Part shown: positions 1-64,000 of the stretch, one piece after another
Layout of the letters: each line of letters begins with the position of its first letter
Numbering within the stretch: position 1 is the first letter of the stretch
NCBI RefSeq assembly: GCF_900116715.1
Contig: NZ_FPBM01000011.1
Span: 1-64,000, forward strand
Length of the DNA stretch: 64,000 nucleotides
Direction of reading: 5' to 3'
Source: Polaromonas sp. YR568
Lineage (GTDB): Bacteria > Pseudomonadota > Gammaproteobacteria > Burkholderiales > Burkholderiaceae_C
Translations under genes and position numbers: made by a program
The notes under the pieces: generated by a model
Seen by the model: only the letters and a program-made list of their open reading frames with translations
Databases searched by the model: none
What the model was told of the DNA's origin: nothing

Positions 1-114
1 TCGATCACCGTCAAGCTGATCAACCCGATCGCCATGGAAGAAGGTCTGCGCTTCGCCATTCGCGAAGGCGGCAAGACCGTCGGCGCCGGCGTCGTGGCCA
101 AGATCATTGCGTAA
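1..114 (+). CDS. tuf: Elongation factor Tu, C-terminal end (partial)
   Basis: Reading frame 1 is open from the first base to TAA at 112-114 and gives the last 37 residues of EF-Tu, ending in GRTV-like family residues (here [15 protein letters not shown]). EF-Tu is the GTPase that carries aminoacyl-tRNA to the ribosome. The rest lies upstream of the window. A tRNA-Trp gene and secE-nusG follow directly, the standard betaproteobacterial arrangement in which this is the tuf copy next to the secE-nusG-rpl-rpo cluster. Identity is secure from the C-terminal signature plus context. Confidence 0.95.
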
Positions 115-131
115 TTTGTAAGGTTTGATGG

Positions 132-207
132 AGGGGTATAGCTCAATTGGCAGAGCGTCGGTCTCCAAAACCGAAGGTTGTAGGTTCGATTCCTACTGCC
201 CCTGCCA
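132..207 (+). tRNA. trnW: tRNA-Trp (anticodon CCA)
   Basis: A complete 76-nt cloverleaf can be drawn. The acceptor stem pairs 132-138 with 197-203, including one T-G wobble. The anticodon loop CTCCAAA has anticodon CCA (Trp). The T arm carries GGTTCGATTCC, the discriminator is G204 and the CCA end (205-207) is encoded. It lies between tuf and secE, as in other Burkholderiales, and is probably co-transcribed with tuf. Confidence 0.97.
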
Positions 208-259
208 CCTGATGGTTGATGTGTATCGACGTTGAGGGTGGTTTGAAAAGTTAAAAAGC

Positions 260-294
260 AAGCCCGCCGGGAGTCAAAAACTCCAGGTGGGCTT
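260..294 (+). promoter_or_regulatory. Leader hairpin upstream of secE
   Basis: Nine bases at 260-268 pair with 286-294 (one G-T pair), continued by GGAGT 270-274 with ACTCC 280-284 around a CAAAAA loop. No T-run follows (AAGCGTCTG), so it does not look like a complete intrinsic terminator. It could be a processing site separating tRNA-Trp from the secE mRNA, or a partial attenuator. The structure is seen by eye; the function is inference. Confidence 0.45.
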
Positions 295-341
295 AAGCGT
301 CTGAAAAGACGCCCGAAGATTGAACAGGAAATCCGGCAATC

Positions 342-725
342 ATGGCCTCTTCTCAAGTTGAAACCGTCAGTACCAGTGCCGACAAGGCCAAGCTGGGTGC
401 GGCAGTGCTGTTGCTGGTGGGTTCGCTGGCGGGCTTTTACTTCTTCGCCAAGCAGGGGCAGCTCGCGCAATGGGGCGCGCTGATCGCCGGCTTGGTGGCT
501 GCCGTGGCTGTTTTTCTGACCTCGGAGCCAGGCAAGCAGTTTGTGGCCTTTGGCCGTGATTCCTGGCGTGAAGTGAGAAAAGTCGTTTGGCCGGCCCGCA
601 AAGAGGCTATCCAGATGACCGCATACGTGTTTGTCTTTGTGGTGGTGATGGCGTTGTTTTTGTGGCTGACAGACAAAACGCTCGAGTGGGTGTTTTACGA
701 CCTGATCCTGGGATGGAAAAGATAA
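342..725 (+). CDS. secE: Preprotein translocase subunit SecE
   Basis: This 127-residue inner-membrane protein of the SecYEG channel stabilises SecY during protein export. There are two N-terminal hydrophobic segments (about residues 18-34 and 40-58), then the conserved amphipathic SecE signature around [18 protein letters not shown] (about 72-90), and a final transmembrane helix ending near the C-terminus. The three-helix form is usual in proteobacteria. The ATG at 342 follows an AGGAAA-type ribosome site at 326-331. The stop overlaps the nusG start by one base (TAATG), so the two are translationally coupled. Confidence 0.96.
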
Positions 726-1321
726 TGAGCGATCTGAACGGCACGGTAGTGAGCGAAGTGGCGGCAGGGACGTCCCTCACGCCGACCCCAGGCATGCAGT
801 GGTATGTCGTTCATGCCTACTCCGGCATGGAAAAGGCGGTTGAGCGCAACATTGTTGAGCGCATTAACCGTGCGGGCATGCAGTCCAAGTTTGGCCGTTT
901 CCTGGTGCCCACTGAAGAAGTGGTTGAAATCAAGAATGGTCAAAAGAAGACGACCGAGCGTCGCTTTTTCCCCGGCTACGTTCTGGTTGAAATGGTCATG
1001 GATGATGAAACCTGGCACCTGGTGAAGCACACCAACAAGGTGACGGGTTTTGTCGGTGGCGCCAAGAATCGCCCGGCCCCGATTTCTGAAGAAGACGTCC
1101 AGAAGATCGTCAGCCAGATGCAGGTCGGCACCGAGAAGCCGCGTCACAAGGTTGAGTTCGAAACGGGCGAGTATGTCCGCGTCAAGGATGGCCCCTTCAC
1201 CGACTTCAACGGTACGGTGGAAGAAGTCAACTACGACAAGAACAAGGTGCGTGTGTCGGTCACGATTTTCGGCCGCGCCACACCGGTGGAACTGGAATTC
1301 AGCCAGATCGAAAAGACGTAA
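725..1321 (+). CDS. nusG: Transcription termination/antitermination factor NusG
   Basis: A 198-residue RNA polymerase elongation factor that links transcription to translation and Rho. The N-terminal NGN domain (from about residue 21, [18 protein letters not shown]) is followed by a C-terminal KOW domain (about 145-198) with [18 protein letters not shown]. The frame is open from 587, but ATG 725 is chosen because it starts at MSDLNG, gives family length and overlaps the secE stop by one base. The extra N-terminal ~20 residues before the NGN domain are short and low in complexity. Confidence 0.97.
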
Positions 1322-1463
1322 TTTCGATCCGGTAATCAATTTCGCGCCTTGCAACTCGGTGCGAAACGGCCCTCAGGGGCTGCTTTGAGTTGTGTAACCC
1401 CCGGGGAGCCGGGGCCCGCCTCAGTGGCGGTGCCCAGGCGCTATGACCCGTAAGGAGAAAAGT

Positions 1464-1898
1464 ATGGCGAAAAAAATCGTCGGCTTCATCAAGCTGCAAG
1501 TGCCAGCTGGTAAGGCCAACCCATCCCCCCCGATCGGCCCTGCGCTCGGTCAGCGTGGCCTGAACATCATGGAGTTCTGCAAGGCATTCAATGCGCAGAC
1601 CCAGGGTGTCGAGCCAGGTCTGCCACTGCCTGTGGTAATCACGGCATTTGCCGACAAGAGCTTTACCTTCGTCATCAAGACCCCTCCCGCAGGCGTTCTG
1701 ATCAAGAAGGCCATCAAGCTCGACAAGGGTTCGTCCACACCGCACACGGTGAAGGTTGGCAAGATTTCGCGCGCACAGCTCGAAGAAATCGCCAAGACCA
1801 AAATGAAAGACATGACGGCTGCTGACCTCGACGCAGCAGTTCGCACGATTGCCGGTACGGCTCGCTCCATGGGCGTGTCGGTGGAGGGTGTTGTATGA
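1464..1898 (+). CDS. rplK: 50S ribosomal protein L11
   Basis: A 144-residue protein of the GTPase-associated centre that binds 23S rRNA helices 43/44 and is needed for RelA activation. The N-terminal domain has the conserved [19 protein letters not shown] segment and the C-terminal RNA-binding domain ends in [15 protein letters not shown] 1464 is preceded by AAGGAG at 1452-1457, so the in-frame ATG at 1443 is rejected. The stop overlaps the rplA start by 4 bases (ATGA). The 142-bp gap from nusG has GC-rich inverted sequence and may hold the L11-L1 operon promoter or leader. Confidence 0.98.
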
Positions 1899-2590
1899 GC
1901 AAGCTGACCAAACGCCAAAAAACCATTGGCGACAAGATCGACAGCAACAAGCTGTACGCATTGCCTGAAGCTTTGGGCCTTGTGAAAGAATTCGCCGTCG
2001 CCAAGTTCGATGAATCCATCGACGTGGCTGTACAGCTCGGCATCGACGCCAAGAAGTCCGACCAGGTCGTTCGCGGCGCGGTTGTGTTGCCTAACGGCAC
2101 CGGCAAGACCAAGCGCGTGGCCGTGTTTGCACAGGGCGCCAAGGCTGAAGAAGCCAAGGCCGCCGGCGCCGACATCGTCGGCATGGACGATCTGGCCGCC
2201 GAAATCAAGGCCGGCAAGATGGACTTCGACGTGGTGATTGCCTCCCCGGACGCAATGCGTATCGTGGGTACGCTGGGCCAGGTGCTCGGCCCCCGTGGCC
2301 TGATGCCCAATCCCAAGGTCGGCACCGTGACGCCTGACGTCGCAACCGCCGTCAAGAACGCAAAAGCCGGCCAGGTCCAGTTCCGCGTCGACAAGGCCGG
2401 CATTGTGCACGGCACGATCGGCCGCCGCTCGTTCGACACCGCCAAGCTGCAAGGCAATCTGGCTGCGCTGATCGATGCATTGCAAAAAGCCAAACCGGCT
2501 TCGAGCAAGGGCGTGTATTTGAAGAAAGTTGCGGTTTCGTCAACGATGGGTGTGGGCGTTCGCGTCGACACGCAAACCATCGCAGCGTAA
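1895..2590 (+). CDS. rplA: 50S ribosomal protein L1
   Basis: A 231-residue L1-stalk protein that aids E-site tRNA release and in many bacteria represses its own L11-L1 operon by binding the mRNA leader. It starts [11 protein letters not shown] and contains the family hallmark [18 protein letters not shown] (about residues 130-147). It is translationally coupled to rplK through an ATGA overlap. Length is normal and nothing is unusual. Confidence 0.98.
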
Positions 2591-2854
2591 TCGCAGAAAT
2601 TTGAGTGGGCCCGCAAGGCCTGCTCAATGTGGTGGGCTGCCGGAGTTCGCTTCGGCAGGTCATCCAAGACCGTTGGCGCGGCAGGCTTTCAAGCTGGCCG
2701 CTTAATCGAAAGACAGCCAACGCAGATGGCGGTCCCGCTGCAGATGGTTTTGAAAAGAATCTGAAACAGTTGGTCGCTGAACATGAGCGTGTTGAAGGGC
2801 AATGGCAAGCGAAAGCAGGCCAGCACCCGACGGCACATTTTTAAGGAGTAGACC
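2591..2854 (+). promoter_or_regulatory. rplJ-rplL leader (L10-binding autoregulatory region)
   Basis: This 264-base gap between rplA and rplJ has no gene. It contains several hairpins, for example CTGCCG 2637-2642 pairing with CGGCAG 2653-2658. In proteobacteria the long rplJ leader is where the L10-(L7/L12)4 complex binds and represses translation, and its position and length match. Assignment rests on context, not on recognition of the exact L10 kink-turn motif. The end carries AAGGAG at 2843-2848 for rplJ. Confidence 0.6.
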
Positions 2855-3385
2855 TTGAGTCTCAACCGCAGTGAGAAACAAGCCGTCATTGATGAAGTGA
2901 CTGGCCTCGCCGCTAAAGCTCAAACGCTCGTGATGGCGGAATACCGTGGTATCACGGTCGCTGACATGACCCGTCTGCGCAGCCAAGCCCGCGACAAAGG
3001 CGTGACCCTGAGTGTTCTGAAGAACACCTTGGCTCGCCGCGCAGTGGCCGGCAGTGCATTCGAAGTCGTGTCCGACCAGATGACCGGCCCGCTGATCTAC
3101 GGTTTTTCTACAGATGCAGTAGCTGCCGCGAAAGTGGTATCTGACTTCGCCAAGACCAACGACAAGCTGGTCATTCGCGGTGGTGCATTCGGTGGCAAGA
3201 CCCTGGACGTGAACGGCGTGAAGCAACTGGCCAACATTCCTTCCAAGGAAGTGTTGCTGGCCCAGTTGTGTGGCTTGCTGATGTCGCCTATTTCGCGTAC
3301 GGCCGTTGTGCTGGGCGCCCTGGCGGCGAAAAAGGGTGGCGGCGCAGCCGATGCCCCCGCAGCAGCTGAAGCTGTAGCAGCGTAA
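2855..3385 (+). CDS. rplJ: 50S ribosomal protein L10
   Basis: A 176-residue protein that anchors L7/L12 dimers to the ribosome and is the translational regulator of its operon. It begins [15 protein letters not shown], with the L10 core ([20 protein letters not shown], about residues 26-45) and an alanine-rich C-terminal tail that holds the L12-binding helix. The start is TTG at 2855, unusual for a ribosomal protein but supported by AAGGAG ending 6 bases upstream and by the conserved N-terminus. No ATG would preserve the conserved start. Confidence 0.96.
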
Positions 3386-3414
3386 TTTGTACCCAACTTT
3401 TTTAGGAAATCAAA

Positions 3415-3795
3415 ATGGCATTCGATAAAGACGCATTTTTGACCGCGCTGGATAGCATGACGGTCCTCGAACTCAACGAACTGGTGAAATCCATCGAAGA
3501 GAAATTTGGCGTGAGCGCAGCTGCTATGGCTGCCCCCGCTGCTGGCGGCGGCGGTGGCGGCGGTGCCGCAGCTGCTGAAGAGAAGACCGACTTCAACGTC
3601 GTGCTGCTCGAAGCTGGCGCCAACAAGGTGTCGGTCATCAAGGCCGTGCGCGAAATCACCGGTCTGGGCCTGAAAGAAGCCAAGGATCTGGTGGACGGCG
3701 CTCCGAAGAACGTCAAGGAAGGCGCTCCAAAGGCCGACGCAGAAGCTGCGAAGAAGAAGCTCGAAGAAGCCGGCGCGAAAGTCGAACTCAAGTAA
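3415..3795 (+). CDS. rplL: 50S ribosomal protein L7/L12
   Basis: A 126-residue acidic stalk protein that recruits translational GTPases. The N-terminal dimerisation helix (about residues 1-35) is followed by a flexible Ala/Gly hinge with a run of seven glycines (about 44-50) and the compact C-terminal domain with [20 protein letters not shown] and [16 protein letters not shown]. It follows rplJ after a 29-base gap with AGGAAA upstream of the ATG. Confidence 0.98.
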
Positions 3796-3810
3796 TTGCT
3801 TGTGTTTGCG

Positions 3811-3844
3811 AAGGCTGGAAGACCTTAAAAGGGCTTCCAGCCTT
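3811..3844 (+). promoter_or_regulatory. Hairpin in the rplL-rpoB gap
   Basis: An 11-bp perfect stem (3811-3821 with 3834-3844) sits 15 bases after the rplL stop and is followed by only three T residues. In proteobacteria the rplL-rpoB gap carries a partial terminator/RNase III processing hairpin that lowers rpoBC expression relative to ribosomal proteins. This one is in the right place and of the right strength. The remaining bases to the rpoB start (3845-4052) show no gene. Confidence 0.6.
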
Positions 3845-4052
3845 TCGTGCTTCAAGGAGCACACCGAAAAGCAGACCTCACAGTCTGCTTTCCAGTGTTT
3901 TTCTGATTCCCGACTGCAGAAAACGCCTTGGTTCGGGTGACGTGCAATGCGTCACCGTCCGCCATGGTTGGTAGTGGCCAACCACCAAGCTGCCTGAATA
4001 CGTGGTGTATTCGGGCACGAGAGTCGCCAGAGCCCATCAACGCGGAGAACTC

Positions 4053-8165
<4,113 letters not shown>

Positions 8166-8192
8166 TCAACAGGAAAGAAAAGGATTTAACTC

Positions 8193-12413
<4,221 letters not shown>

Positions 12414-12447
12414 GCCAGCCAGCTCCCGGCGCTATGAAAAGCGCCAG

Positions 12448-12479
12448 GCCCCGCACCGCAAGGTGCGGGGCTTTTTTTT
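12448..12479 (+). terminator. Intrinsic terminator after rpoC
   Basis: A 10-bp perfect GC-rich stem (12448-12457 with 12462-12471), a GCAA tetraloop and an eight-T run at 12472-12479 make a textbook rho-independent terminator. It closes the secE-to-rpoC transcription unit. The rest of the 316-base gap to lemA (12414-12729) holds only the small hairpin at 12576-12592 and the lemA ribosome site. Confidence 0.95.
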
Positions 12480-12575
12480 GGCTGATGGCGTGCGGCCACG
12501 GACTCCTGAATTTGTCCCTTCTCCCGAGTAGTCAAGGGAATTAGCTGGTTTTCGCAGTAAGGATGGGCGTTGTCA

Positions 12576-12592
12576 GCTATTAAAAGAATAGC
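12576..12592. repeat. GCTATT/AATAGC dispersed hairpin
   Basis: A perfect 6-bp inverted repeat, GCTATT-AAAAG-AATAGC, preceded by CA and followed by AAAAGG. The same arms in other orders occur at 34116-34133 and 40313-40333, so this looks like one member of a small dispersed palindrome family. It lies between the rpoC terminator and lemA. A role as a weak terminator or protein-binding site cannot be told from sequence. Confidence 0.5.
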
Positions 12593-12729
12593 AAAAGGTT
12601 GCTGGCCACCCAGCTTGCCGATTCGGCCCAAAAGCAGTTAACCTCGCGGCAACCGCAAACGAGCGCCTGAAATTGCCTTCAGGCTTTTTTCGACACCTTC
12701 CCGGCATCTTTCAGCATCAAGGAATTTTC

Positions 12730-13323
12730 ATGTCCCTCAATACCCTTGTTTTTGTCGTCGTGTTTGCCTTGCTGGTTTTCTGGGCCGTGGGCGCCTACAA
12801 CCGCCTAGTGCGCCTGAAGAACATCATCGCCAACGCTTTCGGCCAGATCGATGTGCAGCTCAAACGCCGCTATGACCTGATCCCAAACCTGGTGGAAGCC
12901 GCCAAAAAATACCTGCAGCATGAACAGAGCACCCTGGAAGCCGTCACCCTGGCGCGCAACCAGGCACGCACCGCCAGCGATGCGGTGCGTAGCCGGCCGG
13001 CCAATGCAGCGGCCGTGACTGCCCTGGCCGTGGCAGAGCAGGCCCTGGACGGCAGCCTGGGCCGGCTCTTTGCCGTGGCCGAGGCTTATCCTGAACTCAA
13101 AGCCGACCAGACCATCCGTGAGCTCAGTGAAGAACTGACCAGCACCGAGAACAAGGTCGGCTTTGCTCGCCAGGCCTATAACGACGCCGTGCTGGACTAC
13201 AACAATGCGCAAGGGCAGTTTCCGGCCTTGCTGATTGCCCGTGTGTTTGGGTTTGCGCCGTCCGCCATGTTGCGCGCCACTGAAAGCGATGTTGAACGCC
13301 AGGCCGTGCGCATACAACTGTAA
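12730..13323 (+). CDS. lemA: LemA family protein
   Basis: A 197-residue membrane-anchored protein with one N-terminal helix (about residues 4-20, TLVFVVVFALLVFWAVGAYN) and a long helical domain with the family signature RLKNIIANAFGQIDVQLKRR and RYDLIPNLVEAAKKY. Biochemical function is not established; it is often encoded beside M48 proteases or TPM proteins, as here. The frame is open from 12673, but ATG 12730 gives the hydrophobic start and has AAGGA 6 bases upstream. The M48 gene begins 12 bases after the stop, so they form an operon. Confidence 0.92.
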   Translation: MSLNTLVFVVVFALLVFWAVGAYNRLVRLKNIIANAFGQIDVQLKRRYDLIPNLVEAAKKYLQHEQSTLEAVTLARNQARTASDAVRSRPANAAAVTALAVAEQALDGSLGRLFAVAEAYPELKADQTIRELSEELTSTENKVGFARQAYNDAVLDYNNAQGQFPALLIARVFGFAPSAMLRATESDVERQAVRIQL

Positions 13324-13335
13324 GAGCCCGGCTTA

Positions 13336-14343
13336 ATGCGCTTCTTTGAGCGTCAGGACGCAGCCCGCGCGCAAACCACGCGGCTGTTGTTGCTGTTTGG
13401 CCTGACCGTGCTGGCGCTGGTCGTGGCCGTCAATGCCGCACTCGCCCTGACCTGGCGTATCGTCACACCGGGCTTTAGCGGCTACCCGGCTTATTTCTTT
13501 GCGGTGAATACCGGCATGACGCTGCTGTTCGTACTGGGCGGCTGGTGGATTGAGACTTCGGAATTAAGCGGCGGCGGTGAGAAGCTGGCACGCCGGGCCG
13601 GCGCCAGAGAAGCCTGGCCGGCCAGCCGCGAAACCGAGCGCAAGCTGTGCAACATCGTGAGTGAGCTGGCCATTGCCTCCAGCATGAAGCCGCCGCTGGC
13701 GATGGTGCTGGACCGCGAAGAGGGCATCAACGCTTTTGCCGCCGGCTGGGACGAGGACGACGCAGTGGTGGCCGTGACGCGCGGCGCGCTGGAACACCTG
13801 ACGCGCGATGAGCTGCAGGGCCTGGTGGCCCATGAATTCAGCCATCTGCACGAGGGCGACACCCGCTTGAACATGCGCCTGGCAGGCATGGTGTTCGGGC
13901 TGGAGATGATCTTCAACCTCGGGCGCAGCATGTGTGATACCGATGCGAATGGGCAGCGCTCTTTTCTCGCCCTGCCCGGGTTCGCCATTCTCGCCACCGG
14001 CTCATTGGGCTGGCTCGCAGGCCGCGCCCTGAAGGCCGCAGTGTCGCGGCAGCGTGAATATCTGGCCGACGCACGCGCGGTGCAGTTCACCCGCAGCCGC
14101 GACGGCCTGGGCGGCGTGCTGCGCAAGGTGGCGGGCCTTCAGGAACAGGGCGGCCCGGCGCCGCGCACCCTGCATCCGGCGGTGCAACACATGCTGCTGG
14201 TGAGTGTGAGCGCCGACACCCGCTGGTTTGCCAGCCACCCACCCTTGCCCGAGCGCATTCGCCGTATCTATGGCCATTCGATGACGGCGCTGCCTGTCGG
14301 CCGTAGTGACGAGATGCCGACGCGGCCCGATGCCATTTTCTGA
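13336..14343 (+). CDS. M48 family zinc metalloprotease (HtpX-like)
   Basis: A 335-residue membrane protease predicted to act in inner-membrane quality control. Two hydrophobic segments occur near residues 16-40 and 52-72, then the zinc motif HEFSH (H166, E167, H170) in VAHEFSHLHEGD. The likely third zinc ligand is E241 in REYLADARA, the usual M48 spacing. A further hydrophobic stretch lies between these at about 210-230. It is encoded 12 bases after lemA, a pairing common in proteobacteria. Substrate unknown. Confidence 0.9.
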   Translation: MRFFERQDAARAQTTRLLLLFGLTVLALVVAVNAALALTWRIVTPGFSGYPAYFFAVNTGMTLLFVLGGWWIETSELSGGGEKLARRAGAREAWPASRETERKLCNIVSELAIASSMKPPLAMVLDREEGINAFAAGWDEDDAVVAVTRGALEHLTRDELQGLVAHEFSHLHEGDTRLNMRLAGMVFGLEMIFNLGRSMCDTDANGQRSFLALPGFAILATGSLGWLAGRALKAAVSRQREYLADARAVQFTRSRDGLGGVLRKVAGLQEQGGPAPRTLHPAVQHMLLVSVSADTRWFASHPPLPERIRRIYGHSMTALPVGRSDEMPTRPDAIF

Positions 14344-14509
14344 AGGCGCGCCGCGCCAGCGATGACTTGCAAATAAGCACATCGCCAATGGTTCGAACAC
14401 CATGGCGCCTGTGCCTGCCGAAGTACTGGATACTCCCTATAGGGTGCCAGGAGCCCCGCGTTAAATTGTCAGTTGAAGAGACTGCTGCCCCAAAACGACA
14501 GGAGAACCC

Positions 14510-14851
14510 ATGAGAACCCCACGATTTGCCAAGCTCGCGCTGCCCCTGCTGTGCCTTGCGCTCAGCCCTCTGGCACAAGCGCAAAGCGCCGGCACCAAAG
14601 AAGCGCTGTACACCAAAAGCCTGGCGGCCACTTGCGCCAACTGCCACGGCACCAACGGCAAGGCGGTGGACGGATCCTCCGTCCCGTCGCTCGCCGGACT
14701 CGATAAAGGCTACATCGTGACAAAGATGAAAGCCTTCAAGGACACCAAGCCCGGTGATCCATCGGTCACGGTGATGCACCAGATCAGCAAGGGCTACAAC
14801 GATGCGCAGATCGAGTCGCTGGCCGGCTACTTTGCCGCCCAGAAGAAGTAA
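14510..14851 (+). CDS. Class I cytochrome c, sulfide dehydrogenase haem subunit type
   Basis: A 113-residue periplasmic protein with a signal peptide (about residues 1-25, ending LAQAQ) and one haem-binding motif CANCH (C42, C45, H46). It is the single-haem type associated with FccA/SoxE. The next gene, 15 bases downstream, encodes the flavoprotein partner, so the pair should transfer electrons from sulfide oxidation to the respiratory chain. A GGAG ribosome site precedes ATG 14510. The exact name (fccA or soxE) is not decidable from one motif; the pairing is the main support. Confidence 0.85.
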   Translation: MRTPRFAKLALPLLCLALSPLAQAQSAGTKEALYTKSLAATCANCHGTNGKAVDGSSVPSLAGLDKGYIVTKMKAFKDTKPGDPSVTVMHQISKGYNDAQIESLAGYFAAQKK

Positions 14852-14866
14852 GGACGAAAGAACACC

Positions 14867-16171
14867 ATGAACACCAACCTTCATTCCCTTTCTGGCTTCA
14901 AGCGCCGCTCCTTTCTGCAATCGACCGCCGCCCTCGGCTTGCTGGGCCTGGCCGGCTGCGCCACGACTTCGATCCCATCCAAGGCCAAGGTGGTGGTGAT
15001 AGGCGGCGGCTACGGCGGCGCCACCGCCGCCAAATATGTGCGGCTGCTGTCGGACAACAAGATCGACGTGGTGCTGATCGAGCCGCAGGACGCGTTTATC
15101 TCCTGCCCCATCTCCAACCTCGTGCTCAGCGGCGGCAAACAGATCGGCGATATCACCACTTCGTATGCGGGCCTGTCACGCAACCACGGCATCACTGTGG
15201 TGAAAGACTACGCCAGCGCCATCGACACCGCGAAGAAAACGGTCACCCTGGCAGGCGGCGCCACCATTGCTTACGACAAGCTGGTGGTCTCGCCCGGCGT
15301 GGAATTGATGTTCGGCAGCATTGAAGGCCTGAAAGACGCCAATGCTTCGGGCCAGGTGCTGCAGGCCTGGAAGGCCGGCGCGGAAACCGTGGCGCTGCGC
15401 CGCCAGCTGGAGGCCATGCCCGACGGCGGCGTGTACGCCATCACCATTCCCGAAGCGCCTTACCGCTGCCCGCCCGGCCCGTATGAACGCGCCAGCGTGA
15501 TCGCCGGCTACTTCAAGGCTGCCAAGCCGCGCAGCAAGGTGCTGATTCTTGACGCCAACCCCGACGTCACCTCCAAAGGGCCGCTCTTCAAGAAAGTGTG
15601 GGCCGAGCAGTACAAGGGCATTGTTGAATACCGCGGCCAGCACAAGGCCACCGCGGTGGACGCCAAGGCCGGCATCATCAAGTTCGATGTGCAGGACGAC
15701 GTGAAAGCCAACGTGCTCAATGTGCTGCCCGCCATGCGCGCCGGCACGATTGCCGTGCAGACCGGCCTGAATAACCAGGCCAACAACCGCTGGTGCGGCG
15801 TCAACTACCTCACGTTCGAATCCACCGCCGCAAAAGACGTGCATGTGCTGGGCGACTCCATCCAGGTCGCACCCGCCATGCCCAAGAGCGGCCACATGGC
15901 CAACAACCACGGCAAGGTGGCGGCCGCCGCGATCGTGGCGCAGCTCTCGGGCTGGGACGTCAACCCCGCACCCATGCTCACCAACACCTGCTACAGCTTT
16001 GTCGACAACAAGAACGTGATCCACGTGGCCAGCGTGCATGAATACGTGGTCGCGGAGAAAACCTTCAAGGCGGTGGCCGGCTCCGGCGGCGTGAGCACCG
16101 GGCCGACTGAGCTTGAGGGTGTCTACGCCTTGAACTGGGCGAGCAATATCTGGGCTGATACGCTGGTTTAG
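14867..16171 (+). CDS. Flavocytochrome c sulfide dehydrogenase, flavoprotein subunit (FccB/SoxF-like)
   Basis: A 434-residue FAD protein expected to oxidise sulfide to polysulfide or sulfur in the periplasm. It has a twin-arginine-type signal (KRRSFLQS near residue 13) and a dinucleotide fold VVVIGGGYGGATAAKYV near residue 44. Two cysteines correspond by context to the redox-active disulfide of the family: C201 in YRCPPGPYER and C310 in WCGVNYLTFES. The C-terminal MPKSGHMANNHGKVAAAAI segment is also typical. No other sox genes are in the window, so it looks like a stand-alone sulfide detoxification or oxidation unit with the cytochrome upstream. Confidence 0.88.
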   Translation: MNTNLHSLSGFKRRSFLQSTAALGLLGLAGCATTSIPSKAKVVVIGGGYGGATAAKYVRLLSDNKIDVVLIEPQDAFISCPISNLVLSGGKQIGDITTSYAGLSRNHGITVVKDYASAIDTAKKTVTLAGGATIAYDKLVVSPGVELMFGSIEGLKDANASGQVLQAWKAGAETVALRRQLEAMPDGGVYAITIPEAPYRCPPGPYERASVIAGYFKAAKPRSKVLILDANPDVTSKGPLFKKVWAEQYKGIVEYRGQHKATAVDAKAGIIKFDVQDDVKANVLNVLPAMRAGTIAVQTGLNNQANNRWCGVNYLTFESTAAKDVHVLGDSIQVAPAMPKSGHMANNHGKVAAAAIVAQLSGWDVNPAPMLTNTCYSFVDNKNVIHVASVHEYVVAEKTFKAVAGSGGVSTGPTELEGVYALNWASNIWADTLV

Positions 16172-16177
16172 CCCCAC

Positions 16178-16255
16178 GCTTCCCACTTCGTGTGGGTCGC
16201 TGCCCCCCTAGGGGGCCGCCCGCCTGCGGCCTGGCAAGGCCAGTTCCGCGGCTCA
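16178..16255 (+). repeat. GC-rich intergenic repeat (copy 1)
   Basis: Ordered landmarks are CACTTCGTGT, a C-run/TAGGGGG palindrome (CCCCCCTAGGGGG), CCTGCGGCC, GGCAAGGCC and GTTCCGCGGC. The reverse strand of 34011-34096 shows the same landmarks in the same order, so the two are divergent copies in opposite orientation. It fills the gap after the sulfide dehydrogenase pair and before rsmB. Its internal palindrome could act as a weak terminator. Confidence 0.6.
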
Positions 16256-16334
16256 TGCTTGCATTTCGCGCGGCCCGTCGAGCGACTGGTCTAATAGAGG
16301 GTGACCGCCCATTCCGGGCGGCGTCTGTGAATTG

Positions 16335-17666
16335 ATGCAAGACAACCCGACCCAAGTCCCCCTGTGGCGCCAGCTGCAAGGGGCCGCCTCCCTGCTGATG
16401 GCCGTGCGCGACGGCCAGTCCATGACCGCCGCGCTGGAAGATGTCGACGGCGCGCTGCGGCCTGGCGTGCAGTCGCTGGGTTTTCACGCCTTGCGCTGGC
16501 TGGGCCGTGCCGAGGCTTTGCGCCAGCAACTGGCCCGCCGCCCGCCGCCGCCCGAAGCGGACGCTTTGCTCTGCGTAGCCCTGGCCCTGATCTGGACGGA
16601 GCACGACGCGCCCTACACAGCACATACACTGGTCGACCAGGCTGTCGAGGCCGCCAAACGCGGCGACGCGACGCAGCACCAGGCCAGTTTTATCAACGGC
16701 TGCCTGCGCCGGTTTTTGCGAGAACGCGACGAGCTGGTGGCGCGTACCGAAAAAAGCCCGCAAGCTGTCTGGAACCACCCCCAGTGGTGGATAGACCGGG
16801 TGCGCAAAGACCACCCCGGCCAGTGGCAGGCGATTTTGCAGGCCAATAACGCCCGCGCGCCGCTGATTCTGCGGGTCAATGAGCGGAAAACGACTCAAAC
16901 CCAGTATGTACGCGACCTGGGCGCTGTCGATGTGGAAGCAGCGCCGGTAGGAAAACAGGGTGTGATCCTGGCTGCGGCGCGGCCGGTGACGGGCTTGCCG
17001 GGTTTTGCCGAGGGGCATTTTTCGGTGCAGGATGCCGCGGCGCAGCTGGCCGCGCCCCTGCTTCTTGAGGGCCTGGCGGCGAAGGAGCCGGGCGCAAAGC
17101 TGAACATCCTCGACGCCTGCGCCGCGCCCGGTGGCAAGACCGCCCACCTGCTGGAGCTGGCCGACTGCGAGGTCATGGCGCTGGATATCGATGCCCGCCG
17201 CTGCGAGCGCATCCGCCAGAACCTGGGACGCCTGGGTTTGCACGCAGACATCCAGATAGGCGACGCCGGGATGCCCGATGCCTGGTGGGATGGCCGGTTG
17301 TTTGACGGCATCCTGCTGGATGCGCCGTGCACCGCCTCCGGCATCGTGCGGCGCCACCCCGACGTGCGCTGGCTGCGCCGGCCCGGCGATATCCCGCAAC
17401 TGGCCGCCATCCAGGCGCATTTGCTCAAAACCCTCTGGCCTTTGCTCAGGCCGGGCGGGCGCCTGCTTTATTGCACCTGTTCGGTTTTCCGGGCTGAAGG
17501 CGACAACCAGATACAAACGTTTCTTACGCACCACACCGACGCCCTATTACAGCCCTCGCCAGGGCATTTGCTCCCCCAAAGTGGCGTTGAAGCGACGGTC
17601 TTCCCGGACAATTTGATGCGTGAGCACGACGGTTTTTATTACGCACTCCTTGAAAAACGCGGCTGA
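16335..17666 (+). CDS. rsmB: 16S rRNA m5C967 methyltransferase RsmB
   Basis: A 443-residue enzyme that methylates C967 of 16S rRNA using SAM. The N-terminal NusB-like RNA-binding domain (about residues 1-140) is followed by a Rossmann methyltransferase domain with DACAAPGGKTAHLLEL, LDAPCTASGIVRRHPDVRW (one catalytic cysteine) and YCTCSVFRAEGDNQ (the second, TCS). A TTG at 16332 precedes; ATG 16335 is preferred. The 3' end overlaps the next gene by 47 bases if that gene uses its first GTG, consistent with the conserved rsmB-DUF4390-ntrYX order in Burkholderiales. Confidence 0.95.
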   Translation: MQDNPTQVPLWRQLQGAASLLMAVRDGQSMTAALEDVDGALRPGVQSLGFHALRWLGRAEALRQQLARRPPPPEADALLCVALALIWTEHDAPYTAHTLVDQAVEAAKRGDATQHQASFINGCLRRFLRERDELVARTEKSPQAVWNHPQWWIDRVRKDHPGQWQAILQANNARAPLILRVNERKTTQTQYVRDLGAVDVEAAPVGKQGVILAAARPVTGLPGFAEGHFSVQDAAAQLAAPLLLEGLAAKEPGAKLNILDACAAPGGKTAHLLELADCEVMALDIDARRCERIRQNLGRLGLHADIQIGDAGMPDAWWDGRLFDGILLDAPCTASGIVRRHPDVRWLRRPGDIPQLAAIQAHLLKTLWPLLRPGGRLLYCTCSVFRAEGDNQIQTFLTHHTDALLQPSPGHLLPQSGVEATVFPDNLMREHDGFYYALLEKRG

Positions 17667-18333
17667 CTCCCGCCAGCGTGCCGTGGGCGCCTTGGGCGTC
17701 TTCACCCGGTGGGTGCTGGGCGTGTGCCTGTGCGCCATGCTGGCCTGGCTGCCCGGCCCGGCATCCGCCACCGAAATCACCCAGCTGCGCGTGGAGCGCG
17801 GGGATGACGGCGTGCACCTCTCGGCCCAGGTCCGGTTTGACTTGCCGTTTGTGGTGGAAGACGCCCTGCTCAAGGGCATTCCCATGTTTTTTGTGGTCGA
17901 AGCCGATATTTACCGGGACCGCTGGTACTGGACGGACCCGCGCGTGGTCAGCGCCGCCCGCACCATCCGCCTGGCCTACCAGCCGCTCACCCGCCGCTGG
18001 CGCGTCAACATCGCATCGGGGCTGATCACCAGCTCCGGCGGCCTGCGCGCCACACTGAACCAGAACTACGAAACCCTGTCCGACGCCCTGTCGGCCATCC
18101 AGCGCGTCGCGCGCTGGAAGATCGCCGAAGCCGGCGAAATAGATCCTGATGCTTCGCACAAGCTGGACTTCACCTTCCGGCTCGACCTGACCCAGCTGCC
18201 GCGCCCCTTCCAGATCGGGGTGGCCGGGCAGAAGGAATGGAATATTTCCGCACAGGTCAAAGAGCGGCTGAAGCTTGAGCCCGCAGCGCCGCAGGCTGCG
18301 CCCGCGGCGGCAGGCACCGAGGGCGCCAAGTGA
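17620..18333 (+). CDS. DUF4390 domain protein (exported, NtrYX-associated)
   Basis: A 237-residue protein of unknown function. It has a hydrophobic N-terminal segment (about residues 27-47) then ASATE, suggesting export or membrane anchoring, and the DUF4390 core with LPFVVEDALLKGIPMFF and DRWYWTDPRVVSAARTIRL. Start choice is uncertain: GTG 17620 overlaps rsmB by 47 bases, while TTG 17650 or GTG 17683 would shorten the N-terminus. Its stop overlaps the GTG of the ntrY-type kinase by 4 bases, so it is translationally coupled to the kinase. A role in sensing for that kinase is plausible but unproven. Confidence 0.85.
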   Translation: MSTTVFITHSLKNAADSRQRAVGALGVFTRWVLGVCLCAMLAWLPGPASATEITQLRVERGDDGVHLSAQVRFDLPFVVEDALLKGIPMFFVVEADIYRDRWYWTDPRVVSAARTIRLAYQPLTRRWRVNIASGLITSSGGLRATLNQNYETLSDALSAIQRVARWKIAEAGEIDPDASHKLDFTFRLDLTQLPRPFQIGVAGQKEWNISAQVKERLKLEPAAPQAAPAAAGTEGAK

Positions 18334-20654
18334 ACCTGCAGGTCAGCGGAGGGTCCCTTAAAAGCAGCAAAGCCTTTCGCTGGACGGTCGGCGTCGGCAT
18401 AGGCACCATCGTGGCGCTTGGCCTGGTGCTGATGTTCCTGCTCACGCAGGCCACCGGCAACCGCGAGCTCTACGAGCGCAACTACACGCTGCTCCTCATC
18501 CTGAATGTGGCGGTGGCCGGTTTGCTGCTGCTGGTGATCGGCTGGATTGTTGCGCGGCTGGCGCTGCGCCTGCGCCGCGGCCGTTTCGGCAGCCGCCTGC
18601 TGGTCAAGCTTGCCGCCATCTTCGCGCTTGTCGGCTTGATGCCGGGGCTCATGATTTACGTGGTGTCCTATCAGTTCGTCTCGCGCTCCATTGAAAGCTG
18701 GTTTGACGTGGAGGTCGAGGGTGCGCTGGCGGCCGGCCTCAACCTGGGCCGCGCCACGCTGGATACGCTGGCCGCCGACCTGGGCAACAAGACGCGGCAA
18801 GCCGCCACGCAGATCGCCGAAACCCCCGACGCGATGGCGGGCCTGGCGCTTGAGCGCCTGCGCGACCAGCTCCAGGCCAGCGATGTGGTGCTCTGGAGCC
18901 CCTCCGGCCAGGTGATTGCCAGCGCCGGCGAATCCCGCTTTCTGCTCAAACCCGAGCGACCATCGGTGCAGCAGTTGCGCAGCGCGCGCACGCAGCGCGT
19001 CATCACGCAAATCGAAGGTCTGGACGAGGTGGTGTCGGCCGGCAATGGCGAGCTGACGGCCGGCGTCAGCGGCCCTGCGGCCAACGTCGGCACGGCGCCG
19101 CGGGTCAAGGCCATTGCCGTGGTGAACAACCCGAATGTGAATGTGCTGGGTGATTCCCGGTTTTTGCAGGTCACCCAGCTATTGCCCGAAGGCCTGGTGG
19201 CCAACGCCATTGCCGTGCAGGAGGCCAACCGCGAATACCAGGAGCGCGCGCTGGCGCGCGGCGGCCTGCGCAAAATGTACATAGGCACACTCACGCTCAG
19301 CCTCTTTCTGGCCGTGTTTGGCGCCGTGCTGCTGGCGGTGGTGCTGGGCAACCAGCTGGCCAAACCGCTGCTGGTGCTGGCCGAGGGCGTGCGGCAGGTG
19401 GCGCAGGGCGACTTGACGCCCAAGGCCGCGCTGCACGGCAAAGACGAACTGGGCGGGCTCACGCGCTCGTTTGCCGACATGACACAGCAACTGTCCGACG
19501 CCCGATCGGCCGTGCAGCAAAGCATGAGCCAGGTCGACGCCGCGCGCGCCAACCTGCAGACCATTCTGGACAACCTCACGGCCGGCGTCATCGTGCTCGA
19601 TGTGCGCGGCCGCATCCAGTCGAGTAACCCAGGGGCGACGCGCATCCTGCGTGCGCCGCTGGCGGCCTATCACGGCAAATCGCTAGGCGAGGTGCCGGGC
19701 CTGGGCGTGTTTGCCAAAGATGTGCTGGCGCAATTTGCCGACTACCTCAGCGACAACGCGCCCCACGGGCTGGAGCACTGGCAGCAATCCTTTGAGCTCA
19801 ATGCGGCCGTACCCGGCGCGCCCGACAACGCGATCACCGTGGTTGCCCGCGGCGCCAAGATGCCCGGCACTGAGGAATTTTTGCTGGTGTTCGACGACAT
19901 CTCGGAGATGGTTTCAGCCCAGCGCGCGCAGGCCTGGGGCGAGGTGGCACGCAGGCTGGCCCACGAAATCAAGAACCCGCTCACGCCGATTCAGCTGTCG
20001 GCTGAGCGCCTTGAGATGAAGCTCACCGGCAAGGTGGGCGAAGCCGAGCAGACGCTGCTCACCAAGTCCGTCAAAACCATCGTGGACCAGGTCGACGCCA
20101 TGAAGCGGCTCGTCAACGAGTTCCGCGACTATGCCCGCCTGCCCGCCGCCGAGCTCAAGCCCGTGGACCTCAATGCCCTGGTCGGCGATGTGATGCAGCT
20201 CTACCTGAGCGACCCTTACGCCGACGGCCACGGCGGTCAGCGCAGCGGCAGCGCCGCCGCGGTCCCCGTCGTGACAGACCTGGACCCCAAGGCCCCGCCC
20301 ATCCAGGGCGACGCGCAGCAGCTGCGCCAGGTTATCCACAACCTGCTGCAAAACGCGCAGGACGCCCAGGAGGGCAAAGAGGGCGCGCGCGTCACCCTCA
20401 AAACTGAATATTCCGACAGCTCCAAGCGCGTGCGCCTGATCGTGCGCGACAACGGCACCGGTTTCCCCGAGCACATCCTCAAACGCGCATTCGAGCCCTA
20501 TGTCACCACCAAGGTCAAAGGCACCGGGCTGGGGCTGGCGGTGGTCAAAAAAATCGCCGACGAGCACGGCGCGCGCATCGATATTTCCAATCGCATTACG
20601 GACGGCGCAGTGCAAGGGGCACAAGTGTCGTTATCATTTGCAGTTGTGGCATAA
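18330..20654 (+). CDS. ntrY: NtrY-type membrane sensor histidine kinase
   Basis: A 774-residue inner-membrane kinase. Hydrophobic segments lie around residues 14-36, 47-70, 88-110 and 318-340, enclosing a periplasmic region. A HAMP segment follows the last helix (QLAKPLLVLAEGVRQVAQGD), then a PAS-like domain (about 405-530), the phosphoacceptor motif RRLAHEIKNPLTPIQLSAER (His in AHEIKNP) and the ATPase boxes N (HNLLQNAQDAQ), G1 (DNGTGFPEHI) and G2 (KGTGLGLAVVKKI). It starts with GTG overlapping the DUF4390 stop. The response regulator follows after 73 bases. The signal is unknown; family members respond to nitrogen status or redox. Confidence 0.92.
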   Translation: MNLQVSGGSLKSSKAFRWTVGVGIGTIVALGLVLMFLLTQATGNRELYERNYTLLLILNVAVAGLLLLVIGWIVARLALRLRRGRFGSRLLVKLAAIFALVGLMPGLMIYVVSYQFVSRSIESWFDVEVEGALAAGLNLGRATLDTLAADLGNKTRQAATQIAETPDAMAGLALERLRDQLQASDVVLWSPSGQVIASAGESRFLLKPERPSVQQLRSARTQRVITQIEGLDEVVSAGNGELTAGVSGPAANVGTAPRVKAIAVVNNPNVNVLGDSRFLQVTQLLPEGLVANAIAVQEANREYQERALARGGLRKMYIGTLTLSLFLAVFGAVLLAVVLGNQLAKPLLVLAEGVRQVAQGDLTPKAALHGKDELGGLTRSFADMTQQLSDARSAVQQSMSQVDAARANLQTILDNLTAGVIVLDVRGRIQSSNPGATRILRAPLAAYHGKSLGEVPGLGVFAKDVLAQFADYLSDNAPHGLEHWQQSFELNAAVPGAPDNAITVVARGAKMPGTEEFLLVFDDISEMVSAQRAQAWGEVARRLAHEIKNPLTPIQLSAERLEMKLTGKVGEAEQTLLTKSVKTIVDQVDAMKRLVNEFRDYARLPAAELKPVDLNALVGDVMQLYLSDPYADGHGGQRSGSAAAVPVVTDLDPKAPPIQGDAQQLRQVIHNLLQNAQDAQEGKEGARVTLKTEYSDSSKRVRLIVRDNGTGFPEHILKRAFEPYVTTKVKGTGLGLAVVKKIADEHGARIDISNRITDGAVQGAQVSLSFAVVA

Positions 20655-20727
20655 CAACACATTCAGTAACACTTCGATCTCGAACTAAAGCACGGCATCG
20701 CAACAACAGGCAGGCAGCAACTCAATC

Positions 20728-21408
20728 ATGGCAAATATTCTGGTGGTCGACGACGAACTGGGCATACGCGACCTTCTCTCAGAAATTCTCAATGACGAAG
20801 GGCATCAGGTCGAGCTTGCCGAAAATGCGGCGCAGGCCCGCGCCGCCCGTGGGCGCTCCCGGCCCGACCTGGTGCTGCTGGACATCTGGATGCCCGACAC
20901 CGACGGCGTGACACTGCTTAAGGAGTGGTCCTCCAGCGGCCTGCTCACCATGCCCGTCATCATGATGAGCGGCCATGCCACCATCGACACCGCCGTGGAA
21001 GCCACCAAGATCGGCGCCATGGCGTTTCTTGAAAAGCCCATCACGCTGCAAAAACTTTTGAAAGCAGTGGAGCAGGGGCTGACCAAAACAGCCGCCCGCA
21101 AACCCGCTGCCCCCAACAGCAGCCCAGCAGCCCATCCCGCCGACCTCACGGTCGAAGCTGTCATGACCGGCGGCGTGCTGCCCGCACCTGTTGATCTGGG
21201 CCCGCAGGCCACGCAGAGTTTTCTGCTCGAAAAGCCGCTGCGCGATGCGCGCGACGAATTTGAAAAAGCCTACTTTGAATTCCACCTGGCCAAAGAGGGC
21301 GGCTCCATGACCCGCGTGGCCGAAAAAACAGGCCTGGAACGCACCCATCTCTACCGCAAACTCAAGCAATTGGGCGTGGATCTGACCCGCGGAAAACGCG
21401 GCGTCTGA
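20728..21408 (+). CDS. Short NtrX-like response regulator (receiver + Fis-type HTH)
   Basis: A 226-residue partner of the kinase just upstream. The N-terminal receiver (about 1-120) has acidic residues VVDDE, the phosphoacceptor in LVLLDIWMPDTDG and the conserved Lys in FLEKPITL. A Pro/Ala-rich linker (about 125-150) leads to a Fis-type helix-turn-helix at the C-terminus (RVAEKTGLERTHLYRKLKQL). The central sigma-54 AAA+ domain of canonical NtrX is absent: there is no GESGTGK or GAFTGA sequence and only about 55 residues between receiver and HTH region. It therefore probably does not activate sigma-54 polymerase. The C-terminal lysine/arginine end is typical. Confidence 0.9.
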   Translation: MANILVVDDELGIRDLLSEILNDEGHQVELAENAAQARAARGRSRPDLVLLDIWMPDTDGVTLLKEWSSSGLLTMPVIMMSGHATIDTAVEATKIGAMAFLEKPITLQKLLKAVEQGLTKTAARKPAAPNSSPAAHPADLTVEAVMTGGVLPAPVDLGPQATQSFLLEKPLRDARDEFEKAYFEFHLAKEGGSMTRVAEKTGLERTHLYRKLKQLGVDLTRGKRGV

Positions 21409-21466
21409 TGGCCGCCTGCCCGGCAAGCCGGGCACCCTCTGCGGGTGATATATAATCTAAGGCTCA

Positions 21467-21542
21467 GGCCCGGTAGCTCAGTCGGTAGAGCAGAGGATTG
21501 AAAATCCTTGTGTCGGTGGTTCGATTCCGCCCCAGGCCACCA
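21467..21542 (+). tRNA. trnF: tRNA-Phe (anticodon GAA)
   Basis: A 76-nt cloverleaf with anticodon loop TTGAAAA (GAA, Phe), T arm GGTGG-TTCGATT-CCGCC and encoded CCA at 540-542 of the 21-kb block (21540-21542). The acceptor stem 21467-21473 / 21532-21538 has one non-Watson-Crick pair, C21471 opposite A21534 (a 5-68 mismatch). A TATAAT box lies at 21450-21455, a good position for its promoter. An intrinsic terminator follows 9 bases after the CCA end, so it is a single-gene unit. Confidence 0.95.
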
Positions 21543-21551
21543 TATTCCATG

Positions 21552-21587
21552 CGCCCCAGCGCCCTTTTCGGGTTCTGGGGCGTTTTT
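21552..21587 (+). terminator. Intrinsic terminator of tRNA-Phe
   Basis: A perfect 8-bp stem, CGCCCCAG (21552-21559) with CTGGGGCG (21575-21582), is followed by five T residues, G and three more T residues. It starts 9 bases after the tRNA, so it should end the tRNA-Phe transcript. Confidence 0.92.
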
Positions 21588-21718
21588 GTTTGCCGGGCTT
21601 TAAGATGTGCCGTTTTACACCCTGAACGATTTGCTTGCCGCAGTCATTGATTGTCCAATGACCTCGAAATCCGGCAGGCCAATTTCAGGTTGGCGATCAT
21701 CAATACTCGGGACTTCAT

Positions 21719-22582
21719 TTGAACTACCACGTCACTCACATCACGTGCAACGGCCAGGCGCACGGCTTAAACGGTTATCGGGAAGTGGTCGAGTCCGTCA
21801 TCTGGGGCCTGCGTGAGTTGGGGCACACGGTTGAGTCCGGCCTGGATACGTTCTCTTCATCGGCAACGAATATCGTCTTTGGCGCCCAAATGGTTGAGAT
21901 GGACGTGCTGGAAAAGCTGCCACCCTCGACCATTGTCTATAACTTCGAACAGCTTCGAGGCACGACCTCGCTCAAGCCGCAGCTGATTCATGCCGCGGCG
22001 AATTTCAGGATTTGGGATTACACCGAAGCAAACGTGGACGTCTGGAGGAGTCTCAATGCGGATTTGCGGATTGTTCCGGTGGGTTATGCGGAACCTCTGA
22101 CGCGAATCCCCAGAGCGGCAACGCAGGACATCGACGTTCTGATGTACGGCTCGCCTGGTCCCGATCGGATGGATGCGTTCTTTCATCTGTGTCATTCCGG
22201 GCTCAAGACCGTCTTTGTGTGCGGCCTGTACGGGAGCGCGAGGGATGAATTGATTTCGCGATCAAAAATAATCGTGAACATCAATTTCTATACGGCCAAA
22301 AAAATATTTGAGGTCGTTCGCGTTTCTTATCTGTTGGCCAATCGCAAAGCCGTAGTGGCCGACATTGATCCGGAAACTTATATTGAGGAAGATATTCGCG
22401 CCGGAATCTGCGTGGCGGCTCCGTCAATGCTGGTTCAGGAGTGCCACGACATCGCCGCCAATGAGAGTCGCCGCAGAGCGATAGAAGAATCTGGATTTGA
22501 GGTTATTCGAAGCCGCGACATCAGGCCTATCCTCGAAGCTGCCCTGGCAAACTCAGATCAGAGGGTTCAAAGGCGAGTCTGA
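21719..22582 (+). CDS. Glycosyltransferase-like protein, stand-alone
   Basis: A 287-residue putative cytoplasmic protein. The C-terminal half resembles family 1-type glycosyltransferases: a strand-loop VLMYGSPG, then SRSKIIVNINFYTAKKIFEVVRVSYLLANRKAVVAD, where the conserved Glu of such enzymes would be in IFEVVR. No signal peptide is seen. The start is a TTG at 21719 with no strong ribosome site and no better upstream candidate, so it is tentative. Base composition is lower in G+C than the neighbours, and the gene sits alone between the tRNA-Phe terminator and its own terminator, which suggests acquisition next to a tRNA. Substrate unknown. Confidence 0.6.
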   Translation: MNYHVTHITCNGQAHGLNGYREVVESVIWGLRELGHTVESGLDTFSSSATNIVFGAQMVEMDVLEKLPPSTIVYNFEQLRGTTSLKPQLIHAAANFRIWDYTEANVDVWRSLNADLRIVPVGYAEPLTRIPRAATQDIDVLMYGSPGPDRMDAFFHLCHSGLKTVFVCGLYGSARDELISRSKIIVNINFYTAKKIFEVVRVSYLLANRKAVVADIDPETYIEEDIRAGICVAAPSMLVQECHDIAANESRRRAIEESGFEVIRSRDIRPILEAALANSDQRVQRRV

Positions 22583-22604
22583 CAGGTCGGCAGGCGCACA
22601 GCAC

Positions 22605-22640
22605 AAGACCCCGCAGCGCCTGAGCGTGCGGGGTCTTTCG
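22605..22640 (+). terminator. Intrinsic terminator of the glycosyltransferase-like gene
   Basis: An 11-bp perfect stem, AAGACCCCGCA (22605-22615) with TGCGGGGTCTT (22627-22637), followed by TTCGGTTTTC. It lies 22 bases after the gene stop and may serve both strands because the arms begin with AA and end with TT; the DUF4148 gene on the other strand ends at 22706. Confidence 0.85.
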
Positions 22641-22705
22641 GTTTTCAATGATCAACGGTGGCGGCTGTCACAGCCTCCGCCACTGATCAACAGCGCAAAA
22701 AGCGC

Positions 22706-23026
22706 TTATTGAACAACAGGGTAGTCGCGATCAATTGCCGAGACGGAAATCGGAGCGCCGATTTCGGCTTGTACTTCGGCGCGGCTCTTGGTGCTGACGG
22801 GGGCTGCCACTTCGGCTGCCTGGTAGCTGGGGCCAATGTTCACGGAGTAACCATCGCGCTGGGCTTGTGCGAGTTCTGCGCGGACATCTGCACGGGTCTT
22901 GGTGCTGACTGAGTTCACCTTCTCTTGTGGGAAGGGGTCGCGGCCTTCGGCGTAGCTGCTGGCGGAGCCGAAGAAGGCGAGTGCGGAGACGGCAAGAACG
23001 GAGGCGGAGACGAGATTCGATTTCAT
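22706..23026 (-). CDS. DUF4148 secreted protein (copy 1)
   Basis: A 106-residue exported protein of unknown function. A signal peptide covers about residues 1-26 (LAFFGSASSYAEG), followed by two copies of the DUF4148 pattern, KTRADVRAELAQAQRDG and KSRAEVQAEIG. Such proteins are abundant in Burkholderiales and their role is not known. A second gene of this type lies at 24548-24829 with a very similar start (MKSN) and one KTRAEVKSEVIQAQ motif; a LysR gene lies between them. AAGGAAA precedes the ATG on the minus strand. Confidence 0.9.
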   Translation of the reverse strand: MKSNLVSASVLAVSALAFFGSASSYAEGRDPFPQEKVNSVSTKTRADVRAELAQAQRDGYSVNIGPSYQAAEVAAPVSTKSRAEVQAEIGAPISVSAIDRDYPVVQ

Positions 23027-23415
23027 GATGAATTTTCCTTTGGATGATTAAAAAAATCCGGTCGGACGGGCTGTGTGCCCGAGGGGCCTTCCTCGCTGAG
23101 TCGCTGTTATGAATGTGGCTCACCGATGCTTCCAACCTTGTTCCGCCAGGCCGATAGACAAGTGCGTGTTTGCAGAACATTCCATTGCCGGAACTGGAAC
23201 AATGAAGCGGTGAAATCCTGGAACTTTTTTGAATGAAAGTTTTTTGAAAGCATCGCGTCAAGAGTGCAGCGATCTCTTGTTGCGCGCGTTCATGCAGTTT
23301 CTGATGGGCATGTGGGGGCGAAGCGCCGGCTTTCCATCACGGCGGTGATGGATGATGGAGAGGGAACAAAATGGCCCTCAACAATTCAGCGACGAATTGC
23401 CGGCGCGCGAAAAAC
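23027..23415. promoter_or_regulatory. Intergenic region with inverted repeat, upstream of DUF4148 copy 1
   Basis: No gene is supported in these 389 bases between the LysR stop and the DUF4148 start. It must hold the DUF4148 promoter on the minus strand. A perfect TTCCA-N10-TGGAA dyad lies at 23180-23199 within a longer partly symmetric stretch, a plausible regulator site. The segment near 23215-23250 is locally AT-rich. Function is inferred from position only. Confidence 0.4.
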
Positions 23416-24342
23416 TCAGTCCTGCCGCGCTTCCATTTTTTTGATCACCCGGCGTGTGTACTCGGTCATGAACTCGAGAAACACACTCGTGCGCACAGGA
23501 ATGAATTTGCGGCTTGGCAAGGCCGCATACAAGGTGTTGGTGCCGGTGATCCAGGGCGAGAGGATGCGTTGCAGCGCGCCGCTGTTGAGATGGTTGGCCA
23601 CCAGGTCGATCGACTGGCTCATGATGCCGGCGCCGTCCACGCAGGCGCGTATCAAGGTGTCTGAGTGATTGACCAGCATGCTCGGCTCGAGTTGCACTTC
23701 GACCACGCGCTTGCCCTCGTTGGGATTGGTCAAACGCCATACGCGGTGGCGGTTGGCGGCCTGCTTCACACGCAGGCAGTGGTGCTGCGGCAGGTCTTCG
23801 GGCCGTGCCGGCGTGCCGTTGCGGCGCAGGTACTCGGGCGAGGCGCAAAGAACCCCGTCAGATGAGGCAATAGGCCGCGCAATGATGTTGGCGTCAAAGG
23901 TATCGGCCGCGCCCAGCAAGGTGAGGTCGTAGTCTTCCACCGGCGGCACCAGCGGCGAGTCGACATGGATGTCGAGCACCACCTTGGGGTAGCGCCGCCC
24001 GAACTCGGCCACCAGCGGCGCCAGCACATGCACGGCGAACACCGGCGGCGTCATGATGCGGATGGTGCCGGACATCTCCTGTGCATGGGCCTGTGCGGCG
24101 GCATGGGCTTCGTCGATGTCGGTCAGGATGTGGCGCACCCGCGCCAGGTAGGTTTCGCCGGCGTCCGTCAGCGCGAGGCGGCGCGTGGTGCGCTGCAGCA
24201 GCCGCACGCCCAGATGGTCTTCCAGGTCGCCGACAAGGCGCGTCACAACGGCCGACGACATGTCGAATTTGCGTGCCGCGGCGGCAAAACTGCCGTCATC
24301 GACCACTTGCTGGAAGACGCGCATTGACTGAAGCCTGTCCAT
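23416..24342 (-). CDS. LysR family transcriptional regulator
   Basis: A 308-residue DNA-binding regulator. The N-terminal winged HTH (about residues 1-60) reads MDRLQSMRVFQQVVDDGSF then AARKFDMSSAVVTRLVGDLE and GVRLLQRTTRRLALTDAG, the classic LysR pattern of the DsdC/AaeR-like group. The C-terminal substrate-binding domain starts near residue 90 (SGTIRIMTPP). It reads away from the DUF4148 gene at 24548; the 205-base gap has a LysR-type dyad. Ligand unknown. Confidence 0.92.
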   Translation of the reverse strand: MDRLQSMRVFQQVVDDGSFAAAARKFDMSSAVVTRLVGDLEDHLGVRLLQRTTRRLALTDAGETYLARVRHILTDIDEAHAAAQAHAQEMSGTIRIMTPPVFAVHVLAPLVAEFGRRYPKVVLDIHVDSPLVPPVEDYDLTLLGAADTFDANIIARPIASSDGVLCASPEYLRRNGTPARPEDLPQHHCLRVKQAANRHRVWRLTNPNEGKRVVEVQLEPSMLVNHSDTLIRACVDGAGIMSQSIDLVANHLNSGALQRILSPWITGTNTLYAALPSRKFIPVRTSVFLEFMTEYTRRVIKKMEARQD

Positions 24343-24370
24343 GGTTAACCCTTATATAACACCTTTATTG

Positions 24371-24399
24371 TTGCTAATTTAACAGCAATGTATTGTTGT
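24371..24399. promoter_or_regulatory. Candidate LysR operator between lysR-type gene and DUF4148 copy 2
   Basis: Two overlapping dyads lie in an AT-rich gap between divergent genes: TTGCT-N8-AGCAA (24371-24388) and the near-palindrome ACAGCAATGTATTGTTGT (24382-24399; two of nine half-site positions fail to match). Spaced dyads in the shared promoter are typical LysR targets (T-N11-A class). Auto-control and control of the DUF4148 gene are inferred. Confidence 0.45.
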
Positions 24400-24547
24400 G
24401 AATGGTATTTTTTGTTTGATTTGACAGGAATACAGTTCATACATCGATGAGCCAAAGCCCCTTACAAGGCGACTCACCGAGGCTGGACAGACGGGGAGAT
24501 GAGCCCGCCATGCCCGGAACGTCATTAACTTTGAAAGGATATTCATC

Positions 24548-24829
24548 ATGAAATCGAACTTTATTGCCGCCGCTGTCGTTGCTGTTGCCGCCCTGTCTTC
24601 CGTGGCTGCTTCCGCCCAACCCCTGAACGGCTTCCTGCTGGAGCAAATGCAGGCTCCTACCAGCAAGACCCGCGCTGAAGTCAAGAGCGAAGTGATCCAG
24701 GCGCAAAACGCCAATGCAGCTTCCAGCTACAACGGCGCAACCGCCCAGCAAAACCTGAGCGCTCCCCGTGCCGAAAAGGCCGGCGCAGCTCCCCAGGCTG
24801 CCGCTGAATTCGTCAAGACCGCCCAGTAA
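24548..24829 (+). CDS. DUF4148 secreted protein (copy 2)
   Basis: A 93-residue exported protein. A signal peptide spans about residues 1-23 (ending VAASAQ), then one DUF4148-type motif SKTRAEVKSEVIQAQ, then a Gln/Ala-rich tail. It is paralogous in design to the gene at 22706-23026 but shares only the signal region and motif. GAAAGGA lies 8 bases upstream of the ATG. It is divergently transcribed from the LysR gene, which is its most likely regulator. Confidence 0.88.
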   Translation: MKSNFIAAAVVAVAALSSVAASAQPLNGFLLEQMQAPTSKTRAEVKSEVIQAQNANAASSYNGATAQQNLSAPRAEKAGAAPQAAAEFVKTAQ

Positions 24830-24992
24830 GCCGCAAGGCTGGACGCGCCCCGCTCTACAAGTCTCCGGCAAGGCATCCGCAAGGTGTCTTGACGACGGCT
24901 TGAGAGCAGGCGCCGGCTCCGGCAGATACTGTTGAGCAGCTACGCGAACGGCCCTATTCGCCTCACGAAGCGCAACTGCCTCAGGCCGTGCG

Positions 24993-26345
24993 CTACCTGG
25001 CCTGGTTGCCGCTGACGCGCCAGACCACATTGCCGACATCGTCGGCCACCAGCAGCGCGCCGCGCTTGTCCATCGCCACACCCACCGGCCTGCCATAGGC
25101 ATGGCCCTCGGGGCTGAGGAAGCCAGTGAGTACATCCACCGGCAACCCGGCTGGCAGGCCCTTCTGGAAGGGCACAAACACCACTTTGTAGCCGCTGTGC
25201 GGCACGCGGTTCCATGAGCCGTGCTCGCCCACGAAGGCACCGGCGGCCAGCGATGGCGGCAAGGCCTTGCCTTCTGAAAACACCATGCCCAGCGGCGCGA
25301 CGTGGGAGCCCAGCGCATAGTCGGGCGACACGGCCTGCGACACCAGGTCCGGCCTAGCAGGCCGCACCCGGTCATCCACGTTTTTGCCGTAGTAGCTGTA
25401 AGGCCAGCCGTAAAACACGCCGTCGCGCACCGAGGTCAGGTAGTCGGGCACCAGGTCGCTGCCGATCTCGTCGCGCTCGTTCACCACCGTCCAGAGCGCG
25501 CCGGTCTCAGGCGCCCAGCCCATGCCGTTGGGGTTGCGCAGGCCCGAGGCATACACCCCGTGGCTGCCGGTTTTGGGGTCGACCTCCCAGATCGCGGCGC
25601 GGCCGGTTTCGGCCTCCATGCCGCGCTCACCCACATTGCTGTTGGAGCCTACCGTCACGTAGAGCTTGCTGCCGTCGGCGTTGGCGATGATGTTTTTGGT
25701 CCAGTGGTGGTTGATGGGGCCGGCTGGCAAGTCCACCACCTTGACCGGCGCGGCCGTGATGCTCGTCTGCCCCGGCTGGTACGGAAAGCGCACCACCGCA
25801 TCGGTGTTGGCCACGTAAAAATCATTGCCCACCAGCGCCATGCCAAAAGGCGAATTCAGGTTTTGCAAAAACACCGTGCGGGTTTCGGCCTGGCCGTCGC
25901 CATCGGCGTCGCGCAGCAAGGTAATGCGATTGGCCGTGGGAGTACCGGCGCCGGCCCGGCCCATCACTTTCTTCATGAACCAGCCGCGCAAGCCCTTGCC
26001 GTCTTCCGGCTTGGGTGGTGCATTGCTTTCGGCCACCAGCACATCGCCGTTGGGCAGCACATAGACCCAGCGCGGGTGGTCCAGCCCGCGGGCCAGGGCC
26101 GTCACGCCCAGGCCGGTCATGGGCGTGGGCATCACGCCTTCAGGCCAGCCTTTGGCCGGTGCGATATTCACCGTGGGAATCAGCCTTTTTTGGGGTGGCG
26201 GCAGCGTGGGGTTGGCGCCCATGCCTGCCTCGGGCGGCAGCAGGGCCGTGTCACCACAGGCCACCAGGCCGCCCACGATGGCCGCGCAGATGGCGGGTGC
26301 AAGCCATGTCTTGATGGAGAGAGCCGAAGGAGCCGGTGAACGCAT
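24993..26345 (-). CDS. Sorbosone/glucose-dehydrogenase-like beta-propeller lipoprotein
   Basis: A 450-residue exported protein of the PQQ-dependent sugar dehydrogenase fold (GSDH/sorbosone type). It starts at MRSPAPS with AGGGGG upstream; an in-frame start 45 bases earlier lacks this. A signal with lipobox LVAC near residue 29 suggests lipid anchoring. Conserved blade motifs include [73 protein letters not shown] and GEHGSWNR, the family signature for the PQQ/calcium site. A possible PQQ enzyme; cofactor and substrate are not proven. The gene is isolated. Confidence 0.85.
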
Positions 26346-26461
26346 AAATCCCCCTGGATGCCGCGCCGCATGAGCGCGGCGCCTTTCCACTGTGCGCGCA
26401 GGCGGCCGGCGGCGCTGTCAGCCGGCCGCACAGCGCGCTGTCAGCGCCGGCCCCGCTGTGG

Positions 26462-26920
26462 TCACCCCGGCAGCAGCGGCAGGTCGGCCTTCTTGAGGGT
26501 GCGCAGCACAAAGCTCGACTTGCTGTGGCGTATGCCTTTGATCTTGTAGAGCCGCTCGCGCAGCAGGCGCTCATAGTCCTTGGTGTCGTGCACCGCGATG
26601 CGCAGCAGGTAGTCGTACTCGCCCGACACCAGATACGCCTCAATCACTTCCGGAATCGCCGCCAGCGTTTCGCCGAATTTCTCCAGCGTGTTGTCGGAGT
26701 GGCTGTCCAGCGTGACCTGCACCATCACCGTATCGCCCAGGCCCAGTGCCTGCGCATTGAGCCGCACGGTGTAGCCCTCGATCACGCCGGCTTCCTCCAT
26801 CTTCTTGATGCGGCCCCAGCAAGGCGAGGGGCTCAGGCCTACAGCCTGGCCGATGTCTTGCAGGCTGGTGCGCGCATCGGCCTGCAAAACCTGAAGGATT
26901 TTCCGGTCTAAAGTGTCCAT
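26462..26920 (-). CDS. Lrp/AsnC family transcriptional regulator
   Basis: A 152-residue regulator. An N-terminal HTH (about 1-55) reads LDRKILQVLQADARTSLQDIGQAVGLSPSPCWGRIKKMEEAG and a C-terminal RAM ligand-binding domain (about 65-145) includes VSGEYDYLLRIAVHDTKDYERLLRERLYKI. Lrp-type proteins form dimers to octamers that respond to amino acids. The AT-rich upstream region has TTATCTG repeats near 26930-26970 that could be its own binding site. No obvious target gene is adjacent: the sorbosone-dehydrogenase-like gene reads in the same direction downstream. Confidence 0.93.
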   Translation of the reverse strand: MDTLDRKILQVLQADARTSLQDIGQAVGLSPSPCWGRIKKMEEAGVIEGYTVRLNAQALGLGDTVMVQVTLDSHSDNTLEKFGETLAAIPEVIEAYLVSGEYDYLLRIAVHDTKDYERLLRERLYKIKGIRHSKSSFVLRTLKKADLPLLPG

Positions 26921-27065
26921 TCAGGTAATTTATCTGAAAATTGTCATTTAACAGATTTTTTATCTGTTTTAGGCAAATCCAGCAGCAAATCAGGCAAATT
27001 ATTCGGCCCGACCCGGGAGATACTTTCTTCCATGGCAGCGGGCTTACCGGTCCGTCTGGCAAGAC

Positions 27066-27101
27066 AAAGCCCCCAGCAAGTTACCGCCTGCTGGGGGCTT
27101 T
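27066..27101. terminator. Bidirectional intrinsic terminator
   Basis: A 13-bp perfect stem, AAAGCCCCCAGCA (27066-27078) with TGCTGGGGGCTTT (27089-27101), gives TTT on each strand, with GATTTTT following on the plus strand. It lies 34 bases beyond the stop of the creatininase-family gene (minus strand) and insulates it from the Lrp gene. Confidence 0.85.
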
Positions 27102-27134
27102 GATTTTTGAGGGAAGGGCGTCTGGATTCAGCGC

Positions 27135-27968
27135 TTAGAAAGCCGTCTTGTCACGCAGCGTGTCGGCCGGCAACTGGTCGATCTGCACCAGCAGCTGCGC
27201 CAGGCTGCGCCCTGCGGCATTCAGCAGGGCGCGGCCTTTGTCTGCTGTGGCGGCTGCCGCATTGCCCACCGCGCCTTGCGGGTTGTAGTCCTGCATCTGC
27301 CAGGCCAGCTTGGCGCTGCGGCCGTCGCCCAGGATGCTGAATTTGGCGGCGCGATCTTGTGAGGTGGAGTGAAAGTTCTGCGCCTTGGCCATGTCGACCT
27401 GCTCAGGTTTGAGCGCCAGCACCATGGAGGTCTCAATCTCGCCCGCATGGACGCCGAAGCGATGCTCCTCTGCGCTGAATAAATCGTTCACGGATTTGCC
27501 GTCCTCACCGGTGAGCGGCAGGTTGAACCAGTTCACGCTGTAGACCAGCATGCCCAGACGCGCCCGCAGGTCGCGCGCCACCACATCCAGCAGGCCCACC
27601 TGGCCGCCATGCGAATTGAGCAGCACCAGCTTCTTCACGCCCGTTTGCGCCACTGATTCCGCCAGCTCCGTCCAGAGCCGGATCACGGTCTCGGCCTTGA
27701 GGGTGAGCGTGCCGGCAAAGCGGGTGTGCTCGGGGCTGAAGCCCACCGATTGCGTGGGGAGGAAGAGCACCGGTTGCGAGGCTGGCAGATGCGGCAAGGT
27801 TGCTTCGACCACACCATCGACCAGCGTTGCGTCCACGTTCAGCGGCAGGTGCGGGCCGTGCTGCTCTGTCGCCGCCACCGGCAGCACCGCGATGCAGCGC
27901 GTCAGGTCCAGCTGAGCGAAGTCTGGTGATTTGAGGGCGGACCAGAAGCGGGGTGGAGTGGCGGTCAT
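27135..27968 (-). CDS. Creatininase family amidohydrolase
   Basis: A 277-residue metal-dependent amidohydrolase of the creatininase fold. Metal-ligand motifs are present: TEQHGPHLPLNVD (E35, H37, D46), LNSHGGQVG and GVHAGEIETSMVLAL with the conserved His and Glu. Family members act on creatinine, formamides or mycofactocin precursors; the substrate here is unknown. No signal peptide. It is followed on the same strand by a terminator; the radical SAM gene upstream ends 46 bases before its start and reads the same way, so they may be one unit. Confidence 0.88.
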   Translation of the reverse strand: MTATPPRFWSALKSPDFAQLDLTRCIAVLPVAATEQHGPHLPLNVDATLVDGVVEATLPHLPASQPVLFLPTQSVGFSPEHTRFAGTLTLKAETVIRLWTELAESVAQTGVKKLVLLNSHGGQVGLLDVVARDLRARLGMLVYSVNWFNLPLTGEDGKSVNDLFSAEEHRFGVHAGEIETSMVLALKPEQVDMAKAQNFHSTSQDRAAKFSILGDGRSAKLAWQMQDYNPQGAVGNAAAATADKGRALLNAAGRSLAQLLVQIDQLPADTLRDKTAF

Positions 27969-28014
27969 GGGGGTATTTTGAGCTATTTGATACAGGCCGG
28001 CCTTTGTGGCGCCA

Positions 28015-29601
28015 TCAAGCCGCGGCGGCGGCCTTCTGAATGGCTTCCCGGTGACCCATCTGCTGGCTCACGTGCCGCCCCTGGCGGTCGGCCCCGTGTT
28101 TGCCGGCGCGAACCGGCGCGGCCAGGCGTATTTCGCCCAGCAGTTCGGCCAGGCAATGGGGCCGGCCACGCGCGCCGCTGGCGACATAGTCTGCGAGCAG
28201 GGCATCGCGTACATCGCGGTCTGCCAGGCCACGAACCGCGGTGAGGTGTTCACACAGCAAGTCCACCAGTTTTTCCAGCGCAAACTCGTGCGTCTTGCCG
28301 GTGGTCAACCACAGCCAGTCGCTGAACTGCAAAAAATTGCCGAAGGCCGAGCCGGGCGCAAGCAGCAGCTTGAGCCCTTGGGCAAAGCGCCCGGAGTTGG
28401 CCACCATTTCCCAGTAGCGCGCAAAGCGGTTGATGCGCTGCATGGTGACAAAGTCGATCGTCGAGTTCTGCAAAATCGTGTACGGCGTCTGCGGGTCGTA
28501 GGCCATGGCGTACTCGCCGGTGTGCCGCGTGATGGGCGTGCCGCGCAGGCGCTTCAAAATGCCGAACTGGATTTCATGCGGCGCGAGTTCGTACAGGCGA
28601 TCAAAGCCCGCCGCAAAACTTTCCAGGGTTTCACCGGGCAGGCCGAAGATCAGGTCGGCGTGCACATGCGCCTGGCTTTCGTTGACCAGCCAGCGCAGGT
28701 TGTCGGCGGTTTTGGTGTTGTCTTGTTTGCGTGAAATGCGCTGCTGCACTTCGGGGTTAAAGCTCTGGATGCCAACTTCAAACTGCAGCGAGCCAGCGGG
28801 GAACTGCGCAATCAGCGCCTTGAGCCGATTCGGCAGGCTGTCGGGCACGACTTCAAAATGCACAAACAGATCAGGCGCCATCCGGTCCAGGAAGAACTGC
28901 AGAATGCGCACCGAGTTTTCGACCTTCAAATTGAAGGTGCGGTCGACAAACTTGAAGTTGCGCGCGCCGCGCTTGTAGAGCAGCTCCATCTCGGCCATAA
29001 AAACGTCCAGGTCAAAAGCCCAGGCAGTCTTGTCGAGGGAACTGAGGCAGAACTCGCACTTGAAGGGGCAGCCGCGCGAGGCCTCGACATACAGCAGCCG
29101 TTTGGCGAGGTCCTGGTCGGTGTATTCGGCGTAGGGCAGGGCCAGCGCCTCCAGCGCCGGCTGCTCGCCCGCGATCACCTTCATCAGCGGCTGGGGGCCG
29201 TCAAGCAGGGCGCGGCACAGTTTGGGAAAACTCACATCGCCCCAGCCGGTGACCACATGGTCGGCAAGGCGGCAAATCTCCTGTTCACCGGTTTCAAAGC
29301 TGACTTCCGGCCCGCCCAGCACGACCTTGATGCCTGGCCTCAGGGTCTTGAGCAGGCGCACCACCTGGGTGGTTTCGACCACGTTCCATATATAGATGCC
29401 CAGGCCGATCACCTCGGGCTCCAGCGCCAGCAGCTCTTCCACGATCTGCGTGGGCCGCTGCTGGATCACGAATTCGCGCAGCTGCGTCTGGGCCCGCAGG
29501 CCGGAGCCGCCGTGCCTGTCCATATTGGCCAGCAGGTAACGCAAACCCAGCGAGGCGTGGATGTATTTGGCGTTCAGGGTGGCAAGGACAATGCGCGGCA
29601 T
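28015..29601 (-). CDS. B12-binding domain radical SAM protein
   Basis: A 528-residue protein with an N-terminal cobalamin-binding-like domain (about 1-140, including LGLGIYIWNV and KVVLGGPEVS) and a radical SAM core with the 4Fe-4S motif C178-x3-C182-x2-C185 (GCPFKCEFCLSS). The C-terminal part is of the DUF4080 type found beside such proteins. Reaction unknown. ATG 29601 (MPRIVLATLN) is chosen over the upstream in-frame start because family proteins begin with this strand; the last ~30 residues are Gln/Ala-rich and variable. Confidence 0.9.
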   Translation of the reverse strand: MPRIVLATLNAKYIHASLGLRYLLANMDRHGGSGLRAQTQLREFVIQQRPTQIVEELLALEPEVIGLGIYIWNVVETTQVVRLLKTLRPGIKVVLGGPEVSFETGEQEICRLADHVVTGWGDVSFPKLCRALLDGPQPLMKVIAGEQPALEALALPYAEYTDQDLAKRLLYVEASRGCPFKCEFCLSSLDKTAWAFDLDVFMAEMELLYKRGARNFKFVDRTFNLKVENSVRILQFFLDRMAPDLFVHFEVVPDSLPNRLKALIAQFPAGSLQFEVGIQSFNPEVQQRISRKQDNTKTADNLRWLVNESQAHVHADLIFGLPGETLESFAAGFDRLYELAPHEIQFGILKRLRGTPITRHTGEYAMAYDPQTPYTILQNSTIDFVTMQRINRFARYWEMVANSGRFAQGLKLLLAPGSAFGNFLQFSDWLWLTTGKTHEFALEKLVDLLCEHLTAVRGLADRDVRDALLADYVASGARGRPHCLAELLGEIRLAAPVRAGKHGADRQGRHVSQQMGHREAIQKAAAAA

Positions 29602-29734
29602 AACCCTATTATCGGAGCCGGCCCTCAAAAACGGCTGTAATCAGGCGGGCGGCAGGCAAGACCGGTGCCGTGGGCCATTTCGGCCAGAATCGCGCCAGGA
29701 ACTAAAGCCTTTACGCCCAGCTCACACCTCCACC

Positions 29735-31936
29735 ATGCATTTCAAGCGTTTTTTGCCGGTTCCGTCTGCTTTGCCCGCCGTGGCGGCCGCTACTTTTTTG
29801 ATAGCTGCTTACGCTCTACCCACGGGCGCAAACGCCCAAAATACCGCTTTTAATCTGCCGGGCAAGAGCCAGGGCGCGGCCGCGGCGGTTGTCACGACAG
29901 AGCAAGTCCGCGCCGAGCTGCTGGCCTGGGCGCCCCAGGGCGTTGAGCCCGGCCAGCCGGTCTGGGTGGGCCTGAAGCTGACGCACCAGCCCGAATGGCA
30001 CACCTACTGGAAGAATTCAGGCGACTCGGGCTTGCCCACAGAGCTCAGCTGGCAACTGCCCGCCGGCATCACCGTCGGTGACATCGCCTGGCCGACGCCG
30101 AAAAAAATCCCCATCGGCACGCTGGCCAACTACGGCTACGAAAAAACTGTGCTGCTGCCGGTGCCGCTCACCGTGGCACCCGGCTTTTCCGCCACCCAGC
30201 TGATGGTCAAGCTCAAAGCCGCCTGGCTGATCTGCCGCAAGGAATGCATTCCGCAAGAGGGCGACTTCTCGCTGACCATTCCGGTGAAAAGCTCCACCGC
30301 AGCCAGCGGTGAGCTGTTTGAACAAACATTCAAGGCCACGCCCAAATCCCTTCCCGCCGGCGCCAGCCAGGTTGAAGTTGCAGGGAAGGCGATCCAGGTG
30401 TCACTGGCCGGCCTGCCTGCAGCGCTGCAAGGCAAGACGCTGGAGTTCTATCCCGAGACCGGCAGCGTGATCGAGCCCGCCGCAGCCTGGCAGCAGGCCT
30501 GGCAAGGCGCGGTGTGGACTGCCACTGTGCCCTTGTCGGCCCAGCGAACCGAAAGCCCGGCCAGCATGCCGCTGGTGGTGGCGGCCGGTGAGACGGCTTA
30601 CCGCATCGATGCGCCGGTGAAGGGCCCCTGGCCCGCCGCAGCTCCCATCGCCACTGTGTCGCCCGCACTGGAGGCGGCGCTGCGCGCCAATGCAGCAGCG
30701 GGCGCCGCGCCTGCGCCTTCCAATGCTCCTCCACTTGGGTTGCTCGCGGCCTTGCTGGGTGCGCTGCTGGGCGGTCTGATCCTGAACCTGATGCCTTGCG
30801 TGTTTCCGGTGCTGGCCATCAAGGTGGTGGGCTTTGTGCACGTGAAAGACCAGGCCACGCGCGTAACCACCGGCCTGGCCTATACGCTGGGCGTGGTGCT
30901 GTCTTTCCTGGCGCTGGGCGCCTTGCTGCTGGGCCTGCGCGTGGCCGGGCAGCAGCTGGGTTGGGGCTTTCACCTGCAAAGCCCGGCCGTGGTGGCGGTG
31001 CTGGCCGCGCTCTTCACGCTGCTGGGGCTGAACCTGGCGGGCCTCTTTGAGTTCGGCAATTTCCTGCCGGGCCGCGTGGCCGGTTGGCAGGCCAAGAACC
31101 CCACCGTTAATGCTTTCCTATCGGGCGTGCTGGCCACGGCCATCGCCTCGCCCTGCACAGCGCCTTTTATGGGTGCGTCGCTCGGTTACGCCATCGGCCT
31201 GCCGGCGCTTGAAGCCCTGGCCATTTTTGCGGCCATAGGCATCGGCATGGCCTTGCCTTACCTGGCCGCCAGCGTCATACCGGCGGTGGCCCGCGCCTTG
31301 CCGCGCCCCGGCCCGTGGATGGTGACGTTTAAACAGCTGATGGCCTTTCCGATGTTCGCTACCGTCGCCTGGCTGGTCTGGGTGCTGGGCCAGCAAAGCG
31401 GCATAGACGGGGCAGGCGCGCTGCTGGCCCTGCTGGTGCTGATGGCCCTGGCCATCTGGGCATTTACCTTGCGCGGTACCGCGCGCACGCTGATTGCCAG
31501 TTTTTCAATAGCGCTGTGTGCGCTTGGCATCTGGGCTATCGGCCCAAACATCACAAAACCTGTAGTGGACACGCCCACCGCCGCCGCCGAGGCCCCTGGC
31601 GGCTGGCAGGCCTGGGCGCCCGGGCGGGTTGACCAGCTCGCCGCGCAAGGGCAAAGTGTGTTTGTGGACTTCACCGCCGCCTGGTGCGTGACTTGCCAGT
31701 ACAACAAAAAAACCACCTTGTCCGACGCCTCTGTGCTGGCCGACGTCAAGGCGAAAAATGTGGCATTGCTGCGCGCCGACTGGACGCGGCGCGACCCGGC
31801 GGTGACGGCCGCGCTGGCGCAACTGGGCCGCAGCGGCGTGCCGGTGTATGTGATTTACAAACCCGGCCGCGCGCCCGTGGTGCTGTCGGAAATCCTGTCG
31901 GTTGACGATGTCAGGGCCGAACTGGCCAAGCTGTAG
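29735..31936 (+). CDS. dsbD: Thiol:disulfide interchange protein DsbD
   Basis: A 733-residue inner-membrane reductant transporter passing electrons from cytoplasmic thioredoxin to periplasmic partners. A signal peptide (about 1-32, ending ANAQ) leads to the N-terminal periplasmic domain with ICRKECIP, the transmembrane domain with MPCVFPVLAIK and ASPCTAPFM (the two membrane cysteines), and a C-terminal thioredoxin domain with AAWCVTCQYNKK. ATG 29735 is chosen because it precedes the signal sequence; the frame is open from 29561. The signal-peptide DNA and a segment near 31500 contain GATAGC/AATAGC motifs shared with dispersed intergenic repeats. It is followed by a periplasmic redoxin that may be its client. 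Confidence 0.95.
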   Translation: MHFKRFLPVPSALPAVAAATFLIAAYALPTGANAQNTAFNLPGKSQGAAAAVVTTEQVRAELLAWAPQGVEPGQPVWVGLKLTHQPEWHTYWKNSGDSGLPTELSWQLPAGITVGDIAWPTPKKIPIGTLANYGYEKTVLLPVPLTVAPGFSATQLMVKLKAAWLICRKECIPQEGDFSLTIPVKSSTAASGELFEQTFKATPKSLPAGASQVEVAGKAIQVSLAGLPAALQGKTLEFYPETGSVIEPAAAWQQAWQGAVWTATVPLSAQRTESPASMPLVVAAGETAYRIDAPVKGPWPAAAPIATVSPALEAALRANAAAGAAPAPSNAPPLGLLAALLGALLGGLILNLMPCVFPVLAIKVVGFVHVKDQATRVTTGLAYTLGVVLSFLALGALLLGLRVAGQQLGWGFHLQSPAVVAVLAALFTLLGLNLAGLFEFGNFLPGRVAGWQAKNPTVNAFLSGVLATAIASPCTAPFMGASLGYAIGLPALEALAIFAAIGIGMALPYLAASVIPAVARALPRPGPWMVTFKQLMAFPMFATVAWLVWVLGQQSGIDGAGALLALLVLMALAIWAFTLRGTARTLIASFSIALCALGIWAIGPNITKPVVDTPTAAAEAPGGWQAWAPGRVDQLAAQGQSVFVDFTAAWCVTCQYNKKTTLSDASVLADVKAKNVALLRADWTRRDPAVTAALAQLGRSGVPVYVIYKPGRAPVVLSEILSVDDVRAELAKL

Positions 31937-31969
31937 TTTTCGTTTCTCTTTTTTCAAGGAGTTCAAACC

Positions 31970-32617
<648 letters not shown>

Positions 32618-32678
32618 AGCAGAACCCTCCAGCGCTGACCGGCACACGGCCCGACAAACACAACGAAAGACGCACTTC

Positions 32679-33131
32679 ATGAGCGCTATTCCCCCATCGG
32701 AACGCATGCCGCATATCCTGAACCACTGCCGCACCATCGCGGTGGTGGGCCTGTCGCCCAAACCGCACCGCGCCAGTTTTGACGTCGCCCGCTACATGCA
32801 GGCCAACGGCTACCGCATCATTCCGGTCAACCCCAACGCCGCCGAAGTGCTGGGCGAAAAGGCCTATTCCACACTGCTGGAAGCCGCGAAGCACGAAAAA
32901 ATCGACCTGGTGAACTGCTTTCGCAACAGCGAAGACATTCCGCCGGTGGTCGACGAAGCCATCGCCATAGGCGCCAAGGCGGTGTGGATGCAGCTGGGCA
33001 TCGCCAACGCCCAGGCGGCCGCCAAGGCGGAAGCGGCCGGCTTGCTGGTGGTGCAGGACCACTGCATCAAGATCGACCACCGGGTGCTGCACTCGCGCGG
33101 CCTGGTGCGCGACCACGCAAAGTCGGCCTGA
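32679..33131 (+). CDS. CoA-binding domain protein (YccU-like)
   Basis: A 150-residue cytoplasmic protein with a Rossmann-like CoA-binding fold: TIAVVGLSPKPHRASFDVARYMQANGYRIIPVNP-type start (about 18-52), then FRNSEDIPPVVDEAI and VWMQLGIAN. Homologues bind CoA but have no assigned reaction. It is 61 bases after the redoxin gene and likely in the same transcript. Confidence 0.9.
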   Translation: MSAIPPSERMPHILNHCRTIAVVGLSPKPHRASFDVARYMQANGYRIIPVNPNAAEVLGEKAYSTLLEAAKHEKIDLVNCFRNSEDIPPVVDEAIAIGAKAVWMQLGIANAQAAAKAEAAGLLVVQDHCIKIDHRVLHSRGLVRDHAKSA

Positions 33132-33208
33132 GAGCAGGTGCCGGGTGCGCCGGTCCGCACAGGGAAAGCCATGCTTGCACGCCGGGGCGGCGCCGCAGAG
33201 AATGCGCC

Positions 33209-33991
33209 ATGTCCTTGAGCACGGCGCCTGACCTTATTCCCACCCCGTCTTCTTTGCCGTCTCTTTTCCGTCTTTTTCTTCTTCCCTTTCTAGCGGCCCT
33301 GGCCTTGCTGGCAGGCTGCGCAAGCCCCGCACCCATCCACAAGGGCGAAGCGCAGGCCGCGCCCATGGCCTCCAGCGAAGTTGCCCAGTCGGATACCAAC
33401 CGCATGGCCACCCTGGGCATGCGCGACAACATCGAGAGCCTGCTGCGCCTGGCCGACAAGCTCTACCGGCGCAACCCCGCCGAGTGGCGAAAAACCAGCA
33501 CCATCAGCCGCGATGCGGCGCTGGCCCAGCTGCGTGTGGCGGTAGACACCCGCACCCCTTGGCCCGAGTTGCAAGGCAAACGCGACATCGCCGCGCTGGC
33601 GCTGGCGCTGGGCCCGGACTTCAAGGGCGACCGCGTAGCCGCTTTTATTTATGCGAGTGCCGACATGGTGGTCACCGCGCATGGCGGCAAGACTACCTTC
33701 TACCTGACCGACAGCCTGGATGCGCAATACATCTACAACGCCGCGCGCAATATTGAAATCGCCGTCTGGATGCTGTCCACACGCCGCAACGCCGCCGGCC
33801 AGCCGCTGCTGCTGGCCGACGAGATCACCGAGCGCGAACGCAACCTGAGTTTTGAGCGTGAGTTCGGCAAGATCATCGGGCGGCTGGATTTGTTGTCGTC
33901 GGTGCTGACGGAGAAATACCGGCGTGCGGTAATTACCTATGTTCAAAATCTACTGGGGGGCACGTTCCTCCAGTTCCTACCCGTCAGGTAG
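33209..33991 (+). CDS. Hypothetical lipoprotein
   Basis: A 260-residue protein with a signal and lipobox LLAGC (Cys near residue 34), so an outer or inner membrane lipoprotein. After the lipobox is a helical region MATLGMRDNIESLLRLADKLYRRNP, then a DUF-like domain with ARNIEIAVWMLSTRRN and REFGKIIGRLDLLSSVL. I do not recognise a characterised family. The frame is open upstream, but ATG 33209 directly precedes the signal sequence. It lies alone between the CoA-binding gene and a repeat. Confidence 0.8.
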   Translation: MSLSTAPDLIPTPSSLPSLFRLFLLPFLAALALLAGCASPAPIHKGEAQAAPMASSEVAQSDTNRMATLGMRDNIESLLRLADKLYRRNPAEWRKTSTISRDAALAQLRVAVDTRTPWPELQGKRDIAALALALGPDFKGDRVAAFIYASADMVVTAHGGKTTFYLTDSLDAQYIYNAARNIEIAVWMLSTRRNAAGQPLLLADEITERERNLSFEREFGKIIGRLDLLSSVLTEKYRRAVITYVQNLLGGTFLQFLPVR

Positions 33992-34010
33992 CCCCTTGTA
34001 TTAACCAAGT

Positions 34011-34096
34011 GACAGCACGGAACCGGCTTCGCCGGGCCGTAGATGTCGCCCCCTGAGGGGGGTCCCGCTACACGAAGTGAGCGGAGAAGGGGGAGA
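34011..34096 (-). repeat. GC-rich intergenic repeat (copy 2, opposite orientation)
   Basis: The minus strand shows CACTTCGTGT, a CCCCCCTCAGGGGG palindrome, CTACGGCC, GGCGAAGCC and GTTCCGTGC in the same order as the element at 16178-16255. It fills the gap between the lipoprotein and methyltransferase genes. The sequence differs at many positions, so it is a diverged copy; a role as a terminator is possible. Confidence 0.6.
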
Positions 34097-34115
34097 CACG
34101 TCTTCGGCCGGAGAC

Positions 34116-34133
34116 AATAGCGCTCTTGCTATT
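34116..34133. repeat. AATAGC/GCTATT dispersed hairpin
   Basis: A 6-bp inverted repeat AATAGC-GCTCTT-GCTATT, 20 bases upstream of the methyltransferase start. The arms match those at 12576-12592 in reverse order and resemble 40313-40333, which suggests a shared mobile or regulatory motif. Confidence 0.5.
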
Positions 34134-34152
34134 TGTTTTCCCGGAACACGCC

Positions 34153-35487
34153 ATGCCCGATAACTACCTGCCCGAGGTTCGAAACCAATACGAGGCGCTG
34201 CCTTACCCGCCCTGCAACCCCGAGGACGACCGCAAGCGGCTGGTGCTGACCTGGCTGGAAGACCTGCCGATGATCAACCACTACTGCTTCGCCGGGAAGC
34301 AGTCTTTCCAGAACGGCTTCAAGGCGCTGGTGGCGGGCGGCGGCACGGGGGATGCGACGATCTTTCTGGCGGAGCAGTTGCGCCACACCGATGCGCAGGT
34401 GGTGCACCTGGACATGAGCGAGGCCAGCATTGCGCTGGCCAAAACGCGTGCGCAGATTCGCGGGCTGAGCAATATCCGCTGGGTGCATGACTCGCTGCTC
34501 AACCTGCCCGCGCTGGCGGCGGAGCTCGGCAAGTTTGACTACATCAACTGCAGCGGCGTGCTGCACCACCTGGCTGATCCTGACCTCGGCTTCAAGGCGC
34601 TGCTCAGCGTTCTCAAGGACGACGGCGCCATCGGGCTCATGGTGTACGCCACCTCGGGCCGCACCGGCGTGTACCAGATGCAGGAGCTCATGCGCATGGT
34701 CAACGGCAGCGAGGCGGATGCACAGCGCAAGATCGCCAACACGCGCGACCTGCTGGCCAGCCTGCCCGCCACCAACTGGTTCAAGCGCAGCGAAGACCTG
34801 CACCACGACCACAAGGCCGGGGACGCCGGCATTTACGACTTGCTGCTGCATTCACAAGACCGCGCCTACAGCGTGGGCGAGCTGTTTGACTGGTTGGGTG
34901 GTGAGGCTGATGGCGCAAAAGGCGGTCACGGCATGCACCTGGAGTTCACCGACGTGCAGCGCGGGCGCTCACCCTATCTGCCGCACATGGTGCTGGGCGC
35001 CAAGCCGCCGCCCATGACGGCGGCGCTGCGCAAGCTGCCGCTGCGAAAGCAGTATGAGATGGCGGAACTGATGTCGGGCAGCATCATCACGCACTCGCTG
35101 TACGTCACCCGAAACGCCGCTTGCACCGCGCCTTATGGCGATGCGGCCTATGTGCCTTTCTACTACCACGAGCCCCTGACGGGTGAGATCGCGGCGCAGG
35201 TGTTCGGCAGCAACAAGGGCCAGCCCTTCATGCTCAGGCACCAGCATTCGGGCGTCTCGGTGATGGTCAACCCCGGCAAGTACGGCGCGAAGATTTTGGC
35301 GCTGATAGACGGCAAAAAGACCTTCGGCGAGATCTTCGACCAGTTCCGCGCGGCCTGGCAGGGCAAGGCCGCCGCGCCTGACAATGCCGTGCTGTTTGCC
35401 GACTTCGCCGAATCGTTCGAGGTGCTGAACGCGCTGGATCGCCTGCTGCTCAGGCATCCCTCGTCTGACGCAGCGATAGCGAAGTAA
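34153..35487 (+). CDS. Class I SAM-dependent methyltransferase with C-terminal extension
   Basis: A 444-residue protein with a class I methyltransferase domain: ALVAGGGTGDATIFLAEQL (SAM glycine loop, about residues 58-76), HLDMSEASI (acidic end of strand 2) and SGVLHHLADP (motif IV region). The C-terminal ~200 residues include a region like a small regulatory or PqqD-like domain (KYGAKILALIDGKKTFGEIFDQF), so it may act on a peptide or bulky acceptor. The start at 34153 (MPDNYLPEV) is preferred over 34126 because the earlier residues are not conserved-looking. Substrate unknown. Confidence 0.82.
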   Translation: MPDNYLPEVRNQYEALPYPPCNPEDDRKRLVLTWLEDLPMINHYCFAGKQSFQNGFKALVAGGGTGDATIFLAEQLRHTDAQVVHLDMSEASIALAKTRAQIRGLSNIRWVHDSLLNLPALAAELGKFDYINCSGVLHHLADPDLGFKALLSVLKDDGAIGLMVYATSGRTGVYQMQELMRMVNGSEADAQRKIANTRDLLASLPATNWFKRSEDLHHDHKAGDAGIYDLLLHSQDRAYSVGELFDWLGGEADGAKGGHGMHLEFTDVQRGRSPYLPHMVLGAKPPPMTAALRKLPLRKQYEMAELMSGSIITHSLYVTRNAACTAPYGDAAYVPFYYHEPLTGEIAAQVFGSNKGQPFMLRHQHSGVSVMVNPGKYGAKILALIDGKKTFGEIFDQFRAAWQGKAAAPDNAVLFADFAESFEVLNALDRLLLRHPSSDAAIAK

Positions 35488-35496
35488 GAACCGCCC

Positions 35497-35793
35497 TCAG
35501 GCGAGAGAGCCCCACGCACTTTCAGTCTGAGGCGGCTCGGCCGACAACAGGTCCACCACGACCACCAGCTCACCGCCGAAGCGGCCTATGCCCAGGCCGC
35601 TCATCAGCTTTTGCTCTTCTTCCTCGGTGGCCATGCGCAAAAAACACAAGGCCTGGTGTTTGCCGGCATGGGTGGCCGGCACGATTTTGAGTTGCGTGAC
35701 CGAACCAAATCGGGCGCACATGGTTCCCAGCACAGTTTGCAAGGTGGCAATGTCAGGGCATTGCTGCAACTGGTCGAGTTCGAGAGGGTTCAT
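35497..35793 (-). CDS. Small hypothetical protein, RRM-like pattern
   Basis: A 98-residue protein, convergent with the methyltransferase. AAGGA lies 7 bases upstream of ATG 35793; the frame is open to 35880 but earlier residues lack a ribosome site. The middle (VTQLKIVPATHAGKHQALCFLRMATEEEEQ) alternates beta-like and helical segments in the manner of RNA-recognition folds, without clear RNP motifs. The family is not recognised and the function is unknown. Confidence 0.7.
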   Translation of the reverse strand: MNPLELDQLQQCPDIATLQTVLGTMCARFGSVTQLKIVPATHAGKHQALCFLRMATEEEEQKLMSGLGIGRFGGELVVVVDLLSAEPPQTESAWGSLA

Positions 35794-36069
35794 GGATCCT
35801 TGCCTGAATAAAAACAATGCGGAACGAAAAAAGGTAAGGGCAGACATCCGGGAGGTGCTGCAGCATGGGGGGTGAAGCAATCACCTCACGTGAGGCGCCG
35901 CATACCCACAGCGTAGGACAAAACCGCGCGCACGTCAGTGACGGAACGTTTTGCAACGCTTCTCGCCAACGCTTGCAAATCATCGCCAACACTTGCAAAT
36001 CTCCCCTGAAAAACTCGCCGCCATGCGTCAGCATCGTTGATTGAATGTTTGAAAAGCAGGTGCTTTCCC

Positions 36070-38583
36070 GTGTCCGTTTCTGTTCCTCGCGTTGATCCCG
36101 CCTTCGCGCTTCATGTGTTGCCCCATTCCGGCGCCGACCGGCTCAGCCGGCTGGCCGCGCGAGCCTGCGCCGCTCCCATCGCCGTCGTCGTGGCGCTGGA
36201 AGGCGGCGAGGCGGTGTTTATTGCGGGCAGCGGCTTTTCACCGCAAGAGCGCGAAGGGCTGGTCACGCTGTGCGAAGCCACGCTCGAGTCGCCGCCCCGC
36301 ATGCCGCAGCTGCCGGCCCGCTGCGCGCCCGACATCCACTTTTACCGCGGCCTGCCGTTGACGCGGGAAGACGGCACCCTGCTGGGCGTGCTGGCCGTCA
36401 TGGACAAAGTGGCGCGAAGCCTGAGCGCCGAGCAGGAAGAAGACCTGGAGACCCTGGCAGGCCTTGCCGCCGCCCAACTCGACACACGGCACATTCACGC
36501 CTTGCAGGCCGCGCAGCAGACCGAAGAAGACGCCCAGCGGCTGGCCACACGCCTGGGCATCACGCTGGAGAGCATCACCGAAGGCTTTTACACGCTCGAT
36601 ACGCAGTGGCGCTTTAACTACCTCAACCGCGAAGGCGCGCGCTTGCTGGGCCGGCCCTCCAAGGAGCTGTTGGGCAAAAGCATCTGGAAGGAATTCCCGG
36701 GCGCCATCAACACCCTGTTTTCGGACCAGGTGCGGGCGGCGGTGGCCGGCAACTACCAGGTGGAGTTTGAAGCGCTGTACGCGCCGCTGGAAAAATGGTT
36801 CGAGATACGGGCCTATCCTTTCCCCGACGGGGTGGCTATCTACTTTCGTGATGTCAGCGAAAGGCGCCAGGCCAGAGAGCAGCTCATGCTGCTGGAGACC
36901 AGCATCTCGCGCCTCAATGACATCGTGCTCATCGCCGAGGCCGTGCCCTCCGGGCGGCCGGGGCTGCGCATCATTTTTGTGAACAACGCCTTTGAGCAAC
37001 ACACGGGCTACAGCCCTGAAGAAGCGCTGGGCCATTCGCCGCGCCTGCTGTGCGGGCCGCTGACGCAGCGCAACGAACTCGAGCGTATCCGCAGCGCCTT
37101 CCAGAAGGGCGAGCCGGTGCAGGCCGAACTCATCACCTACAAAAAAAACGGCCGGCATTTCTGGATGGAGGTCGACATCGTGCCGGTGGCCGATGACGCC
37201 GGCGTCTTTTTCACCCACTGGGTGGCGGTGGGGCGCGACATCACGCGGCGCAAGGTGACCGAAAGCGAGATCAAGCACCTGGCCTTTTACGACCCGCTGA
37301 CGCAGCTGCCCAACCGCCAGTTGCTGATGGACCGCCTGGAAGCGGCGCTCAACCACAACCGCCGCCACCCGCGCGAAGGCGCGCTGATGTTCATCGACCT
37401 GGACAACTTCAAAACGCTGAATGACACCATGGGCCACCAGAAGGGCGATTTGCTGCTGCAGCAGGTGGCCAGGCGCCTGGGCGCCTGCGTGCAGCCTCCA
37501 GACACAGTGGCGCGGCTGGGCGGTGATGAATTTGTGGTCATGCTGGAGGACTTGGGCCAGGACCCGCGCGAAGCCGTCGCCAAAGCCGAAGCGGCCGGCG
37601 CGCGCATTCTGGCCGCGCTGACCGAGCCCTACAGCCTGGCGGGCTACCAGCACTACAGCACCTGCAGCATAGGCATTACCTCGTTCAACCAGACCCTGAA
37701 CAACATCGGCGACCTGCTCAAGCAGGCCGACCTGGCCATGTACCAGGCCAAGATGTCGGGGCGCAACACCGTGTGCTTCTTCAACCCCGCGATGCAGGCC
37801 GCCGTGACCGCCAGCGCCGCCTTGCAGTCCGACCTGCGCCAGGGCCTGCGCGAAAAACAATTCCTGCTGTATTACCAGCCGCAGGTGGGGCGCGACGGCC
37901 GCATGACGGGCGTGGAGGCCCTGCTGCGCTGGCAGCACAGCGAACGCGGTTTTGTGCAGCCTTCGGAATTTATTCCGGCGGCCGAAGAGGCCGGGCTGAT
38001 CCTGCCGCTGGGCCAGTGGGCCCTGGAAACCGCCTGCCGCCAGCTGGCCGCCTGGGCCAATCGCCCTGAGACCGCCGCGCTCAGCATTGCCGTGAATGTG
38101 AGCGTCCGCCAGTTCCGCCATCCCGAATTTGTCGACCTGGTCATGGCCGCGCTGAAGGAAACCCAGGTCAGCCCCCACAAGCTCAAGCTGGAGTTGACGG
38201 AAAGCCTGCTGGCCGAAGACATGGACATCACCATCACCAAGATGGCCAAGCTCAAGAAGATGGGCGTGACGCTCTCATTGGACGATTTCGGCATGGGCTA
38301 CTCGTCGCTGTCATGCCTCAAGCGCCTGCCGCTGGACCAGCTCAAGATCGACAAATCCTTCGTGGAGGACATCCTGCGCGACCCCAACGACGCCGCCATT
38401 GCACGCACCATCATCGGCCTGGCGCAAAGCCTGGGGTTGGGTGTGGTGGCGGAAGGGGTTGAAACCGAGGCGCAGCGGGACTTCCTCTCGCGCCATGGTT
38501 GCGACTGTTATCAGGGCTATTTGTTTTGCAAGCCGCTGCCGATTGATGAGCTTGAGGCTTTTATCAAGACACTAAAGATGTAG
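36070..38583 (+). CDS. GAF-PAS-PAS-GGDEF-EAL cyclic-di-GMP signalling protein
   Basis: An 837-residue cytoplasmic regulator. It starts with a GAF-like domain (about 10-140), two PAS/PAC domains (about 165-275 and 280-405), then GGDEF with the intact catalytic motif RLGGDEFVVM (about 485-495) and EAL with GVEALLRWQH, ELTES and LDDFGMGYSSL, the residues needed for phosphodiesterase activity. Both output domains look active, so net effect cannot be read. GTG 36070 is preferred; TTG 36037 upstream gives extra residues without a ribosome site. Its 3' end overlaps the convergent hypothetical gene by 20 bases. Confidence 0.9.
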   Translation: MSVSVPRVDPAFALHVLPHSGADRLSRLAARACAAPIAVVVALEGGEAVFIAGSGFSPQEREGLVTLCEATLESPPRMPQLPARCAPDIHFYRGLPLTREDGTLLGVLAVMDKVARSLSAEQEEDLETLAGLAAAQLDTRHIHALQAAQQTEEDAQRLATRLGITLESITEGFYTLDTQWRFNYLNREGARLLGRPSKELLGKSIWKEFPGAINTLFSDQVRAAVAGNYQVEFEALYAPLEKWFEIRAYPFPDGVAIYFRDVSERRQAREQLMLLETSISRLNDIVLIAEAVPSGRPGLRIIFVNNAFEQHTGYSPEEALGHSPRLLCGPLTQRNELERIRSAFQKGEPVQAELITYKKNGRHFWMEVDIVPVADDAGVFFTHWVAVGRDITRRKVTESEIKHLAFYDPLTQLPNRQLLMDRLEAALNHNRRHPREGALMFIDLDNFKTLNDTMGHQKGDLLLQQVARRLGACVQPPDTVARLGGDEFVVMLEDLGQDPREAVAKAEAAGARILAALTEPYSLAGYQHYSTCSIGITSFNQTLNNIGDLLKQADLAMYQAKMSGRNTVCFFNPAMQAAVTASAALQSDLRQGLREKQFLLYYQPQVGRDGRMTGVEALLRWQHSERGFVQPSEFIPAAEEAGLILPLGQWALETACRQLAAWANRPETAALSIAVNVSVRQFRHPEFVDLVMAALKETQVSPHKLKLELTESLLAEDMDITITKMAKLKKMGVTLSLDDFGMGYSSLSCLKRLPLDQLKIDKSFVEDILRDPNDAAIARTIIGLAQSLGLGVVAEGVETEAQRDFLSRHGCDCYQGYLFCKPLPIDELEAFIKTLKM

Positions 38584-38926
38584 GTGCGGCCGGCAGCGTG
38601 GCCTTGTGGTGCTCCAGCCGGAAGATCACTTCCTTGACGATGCCGTACATCACGGCGCGGTCGCGGTTGGGGTGGTCGGTGAAATGCACGATGGTGGCGC
38701 CAAGGCTCACACCGTCGCCTTCATAGCCCACCGTGATGCCGTAGGCCGTCATCAAGGGCCCACAGGCTTTCCAGTCGCGCGTCCATTGCGGCAGGGCCTG
38801 GGCGCTGTCCCAGAGGGTGCCGGCGCTTTCATAGCATTCCTCGATGTGCGTGTGGCCCAGCAATTGCGCCAGGTGCCGCTCTTTGGCGATGCAACTGCGG
38901 AAATACTCCTGGTCGTTCATGCGCAT
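38564..38926 (-). CDS. Hypothetical protein
   Basis: A 120-residue protein convergent with the GGDEF-EAL gene, overlapping its last 20 bases. AAGGAG upstream (minus strand) supports the ATG at 38926 over ATG 38956 and over a further upstream start; the earlier residues are repeats of proline and glycine from the tandem-repeat region. The protein has no transmembrane helix or signal. Family not recognised. Confidence 0.7.
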   Translation of the reverse strand: MRMNDQEYFRSCIAKERHLAQLLGHTHIEECYESAGTLWDSAQALPQWTRDWKACGPLMTAYGITVGYEGDGVSLGATIVHFTDHPNRDRAVMYGIVKEVIFRLEHHKATLPAAPTSLVS

Positions 38927-38984
38927 GGAATTGCTCCTTGGAGGCTGTTCAGCCATGGTAAGTCTGAACCCGCGTGAGTACCAG

Positions 38985-39032
38985 CCCGGCGTACATCCCG
39001 GCGTATACCCCGGCGCATACCCCGGCGCGGGA
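38985..39032. repeat. 12-bp tandem repeat upstream of hemE
   Basis: Four head-to-tail units start at 38985, 38997, 39009 and 39021; the first three have the form CCCGGCG(T/C)A(C/T)A(T/C) and the last has CCCGGCGCGGGA. The array lies 32 bases upstream of the hemE ATG, in the likely promoter/leader of hemE and outside the start of the divergent gene. It may be a protein-binding array or slippage-derived. Its function is unknown. Confidence 0.85.
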
Positions 39033-39063
39033 GGGCCAACCCCACACCTGAGACAATCAGGGC

Positions 39064-40173
39064 ATGTTCGCACCCCTTCAAAACGACACTTTTTTACGCG
39101 CCTGCCTGCGTCAGGCTACCGACCACACCCCCGTCTGGCTGATGCGCCAGGCCGGCCGCTATTTGCCTGAATACCGCGCTACGCGCGCCCAGGCCGGCAG
39201 TTTCATGGGCCTGGCCACCAATACCGACTACGCCACCGAGGTCACGCTACAGCCCCTGGCCCGCTATCCGCTGGACGCCGCCATCCTGTTCAGCGACATC
39301 CTGACCGTGCCCGACGCCATGGGCCTGGGCCTGTCGTTCGCGCTGGGCGAAGGCCCGCGTTTTGCCACACCGGTGCGCGACGAAGCCGCCGTGGCGAAGC
39401 TTGAAGTGCCCGACATGAACAAGCTGCGCTACGTGTTCGACGCCGTCACGTCGATCCGCAAGGCGCTCAACGGCCGCGTGCCGCTGATCGGCTTTTCGGG
39501 CAGCCCCTGGACGCTGGCCTGTTACATGGTCGAAGGCGCGGGCTCTGACGACTACCGCCTCGTCAAGACCATGCTGTACCAGCGCCCCGACCTGATGCAC
39601 AAAATGCTGACGGTGAATGCCGACGCGGTCGCTACCTACCTCAATGCGCAGATCGAAGCCGGCGCCCAGGCGGTGATGATTTTTGACAGCTGGGGCGGTG
39701 TGCTGGCCGATGCGGCCTTCAAAACCTTCAGCCTGGCCTACACCGCACGTGTGCTGAGCCAGCTCAAACGCGAGCACGAGGGCGTCAAGATCCCGCGCCT
39801 GGTCTTCACCAAGGGCGGCGGGCAGTGGCTGGAGGCCATGGCCCAGCTGGACTGCGAAGTGCTGGGGCTGGACTGGACGGTCAACCTGGCCCGGGCGCGC
39901 GCCCTGGTCGGCGAAGACGGGCCACACGCCAAGGCCCTGCAGGGCAACCTGGACCCAAACGTGCTGTTTGCCAACCCGGCCCAGATTGAGGCCGAAGTGG
40001 CCGCCGTGCTGGACAGCTTTGGCGCGCCCCATACCGATGCCAACCGGCCCGGTCCGGCCCATATTTTTAACCTCGGCCATGGCATCAGCCAGCACACGCC
40101 GCCGGAAAGTGTCGAAGTACTCGTGCGCGCAGTGCACGCTCACTCTCGCAAAATGCGCATGGCCCGAGGCTAA
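39064..40173 (+). CDS. hemE: Uroporphyrinogen decarboxylase
   Basis: A 369-residue enzyme converting uroporphyrinogen III to coproporphyrinogen III in haem synthesis. The N-terminal motif [16 protein letters not shown] and the region [16 protein letters not shown] are diagnostic, as is the C-terminal [14 protein letters not shown]. Length is normal. A tandem repeat lies upstream and a long AT-rich gap downstream, before priA. Confidence 0.98.
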
Positions 40174-40258
40174 TGCGGCGGGCAGGCGTGCGAAAGGCCA
40201 CTGTCTGGTGACGTATTACAAACAGGGCTAGCACAAAATGGTGCACTGGCGTCTGGAC

Positions 40259-40267
40259 TTATGCACA
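40259..40267 (+). promoter_or_regulatory. DnaA box 1 (TTATGCACA)
   Basis: TTATGCACA matches the DnaA consensus TTATNCACA exactly. It lies 86 bases after the hemE stop in a locally AT-rich gap. Together with the box at 40446-40454 it suggests DnaA binding to this region. A single 9-mer could occur by chance; the pair in one short gap is less likely to. Confidence 0.55.
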
Positions 40268-40312
40268 AAATTCTTGTTGCGCCGCCGCAATACAAGAGCC
40301 TGAACACACATC

Positions 40313-40333
40313 GCGCTATCAAAGCAATAGCGC
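40313..40333. repeat. GCGCTAT/ATAGCGC dispersed hairpin
   Basis: A perfect 7-bp inverted repeat, GCGCTAT (40313-40319) and ATAGCGC (40327-40333), with a 7-base loop. It is followed by a strongly AT-rich stretch (about 40336-40382). Its arms resemble the GCTATT/AATAGC palindromes at 12576 and 34116. Confidence 0.55.
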
Positions 40334-40396
40334 TCGTAAGTTGTTGATTTATATAGAGACTTTAAATTGCTTTTTTTCTGGGCAGTTTAAGAAGAG

Positions 40397-40492
40397 CCTT
40401 GATTTACAAGGCTTCGCGGCCAGAGCTGACGAGCTATCAACAAAGTTATCCACAGAAAATCTGGAAATCTGTAATCGGTTTGTAAATCAAGG
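40397..40492. promoter_or_regulatory. 13-bp inverted repeat enclosing a DnaA box, hemE-priA gap
   Basis: CCTTGATTTACAA (40397-40409) and TTGTAAATCAAGG (40480-40492) are perfect reverse complements, 70 bases apart. DnaA box 2 lies near the middle of the enclosed segment. The 375-base gap 40174-40548 has no supported gene: an AT-rich open stretch at 40341-40625 has no conserved-looking protein and overlaps priA in another frame. The region must also contain the priA promoter. A DnaA-controlled or replication-related site is inferred. Confidence 0.6.
40446..40454 (+). promoter_or_regulatory. DnaA box 2 (TTATCCACA)
   Basis: TTATCCACA is the strongest DnaA consensus 9-mer. It lies 95 bases upstream of the priA ATG, within the 13-bp inverted repeat at 40397-40492 and next to a short AT-rich stretch. 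priA encodes the replication-restart helicase, so control of priA by DnaA is one reading; a DnaA-binding reservoir is another. Confidence 0.7.
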
Positions 40493-40548
40493 ACTTAGCG
40501 CTTTCTTTGGATGTATCTCTCAAGAATTAAACACATTTAGTTACCCCA

Positions 40549-42663
40549 ATGAGCAATTGGCTTCAAATCGTCGTCGCGGCCCCCGCGCACAGTGCCATCG
40601 CCGGGCCACTGACCTACCAAAGTGAGTCGCCACTACCTGTGGGCTCATTGGTGCGCGTGCCATTGGGCAGGCGCGAAGTCCTTGGTGTGGTGTGGGAAAT
40701 CCTGCCCGACAGCGGCGCCTTGCTTGAAATGCAGACCCGCCATGTCGCGGGCGTGCTGGAGGGACTGCCCCCCTTGTCGGCAACCTGGCGAAAGCTGGTG
40801 CAGTTCACGGCGGGCTATTACCAGCGCTCTTTGGGTGAGGTGGCGCTGGCGGCGCTGCCGCCGCAGCTGCGCGACCTGAGCAGCGTGCAGCTGGCGCGGC
40901 GCCTCAAACGCCCGGTGGCCGATACCAGCCACGCGCCATCCACGGCAAGTTTGATGGCGCTCAGCCCGGAGCAGACAGCGGCCATTGCCGAATTTGATGT
41001 CGACACCCGGCCCGCACTTCTGTTTGGCGCCACCGGCAGCGGCAAAACCGAGGTCTACTTGCGGGCAGCCGCCCGTGTGCTGGAGCAAGACCCGGCAGCG
41101 CAGGTGCTGGTCATGGTGCCAGAGATCAACCTCACGCCGCAGTTGCAATCGCGCTTTGAAGAACGCTTTGCCCACCTGGGCAAAGAGCGCGTCGTAGCCC
41201 TGCACAGCGGCCTGACGCCGGCTCAGCGCCTCAAAAGCTGGCTGGCCGCCCACGCCGGCCATGCGCGCCTGGTGCTGGGCACCCGCATGGCTGTGTTTGC
41301 CTCCATGCCCAACCTGCGCCTGCTGGTGGTCGATGAAGAGCACGATCCGAGCTACAAGCAGCAAGAGGGCGCGCGCTACTCCGCACGCGACCTGGCCGTC
41401 TACCGCGCCAAGATCGAAACCGAAGACGCCACGCACGACCACGGCCCCTGCCGCGTGCTGCTCGGCTCGGCCACACCGTCGCTGGAGAGCTGGCAGGCGA
41501 CCTTGGCGGGCCGGTATCAACGCCTCACGATGAGTGAACGCATCGCGGCCGATGAAGGCGAGCAGGCAAGCCTGCCCACAGTCAGGCGTGTGGACATGAA
41601 CCACCAGCCCAAGCAGGGCGTGATTGCGCCGCCGCTGCTGGACGCCATTGCACAGCGCGTGGCGCGCGGCGAGCAGTCGCTGATTTTTTTGAACCGGCGC
41701 GGCTACGCACCGGTGCTGGCCTGCCACGACTGCGGCTGGAAAAGCGAGTGCCCGCATTGCAGCGCCTTTCGCGTCTTCCACAAGATAGACCGCACCCTGC
41801 GCTGCCACCACTGCGGCTACACCGAGCGCGTGCCGCGCGCCTGCCCCAGCTGCGGCAATATCGACATCGCCCCCGTGGGGCGCGGCACCGAGCGGCTCGA
41901 AGAGCACCTGGCCGAGCTGCTGGCCGGCGTGAAACGGCCCGACGGTGAGCCGCCCCGCATTGCCCGCATCGACGCCGACACCACACGCCTCAAAGGCGCG
42001 CTCGAATCACAGCTGGCCAGCGTGCACGCTGGCGAAATCGACGTGCTGGTCGGCACGCAGATGATCGCCAAGGGCCACGACTTCCGGCACATCACGCTGG
42101 TGGCGGCCATCAACCCTGACGGCGCGCTGTTCTCCAGCGACTTCCGCGCGCCCGAGCGGCTCTTCAGCCTCTTGATGCAGGCCGGCGGCCGGGCCGGCCG
42201 CGATGCGCGGCACAGCGGCGCCAGTGAAATGTGGGTGCAGACTTTTCACCCTGCCCATCCGCTGTTTGAGGCACTCAAGAAACACGACTACCCGGGCTTT
42301 GCGGCGCAGCAACTCGCCGAACGCGAAGCCGCAGGCATGTCGCCCTTTGGTTACTCGGCGCTGGTGCGCGCCGAAGCGCGGGCGCAAGACGTGGCGCAGG
42401 GCTTCCTCAACGCAGCCGCGGCCCAGGCCGAAGCGCAGCAGCTCACCGGCGACGGCCAGGTCACCGCCTACCCGGCCGTGCCGATGACGATACAGCGCGT
42501 GGCGAATATCGAGCGCGCCCAAATGCTGGTTGAAAGTTCTTCACGCGCGGCGCTGCAACGCTTTCTGGCGGCCTGGCAACCGGTGCTGTTTGAAACGCGC
42601 CAGCAGGCTGAATTCAAGAGCCTGATTCGATGGGCGATTGATGTGGATCCGATTGCGATTTGA
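40549..42663 (+). CDS. priA: Primosomal replication-restart helicase PriA
   Basis: A 704-residue DNA helicase that reloads the replisome at stalled forks. The N-terminal 3'-DNA-binding region is followed by a DEAD/DEAH-type helicase core with GATGSGKTEV (Walker A, about residue 160) and VVDEEHD (Walker B). The zinc-binding cysteine array runs CHDCGWKSECPHC then CHHCGYTERVPRACPSCG, and the helicase C motifs include GTQMIAKGHDF and QAGGRAGRD. Normal length. ATG 40549 follows AGTTACCCC with no strong ribosome site. Confidence 0.97.
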   Translation: MSNWLQIVVAAPAHSAIAGPLTYQSESPLPVGSLVRVPLGRREVLGVVWEILPDSGALLEMQTRHVAGVLEGLPPLSATWRKLVQFTAGYYQRSLGEVALAALPPQLRDLSSVQLARRLKRPVADTSHAPSTASLMALSPEQTAAIAEFDVDTRPALLFGATGSGKTEVYLRAAARVLEQDPAAQVLVMVPEINLTPQLQSRFEERFAHLGKERVVALHSGLTPAQRLKSWLAAHAGHARLVLGTRMAVFASMPNLRLLVVDEEHDPSYKQQEGARYSARDLAVYRAKIETEDATHDHGPCRVLLGSATPSLESWQATLAGRYQRLTMSERIAADEGEQASLPTVRRVDMNHQPKQGVIAPPLLDAIAQRVARGEQSLIFLNRRGYAPVLACHDCGWKSECPHCSAFRVFHKIDRTLRCHHCGYTERVPRACPSCGNIDIAPVGRGTERLEEHLAELLAGVKRPDGEPPRIARIDADTTRLKGALESQLASVHAGEIDVLVGTQMIAKGHDFRHITLVAAINPDGALFSSDFRAPERLFSLLMQAGGRAGRDARHSGASEMWVQTFHPAHPLFEALKKHDYPGFAAQQLAEREAAGMSPFGYSALVRAEARAQDVAQGFLNAAAAQAEAQQLTGDGQVTAYPAVPMTIQRVANIERAQMLVESSSRAALQRFLAAWQPVLFETRQQAEFKSLIRWAIDVDPIAI

Positions 42664-42832
42664 TGGGAGTGGCAAGGGGTCACTTTCAAACCATCATGGC
42701 CTATCGGCTCACTCCGTACTAGAAAACGCCGATAACTCTTCCATTAGTCTGCCTGCCACTGGCACTTCGGTGACGCAGATTCCATGTCGGCACGAGGCTC
42801 ATACGACCTGGTTAACTGCATTGCGCGCTCCG

Positions 42833-43900
42833 CTATGTCCCATTTTTTTTTGCCGCGGTTGGCTTGCGTTTAGTGGCCTTATTTATAGTCGGTGTTTTCT
42901 TCCCAGGCTTTTCCGTATCTTTCCGTTTAAAAAAAAGCGCATCCACTTTTTCGCCTCCAAACTCTTTTCGAAGAGCGTTTCGCGTCCAACCTACATGACG
43001 ATAGAACACTCCTCGTTCAATTCGCTCCCGGCTCGTTCCATTGAAGTCTTGCTCCCGTCGGCGACGTTCAACTTGCTGGGCATCCGCCGCGGCGACAAAA
43101 TTCATGTGTTTAGCAAGCAAGTCGCGTAACTTGCCTGCGGTATCTACTTTGAGTGCAAGAAGGTCTTCAAGGAGTACACCGTAAGTTTCATTTTCCGATT
43201 TGTTCTTTGGCGGAAGCATTTCAGACAGCAGCGCCTGTAGCGAATCGACGTTCAGCGGTTGATCATGTTGATCAAGGTTCAAATCCTTCTGGACATACGT
43301 CTCTCGGTCTTGCAATACTCTTTCAAACTCAAGGTCCACCGTCTCAAGTAAGGCAGACACGCGGTGGATCGCACGTCGCACTGGAGGCGGTACGCTCTGC
43401 TCTTGCTTGTACTGCAGCTTGTGAGATGCCGCTGCCCATATGTGCTGCGCTAAGGTGCGAACCTGCAATTCGGCCTTCAATGTACCTAAATCGCTCAAGC
43501 TGGGGATGGACAGCCATGCCTTTGGTAGTCGAAGCACGTAGTGCTGTGACTGATAACCAAACTGAGCCTCTCCAAGGCGCTCGGCTGTGTTCTCGCTGCT
43601 CAGGACATCGAATGTCGCTTCGATTAGCTTACTTGCCTCAGACACATCCCGGTTGAAAAGTAGGATTGCGCGGACACCAATGAGGTCATCAAGATCGTTC
43701 AGCGTTGCAAGGGGCTTCGACTTGCGTTCAATCTTTTCCGAGATCGAGGCGAGTGTCTTCACTCGGCCCTCCAGCGGAACTCCAAGAGTGATGCTTTTTG
43801 ACTCAAGGAGTTTGCCGACCTGCTCAAGAAGTGCCAACCGCAGTCGCCCCGCTCGACCTGCAATCTCCTGGTATTCTTCTTCGAGTTCTTGCTGATTCAT
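42833..43900 (-). CDS. Stand-alone RelA/SpoT-domain protein (alarmone synthetase-like)
   Basis: A 355-residue protein, convergent with priA. Residues ~20-180 have the RelA/SpoT nucleotidyltransferase pattern: LEGRVKTLASISEKIERK, LNDLDDLIGVRAILLF, GYQSQHYVLRLP and ELQVRTLAQHIWAAASHKLQY. The hydrolase HD domain is absent. A C-terminal extension of about 170 residues ends in a lysine-rich tail (KKTPTINKATKRKP). Base composition is clearly lower in G+C than the flanking genes, which suggests transfer. It may be a small alarmone synthetase, a toxin of the toxSAS/CapRel type or a phage-defence protein; no antitoxin is obvious. ATG 43900 preferred; GTG 43906 is two codons earlier. Confidence 0.8.
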   Translation of the reverse strand: MNQQELEEEYQEIAGRAGRLRLALLEQVGKLLESKSITLGVPLEGRVKTLASISEKIERKSKPLATLNDLDDLIGVRAILLFNRDVSEASKLIEATFDVLSSENTAERLGEAQFGYQSQHYVLRLPKAWLSIPSLSDLGTLKAELQVRTLAQHIWAAASHKLQYKQEQSVPPPVRRAIHRVSALLETVDLEFERVLQDRETYVQKDLNLDQHDQPLNVDSLQALLSEMLPPKNKSENETYGVLLEDLLALKVDTAGKLRDLLAKHMNFVAAADAQQVERRRREQDFNGTSRERIERGVFYRHVGWTRNALRKEFGGEKVDALFFKRKDTEKPGKKTPTINKATKRKPTAAKKNGT

Positions 43901-44157
43901 GGACACAGCCTAACTTAATGCATACCGCAAATGCTGCGGCATAACTTGGCGACTTCAACCACAAAAGCGGGCATTGAGACTTGCTTCATCTGAGTGGCTT
44001 GCTCTCTAAAAATAGCGACAAACTCGATACTTGTGTCAATGACACGTTTCAAGCTCCCAGCGATTCTCGACCAACTGCATTAGTTTGAACATCCTCTCAT
44101 CGGAGGAAGATCCAGAAGATCTGGTATCTGTAGCGCTCCGTCATCGACGCCAAAAGC

Positions 44158-44925
44158 CTACGCGGCCACGCGCCGCTGTTCTTGCCGCGCAGGAAAGGTT
44201 TCCCCCTCCGTCACCTGCCGCCAATCCTCCTGCCCCATCCAGTCGCGCAGCGCCACCGCGCCTTTGGGTGTGATCTCCAGCGCGCGCATGCCCTGGCGGC
44301 GCAGCAGCCAGCCGCGCTCCAGGCTGTGGTTGCAGATCAGCGTGCCCAGTTGCCCGGCCACGTGAAAGCGGCGCTCGCTCCAGTCCAGGCAGGGGCGGCA
44401 GTAAGGCCGCTTGGTGTTGATGCTGGTGGGCGAGGTTGACAGCTCAATGCCCAGGCGCGCCAGCACGGCATTGGCCTTGGGGGTGACGTGGCCGGCTTCG
44501 CCGTCAAAGGTGATGGCGCCGTCGGCCAGCAGGTGGTGGGCAATGGCCACGCCGAGGCGGCCGGCGATGTGGTCGTAGCAGCTGCGGGCCATGCGCATGG
44601 CAGCGTCTTTGGGGCCGGGCACGACGGCGCGGCGTGGTGCGGGGGCGTTTTGTGCGGCGAGCTGTGTGATGCCTTCCAGCACACGCGCCACCTCCACCGA
44701 GGCCAGGCGGTGGTAACGGTGGCGGCCGTGCTGCTCCACGCAGAGCAGGCCGCCTTCGACCAGCAGGGCCAGGTGGCGGCTGGCGGTTTGGGGTGACACA
44801 TTGCCGACCCCGGCCAGCTCATGTGCGGTGAGGGAGCGGCCGTCCAGCAGCTCCATCAGCATGGCGGTGCGGGCCGGCTCGCCGACCAGCGAGGCGATGT
44901 GGGCGATTTGGTTGGTATTCATCAT
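44158..44925 (-). CDS. ArsR/SmtB family transcriptional regulator with C-terminal extension
   Basis: A 255-residue protein. The N-terminal winged HTH (about 1-85) reads GEPARTAMLMELLDGRSLT, ELAGVGNVSPQTASRHLALL and GGLLCVEQHGRHRYHRLAS. The long C-terminal part includes a cysteine pair RPYCRPCLDWSERRFHVAG, probably structural or ligand-binding. It is divergent from an MFS transporter at 45064 and shares a promoter gap with a strong dyad. Its ligand is unknown. Confidence in family is good. Confidence 0.9.
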   Translation of the reverse strand: MMNTNQIAHIASLVGEPARTAMLMELLDGRSLTAHELAGVGNVSPQTASRHLALLVEGGLLCVEQHGRHRYHRLASVEVARVLEGITQLAAQNAPAPRRAVVPGPKDAAMRMARSCYDHIAGRLGVAIAHHLLADGAITFDGEAGHVTPKANAVLARLGIELSTSPTSINTKRPYCRPCLDWSERRFHVAGQLGTLICNHSLERGWLLRRQGMRALEITPKGAVALRDWMGQEDWRQVTEGETFPARQEQRRVAA

Positions 44926-44972
44926 GGTGTTTGACGCCTTGTAGTGCCTACCTTAGCAGCATCGCGCGGCCC

Positions 44973-45011
44973 ATGCTTCGCTCCGTGACGAAGCATCGGG
45001 GCAGTGCTTCG
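44973..45011. promoter_or_regulatory. Operator for the ArsR-type regulator
   Basis: Inverted ATGCTTCG (44973-44980) and CGAAGCAT (44989-44996) form an 8-bp perfect dyad, and a third partial half, TGCTTCG, follows at 45005-45011. The gap separates the regulator start at 44925 from the MFS start at 45064. A dyad in a divergent ArsR/transporter gap is a standard self-regulated operator; binding is inferred. Confidence 0.65.
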
Positions 45012-45063
45012 CCGCACCATAAAGGCCATGCCGCAAACGCCGCCACCCCACAAGGAGAACCCC

Positions 45064-46350
45064 ATGGAACTGCCAATGACCCCAGCCCTGCAGCCCCCGG
45101 CGCCGCGCGCCTTTTACGGGGCCACTGTTGTACGCGCCGCTTTTGTGCTGGCCATCTTCGGCTGGGGCGTGGGCTTTTACAGCCCGGCGATTTTTCTGCA
45201 TGCGGTGCTGGCCCGTACCGGCTGGGCGCTGCCGCTGGTATCAAGCGCGGTGACTTTTCATTTTCTCTTTGGCGCCGCCGTGGTGGCCTGCCTGCCGCGC
45301 ATCCATACCCGGCTAGGCGTGGCCGCTACCACCGCCGTGGGTTGCGCGGCGCTGGCCACAGGCTTGCTGGGTTGGGCCCTGGCCGCGCAGCCCTGGCAGC
45401 TGTTTGTGGCGGCGGTGCTGACGGGTGGCGGCTGGGTCACCATGGGCGCGGCGGGCATCAACGCCATCATCTCGCCCTGGTTTGTGCGCGGCCGGCCCAT
45501 GGCGCTGGCCAAGGCCTATAACGGCGCCAGCCTGGGCGGCGTGATTTTCTCGCCGCTGTGGGGCGCGCTGATCGCCGCGATGGGTTTTACCGCCGCCACC
45601 GTGCTGGTGGGCGGGGTCATGCTGGCCATCGTGGGGTGCCTGAGTTTTTATGTGATCACGCAGACGCCTGAGCGCATGGGCCAGCGACCTGACGGTGATG
45701 CGCCCGGTGCGCCGGCACGCGCCATCACTTCGGCGCATGCCAGGCCCCTGCCGGGCCGCCTGCTGTGGCGCGACCGCAGCTTTCGTACGCTGGCGGCGGC
45801 GATGGCGCTCAGCTTGTTTGCCCAGGCCGGTTTGATCACGCATCTGTATTCGCTGTTGGTGTCGGCGATGGGCGCACAGGGTGCGGGCCTGGCGATGGCG
45901 CTGGCCACCGCCTGTGCCATTGGCGGCCGCACCGTGGTCGGCAAATGCATGCCGCCGGATGCCGACCGCCGACTGGTCGCCTGCGTGAGTTACGCGGTGC
46001 AGATAGGCGGCTCGCTGTTGCTGGCTTGTGCTGCTGAACACCAGACAGCGCTGATCCTGATGGGCGTGGTGTTGTTCGGTGTCGGCATCGGCAACGCGAC
46101 CTCGCTGCCGCCGCTGGTGGCGCAGGTGGAATTCGTCAAGGAAGATGTTCCGCGCGTGGTGGCGTTGATCGTCGCCATGTCGCAAGGCCTGTGGGCGCTG
46201 GCACCCGCCACGTTTGCCTTGCTGCTGGTGACGGGCAACGGAAGCCCGGCGCATCTGGGTGCGGGCACCGGTCTTTACTTTGGCGCGACGGTGTTGCTGC
46301 AACTGGCGGCCATCGCCTGCATGCTGGGCGGCCGCAAGCCGGCTGCCTGA
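45064..46350 (+). CDS. Major facilitator superfamily transporter
   Basis: A 428-residue membrane protein with about 12 hydrophobic helices, starting MELPMTPAL with AAGGAG 6 bases upstream; the frame is open from 45004 but earlier residues lack a ribosome site. Features include the loop motif RPMALAKAYNGASLGGVIFSP between helices and a second half resembling the oxalate/formate or monocarboxylate-type MFS proteins. Divergence from the ArsR gene implies a repressed export or uptake role; substrate unknown. Confidence 0.85.
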   Translation: MELPMTPALQPPAPRAFYGATVVRAAFVLAIFGWGVGFYSPAIFLHAVLARTGWALPLVSSAVTFHFLFGAAVVACLPRIHTRLGVAATTAVGCAALATGLLGWALAAQPWQLFVAAVLTGGGWVTMGAAGINAIISPWFVRGRPMALAKAYNGASLGGVIFSPLWGALIAAMGFTAATVLVGGVMLAIVGCLSFYVITQTPERMGQRPDGDAPGAPARAITSAHARPLPGRLLWRDRSFRTLAAAMALSLFAQAGLITHLYSLLVSAMGAQGAGLAMALATACAIGGRTVVGKCMPPDADRRLVACVSYAVQIGGSLLLACAAEHQTALILMGVVLFGVGIGNATSLPPLVAQVEFVKEDVPRVVALIVAMSQGLWALAPATFALLLVTGNGSPAHLGAGTGLYFGATVLLQLAAIACMLGGRKPAA

Positions 46351-46351
46351 C

Positions 46352-47650
46352 TCATGCCAGGCGCGGTGTGGAGCCCGACTTGCAGGCCTCCGCACGCGCC
46401 AGCAGCAACTCGCGTTCGCGCAGATTGCGCGTGAGCGAGGCGGCGCGTTCGAACTCCGCATGCGCTTCTTCGAGCCGGCCGAGCTTGAATAAGAAGTCCG
46501 CGCGTACGCTGGGCAGCAGGTGGTAGTTTTTCATCAGGGGCTCGGTGAGCAGCGCGTCAGCCACTTCCAGCCCCGTCGCCGGGCCAAAGGCCATGGCCAG
46601 CGCCACGGCGCGATTGAGCTCCACCACCGGCGAGGGCATCAGCTGCGCCAGCGCATCGTAGAGCGCGGCAATGCGATGCCAGTCAGTGTCGGCGCCTGTG
46701 GGCGCACGTGCATGGCAGGCGGCAATGGCGGCCTGCAGCGCATACGGCCCCAGCGCGCCGCCCAGCGCCTCGGCGCGCGCCAGCGCGGCAAAACCGCGGC
46801 GTATCAGGATGTGGTCCCAGCGTGCGCGGTTTTGCTCCAGCAGCAAGATGGGTTCACCCGACGGGCCGGTGCGCGCCTTGGCGCGAGAAGCCTGGATTTC
46901 CATGAGCGCTACCAGTCCATGCACTTCGGGCTCCTGCGTCGCCAGCTCGGCCAGCACGCGCCCCAGCCGCAGGGCCTCATCGCACAGCGCGGGCCGCATC
47001 CAGTCGCCGCCCGAGGTGGCCGAATAGCCTTCGTTGAAGATCAAATAAATGACCTCCAGCACCGAGGCCAGCCGCGCATCGCGCTCGGCGGGGCCGGGCA
47101 CTTCAAAGGGAACACGCGCCTCGGCCAGGGTGCGCTTGGCGCGCACGATGCGCTGCGCCACGGTGGGCTCGGGTACCAGGAAGGCACGGGCGATCTCATC
47201 GGTGCTCAGGCCGCCCAGCAGCCGCAGCGTCAGCGCGATGCGCGCCTCGGTCGACAGCACCGGGTGGCAAGCGGTGAAGATCAGGCGCAGCAGGTCGTCG
47301 CCGTAGTCGTCATCGCCGCCTTCTCCGGAGCCGGGCTCGTCTACATCGGCGAAAGCCATTTCCTGCTCCAGCTCGAGTTCATGGCCAAGCTCTTCATGCT
47401 TGAGCGCGAGCAGCTTGCGCCGCCGCAGGTAGTCGATGGCGCGGTGCTTGGCCACCGCCATAAGCCAGGCGCCCGGGTTGTCCGGCACGCCGGTTTTGGG
47501 CCAGCGCTCCAGCGCGGTGACCAGCGCGTCCTGCGCAATCTCTTCGGCCAGGCCGACCTCTTGCACCATGCGTGCAACCTTGGCGATGACCTTGGCCGAC
47601 TCGATGCGCCAGACAGCATCGATGGCGCGATGGGTTTCATGCGACGCCAT
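46352..47650 (-). CDS. ECF sigma factor, ECF42 type (with C-terminal extension)
   Basis: A 432-residue extracytoplasmic-function sigma factor. Region 2 (about 1-85) has VGLAEEIAQDALVTALERWP and GAWLMAVAKHRAIDYLRR; region 4 (about 125-175) has LGGLSTDEIARAFLVPEPTV and RIVRAKRTLAEARVPF. A 240-residue TPR-like helical extension follows (DUF6596-like), the hallmark of ECF42. It is the distal gene of an operon with DGPF/YCII proteins and no anti-sigma factor is present, as expected for this group. The MFS gene on the other strand ends 1 base before its stop. Confidence 0.9.
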   Translation of the reverse strand: MASHETHRAIDAVWRIESAKVIAKVARMVQEVGLAEEIAQDALVTALERWPKTGVPDNPGAWLMAVAKHRAIDYLRRRKLLALKHEELGHELELEQEMAFADVDEPGSGEGGDDDYGDDLLRLIFTACHPVLSTEARIALTLRLLGGLSTDEIARAFLVPEPTVAQRIVRAKRTLAEARVPFEVPGPAERDARLASVLEVIYLIFNEGYSATSGGDWMRPALCDEALRLGRVLAELATQEPEVHGLVALMEIQASRAKARTGPSGEPILLLEQNRARWDHILIRRGFAALARAEALGGALGPYALQAAIAACHARAPTGADTDWHRIAALYDALAQLMPSPVVELNRAVALAMAFGPATGLEVADALLTEPLMKNYHLLPSVRADFLFKLGRLEEAHAEFERAASLTRNLRERELLLARAEACKSGSTPRLA

Positions 47651-47656
47651 GCGGCT

Positions 47657-48088
47657 TCAGGCGCTCTTGTTCTTTCCGCTCGGGGCCTGCTGCATCTCGG
47701 TGAAACCGGCGGCGGCCTCCTGCACGTCGGGCGGGAAGTCCGACATCTCCTGCACCTGGCGCACTTCGATGATTTCGTTTTCTCCGCCCGGGCAGCGTGA
47801 GGCCCATTCAATGGCTTCGGCACGCGACGCCACATTGATCATCCAGTAGCCGCCCAGCACTTCGCGGGCTTCGGCAAAAGGGCCGTCGCTGACGTGGGCC
47901 TTGCCACCGGGGAAGGTCACACGCGCGCCCATCGAGGGCGGGTGCAGGCCGTCCAGCGCGATCAGCACGCCGGCTTTTTGCAGGGCTTCGTTGTATTTCA
48001 TCATCGCGGCTACGGCGTCAGCATCAGGCATCGTGCCGGCAGCGGCGGTTTCGTAGCCTTTGGGGATCATCAGCATCATGAATCGCAT
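47657..48088 (-). CDS. YCII/DGPF-domain protein (a)
   Basis: A 143-residue small protein of the YCII fold with the marker DGPFAEAREVLGGYWMI. It ends 6 bases before the sigma gene start, so they are co-transcribed. AAGGAG precedes the ATG. DGPF proteins accompany ECF42 factors in many bacteria; their activity is unknown, though the fold is related to dimeric barrel enzymes. Confidence 0.92.
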   Translation of the reverse strand: MRFMMLMIPKGYETAAAGTMPDADAVAAMMKYNEALQKAGVLIALDGLHPPSMGARVTFPGGKAHVSDGPFAEAREVLGGYWMINVASRAEAIEWASRCPGGENEIIEVRQVQEMSDFPPDVQEAAAGFTEMQQAPSGKNKSA

Positions 48089-48133
48089 TTGAGTACTCCT
48101 TGAATGTAGGGGTGTGGAGTGGTTGAGCCGGGC

Positions 48134-48670
48134 TTACTTTTCCGCAGCGGCCTTCATGGCGGCCAGACCATCTTCAAAGTCCTTGCCCACCATCTTGTCG
48201 ATGTTGAAGAAGACGTGCATCACCCTGGACATCAGCGGCGCGGGGCCGGACATGTCCCAGCTCACCACACTGCCGCCGGCCTGCGGCTGGATGGTGAACA
48301 CCACCTTGTTGTGCGCCTCGAAAGGCTTGGTGAAGTTCAGGTCAATCTTGACCATGGAGGAAGGCACCGACTCGGTGATCAGCATGTCGCCGGTGCCGAC
48401 TTCCTTGCTTTCCCAGGCGTAGGCCGCGCCTTTGCCGGTGGCCGGGCCGCTGAAGCTGCGCTTCATCGCGGCGTCTTTCTTCTCCCAGGGCGACCAGGCG
48501 GCCCACTGTTTGTAGTCGTTGATCAGCGGGAAGATTTTTTCAGGCGGCGCCTGAATGGTGGCCTGGCGCTGCACGCGGAAGGTGTCTGGTTTGTTGGCGG
48601 CGAGTATCAGCACGGCCACGATAAAAACGACGATGGCGACGGCTGCGATAAGGGCGATGGTTTTGAACAT
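48134..48670 (-). CDS. SRPBCC-fold protein with N-terminal membrane helix
   Basis: A 178-residue protein. An N-terminal hydrophobic helix (about 4-26) is followed by an SRPBCC/polyketide-cyclase-type domain (START-like) with FRVQRQATIQAPPEKIFPLI, DYKQWAAWSPWEKKD and VVSWDMSGPAP. It lies between the single and double DGPF genes on the same strand, downstream of an internal candidate promoter at 48771-48796. AGGAG precedes the ATG. Substrate unknown. Confidence 0.9.
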   Translation of the reverse strand: MFKTIALIAAVAIVVFIVAVLILAANKPDTFRVQRQATIQAPPEKIFPLINDYKQWAAWSPWEKKDAAMKRSFSGPATGKGAAYAWESKEVGTGDMLITESVPSSMVKIDLNFTKPFEAHNKVVFTIQPQAGGSVVSWDMSGPAPLMSRVMHVFFNIDKMVGKDFEDGLAAMKAAAEK

Positions 48671-48770
48671 GTCAATCTCCTGAGTTGGTGTTCGCTTACT
48701 TTTTGAGGAAGGGGCGAGCGCCGGATTTATCGGCCTTTTATGGCCTGAAAAACGTCTGCTCTACCGGTAC

Positions 48771-48796
48771 GACGAACGGAAAACGCGAAATCGACA
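48771..48796 (-). promoter_or_regulatory. Candidate ECF42 promoter, upstream of SRPBCC gene
   Basis: On the minus strand the -35 TGTCGA (48796-48791) is separated by 16 bases from the -10 CGTC (48774-48771). TGTCGA/CGTC is the pattern I associate with ECF42 promoters. An identical pair, with identical spacing, occurs at 50192-50217 upstream of the first DGPF gene. The SRPBCC start is about 100 bases downstream. Confidence 0.8.
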
Positions 48797-48853
48797 TGGT
48801 TGGCCAAAATTTTTCAAATTATTTTTGACCACCGCCTGAACCGCCCCTGAACC

Positions 48854-49627
48854 TCAGGCGGCGGCGAAATCCGCGGCTTCATACAGCAGCCGGATCTCGA
48901 CCTCCACCTCTTCCGTATCCCGAAACGGGAAGGGATACGCCAGCGCCCAGTCCACCGCAGCCTGCAGCGACCGCGCCTGGATGATCCAGAAACCGGCCAG
49001 CAACTCCTTGGCTTCGGCAAACGGCCCGTCCATCACGCTGGGTTTACCCCGGGTGAATTTCATGCGGGATGCGCTGGCGCTGGGCTTGAGTCCTTCGCCC
49101 ATCAGCAGCACGCCGGCCTTGACAGCCTCGTCATTGCGCTGGGCCATGCGCCCCAGCCACTGGGCGTCGGGCACGATGCCGGCTTCGGCCCGGTCATTGG
49201 CCTTGAGCAAAATCATGAAGCGGCGGAAGCCCTCAGGCAGGGGCGGTGCGCCTTCGCCGGCCACGCCGCGCAGGCCGCCGGGGCAGCCGCCTTCGCGGAT
49301 TTCCAGCGAGGTGTTGCCGTTGGCATCTTCCTGGGGCCAGCGTTTGAGCCACTCAAGGGCGTCCTGCCGCGAAGCCGCCTCGATCATGGTGAAGCCGGCG
49401 ATCAGCTCTTTCGCTTCGGTGAAGGGGCCGTCGGTCACCGTGGGCTTGCCACCCGAAAACCGGATGAGCGCGCCCTTGGAACTCGCCTGCAAGCCCTCGC
49501 CGCCCAGCAGCATGCCGGCTTTGGCCAGTTCTTCGTTGTAGGCGCCCATGGCCGCCAGCAGCGCGGGGCCGGGCAGCTCGCCGGCCTCGGTGCTGGCGTC
49601 GGCTTTGCGCAGGATCATGTATTGCAT
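48854..49627 (-). CDS. Double YCII/DGPF-domain protein (b)
   Basis: A 257-residue tandem fusion of two YCII domains. The first has TDGPFTEAKELIAGFTMIEA (about residues 65-85) and the second MDGPFAEAKELLAGFWIIQA (about 205-225), joined by a linker near residue 125. AGGAG lies upstream of the ATG. It is in line with the other DGPF genes and the sigma factor, 62 bases from the next gene upstream. The domain duplication is inferred from the repeated motif. Confidence 0.9.
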   Translation of the reverse strand: MQYMILRKADASTEAGELPGPALLAAMGAYNEELAKAGMLLGGEGLQASSKGALIRFSGGKPTVTDGPFTEAKELIAGFTMIEAASRQDALEWLKRWPQEDANGNTSLEIREGGCPGGLRGVAGEGAPPLPEGFRRFMILLKANDRAEAGIVPDAQWLGRMAQRNDEAVKAGVLLMGEGLKPSASASRMKFTRGKPSVMDGPFAEAKELLAGFWIIQARSLQAAVDWALAYPFPFRDTEEVEVEIRLLYEAADFAAA

Positions 49628-49689
49628 GCGTGAAGTCTCCTCAGGATGGCAGTCCCCGGTTTTTACCTCAAACGCGGGGCCTGCGCGTT

Positions 49690-50115
49690 TCAGCGCTGCG
49701 CCTCGACCTGGCGGCGCAGGCGCTCCTCGGCTTCGCGAAGCTCCGGCGTGAATTCAGCGCCGAAGTCTTCGGCCGAAAACACCTGGCGAATTTCAATTTC
49801 GGCTTCGCTCTCGGGCGGAAAGGGCGCGCGCTTGACCCATTCAATCGCTTCTTCTTTCGACGAGACCTGCAGTATCCAGAAGCCGGCCACCAGCTCCTTG
49901 GTTTCGGGGAAAGGCCCGTCGATCACACTGCGCTTGCCGCCCGAGAACCGGACGCGCGAGCCTTTGGCGCTGGGGTGCAGCCCCTCGCCCGCCAGCATGA
50001 CGCCGGCCTTGACCAGTGATTCGTTGAACTTGCCCATATCGGCCAGCAGTTGTTCGGTGGGCATTTCCCCGGCTTCGCTGTGCTTGTCGGCTTTGACCAG
50101 AACCATGAATTTCAT
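49690..50115 (-). CDS. YCII/DGPF-domain protein (c)
   Basis: A 141-residue protein with IDGPFPETKELVAGFWILQV (about 65-85). It is the first gene of the regulon: the candidate ECF promoter at 50192-50217 lies about 80 bases upstream, and AAGGAG precedes the ATG. It is longer than a minimal YCII domain because of a charged C-terminal helix. Confidence 0.92.
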   Translation of the reverse strand: MKFMVLVKADKHSEAGEMPTEQLLADMGKFNESLVKAGVMLAGEGLHPSAKGSRVRFSGGKRSVIDGPFPETKELVAGFWILQVSSKEEAIEWVKRAPFPPESEAEIEIRQVFSAEDFGAEFTPELREAEERLRRQVEAQR

Positions 50116-50191
50116 TTCGGACTCCTTGAGGTGGTGTTGGGAGCGGAGAGCCCGGACAACCCGGGCAAAAACATCCTGCTCTTACCGGTAC

Positions 50192-50217
50192 GACGAGCGG
50201 GTAGGGCGAAATCGACA
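50192..50217 (-). promoter_or_regulatory. Candidate ECF42 promoter, upstream of DGPF gene (c)
   Basis: On the minus strand TGTCGA (50217-50212), 16 bases, CGTC (50195-50192). The flanking bases also match the second promoter: CGATTTCG follows TGT in both and ACCGGTA follows CGTCGT in both. It is the most upstream point of the DGPF-SRPBCC-sigma array. Confidence 0.8.
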
Positions 50218-50297
50218 GCTTGTGGCCATCTTTTTTCAGGTTTTTTTGTAACAGTGGCCGAAAAAGCCAGCAGGCCGGCTGGCCGGTTCGGGGCTGT

Positions 50298-51266
50298 TCA
50301 GGTCAGCAGGGCCACCGCCGCCGAGAAGCTGAAGAAAGCCAGCACGGTAGACAACAAGATGATGCGGGCAATGCGCCCGTTGTCAGCGCCGAAGCGCTCG
50401 GCCAGCAAGGCCACATTGCTGGCGCTGGGCAGGGCCGCCACCAGCACAATCACCGTCAGCGCAAACGGCTGCAGCGGCACTCCCACCGCGATGGCGCCCA
50501 ACCCCACCAGGCCCACCAGCACTGGGTGCAGTACCAGCTTGATCAGCGCGACCGGCACGTACTCTTTCAGTGGCGTGGCGGCCGTGCTGTTCATCTGCGA
50601 GCGCGCCAGCACCGCGCCTATGGTGAACAGCGCCACCGGCGAAGCCGCATCAGCCAGCAGCCCCACGGTCTGCATCACCGGCGCCCACAACACCACGCCA
50701 AAGCCCGACGACAGCGCGCCCAGCACAATGGCCCAGGGCATGGGGTTGAGTGCCACGCCCTTGAGCGCCTTTTGTGCGGCGACTTCGGCGCCATGGATAT
50801 CGGCCGAATCCAGCCGCGACAGCGCGATGCATAGCGAACTCGTCACCAGCAAATCGACCAGAATGGTGACGATGGCCGGGCCGGCGGCCTGCGCGCCCAG
50901 CAACGCGACCAGCAAAGGCACGCCCATAAAGCCGGTATTGGGAAAGGCCGCCACCAGCGCGCCGAAAGACGCATCGTTCCAGGCAATGCGGCCCTTGCGC
51001 GTGATCATCACGGTGAAAGCCACCATCAGCAGCGCACACACCAGATAGACGGCTACCAGGCTGGCATCCAGCAACTGTGCAATCGGCGTGCCCGCGCCAA
51101 AGCGGTACAGCATGCAGGGCAGCGCGAAATACAGCACAAAGGTATTGAGGCCGGGAATAGCCAGCTGCGGCAGCAGCGCGCGCCGCGCCGCCACGTAGCC
51201 GCACAACACCAGGGCAAAAAACGGAAAAGTGACGAGGAGAATGCTTAACACAAAGCGTATTGTCAC
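50298..51266 (-). CDS. AEC (auxin efflux carrier) family transporter
   Basis: A 322-residue membrane protein with about 8-10 hydrophobic helices, starting near VTIRFVLSILLVTFPFFALV. The conserved AFPNTGFMGVPLLVALLG segment is typical of AEC carriers for organic acids or efflux. The ribosome site is weak: GTG 51266 and GTG 51251 are both possible. It is divergent from rep, with about 100 bases between. Confidence 0.85.
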   Translation of the reverse strand: MTIRFVLSILLVTFPFFALVLCGYVAARRALLPQLAIPGLNTFVLYFALPCMLYRFGAGTPIAQLLDASLVAVYLVCALLMVAFTVMITRKGRIAWNDASFGALVAAFPNTGFMGVPLLVALLGAQAAGPAIVTILVDLLVTSSLCIALSRLDSADIHGAEVAAQKALKGVALNPMPWAIVLGALSSGFGVVLWAPVMQTVGLLADAASPVALFTIGAVLARSQMNSTAATPLKEYVPVALIKLVLHPVLVGLVGLGAIAVGVPLQPFALTVIVLVAALPSASNVALLAERFGADNGRIARIILLSTVLAFFSFSAAVALLT

Positions 51267-51367
51267 CGGCAAGCACGGGTGAAGGCTGACCGCCGCTGAC
51301 TGGCTATGATTCCGGCTGCTTCTTTGTCTTCTGTCTGGATTTCCCCCGGCCCCACCCGTCTGCCTGC

Positions 51368-53500
51368 ATGTCGTCACCCTCTCCCGCGTCCTCCGCTGCG
51401 TCCCCCATCGCCTCTGGCCTGAACCTCGCCCAGCAAGAAGCCGTCAATTACCTGCATGGCCCCTGCCTGGTGCTGGCCGGCGCCGGTTCGGGCAAGACGC
51501 GGGTGATCACGCACAAGATAGGTCGGCTGATCCAGTCGGGGCTCAAGCCCGAGCAGATCGCCGCGATCACCTTTACCAACAAGGCCGCCGCCGAAATGCG
51601 TGAGCGGGCCAAGGCACTGATCGGCAAAAGCGCCAAGGGCGTGCTGGTCTGCACCTTCCATGCGCTGGGTGTGCGCATGCTGCGCCAGGACGGCGCGGCG
51701 CTGGGCCTCAAACCCCAGTTCTCCATCCTCGACAGCGACGACGTGACCAGCATTCTGAAAGACGCCGGCGGCAGCACCGATGCGGCCACGGCGCGGCAAT
51801 GGCAGTGGACCATCAGCCTCTGGAAGAACATGGGCCTCAATGCGGCTGAGGCCATGGCGCAGGCCAATGGCGATGAAGAACGCGCCATCGCCCGCGTGAT
51901 GGCGCACTATGAAGAACGCCTGACAGCCTACCAAAGCGTCGACTTCGACGACCTGGTGGGTTTGCCGCTCAAGCTGCTGCGCGAGCACGACAGCGTGCGC
52001 ACCAAGTGGCAGGACTCTTTGGGCCATGTGCTGGTCGATGAATACCAGGACACCAACGCCACGCAATACGAAATGCTCAAGCTGCTGGTGGGCCCGCGCG
52101 GGCGCTTCACCGCGGTGGGCGACGACGACCAGTCCATCTACGGCTGGCGCGGCGCCACGCTGGACAATCTGAAGAAGCTGCCGCAGGACTATCCCAACCT
52201 CAAGGTCGTGAAGCTCGAGCAGAACTACCGCTCCACCAGCGCCATCCTGCGCGCGGCCAACAATGTGATTGGCCCCAATCCCAAGCTCTTTCCCAAGACA
52301 CTGTTCAGCGAGCTTGGTGAAGGTGAGCCGGTGCGTGTGATCGATTGCGACAGCGAAGAGCACGAGGCCGAGCGTGTAGTGGCCCGCATCCAGAGCCTGC
52401 GCGCCGAAGGCAGCCTGCAGGCCGAAGGCGGGCAGTTCAAGGAGTGGAAAGACTTTTGTGTGCTCTACCGCGCCAACCACCTGGCCAAACCTTTCGAGAA
52501 AGCCTTTCGCAAGGCCAACATTCCCTACAAGGTCTCAGGTGGGCAAAGCTTTTTTGACCGTGCGGAGATCAAGGACCTGTGCTGCTGGATGCGCCTGCTC
52601 GTCAACAACAACGACGACCCGGCGTTTATGCGCGCGGTGACCACGCCCAAGCGCGGCATAGGCCACACCACGCTGGGCGCTTTAGGCAACTTTGCCAGCC
52701 AGTCCAAACAAAGCCTGTTTGAAGCGCTTTTCAGCAACTCGCTGGGCTCGGTGCTGCCGGCCAAGGCGGTCGGCTCGCTGCACGAATTTGGCCGTTACCT
52801 CAACGACCTCGAGTACCGCGCCAAACGCACCGTGGGCGCCGAAGACGCGCGCGCCTTTCTGAACGACTGGCTCAAGGAAATCGATTACGAAAAACACCTG
52901 TACGACGGCGAAGACAGCGAAAAGCTGGCTGCCGCGCGCTGGACCAACGTGATGGATTTTTGCGACTGGGTGGCCCAGCGCTGCGGCGGGCAGATCGACG
53001 ACACCTCAGGCGCAGTCGTGGCTGCCGAAACCAAAACCATGCTGGAAGTGGTGCAGACGATTGCGCTGCTCTCGACCATCAGCGAACGCGAGGGCGACCA
53101 GAACGTGGTGACGCTTTCCACCCTGCACGCCGCCAAAGGGCTGGAGTGGCCGCATGTGGTGCTGGCCGGCGTCAACGAGGGCCTGCTGCCCTTCAAGCTC
53201 GAAGACGACGACGGCAGCAACACCGACAACATCGCACTGCGCCTGCAGGAAGAGCGCCGCCTGATGTACGTGGGCATCACCCGCGCACAGCGCACGCTGG
53301 CGGTGAACTGGCTGCGCAAACGCAAAAAAGGCCGCGACATGATTCCCGGTGCGCCCAGCCGCTTCATCGCCGAGATGGCGCTGGACAAGGCCACGGTGAA
53401 AGAAGATCCGCGCGAAAAGCTCAAGGCTTTGCGTGCGGAGTTTGCCAAGAAGTCAGCGGATGGGATTGCGGCGGCTGCCGCGGCGGCAGAGACGCGCTAG
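51368..53500 (+). CDS. rep: ATP-dependent DNA helicase Rep
   Basis: A 710-residue superfamily 1A helicase, closer to Rep than to UvrD: LNLAQQEAVNYLHGPCLVLAGAGSGKTRVI is the Rep-like N-terminus with Walker A, VDEYQDTNATQYE is motif II, and VGDDDQSIYGWRGA and LEQNYRSTS are motifs III-IV. VTLSTLHAAKGLEWP and MYVGITRAQR are motifs V-VI. Rep moves 3'-5' and clears proteins ahead of the replication fork. The repeat array begins 3 bases after the stop. Confidence 0.95.
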   Translation: MSSPSPASSAASPIASGLNLAQQEAVNYLHGPCLVLAGAGSGKTRVITHKIGRLIQSGLKPEQIAAITFTNKAAAEMRERAKALIGKSAKGVLVCTFHALGVRMLRQDGAALGLKPQFSILDSDDVTSILKDAGGSTDAATARQWQWTISLWKNMGLNAAEAMAQANGDEERAIARVMAHYEERLTAYQSVDFDDLVGLPLKLLREHDSVRTKWQDSLGHVLVDEYQDTNATQYEMLKLLVGPRGRFTAVGDDDQSIYGWRGATLDNLKKLPQDYPNLKVVKLEQNYRSTSAILRAANNVIGPNPKLFPKTLFSELGEGEPVRVIDCDSEEHEAERVVARIQSLRAEGSLQAEGGQFKEWKDFCVLYRANHLAKPFEKAFRKANIPYKVSGGQSFFDRAEIKDLCCWMRLLVNNNDDPAFMRAVTTPKRGIGHTTLGALGNFASQSKQSLFEALFSNSLGSVLPAKAVGSLHEFGRYLNDLEYRAKRTVGAEDARAFLNDWLKEIDYEKHLYDGEDSEKLAAARWTNVMDFCDWVAQRCGGQIDDTSGAVVAAETKTMLEVVQTIALLSTISEREGDQNVVTLSTLHAAKGLEWPHVVLAGVNEGLLPFKLEDDDGSNTDNIALRLQEERRLMYVGITRAQRTLAVNWLRKRKKGRDMIPGAPSRFIAEMALDKATVKEDPREKLKALRAEFAKKSADGIAAAAAAAETR

Positions 53501-53503
53501 CCT

Positions 53504-53620
53504 GTTGAATTGTGCTGAAGCCTGCCTCATTCTTTCCATTAAATTCTGACCTACTCTCATTGTTAGGAATAGGCAGGGTCTACGTGGATCAGGCTTGAAC
53601 GGGAATTACTGTTCTAACTG
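53504..53620 (+). repeat. Degenerate partial copy (A) of the 187-bp inverted-repeat element
   Basis: It begins GTTGAATTG-TGCTGAAGCCTG like the other copies and ends with GGGAATTACTGTTCTAACTG, which matches the later part of copy C (54387-54572). The middle third and the right terminal repeat are missing, and it runs straight into copy B. It starts 3 bases after the rep stop. Confidence 0.65.
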
Positions 53621-53807
53621 GTGTTGAATTGCGCTGGAGCCTGAACCAATCTTTTCATCAACTCCGCACCCACACTCCTTGGTCACGATGTAGGCGGCGC
53701 CCCTAGATTTCGCTGCTTTCAGAGGCTAGCAAGGTAGCGCTTATGTGGGTCAGACTTGGATAGAAATTCCCGCGCTAACCGGGTCAGATCTCAGCGGAAT
53801 TCAACAC
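53621..53807 (+). repeat. Inverted-repeat element, copy B (187 bp)
   Basis: Ends GTGTTGAATT (53621-53630) and AATTCAACAC (53798-53807) are perfect reverse complements, and the wider 27-bp ends (53621-53647, 53781-53807) pair at 21 of 27 positions. It aligns with copy C over its whole length, e.g. CACGATGTAG, CCCCTAGATTTC and GCTAGCAAGGTAG. No transposase is present. It resembles a MITE or other structured mobile element. The right end encodes the last residues and stop of the small minus-strand gene at 53784. Confidence 0.85.
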
Positions 53808-54032
53808 TCCATTCGCATCTAAAACGGCCAGTGCCCTCGTGTATGTCTTCTGTCCTTCTATTTCGACCACTACAGAGCGTTGGATACGGAGGCTGTACTT
53901 AGATGATTTCATGGTTTTCCTAATGGGTAGAAGGTAGTGCGTTGATTCTTTGCATCCCAATAAAATTGGATATCTATGCCGCCCGTCTTCATATTCATAG
54001 TGTGACCTACAGGCCCTAGAGAGGTGACTCAA
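53784..54032 (-). CDS. Small hypothetical protein, C-terminus supplied by element B
   Basis: An 82-residue reading frame with lower G+C. Its start is a TTG overlapping the upstream gene's stop by 4 bases (TTGA), so it may be translationally coupled; an internal ATG at 53912 is possible. The last codons (GVLNSAEI and TGA at 53784-53786) come from the terminal repeat of copy B, so the original 3' end was probably replaced or truncated. The middle has RIQRSVVVEIEGQKTYTRA. Family not recognised. Confidence 0.5.
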   Translation of the reverse strand: MSHLSRACRSHYEYEDGRHRYPILLGCKESTHYLLPIRKTMKSSKYSLRIQRSVVVEIEGQKTYTRALAVLDANGVLNSAEI

Positions 54033-54373
54033 TCACGCAAGTACCACCAAGAACAATACAAATTTGGCTCGAGAGTCACTTCGGCCTCTGATTTCCCGCC
54101 GGGAGTATCAAATACAACATGAATACCTGAACCTCTTTGAGTGGAGCGAATTTCTATCAAGCTTGCATTTTCCGAAGACACGGAGACCATCTCTTGGCCA
54201 GCAGATCTCAAAACGACCTGAAACGATTCAGAAACGGCACTGAAGGAAAAATCTAATTCACTTGCACCGTTGTTCGACGTTTTTACGTACCGGCAGTAAG
54301 CCATTGACGCATCAACTTCAACAGGCTCAATCCCAAAAGACTGCAAGAAGTCCAATTCGCTAGGAAATTTCAT
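54029..54373 (-). CDS. Small lower-GC protein between two elements; orphan immunity-like candidate
   Basis: A 114-residue protein from ATG 54373, 14 bases from the edge of copy C, with AGAGAAG upstream. The frame is open to 54445, but those residues are inside copy C and lack support. Sequence begins MKFPSELDFLQSFGIEPVEV and ends CSWWYLRD; it is acidic and beta-rich, without signal or membrane helix. Its place directly downstream of the truncated TpsA gene suggests a polymorphic-toxin immunity protein, but no family is recognised. The next small gene overlaps by 4 bases. Confidence 0.6.
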   Translation of the reverse strand: MKFPSELDFLQSFGIEPVEVDASMAYCRYVKTSNNGASELDFSFSAVSESFQVVLRSAGQEMVSVSSENASLIEIRSTQRGSGIHVVFDTPGGKSEAEVTLEPNLYCSWWYLRD

Positions 54374-54386
54374 TTTTCTTCTCTTA

Positions 54387-54572
54387 GTGTTGAATTGCAT
54401 TGAGGTTTGATCCAATCTTTCCATCAACTCTTGACCCAGACTCATTGATCACGATGTAGACGCCTCCCCTAGATTTCTCTGCCTTCAAAGCTAGCAAGGT
54501 AGAGTCTAGGCGGGCGACGATTGGATGGAAATTACTGCTTTAACCGGATCAAATTTCGACGGAATTCAACAC
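54387..54572 (+). repeat. Inverted-repeat element, copy C (186 bp)
   Basis: The 10-bp ends GTGTTGAATT and AATTCAACAC (54563-54572) are perfect reverse complements; the 27-bp ends pair at 22 of 27. Positions 20-27 of the ends differ from copy B but still pair with each other (TTTGATCC on both sides), which is covariation. The right end overlaps the last 7 bases of the TpsA gene and provides its stop codon (54566-54568). Confidence 0.85.
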
Positions 54573-57500
54573 GCGGTGTTCTGGATGTCTGCGACGGTCA
54601 GGGTGCCGCCGGTTTTGAAGCTGTTTTTCTGGGCATTGACGGCCTGGGTGTCGCTGGCGATGACGCTGCCCAGAAGGGCGGTATTGCCCGCTACGCTGAC
54701 CTGGAAGCCGCCGCTTCCAGCCTTGATGCCGCTTTGCTCACCGACGCTATTGAAGTTACTGTTGATATTGCTCTTGGAGGCGTTGAAGCTGCCGCTCATG
54801 TTGCCCCAACCCACGCTCACCGAGCCACCCATGCTCTTTTGTTCGCTGGTGTAGGTGCTGGTGTCTTGTAAAGAGGCAATGTTGAGGTTGCCGCCCACAT
54901 CGGCTTTGACCTGGTTGGCCTTGACTACCGCGCCTTGCAGCGTGGTGTCGCCGCCGCTGGTGATGCTGACCTGCTCGCCGGCCTTGACCTGGGTGTTGGT
55001 GTAGAAGGTGTCTGCCCCGTCGCCCCGGCCTTTGCCGCCGCTGGCGCTGGCGTTGAACAGCAAGCCGCTGGTGCCGTAGCTGATGCCCAGGCTGCCGGAG
55101 CTGTTGCTGTTGGTGCTGTTCTGGCTGGCGGTGTTTTGTGCAGCGAGGAGCTTGACCTGGTTGTCCGCCAGCAGCTGCACTGCTCGGCCGGCTTCTATGT
55201 TGCTGCCTTGAATGGTAAGGTTGCTGTCTGCGCCTGCACCGGTGGCAGCGATGGTGATGGTGCCGCCTGCGGTGACGGCGCTGCCCCGGCCTGTGTTGCT
55301 TTGGCTGAGCGAGTTGCTCTGGCTCTGGCTGCTGCCTATGCTGATGGCGACGTTGATGCCGCCTGCTTTGTCGGCGTCGTTGGCGTCGCGGCTGGTGGTC
55401 TTGCCGTCGGCATCTTTACCGGTGACTATCTGGCCCTCTTTGTCACCGATCTTGACGCCCTGCCCGGCCTTGATCGCGTCATAAGCGCTCTTGCCGGCCA
55501 GACCGGCGTTGGCCAATGCCAAGACTTGTGCGCGGCTGTCTTTGGTGTTACTGGTCGCTTCGCTCATCTTGTCGATGGTCTGCATGGCGCTGATGACGGG
55601 CGAGGTGACTTCCAGTGTCAGGCCGGTCTGCTTGAATTTCTGCTCGGTCTCGCTACGGCTGGTTTCGCGGGCCTCAACAATGTCGACCTTCTTGGCGACG
55701 ATGGTGACGTCGCCGCCCGGGGCCATCACGTCACTGCCGACCTGCTTGTACGCCTCATTGGCCACCAGGGTGACGTTGCCGCCAATGCTGCCCACGGTGC
55801 TGGCGGCGGCGGTGGTGCCGCGGTTCTTCTGCTCGGTGGATTGTTCACGCGTGCCGACGGTGATGCCGGCGCCGCCGCCGTCGAGCAGGCCGGACTCTAT
55901 CTTTTCATGGAAGGAGGTGGAGCCGCTGGTGTTCTGCGCGGCCTCGATGCTCAAGTTGTTGCCGGCGGCCAGGGTGGTGCCGGTGTCGCTGATGACGGTG
56001 GAGCCTTTGACGTTGATGTCTTTACCGGCCACCACGGTGACGGTGTTACCGCCGAAGCTGGAGCCGACGGCATTGTTCTGCTCGCTGGTGCGGCGCTCGG
56101 TGGTGGTGCTGGAGCTGAAGAGGTCGCCCTCTGTGGTCTTCAGTGCAAAGCCGACGCTGTTGGTCTGCCGGCCTTCGGTGATGTTGACGTTGTTGCCTGC
56201 GCTGGCCGTGAGGTCACCGCCGGCCTGCACGTTGGCGGCCTTGGCGTTGAGGTCTTTGCCGGCAATCAGATTCAGGCGGCCGGCGGTTTGCAGCTGGCTG
56301 CCCACGTCTGTGGTCTGGTTGCTCTGCAGGAAGTGGTCTTCACCGCGGGACTGCAGGCTGCTGCTGGCGGTGGCGACGGTGCCCAGGTTGATGTTGTTGC
56401 CGGCGCTGACGACGGTACTACCGTTGGCGCCGCTGTTGGAGATGACCCCCGCGATGATGTTGGCGTCGCGCCCGGCGCTGGCCACCAGGGTGCCGCCCGG
56501 GTTGCTGACATACAGACCCGCCACACGGTCTATCCCCGTGAGGCTGAAGCTTTTGGAGCTGGTGCCGCCGGTCTGGTTGCTGGCGCTGCTGGTGGTCGTA
56601 ACGACGTTGAGGTCGCGCCCGGCGCTGGCGTTGAGGCTGGTGGCGGCAATGATTTGCCCGCCGATGTTGTTCAAATCGTTGCGGGCGGCCACGGTGAGCG
56701 CGTCACCGGTGATGCGCCCGCCCAGGTTCTGCACGTTCTCGGCGGTCAGGTTGACGACGGTGCGGCCGGCCACGGTGCCGCTGTTGCTCATGTCGCCTGC
56801 CAGGTTGATGTTGACGCTTTTGCCGGCCAGCAGGGCGCCTGTGAGTGCAAGGTCGCCGTCTTTGACGTGCACATAGACCTGGGGCACCAGGGCGCGCGTT
56901 TTGCTGCCGTCGGCGAGGGTCACTTCCTGCTCAACGAGCCAGACGATGTCGCTGGTGAGCTGGGCCATCTGCTGAGCGCTCAGGGCGATGCCGGGGCGCA
57001 GGTTGTAGGTTTGGGCATAGGTGATGCCGGCGTCCATCAGGGCTTTGTACTGGACTTCTTCACTGGTGTAGTTGCCCAGGAAGCGCTGGCCGGTGAGCTG
57101 GGCCACTTGCTCGTTGATCAAACGCTGCTCGTAGAAACCGTCGCCCAGGCGCTTTTGCGTAACGGTCGGGTCCAGCGCGAGCTGGCCCAGCATGTAGTCG
57201 CTGCCCAGCCAGGTGCGGTAGTTGGCAAAGCGCAGGTCGGTTTCGATCAGGAAGCCGCCGGCCGGATTGGGGTTGAGGCGAAAGAGGCTCGTGGTGGGGA
57301 TGCTGAGGTTGACGGGCACGGTGTGCACGCCGGCCGCGCTGAGCGCGCCAGGTGTGGTGGGGATGCTGCCGATGCTGGCGCCGGCTGCCGCGGCCACTTG
57401 CGTGCCGGTGCCGCCGGGCGCGGTAAAGCTGCGGCTTTGGAAGGCGTTGAGCGTGATGGTTTGCGGCACATCTTGCGTGTAGGGGCCGTCGCGATAGGCG

Positions 57501-60500
57501 TTGTAGTTGTAGTCGCAGCCGTCAAAGCCGCCGCAGCCTTCGTTGTAGTTGCTCCAGAAGTAGGCGGTGCCGTTGCGCTGTGCATTGACGCTGACGGTGC
57601 GGCCGCGGTTGTCGACAGCCTGGCCGGTGATGTTGAGGGCGCCGCCCGCGATGATCTGGCTCTGGTCGTTGACGAGAGCGGTGGCCGCATGCAGCGTCAT
57701 GGCGCCGGCGCTGAGGATGCGGCCCGGGCTGCTTTGTGTGATGACGGGCGTTTGCGGCGTCGAGGTGTAGTCGCGAAAGCCCTCGACGATGACGGCGTTG
57801 GCGACGACGGTCATGCGCATCGCATCAATCTGCGCCTGCAGTGCGATCCACGGGGCGGGGTCCACATCAGACGTGGTCTGCGGCCGGGCAACGCCGAAAA
57901 CATCCCACACAGGACTGCTGGCGTCGTAGCCAAAAAACGCCGCAACAGGGGTTGACACCAGGCCGTCCCGGAAGCCCGTCAGCAGATTGTGCGCAGGAAC
58001 GTAGGCGCTGGGGCCGAGAAAGTACGGCGCGTACTTGATGTCCGAGTAAGGAGCCCCCTTCAGCAGCAGGCGGCCCCTGCCGTCAACGTTGAGGTGACCG
58101 GTGTAGGGCGGTACGCCGTCTTCCGACGCCCAGCGTCCGGGGCCGCCATAGATCTGCTCCTTGCTCGTCGTGTCCCAGTAGGCGTAGCCGCCGCCAATAC
58201 CTGTCTTGTAGGTCTCGGCGCTGACCACCCAGCCCACATCGTTCGCCGTGTAATTGCCTTGCGCTGTGATGTACTCCCTGCCGCTGCCGCTGCCGCTGCC
58301 GCTGCCACTGCTGGCGCTGCCCGTCTGCACGGTGTAGGCGAAGTTGGGGTTGGTGTTGTTGATCTGGCCGGCCGTGATGGCCAGGCCGCCCAGCGACTCG
58401 ATGGTGCCGCCGCTGTTGTTGACAGCGCCGGCCTGGCCTGTGGCATGGCCGGCGCCGTCCAGGCTGCCGCCAATGGTGAGCGCATCGACCGCCGTACCGC
58501 CGCTGAAGATCAGCGCGCCTTCGCCGTTGTTCAAAGTCTGCGTACCGATGTCGAGCCGGTTACGGGCGGCGATCACGGCATCGGCACGCGTGCTGCCTAC
58601 GGTTTCGGTGCTGTTGTTGACGGTGGTGGCGGCAATGGCGACATGGTCGCCGTAGATGCGACCGGTGCCGATGTTGGTCAGGGTGGCGGCGTTGATGCGG
58701 GTCTCGGTGCCATCGATGACGCCGCGATTGGTAAAGGTGTTGGCGGCGGTGACCGTGGTGTTGACGCCGCTGATCACGCCAGTGGCGGCGTTGTTGACAT
58801 TGGCGGCTGAAGCGGCCAGGTTGCGCCCAGCCTGCAGTTTGCCGCTGTTGCTGAGGTTACCGGTGGTGGAGACGCTGACGTCGCGGTTGGCGATAACGTC
58901 GCCGGTGTTGTTGAAGTCACTGGTCAGCGTGAGCGACAAGTCCTGCTGCGACAGCAGGCTGCCGTTGCCGCCCAGGCTGGCGGCGTTGGCCGAGAGGGAA
59001 AGACCGGCAATGACGGTGCCTCCCGCATTGGTGACGGCCAGCGTCCTGGTGGCGGCCGTGTCTTGCAATGTGGCCGTGTTACCCGCACTGATCAGGCCGG
59101 CGTTATTGTTGATGCTGCCGGAGCTGGTGACGGTGGCGTTGACGCTGGTGCGTATCGCGCCCGAATCATTGGCGATCGAGGCGGCTGTGATGGCGATGTT
59201 TTTGCCCTCCACGCCCTGGTTGGCGGCGGAGGTGTTGCTGTTGACCACGCTGGCAGCGGCCAATGTGACCGTCTCATCGCTGCGGACCAGGCCGCCGGTG
59301 TTGGTGATGACGCCAGGCCCTGCGGCCACAGAGACATTGCCCACGGCCTGCAGCTGGCCGCCGCTGTTGTTGAAGCCGGTGGTGGTGAAGTCTGCAGTGG
59401 ATTCGCTGACGATCTGTCCGCCGGCGTTGCTCACATTGCCTGCGGTGGCGGTCAACGCGCTCTTCGCCCCGATAGAGCCGGTTGCGTTGTTCAGTTCGCC
59501 CGTCAGCAGGTTGACGGCGCCCTGGGACGTGATGCCGCCCGCGCCGCCGCTGTAGCCCGCAGCGTTCGTGTTTGTCAGCGTCTGGCCGTGGGTGTTGATT
59601 GCCAATGCGCCGGTGGATTGAATCAGGCCGGCGGTGTTGGTCAGCGCGCCGCTGGCTATCGTGGTGATGCCGCTGGCAGAGACGGTGCCGCCAGTGTTGT
59701 TGAACGCTTGCAGGTGGGTGTCGACGCTGATGGCTGTGCCAGTGATGGTGCTGCCGGTGTTGATCAACCCTGTGTTGCTTAGCGTGACGTTGCCGCCGGC
59801 GCTCAAACGCCCGCCCTGTGCCGCGCCGCCGGCCACGGTGTTGCTGGTGGCGCCCGTGGTGGTCACGGCGAGGTAGCCGCTCACCGAGGCGACGGTGCCG
59901 GACGCATTGGACAGGCTGGCGGCGTTGACGGTGACCGCACCGTTACCTGCAACAGTGGCTTGCGTGTTTTGCAGTGCGCCTGCCGCAGTGACAGTCAGGG
60001 TGCCGTTGGCCACGATCATGGCGCCTGCTTCATTGGCGAGGCCGGCGCCCGTGCTGATGCTGCTGTTGCCCTGGGCGCTGATGACCGCGCCGGCGCCGGT
60101 GTTGGTGATGGCGCCGGTTGTGGTGATGTAGGTATTGCCTGTGGCCTGGATTTGCCCGCTGTTGGTGAGCCACCCGTTAGCCTGTAGCACCAGATCGCCG
60201 CCGCTCGCGCCTATAACGCCGGCGTTGCGCACGCCCAGACCGGTCTCAGTGCCAATAAGGAAAATCTTGCCGGCATACATGCCGCCGACCTGGGCGACGT
60301 CAACAGCGTAAGTAGGTGCCGCGCCAGTTCCAGCGATAGGCGTGGCGCTGGTGTGGTCGGCGTTGATGTCGTTGGCGCCAGTGGCCACGCGCAGCTCTTT
60401 GGCCCAGATGCCGGCGTTGACCTGCACGGCGCGGGCGAGGATGCCGGTGTAGTCGGCCGTAGAAGTGTCCAGGCCCGCGCCGCCCACGGTGATGTTGCCG

Positions 60501-61159
60501 CCCTGCACACGAAAGCCGTCGAGCGCGCCGCCGTTGATGACCGGGGTACCGGTGGTCAACGTGACGCGGCTGGCGTTGAGGAAACCGCCGCCGTTGACGT
60601 TGATGCCGGCCGGGTTGGCGATGACGACTTCGGCGCGCTGGCCGGCGACTTCGACATAACCGCGGATCTGGCTGGGGTTGGCCGACTGCACTTCGTTAAG
60701 GATGACGCGCGCCGGGCCGGTGGCCAGCCAGGGGTTGGCGCCGACAAAACCGCCCAGCTGGGTTTGCACATTGGTACGGCTGTTGTTGAGGATGGCGCCG
60801 TTTTGCTGCACATCAAACTGGCTGTAGGTGTTGCGGCTGACACCGGCTGCGCTGGGCGTCTGGATGTTGACCTGCGGCAGGCCGTTGGCCGTTTGCAGCA
60901 CGGTGGGGCGCTGGCCGGCGGGCGCGCCGGGGGCCGCAACGATTTGCGCGTGCAAGGTTGGCTGTAAACACAGAACCAGGCCCAGCGCCGACAGCACCGC
61001 AAAGCGCAGCGGGTGCAGGCTGGCTTGCAAACCCTGCGGGCCTGCACTGCCGGCCGTGTCGCCGCTGGCGGCTTTGCCCTGGGCGCTGGCGGTTTCGGCC
61101 ACCACCATGCGTTGGCCGCGTTTGGCGTTAAAGACGATGCGGTGCAGGTTTTTGTTCAT
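54566..61159 (-). CDS. TpsA-type filamentous haemagglutinin, C-terminus truncated
   Basis: A 2197-residue secreted adhesin or CDI-type protein starting MNKNLHRIVFNAKRGQRMVV, an extended signal peptide region, with the signal ending about residue 72 (TLHAQ). The TPS secretion domain follows, with NPWLATG, VILNEVQSANPSQIRGYVEV and the NPAGINVNGGGFLNAS motif. Then come long Gly/Asn/Thr beta-helix repeats of the haemagglutinin type and a Gly/Ser run GSASSGSGSGSGSGRE. The C-terminus stops at ADIQNTAC, where homologous toxins continue into a pretoxin and toxin; the last codons and TGA are supplied by copy C of the inverted-repeat element. No TpsB partner is in the window. Confidence 0.88.
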   Translation of the reverse strand: MNKNLHRIVFNAKRGQRMVVAETASAQGKAASGDTAGSAGPQGLQASLHPLRFAVLSALGLVLCLQPTLHAQIVAAPGAPAGQRPTVLQTANGLPQVNIQTPSAAGVSRNTYSQFDVQQNGAILNNSRTNVQTQLGGFVGANPWLATGPARVILNEVQSANPSQIRGYVEVAGQRAEVVIANPAGINVNGGGFLNASRVTLTTGTPVINGGALDGFRVQGGNITVGGAGLDTSTADYTGILARAVQVNAGIWAKELRVATGANDINADHTSATPIAGTGAAPTYAVDVAQVGGMYAGKIFLIGTETGLGVRNAGVIGASGGDLVLQANGWLTNSGQIQATGNTYITTTGAITNTGAGAVISAQGNSSISTGAGLANEAGAMIVANGTLTVTAAGALQNTQATVAGNGAVTVNAASLSNASGTVASVSGYLAVTTTGATSNTVAGGAAQGGRLSAGGNVTLSNTGLINTGSTITGTAISVDTHLQAFNNTGGTVSASGITTIASGALTNTAGLIQSTGALAINTHGQTLTNTNAAGYSGGAGGITSQGAVNLLTGELNNATGSIGAKSALTATAGNVSNAGGQIVSESTADFTTTGFNNSGGQLQAVGNVSVAAGPGVITNTGGLVRSDETVTLAAASVVNSNTSAANQGVEGKNIAITAASIANDSGAIRTSVNATVTSSGSINNNAGLISAGNTATLQDTAATRTLAVTNAGGTVIAGLSLSANAASLGGNGSLLSQQDLSLTLTSDFNNTGDVIANRDVSVSTTGNLSNSGKLQAGRNLAASAANVNNAATGVISGVNTTVTAANTFTNRGVIDGTETRINAATLTNIGTGRIYGDHVAIAATTVNNSTETVGSTRADAVIAARNRLDIGTQTLNNGEGALIFSGGTAVDALTIGGSLDGAGHATGQAGAVNNSGGTIESLGGLAITAGQINNTNPNFAYTVQTGSASSGSGSGSGSGREYITAQGNYTANDVGWVVSAETYKTGIGGGYAYWDTTSKEQIYGGPGRWASEDGVPPYTGHLNVDGRGRLLLKGAPYSDIKYAPYFLGPSAYVPAHNLLTGFRDGLVSTPVAAFFGYDASSPVWDVFGVARPQTTSDVDPAPWIALQAQIDAMRMTVVANAVIVEGFRDYTSTPQTPVITQSSPGRILSAGAMTLHAATALVNDQSQIIAGGALNITGQAVDNRGRTVSVNAQRNGTAYFWSNYNEGCGGFDGCDYNYNAYRDGPYTQDVPQTITLNAFQSRSFTAPGGTGTQVAAAAGASIGSIPTTPGALSAAGVHTVPVNLSIPTTSLFRLNPNPAGGFLIETDLRFANYRTWLGSDYMLGQLALDPTVTQKRLGDGFYEQRLINEQVAQLTGQRFLGNYTSEEVQYKALMDAGITYAQTYNLRPGIALSAQQMAQLTSDIVWLVEQEVTLADGSKTRALVPQVYVHVKDGDLALTGALLAGKSVNINLAGDMSNSGTVAGRTVVNLTAENVQNLGGRITGDALTVAARNDLNNIGGQIIAATSLNASAGRDLNVVTTTSSASNQTGGTSSKSFSLTGIDRVAGLYVSNPGGTLVASAGRDANIIAGVISNSGANGSTVVSAGNNINLGTVATASSSLQSRGEDHFLQSNQTTDVGSQLQTAGRLNLIAGKDLNAKAANVQAGGDLTASAGNNVNITEGRQTNSVGFALKTTEGDLFSSSTTTERRTSEQNNAVGSSFGGNTVTVVAGKDINVKGSTVISDTGTTLAAGNNLSIEAAQNTSGSTSFHEKIESGLLDGGGAGITVGTREQSTEQKNRGTTAAASTVGSIGGNVTLVANEAYKQVGSDVMAPGGDVTIVAKKVDIVEARETSRSETEQKFKQTGLTLEVTSPVISAMQTIDKMSEATSNTKDSRAQVLALANAGLAGKSAYDAIKAGQGVKIGDKEGQIVTGKDADGKTTSRDANDADKAGGINVAISIGSSQSQSNSLSQSNTGRGSAVTAGGTITIAATGAGADSNLTIQGSNIEAGRAVQLLADNQVKLLAAQNTASQNSTNSNSSGSLGISYGTSGLLFNASASGGKGRGDGADTFYTNTQVKAGEQVSITSGGDTTLQGAVVKANQVKADVGGNLNIASLQDTSTYTSEQKSMGGSVSVGWGNMSGSFNASKSNINSNFNSVGEQSGIKAGSGGFQVSVAGNTALLGSVIASDTQAVNAQKNSFKTGGTLTVADIQNTAC

Positions 61160-61617
61160 GGCAATGCGCATGCAAGGGCAAAGCCGGCGCATGACATGCA
61201 TGCGTCGATTTTTTGTTGTGCGAATTTTTGGGTGCACGCTGGCACCATCTGGGGTGATGCACCCAAGTCATCGTGTGGCTTGGCCAATCACGCTCTCCCT
61301 GATTCCGATTTTTTATGGCCCTGAGCCGTGCGCCCAAAGCAGAGGAATTGTAGATTTGGGGAGAGGGGGGCAGTAAGCCGTGTTAGCTTGATTTGGCGAA
61401 AAAATTATTGCGTTCGTTGCCAATCGGAAAGATCAGGCAAACGATAGCGAGTCCACTTGTGTACATGAGCAAAGCGAAATTACCAGTAAATTCACGGCTG
61501 TTTACCCACGTACTTCCTGGGTCGAAGGCTGGTTCAGGTCATGGACTCCGCCGAACATCCTGCTGCCGGCGTTTTAGTCCTTAAGGTCAAGTTAACTTGA
61601 TAGTTATCGCGGGCCCT
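61160..61617. promoter_or_regulatory. Upstream region of the TpsA gene
   Basis: This 458-base gap holds no supported gene. The first part carries a hairpin-forming inverted repeat at 61228-61266 (TTGGGTGCA with TGCACCCAA, 9 bp), which would lie in the TpsA leader or promoter. A perfect 14-bp palindrome TCAAGTTAACTTGA (61587-61600) lies near the PhnD-type gene stop. The middle section (about 61380-61560) is locally AT-rich and could hold the promoter. Confidence 0.45.
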
Positions 61618-62442
61618 TTACACGCCCAGCCACTTGCCCAGCTCCATCAGCTTGCCCTGGTCATACTGGGCAAAGCCCTGCACCGTGAGCGACTCCAGCC
61701 GCTTCTTGCCGTCGGCGGATTGATCCAGCCCCACAAAGTAGGCGGTGAGCTGGGCGCGTTCCGCTTCGCTCAGCTTGCCGCTGGCGATCAGGTGCTTGAT
61801 GGGCACGGGCTTGCTGGTGGCCAGCACTTTGCCGCCTTTGGCTTGCCAGTCTTTCACCACGGCGCGTGACGCGGTGACGCCCGAGGTCACCATGTTGTTT
61901 TCCACCATGAAGGGCACGGCGTCCTGCAGCTTCACGTAAACAGTGTCCTGCGGCTGTGGCCCCAGCGCATCACGCAGGGTGGCGCGCATGATCACCGAGG
62001 TGATGGAGTCTTCGCTGGGCGCGCCAACTTTGTGGCCCTTCAGGTCGGCCAGGCTTTTCAGCGGCGAATCGCTGCGCACCATGAAGGATGCGCTGTATTC
62101 GGTGAAGCCTTTGGTCACCGCGACGAGGTGGTAACCGTTTTTGGAGAGCGCGCGGATGGAGTGGTGCGCGGGGTGCACCCAGGCGAGGTCATAGCGTTGC
62201 TCGGCCAGGCCTGCGGCCAGCTCTTTGTAGTCGGTGACGGCCTGCACCTTCACGGGCCGCTTGAGCAGTTTGCCCAGGTCTTCGGACAGCTCGCGAAAGC
62301 GCTCTACGGTGGCGCCGGGGTTGACGCGGTAGGTCACGCCCTCATTCACGGCAAATACCAGCGGGGCCTGCGCCCGGGCTTGTCCGGCCAGGACTCCCGT
62401 CAGGGCCAGTGCCATCACACATACACGCGAAAAAACCTTCAT
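61618..62442 (-). CDS. PhnD/SsuA-type periplasmic substrate-binding protein
   Basis: A 274-residue exported protein; the signal peptide (about 1-22, ending GQARAQ) is preceded by MKVFSRVCVM. The frame is open to 62553, but ATG 62442 starts the signal. The family motifs ERFRELSEDLGKLLKRPV, DYKELAAGLAEQRYDLAWVHP and KVGAPSEDSITSVI match the phosphonate/sulfonate/phosphate-like ABC binding proteins. No permease or ATPase is adjacent, so it is an orphan binding protein; ligand unknown. Confidence 0.85.
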   Translation of the reverse strand: MKVFSRVCVMALALTGVLAGQARAQAPLVFAVNEGVTYRVNPGATVERFRELSEDLGKLLKRPVKVQAVTDYKELAAGLAEQRYDLAWVHPAHHSIRALSKNGYHLVAVTKGFTEYSASFMVRSDSPLKSLADLKGHKVGAPSEDSITSVIMRATLRDALGPQPQDTVYVKLQDAVPFMVENNMVTSGVTASRAVVKDWQAKGGKVLATSKPVPIKHLIASGKLSEAERAQLTAYFVGLDQSADGKKRLESLTVQGFAQYDQGKLMELGKWLGV

Positions 62443-62835
62443 CAAAACACCTTTGTCGATAATGGGGTGGAAGACCGGGCACCTCGAAGATCCCCGTTCG
62501 GCGAGCGGCCATTTAACCGCCGGCTTGCCTACGAAATTCGTACAAATGAACAATTTCCCAAGTCTGGCTTGAGAACCCGCTACTGAAAAGCTGACCTTAG
62601 TGTCCTTGATACAAATGTTTGCAACTCGCGGGTTTTACCTGTGTTGCGCCTGATACAAGACGTATTCGTGAGATAGTTCGCAAGCCTTGCGGCATGCGTG
62701 TTGCTTAAACCCTGCACCCGGCTGACCGCAAAAACCGTTTATCTTTTTCGCCGCATGCGTGGTGCTTTGCCAGCTTCGCGGCTTCCTTCAGTTTCCGTTT
62801 CGAACGGCTTCGCCGGCCGTTCACCTGACTCGTCC
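62443..62835. other. Intergenic region between divergent genes
   Basis: No gene is supported across these 393 bases. It must hold promoters for the PhnD-type gene (minus) and the exported-protein gene (plus). TGATACAAATGTTTGCAAC (62607-62625) and CTGATACAAGACG (62651-62663) share TGATACAA; the repeat may be a protein-binding site. An open frame from 62698 precedes the chosen start of the next gene. Confidence 0.35.
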
Positions 62836-63351
62836 ATGATCTCGAAATTTTTCCGCCCCGCTCTTTTCTTGATAAGCGCTTGCGCAATTGCAATAGCCAC
62901 AGGGGCTACGGCCCAGACCTCGCCGCCGGGCAAGCCTGAGGGCGTCTGCCCCGCCGCGGCAGACCTGAAAGCCGAGCAGCTCTACGGCCTGTGGGTGGCG
63001 CAATTCACCAACCCGCCGGCCGGCCTGCCGGCGCGGGCCACGATGCTGCTGGAGCGGCATGCCGAATTTTCCGAAAGCCTGGCCGGTGTCGTGAGCCGCG
63101 ACCTCGGCACGGCCGCCGGCTCCAAGGCCATTGCAGGCCACGCCGCCAAGGCCGCGCTCGCCGGCGATTTGGATGGCGGCATGCTGCTGCTGGACGAGTC
63201 GTCCGACAATGTCAGCATCACCGGCACCTGGAACGGCGAGATGGCCAAGGGCTCTTGCGGCAAGGTGTTCCAGGGCACCTGGAAAGACACCAGCAGCAGC
63301 GCGCCCGAGAACGCGCCCGATATTCCTTTCACGCTGACCCGACTGCCTTGA
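62836..63351 (+). CDS. Exported hypothetical protein
   Basis: A 171-residue protein with a signal peptide (about 1-25, RPALFLISACAIAIATGATAQ with AxA cleavage at ATAQ). The mature part has PAAADLKAEQLYGLWVAQF and a repeated beta pattern SDNVSITGTWNGEMAKGSCG, with two cysteines likely to form a disulfide. The in-frame start 62698 is earlier but not supported by a ribosome site; ATG 62836 begins the signal. It is followed after 62 bases by the phospholipase gene, so it may act with it. Family not recognised. Confidence 0.7.
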   Translation: MISKFFRPALFLISACAIAIATGATAQTSPPGKPEGVCPAAADLKAEQLYGLWVAQFTNPPAGLPARATMLLERHAEFSESLAGVVSRDLGTAAGSKAIAGHAAKAALAGDLDGGMLLLDESSDNVSITGTWNGEMAKGSCGKVFQGTWKDTSSSAPENAPDIPFTLTRLP

Positions 63352-63413
63352 CCGCAGAATCCGCACGCAGAACATTCATAACACGCAGAACACCACCGGA
63401 CTCAAAGTTGCCC

Positions 63414-64000
63414 ATGAGACTGATACCGAAATCCTTTCTTTCCGCCATGCGCTTGCCGGGAGCCGGCCTCCTGGCGCTCCTGCTCCTTTTTGCAGCGACC
63501 CCCGGGCAGGCGCAAAACCTTCCCGCCCGCGGCCCCAGCATGGGCTGGCAAACCTGCCAGGCCATGAAGGGCGACCCCACCGCGCAACTGGCGTGCTTCC
63601 AGCAATGGGCGGATTCGCAAACACCGGCCAACACCCCCGCGCCCAGCCTGACCACCGCCCCAGCCAACCCGGCCACCGGCCAGCCCGCCACACCGGTATT
63701 GCTGCTGCCATCGCTGAACACCGAGGCGCCCGACGGCAAGCCCATCGGCTGCAAGAACACCAAGTACTCCGAGCTCTCGCGCTTCTGGGAGCTGCAGCGC
63801 GGCACCGACTGCGACACCTTCTCGCTGCGCGGCTACCGGCCGATCACGCTGGCTGTCTCTACATCGGACAGCGTGAACATGCAGCCCTCGTCGCCTTCGC
63901 TGGGCCACACCGCGCTGACGGCGCAGCCCTATATGCGCACTGAAAACAAGATCCAGCTGTCGGTGCGTACCAAGATCGCCAAGGGCCTGCTGAAAAAAGG
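63414..64000 (+). CDS. pldA: Outer-membrane phospholipase A (partial, N-terminal part)
   Basis: The frame is open from ATG 63414 to the window edge (195 residues seen). A signal peptide (about 1-34, ending GQAQ) precedes a linker rich in Ala/Pro/Thr, then RFWELQRGTDCDTFSLRGYRP and KIQLSVRTKIAKGLL, the first beta-barrel strands of the PldA/OmpLA family. The catalytic HSN motif would be downstream, outside the window. A Pro/Thr-rich stretch before the barrel is longer than in E. coli. Confidence 0.75.
   Translation, partial: MRLIPKSFLSAMRLPGAGLLALLLLFAATPGQAQNLPARGPSMGWQTCQAMKGDPTAQLACFQQWADSQTPANTPAPSLTTAPANPATGQPATPVLLLPSLNTEAPDGKPIGCKNTKYSELSRFWELQRGTDCDTFSLRGYRPITLAVSTSDSVNMQPSSPSLGHTALTAQPYMRTENKIQLSVRTKIAKGLLKK

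Follow-up and report, generated by a model that had tools for sequence, protein, structure and literature searches.

The stretch of Polaromonas sp. YR568 DNA analysed here (64,000 nucleotides of contig NZ_FPBM01000011.1; subsequently designated the window) carries a cluster of short repeats that bracket two small genes between rep and an FHA/CdiA-type exoprotein gene, which raises the question of what these repeats are and how they came to lie in this place. A first-pass annotation had described two copies of about 187 bp, B and C, lying in the same orientation and preceded by a partial copy A. Indeed, alignment recovered B and C at these places and in this orientation, with 78% identity to each other, and the matching of their 27-bp ends was reproduced (21/27 for B, 22/27 for C). 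The constant tips read TGTTG...CAACA, which sets the limits of the elements proper as listed in Table 1; the outer G and C beyond these tips vary among relatives. Copy A is partial as described, adjoins rep, beginning 2 bases past the rep stop codon, and runs into B. It aligns to positions 1-64 and 2436-2482 of the parent element introduced below, i.e. the left end is kept and the final 24 bp of the right end, where B begins, are missing. In this respect copy A resembles a 142-bp copy on contig C11 of the same genome (G000). A similarity search with B retrieved C (E 6e-37) and a further copy on contig C15 of this genome (E 2e-17), and 8 matches to B were counted in the genome altogether. The repeats A, B and C are thus confirmed as real and beyond chance.

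Table 1. Features of the repeat cluster and its surroundings in the window.
Feature	Position	Strand	Description
Island (A, B, orphan gene, C, FHA)	53503..61604	.	about 8.1 kb, between rep and convergent gene
Copy A	53503..53621	+	partial short IS21-type element; from nhmmer end model, alignments and empty sites
Copy B	53622..53806	+	185-bp MITE-like IS21-family derivative without transposase gene
B left tip, repeat L1	53622..53647	+	L2 follows, to about 53672
B right tip, repeat R1	53781..53806	-	R2 lies inward of R1
42-aa gene stub	53784..53912	-	end runs into copy B
Intact 114-aa gene	54029..54373	-	probable orphan CDI-type immunity gene
Copy C	54388..54571	+	184-bp MITE-like IS21-family derivative; right (istA-side) tip flush with FHA gene
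C left tip, repeat L1	54388..54413	+	L2 follows
C right tip, repeat R1	54546..54571	-	R2 lies inward of R1
FHA/CdiA-type two-partner-secretion exoprotein gene	54566..61237	-	3' end cut; no toxin domain left

The repeats had been suspected to be MITE-like and to depend on a transposase acting in trans, and a full element with the same ends was sought. It was found in the complete, one-contig genome of a sister species (G072), where two identical copies of 2506 bp share the same tips (L073/L074), and its existence supports this prediction. The 2506-bp parent comprises a 514-aa IstA ORF and a 277-aa IstB ORF. IstB matches PF01695 (E 4e-80), while IstA matches PF22483 (Mu-transpos_C_2) and the structures of IS5376 IstA (E 6e-20 and 9e-20); Pfam rve was absent from the IstA matches. 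The nearest named relative found, in plasmid records, is IS1600, which has tips of like kind and is a separate element, its IstA being 78% identical to that of the parent. Other matches in the genus hold IstA-start and IstB-end sequence within the same tips. Each end of the parent carries two repeats ending in TGACCC (left positions 21 and 45, right positions 21 and 55), and both repeat positions of either end, L1/L2 and R1/R2, are retained in B and C. Such L1/L2 and R1/R2 repeats are described for the ends of the IS21 family, and two complete repeats per end are required for integration of IS5376, according to the available part of PMC10122671. In B and C, sequence aligning to the parent's first 60 bp is joined by a short linker to sequence aligning to its last 105 bp, and both istA and istB have been lost. 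Common ancestry with the IS is evident from these alignments, and A, B and C are, as judged from their sequences, internally deleted, transposase-less and hence MITE-like derivatives of the IS21 family.

The first-pass annotation had also asked whether the repeat occurs elsewhere. A search model built from five copies, using sequence only and no base pairs, defined a 185-195-bp class with six full-length matches in 4 of the 87 genomes of the genus: B, C, G000:C15, G032:C8, G079:C199 and a more diverged member in G072. Outside the genus, no full-length match was obtained among 299 genomes of the family, and 24 genomes from other families of the order gave none. Plasmids gave no DNA-level match, and a pattern scan of a genome contig collection, from which very near genomes may be missing, returned 0. 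G000:C15 and G079:C199 represent the same chromosomal site and are not independent; the six copies stand at perhaps four independent loci. B, C, G032:C8, G000:C15 and G079:C199 share a common deletion zone, in which the inner breakpoints are near each other and not identical, falling at 60-88 on the left and at 2392-2402 on the right of the 2506-bp parent (agreement within ~10-30 bp). The genus also holds longer IS derivatives of 466-606 bp. All 14 of those aligned (from G026, G032, G072, G074 and G079) have their istA-side breakpoint at 2136-2140 of 2506, and the breakpoint on the other side is variable, at about 96-240. Copies of this kind in G072 match flanking parts of the full IS with 100% identity and occur as identical pairs at different sites, indicating that the family was recently active there. 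Derivatives of this size (L158, L160, L161 and others) keep the HTH part at the start of IstA (~84 codons), and a shortened DNA-binding protein made from it might act as a repressor of the IS. The 142-bp type on G000 contig C11 completes the ladder. Further remnants were seen in passing: 55-bp near-palindromes consisting of two IS tips back to back (L120 6165-6219 in G072; L124 6137-6191 in G032:C14), and IS-end relics (L124 5822-6191 in G032:C14; L037 7281-7338 in G033:C20) near genes that, from inspection of the translations by eye, are candidates for ubiquitin-like/E1-E2-type defence genes. An unrelated short dispersed repeat lies at L088 about 8049-8111 in G079 and also occurs in G072 and G074 loci.

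As noted from the sequence before, the stretch bracketed by B and C is lower in GC (0.448 compared to 0.622 for the window). Both of its small genes are present; however, only the 114-aa gene is intact, while the 42-aa gene is a stub. Neither product has a Pfam or NCBIfam match, and no plasmid match was obtained for the stub. Homologues of the 114-aa product with 56-61% identity were found in four named genomes. In Pseudomonas vlassakiae, the homologue (56%) starts 10 bp after the gene for a DUF637/PT-VENN protein, i.e. in the position of an immunity gene. The toxin neighbour is clear for this one of the four named homologues, and no toxin gene was seen beside two others; the Salinicola homologue starts 57 bp from the end of the locus, with other small genes after it. 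In G079:C199, a truncated homologue comprising the first part adjoins the MITE at its right tip. By position and homology, the 114-aa gene is a probable orphan immunity gene.

On the other side of C, the FHA gene encodes TPS, ESPR and hemagglutinin (Fil_haemagg_2) domains, as assigned by Pfam (PF05860, PF13332, PF13018 and PF05594). Its product has 2223 aa in comparison to 2704 aa in the relative from G032, with a DNA identity of 86.7%. The reading frame ends with ...ADIQNTA followed by TGT TGA, a Cys codon and stop that are supplied by the tip of C, and homology to the FHA genes of G032, G079 and contig C15 stops exactly at this tip (at 54573 in case of G032). Within the window, the FHA gene has no C-terminal toxin domain with cognate immunity gene, and only the orphan immunity-like gene remains. 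C is 87.6% identical to its counterpart in G032, which is about the divergence of the adjoining FHA genes. Spread of the copies along with FHA islands is therefore the simplest account, rather than fresh transposition.

The class is associated with toxin genes. All six members are located within 1.5 kb of such a gene, which is FHA/CdiA-type in five cases and Rhs in one. Among 43 other places at which this IS family was tested, the same holds for 2 (L034 and L169); ~9 of the 43 are at contig ends and show one flank only. The one-sided Fisher test yields 2e-6 when counted by copy and 8e-5 with four independent loci (FHA and Rhs), where the toxin queries were taken from the element loci, so that self-matches are certain there and relatives elsewhere are detectable only by homology. 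The test is based on 54 places, from which copy A was excluded and four relics were set apart to give the six class members and the 43 others; some weaker genus matches stand outside it. One of the four relics (L121) is 479 bp away from an Rhs gene, and none of seven additional weak places is near a toxin gene. The association is strong in numbers, but the independent loci behind it are few. PF13332 FHA genes are uncommon in the genus (8 of 87 genomes, 11 contigs), and the class is found on four of these contigs and absent from seven. A third PF13332 FHA gene of the window's genome (G000:C8 64565-66454) has no 185-195-bp copy beside it according to the genus search.

The arrangement at these loci follows a pattern. 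All five copies at the four FHA loci have their istA-side tip pointing towards the FHA gene, and the toxin ends differ from locus to locus, with EndoU on C15, glutamine deamidase in G032 and Ntox47 in G079. On C15, the order is FHA-EndoU, a 137-aa gene, the MITE and a 119-aa gene, the latter having a sub-threshold match to Imm2 (E 1e-4; 22.7 bits with a cut-off of 35.7). At G032:C8, C15 and G079:C199, remnants of FHA sequence (33-48 bp) directly adjoin the elements or come close to doing so. Comparison of the orthologous loci G000:C15 and G079:C199 reveals the MITE as an island of homology in an otherwise different stretch. The G072 member follows an Rhs gene whose end is weakly ParB-like and which has a small gene downstream. 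In G032:C7 (L121 5401-6293), small genes that follow an Rhs gene are flanked on either side by IS-end relics, much as in the window.

Transposition in the IS21 family generates target-site duplications of 4-8 bp. Those that had been expected around the repeats were not found at B and C. In a scan of 28 elements, at the tips as well as with a 1-base shift, duplications were missing from all six class copies and from 27 of the 28 elements, including young ones and both full-length IS copies of G072. Duplications shuffled between the G072 copies were not detected either. The sole flush duplication, of 6 bp, belongs to a 486-bp copy in G079 (L087/L168), and the 3-bp match at the Rhs-linked copy is at chance level. 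With the shifted scan, two elements had at least 4 bp, and as many or more were obtained in 286 of 5000 shuffles. Adjacent deletions are named as a frequent cause of missing duplications in the available text of PMC11708052. Flush joins together with missing duplications are what such deletions leave, which points to adjacent deletion as the probable mechanism. Concerning a helper, the assembly that contains the window yielded no IstA sequence past residue 92. Contigs C7, C8, C9, C20 and C22 of this assembly have ends within IS derivative copies, i.e. the assembly breaks at the repeat and full-length copies could be hidden; a helper may accordingly be absent or concealed.

To place the cluster in its chromosomal context, the rep site was read in 6 of 85 genomes that carry rep. 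Five relatives (G072, G079, G032, G066 and G003) have an empty site, in which rep is directly followed by the convergent gene and the island is absent, whereas the gene order differs at this site in G064. The island starts at the tip of A on the left, and its right edge falls between 61605 and 61625. A search with the end model (E threshold 10) detected no IS end at the right edge. Matching ends on both sides together with a target duplication, as they characterize a composite transposon, were not found for the island.

We consider it probable that A, B and C are IS1600-like IS21 MITEs and passengers of an FHA toxin-tail island, in which tip-flush deletions left an orphan immunity gene. Internal deletion would have removed istA and istB and spared both ends with their predicted pairs of transposase-binding repeats, through which IstA and IstB made elsewhere could once have moved A, B and C. 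The elements would have settled in the toxin/immunity tail of an FHA/CdiA-type gene, presumably a dispensable and fast-changing stretch, and would have travelled with the island. Subsequently, tip-flush deletions, which are probably adjacent deletions made by transposase, would have cut back the FHA gene at C, where the 3' part encoding the toxin was lost, and copy A at its junction with B, and would have erased any target duplications. The putative immunity gene would have stayed behind between B and C.

Other explanations for the repeats have to be weighed against this one. The first-pass annotation had read the inner positions, which differ between the copies and still pair within each copy, as evidence of selected structure, and had considered an RNA-structured element. 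Literally, such positions exist, but they are few and provide no evidence for selection: the left and right ends of an element match each other at 19.4 of 27 positions on average (8 elements), and ends taken from different elements do so at 19.1 of 27 (56 combinations). The six short elements alone gave the same picture (19.0 for own ends, 18.9 for cross-ends in 30 combinations). The predicted folds are more stable than those of shuffled sequences (z -2.9 for B, -5.8 for C); however, any inverted repeat yields such folds. In an Rfam scan of 53400-54700 nothing reached the gathering score, and the two matches far below it look like chance; the ends are accounted for by the parent IS. An RNA-structured or regulatory element selected for paired ends is therefore highly improbable. 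Quite unlikely, too, is that A, B and C are dead fragments that arose by decay of full-length IS copies in place and were never mobile as miniatures. The lack of target duplications, the failure to see a helper in the genome, and inner breakpoints that are near but not identical would all fit such decay. However, copies with different flanks in four genomes have their deletion zone in common, and the ends of the elements are better kept than the middle. Moreover, the related 466-606-bp derivatives multiplied in G072, as seen from their identical pairs, and one derivative in G079 is flanked by the flush 6-bp duplication.

Two elements of like orientation around lower-GC genes could also suggest that B, the genes and C form one mobile unit, either a composite transposon or an integron-like cassette. 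This is very unlikely, since the outer edges have no duplication, no IS end marks the island on its right and the unit of B, gene and C was not seen elsewhere. As for integron attC sites, their motif order is presumably opposite to that of the element ends. For the earlier proposal that the array carries cargo by recombination between copies, the orphan gene would suit as moveable cargo, but B and C (78%) are less alike than C and the copy in another species, G032 (88-90%), and thus there is no sign of frequent recombination among the copies of this genome. The same comparison speaks against the MITEs being working parts of module exchange, in which the FHA body and the MITE downstream of the immunity genes would serve as the two homology arms. 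Recombination, or rearrangement anchored at the tips, would then swap the modules between loci and leave MITE-bracketed immunity genes. This explanation gains from the location of each full-length copy behind a toxin/immunity tail with a different toxin each time (the three named above, the weak ParB-like end, or none left), from the uniform direction of the istA-side tips, from the homology island shared by G000:C15 and G079:C199, and from the MITE relics flanking small genes in G032:C7. But no exchange event was caught, no identical MITE-flanked module occurs at two loci, and 7 of 11 PF13332 FHA contigs do without a class copy. A role of the MITEs in exchange of toxin/immunity modules is possible, yet as a full explanation we judge it unlikely. 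The same low expectation applies to the idea that a small IS21-type MITE family is nearly confined to toxin/immunity tails and serves as a rearrangement device, with tip-anchored deletions and joins disarming or swapping toxin ends while immunity genes stay. If so, the host would retain protection without the weapon.

In the preferred reading of A, B and C as passenger MITEs, the cluster is a footprint of mobile DNA in a weapons locus and not a new kind of element: an ordinary element type, a MITE-like IS21 derivative, in an interesting place. Its position bears on the gain, loss and stockpiling of toxin and immunity modules at polymorphic toxin loci. The mechanisms by which such modules are exchanged are called unknown in the available part of PMC3150448, and with its tip-exact joins, a defined miniature element at the edges of modules in several species offers concrete breakpoints. 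It also represents a likely IS21-derived MITE family. No earlier report of IS21-derived MITEs or of MITEs at polymorphic-toxin tails was found in a literature search with limited coverage of subscription journals.

The parent agrees with IS1600 and the IS21 family in its TGTTG...AACA tips, the two transposase repeats per end and the position of IstB next to IstA, whereas A, B and C lack istA and istB and target duplications are almost absent. MITEs of Pseudomonas syringae are comparable: MITEPsy1 (100 bp, IS5-type ends, mobile in vivo) and MITEPsy2 (228 bp, Tn3-type ends), as described in the accessible text of PMC3189936. A, B and C are likewise short, gene-less, multi-copy elements that have their ends in common with an autonomous element, but these ends are of IS21 type, full-length members of the 185-195-bp class were found only at toxin tails, and their mobility is putative. 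Association of a contact-dependent inhibition locus with insertion sequences is also known from bcpAIOB of Burkholderia thailandensis, which resides in a 210-kb IS2-like composite transposon with complete ISs of another family and forms a circle (PMC6350997, part available). In contrast, the window has miniature elements only and no IS end at the other edge. With the orphan cdiA-CT/cdiI arrays (PMC3150448) and the immunity-gene strings (PMC3482391), as far as the available parts of these papers describe them, the locus shares an FHA-type exoprotein gene followed by cognate and orphan immunity genes, and IS elements disrupting orphan modules are mentioned in the former. Unlike in those arrays, the toxin end has been deleted in the window, and the module edges are marked by small IS21 derivatives instead of a full IS or the pre-toxin (VENN) region.
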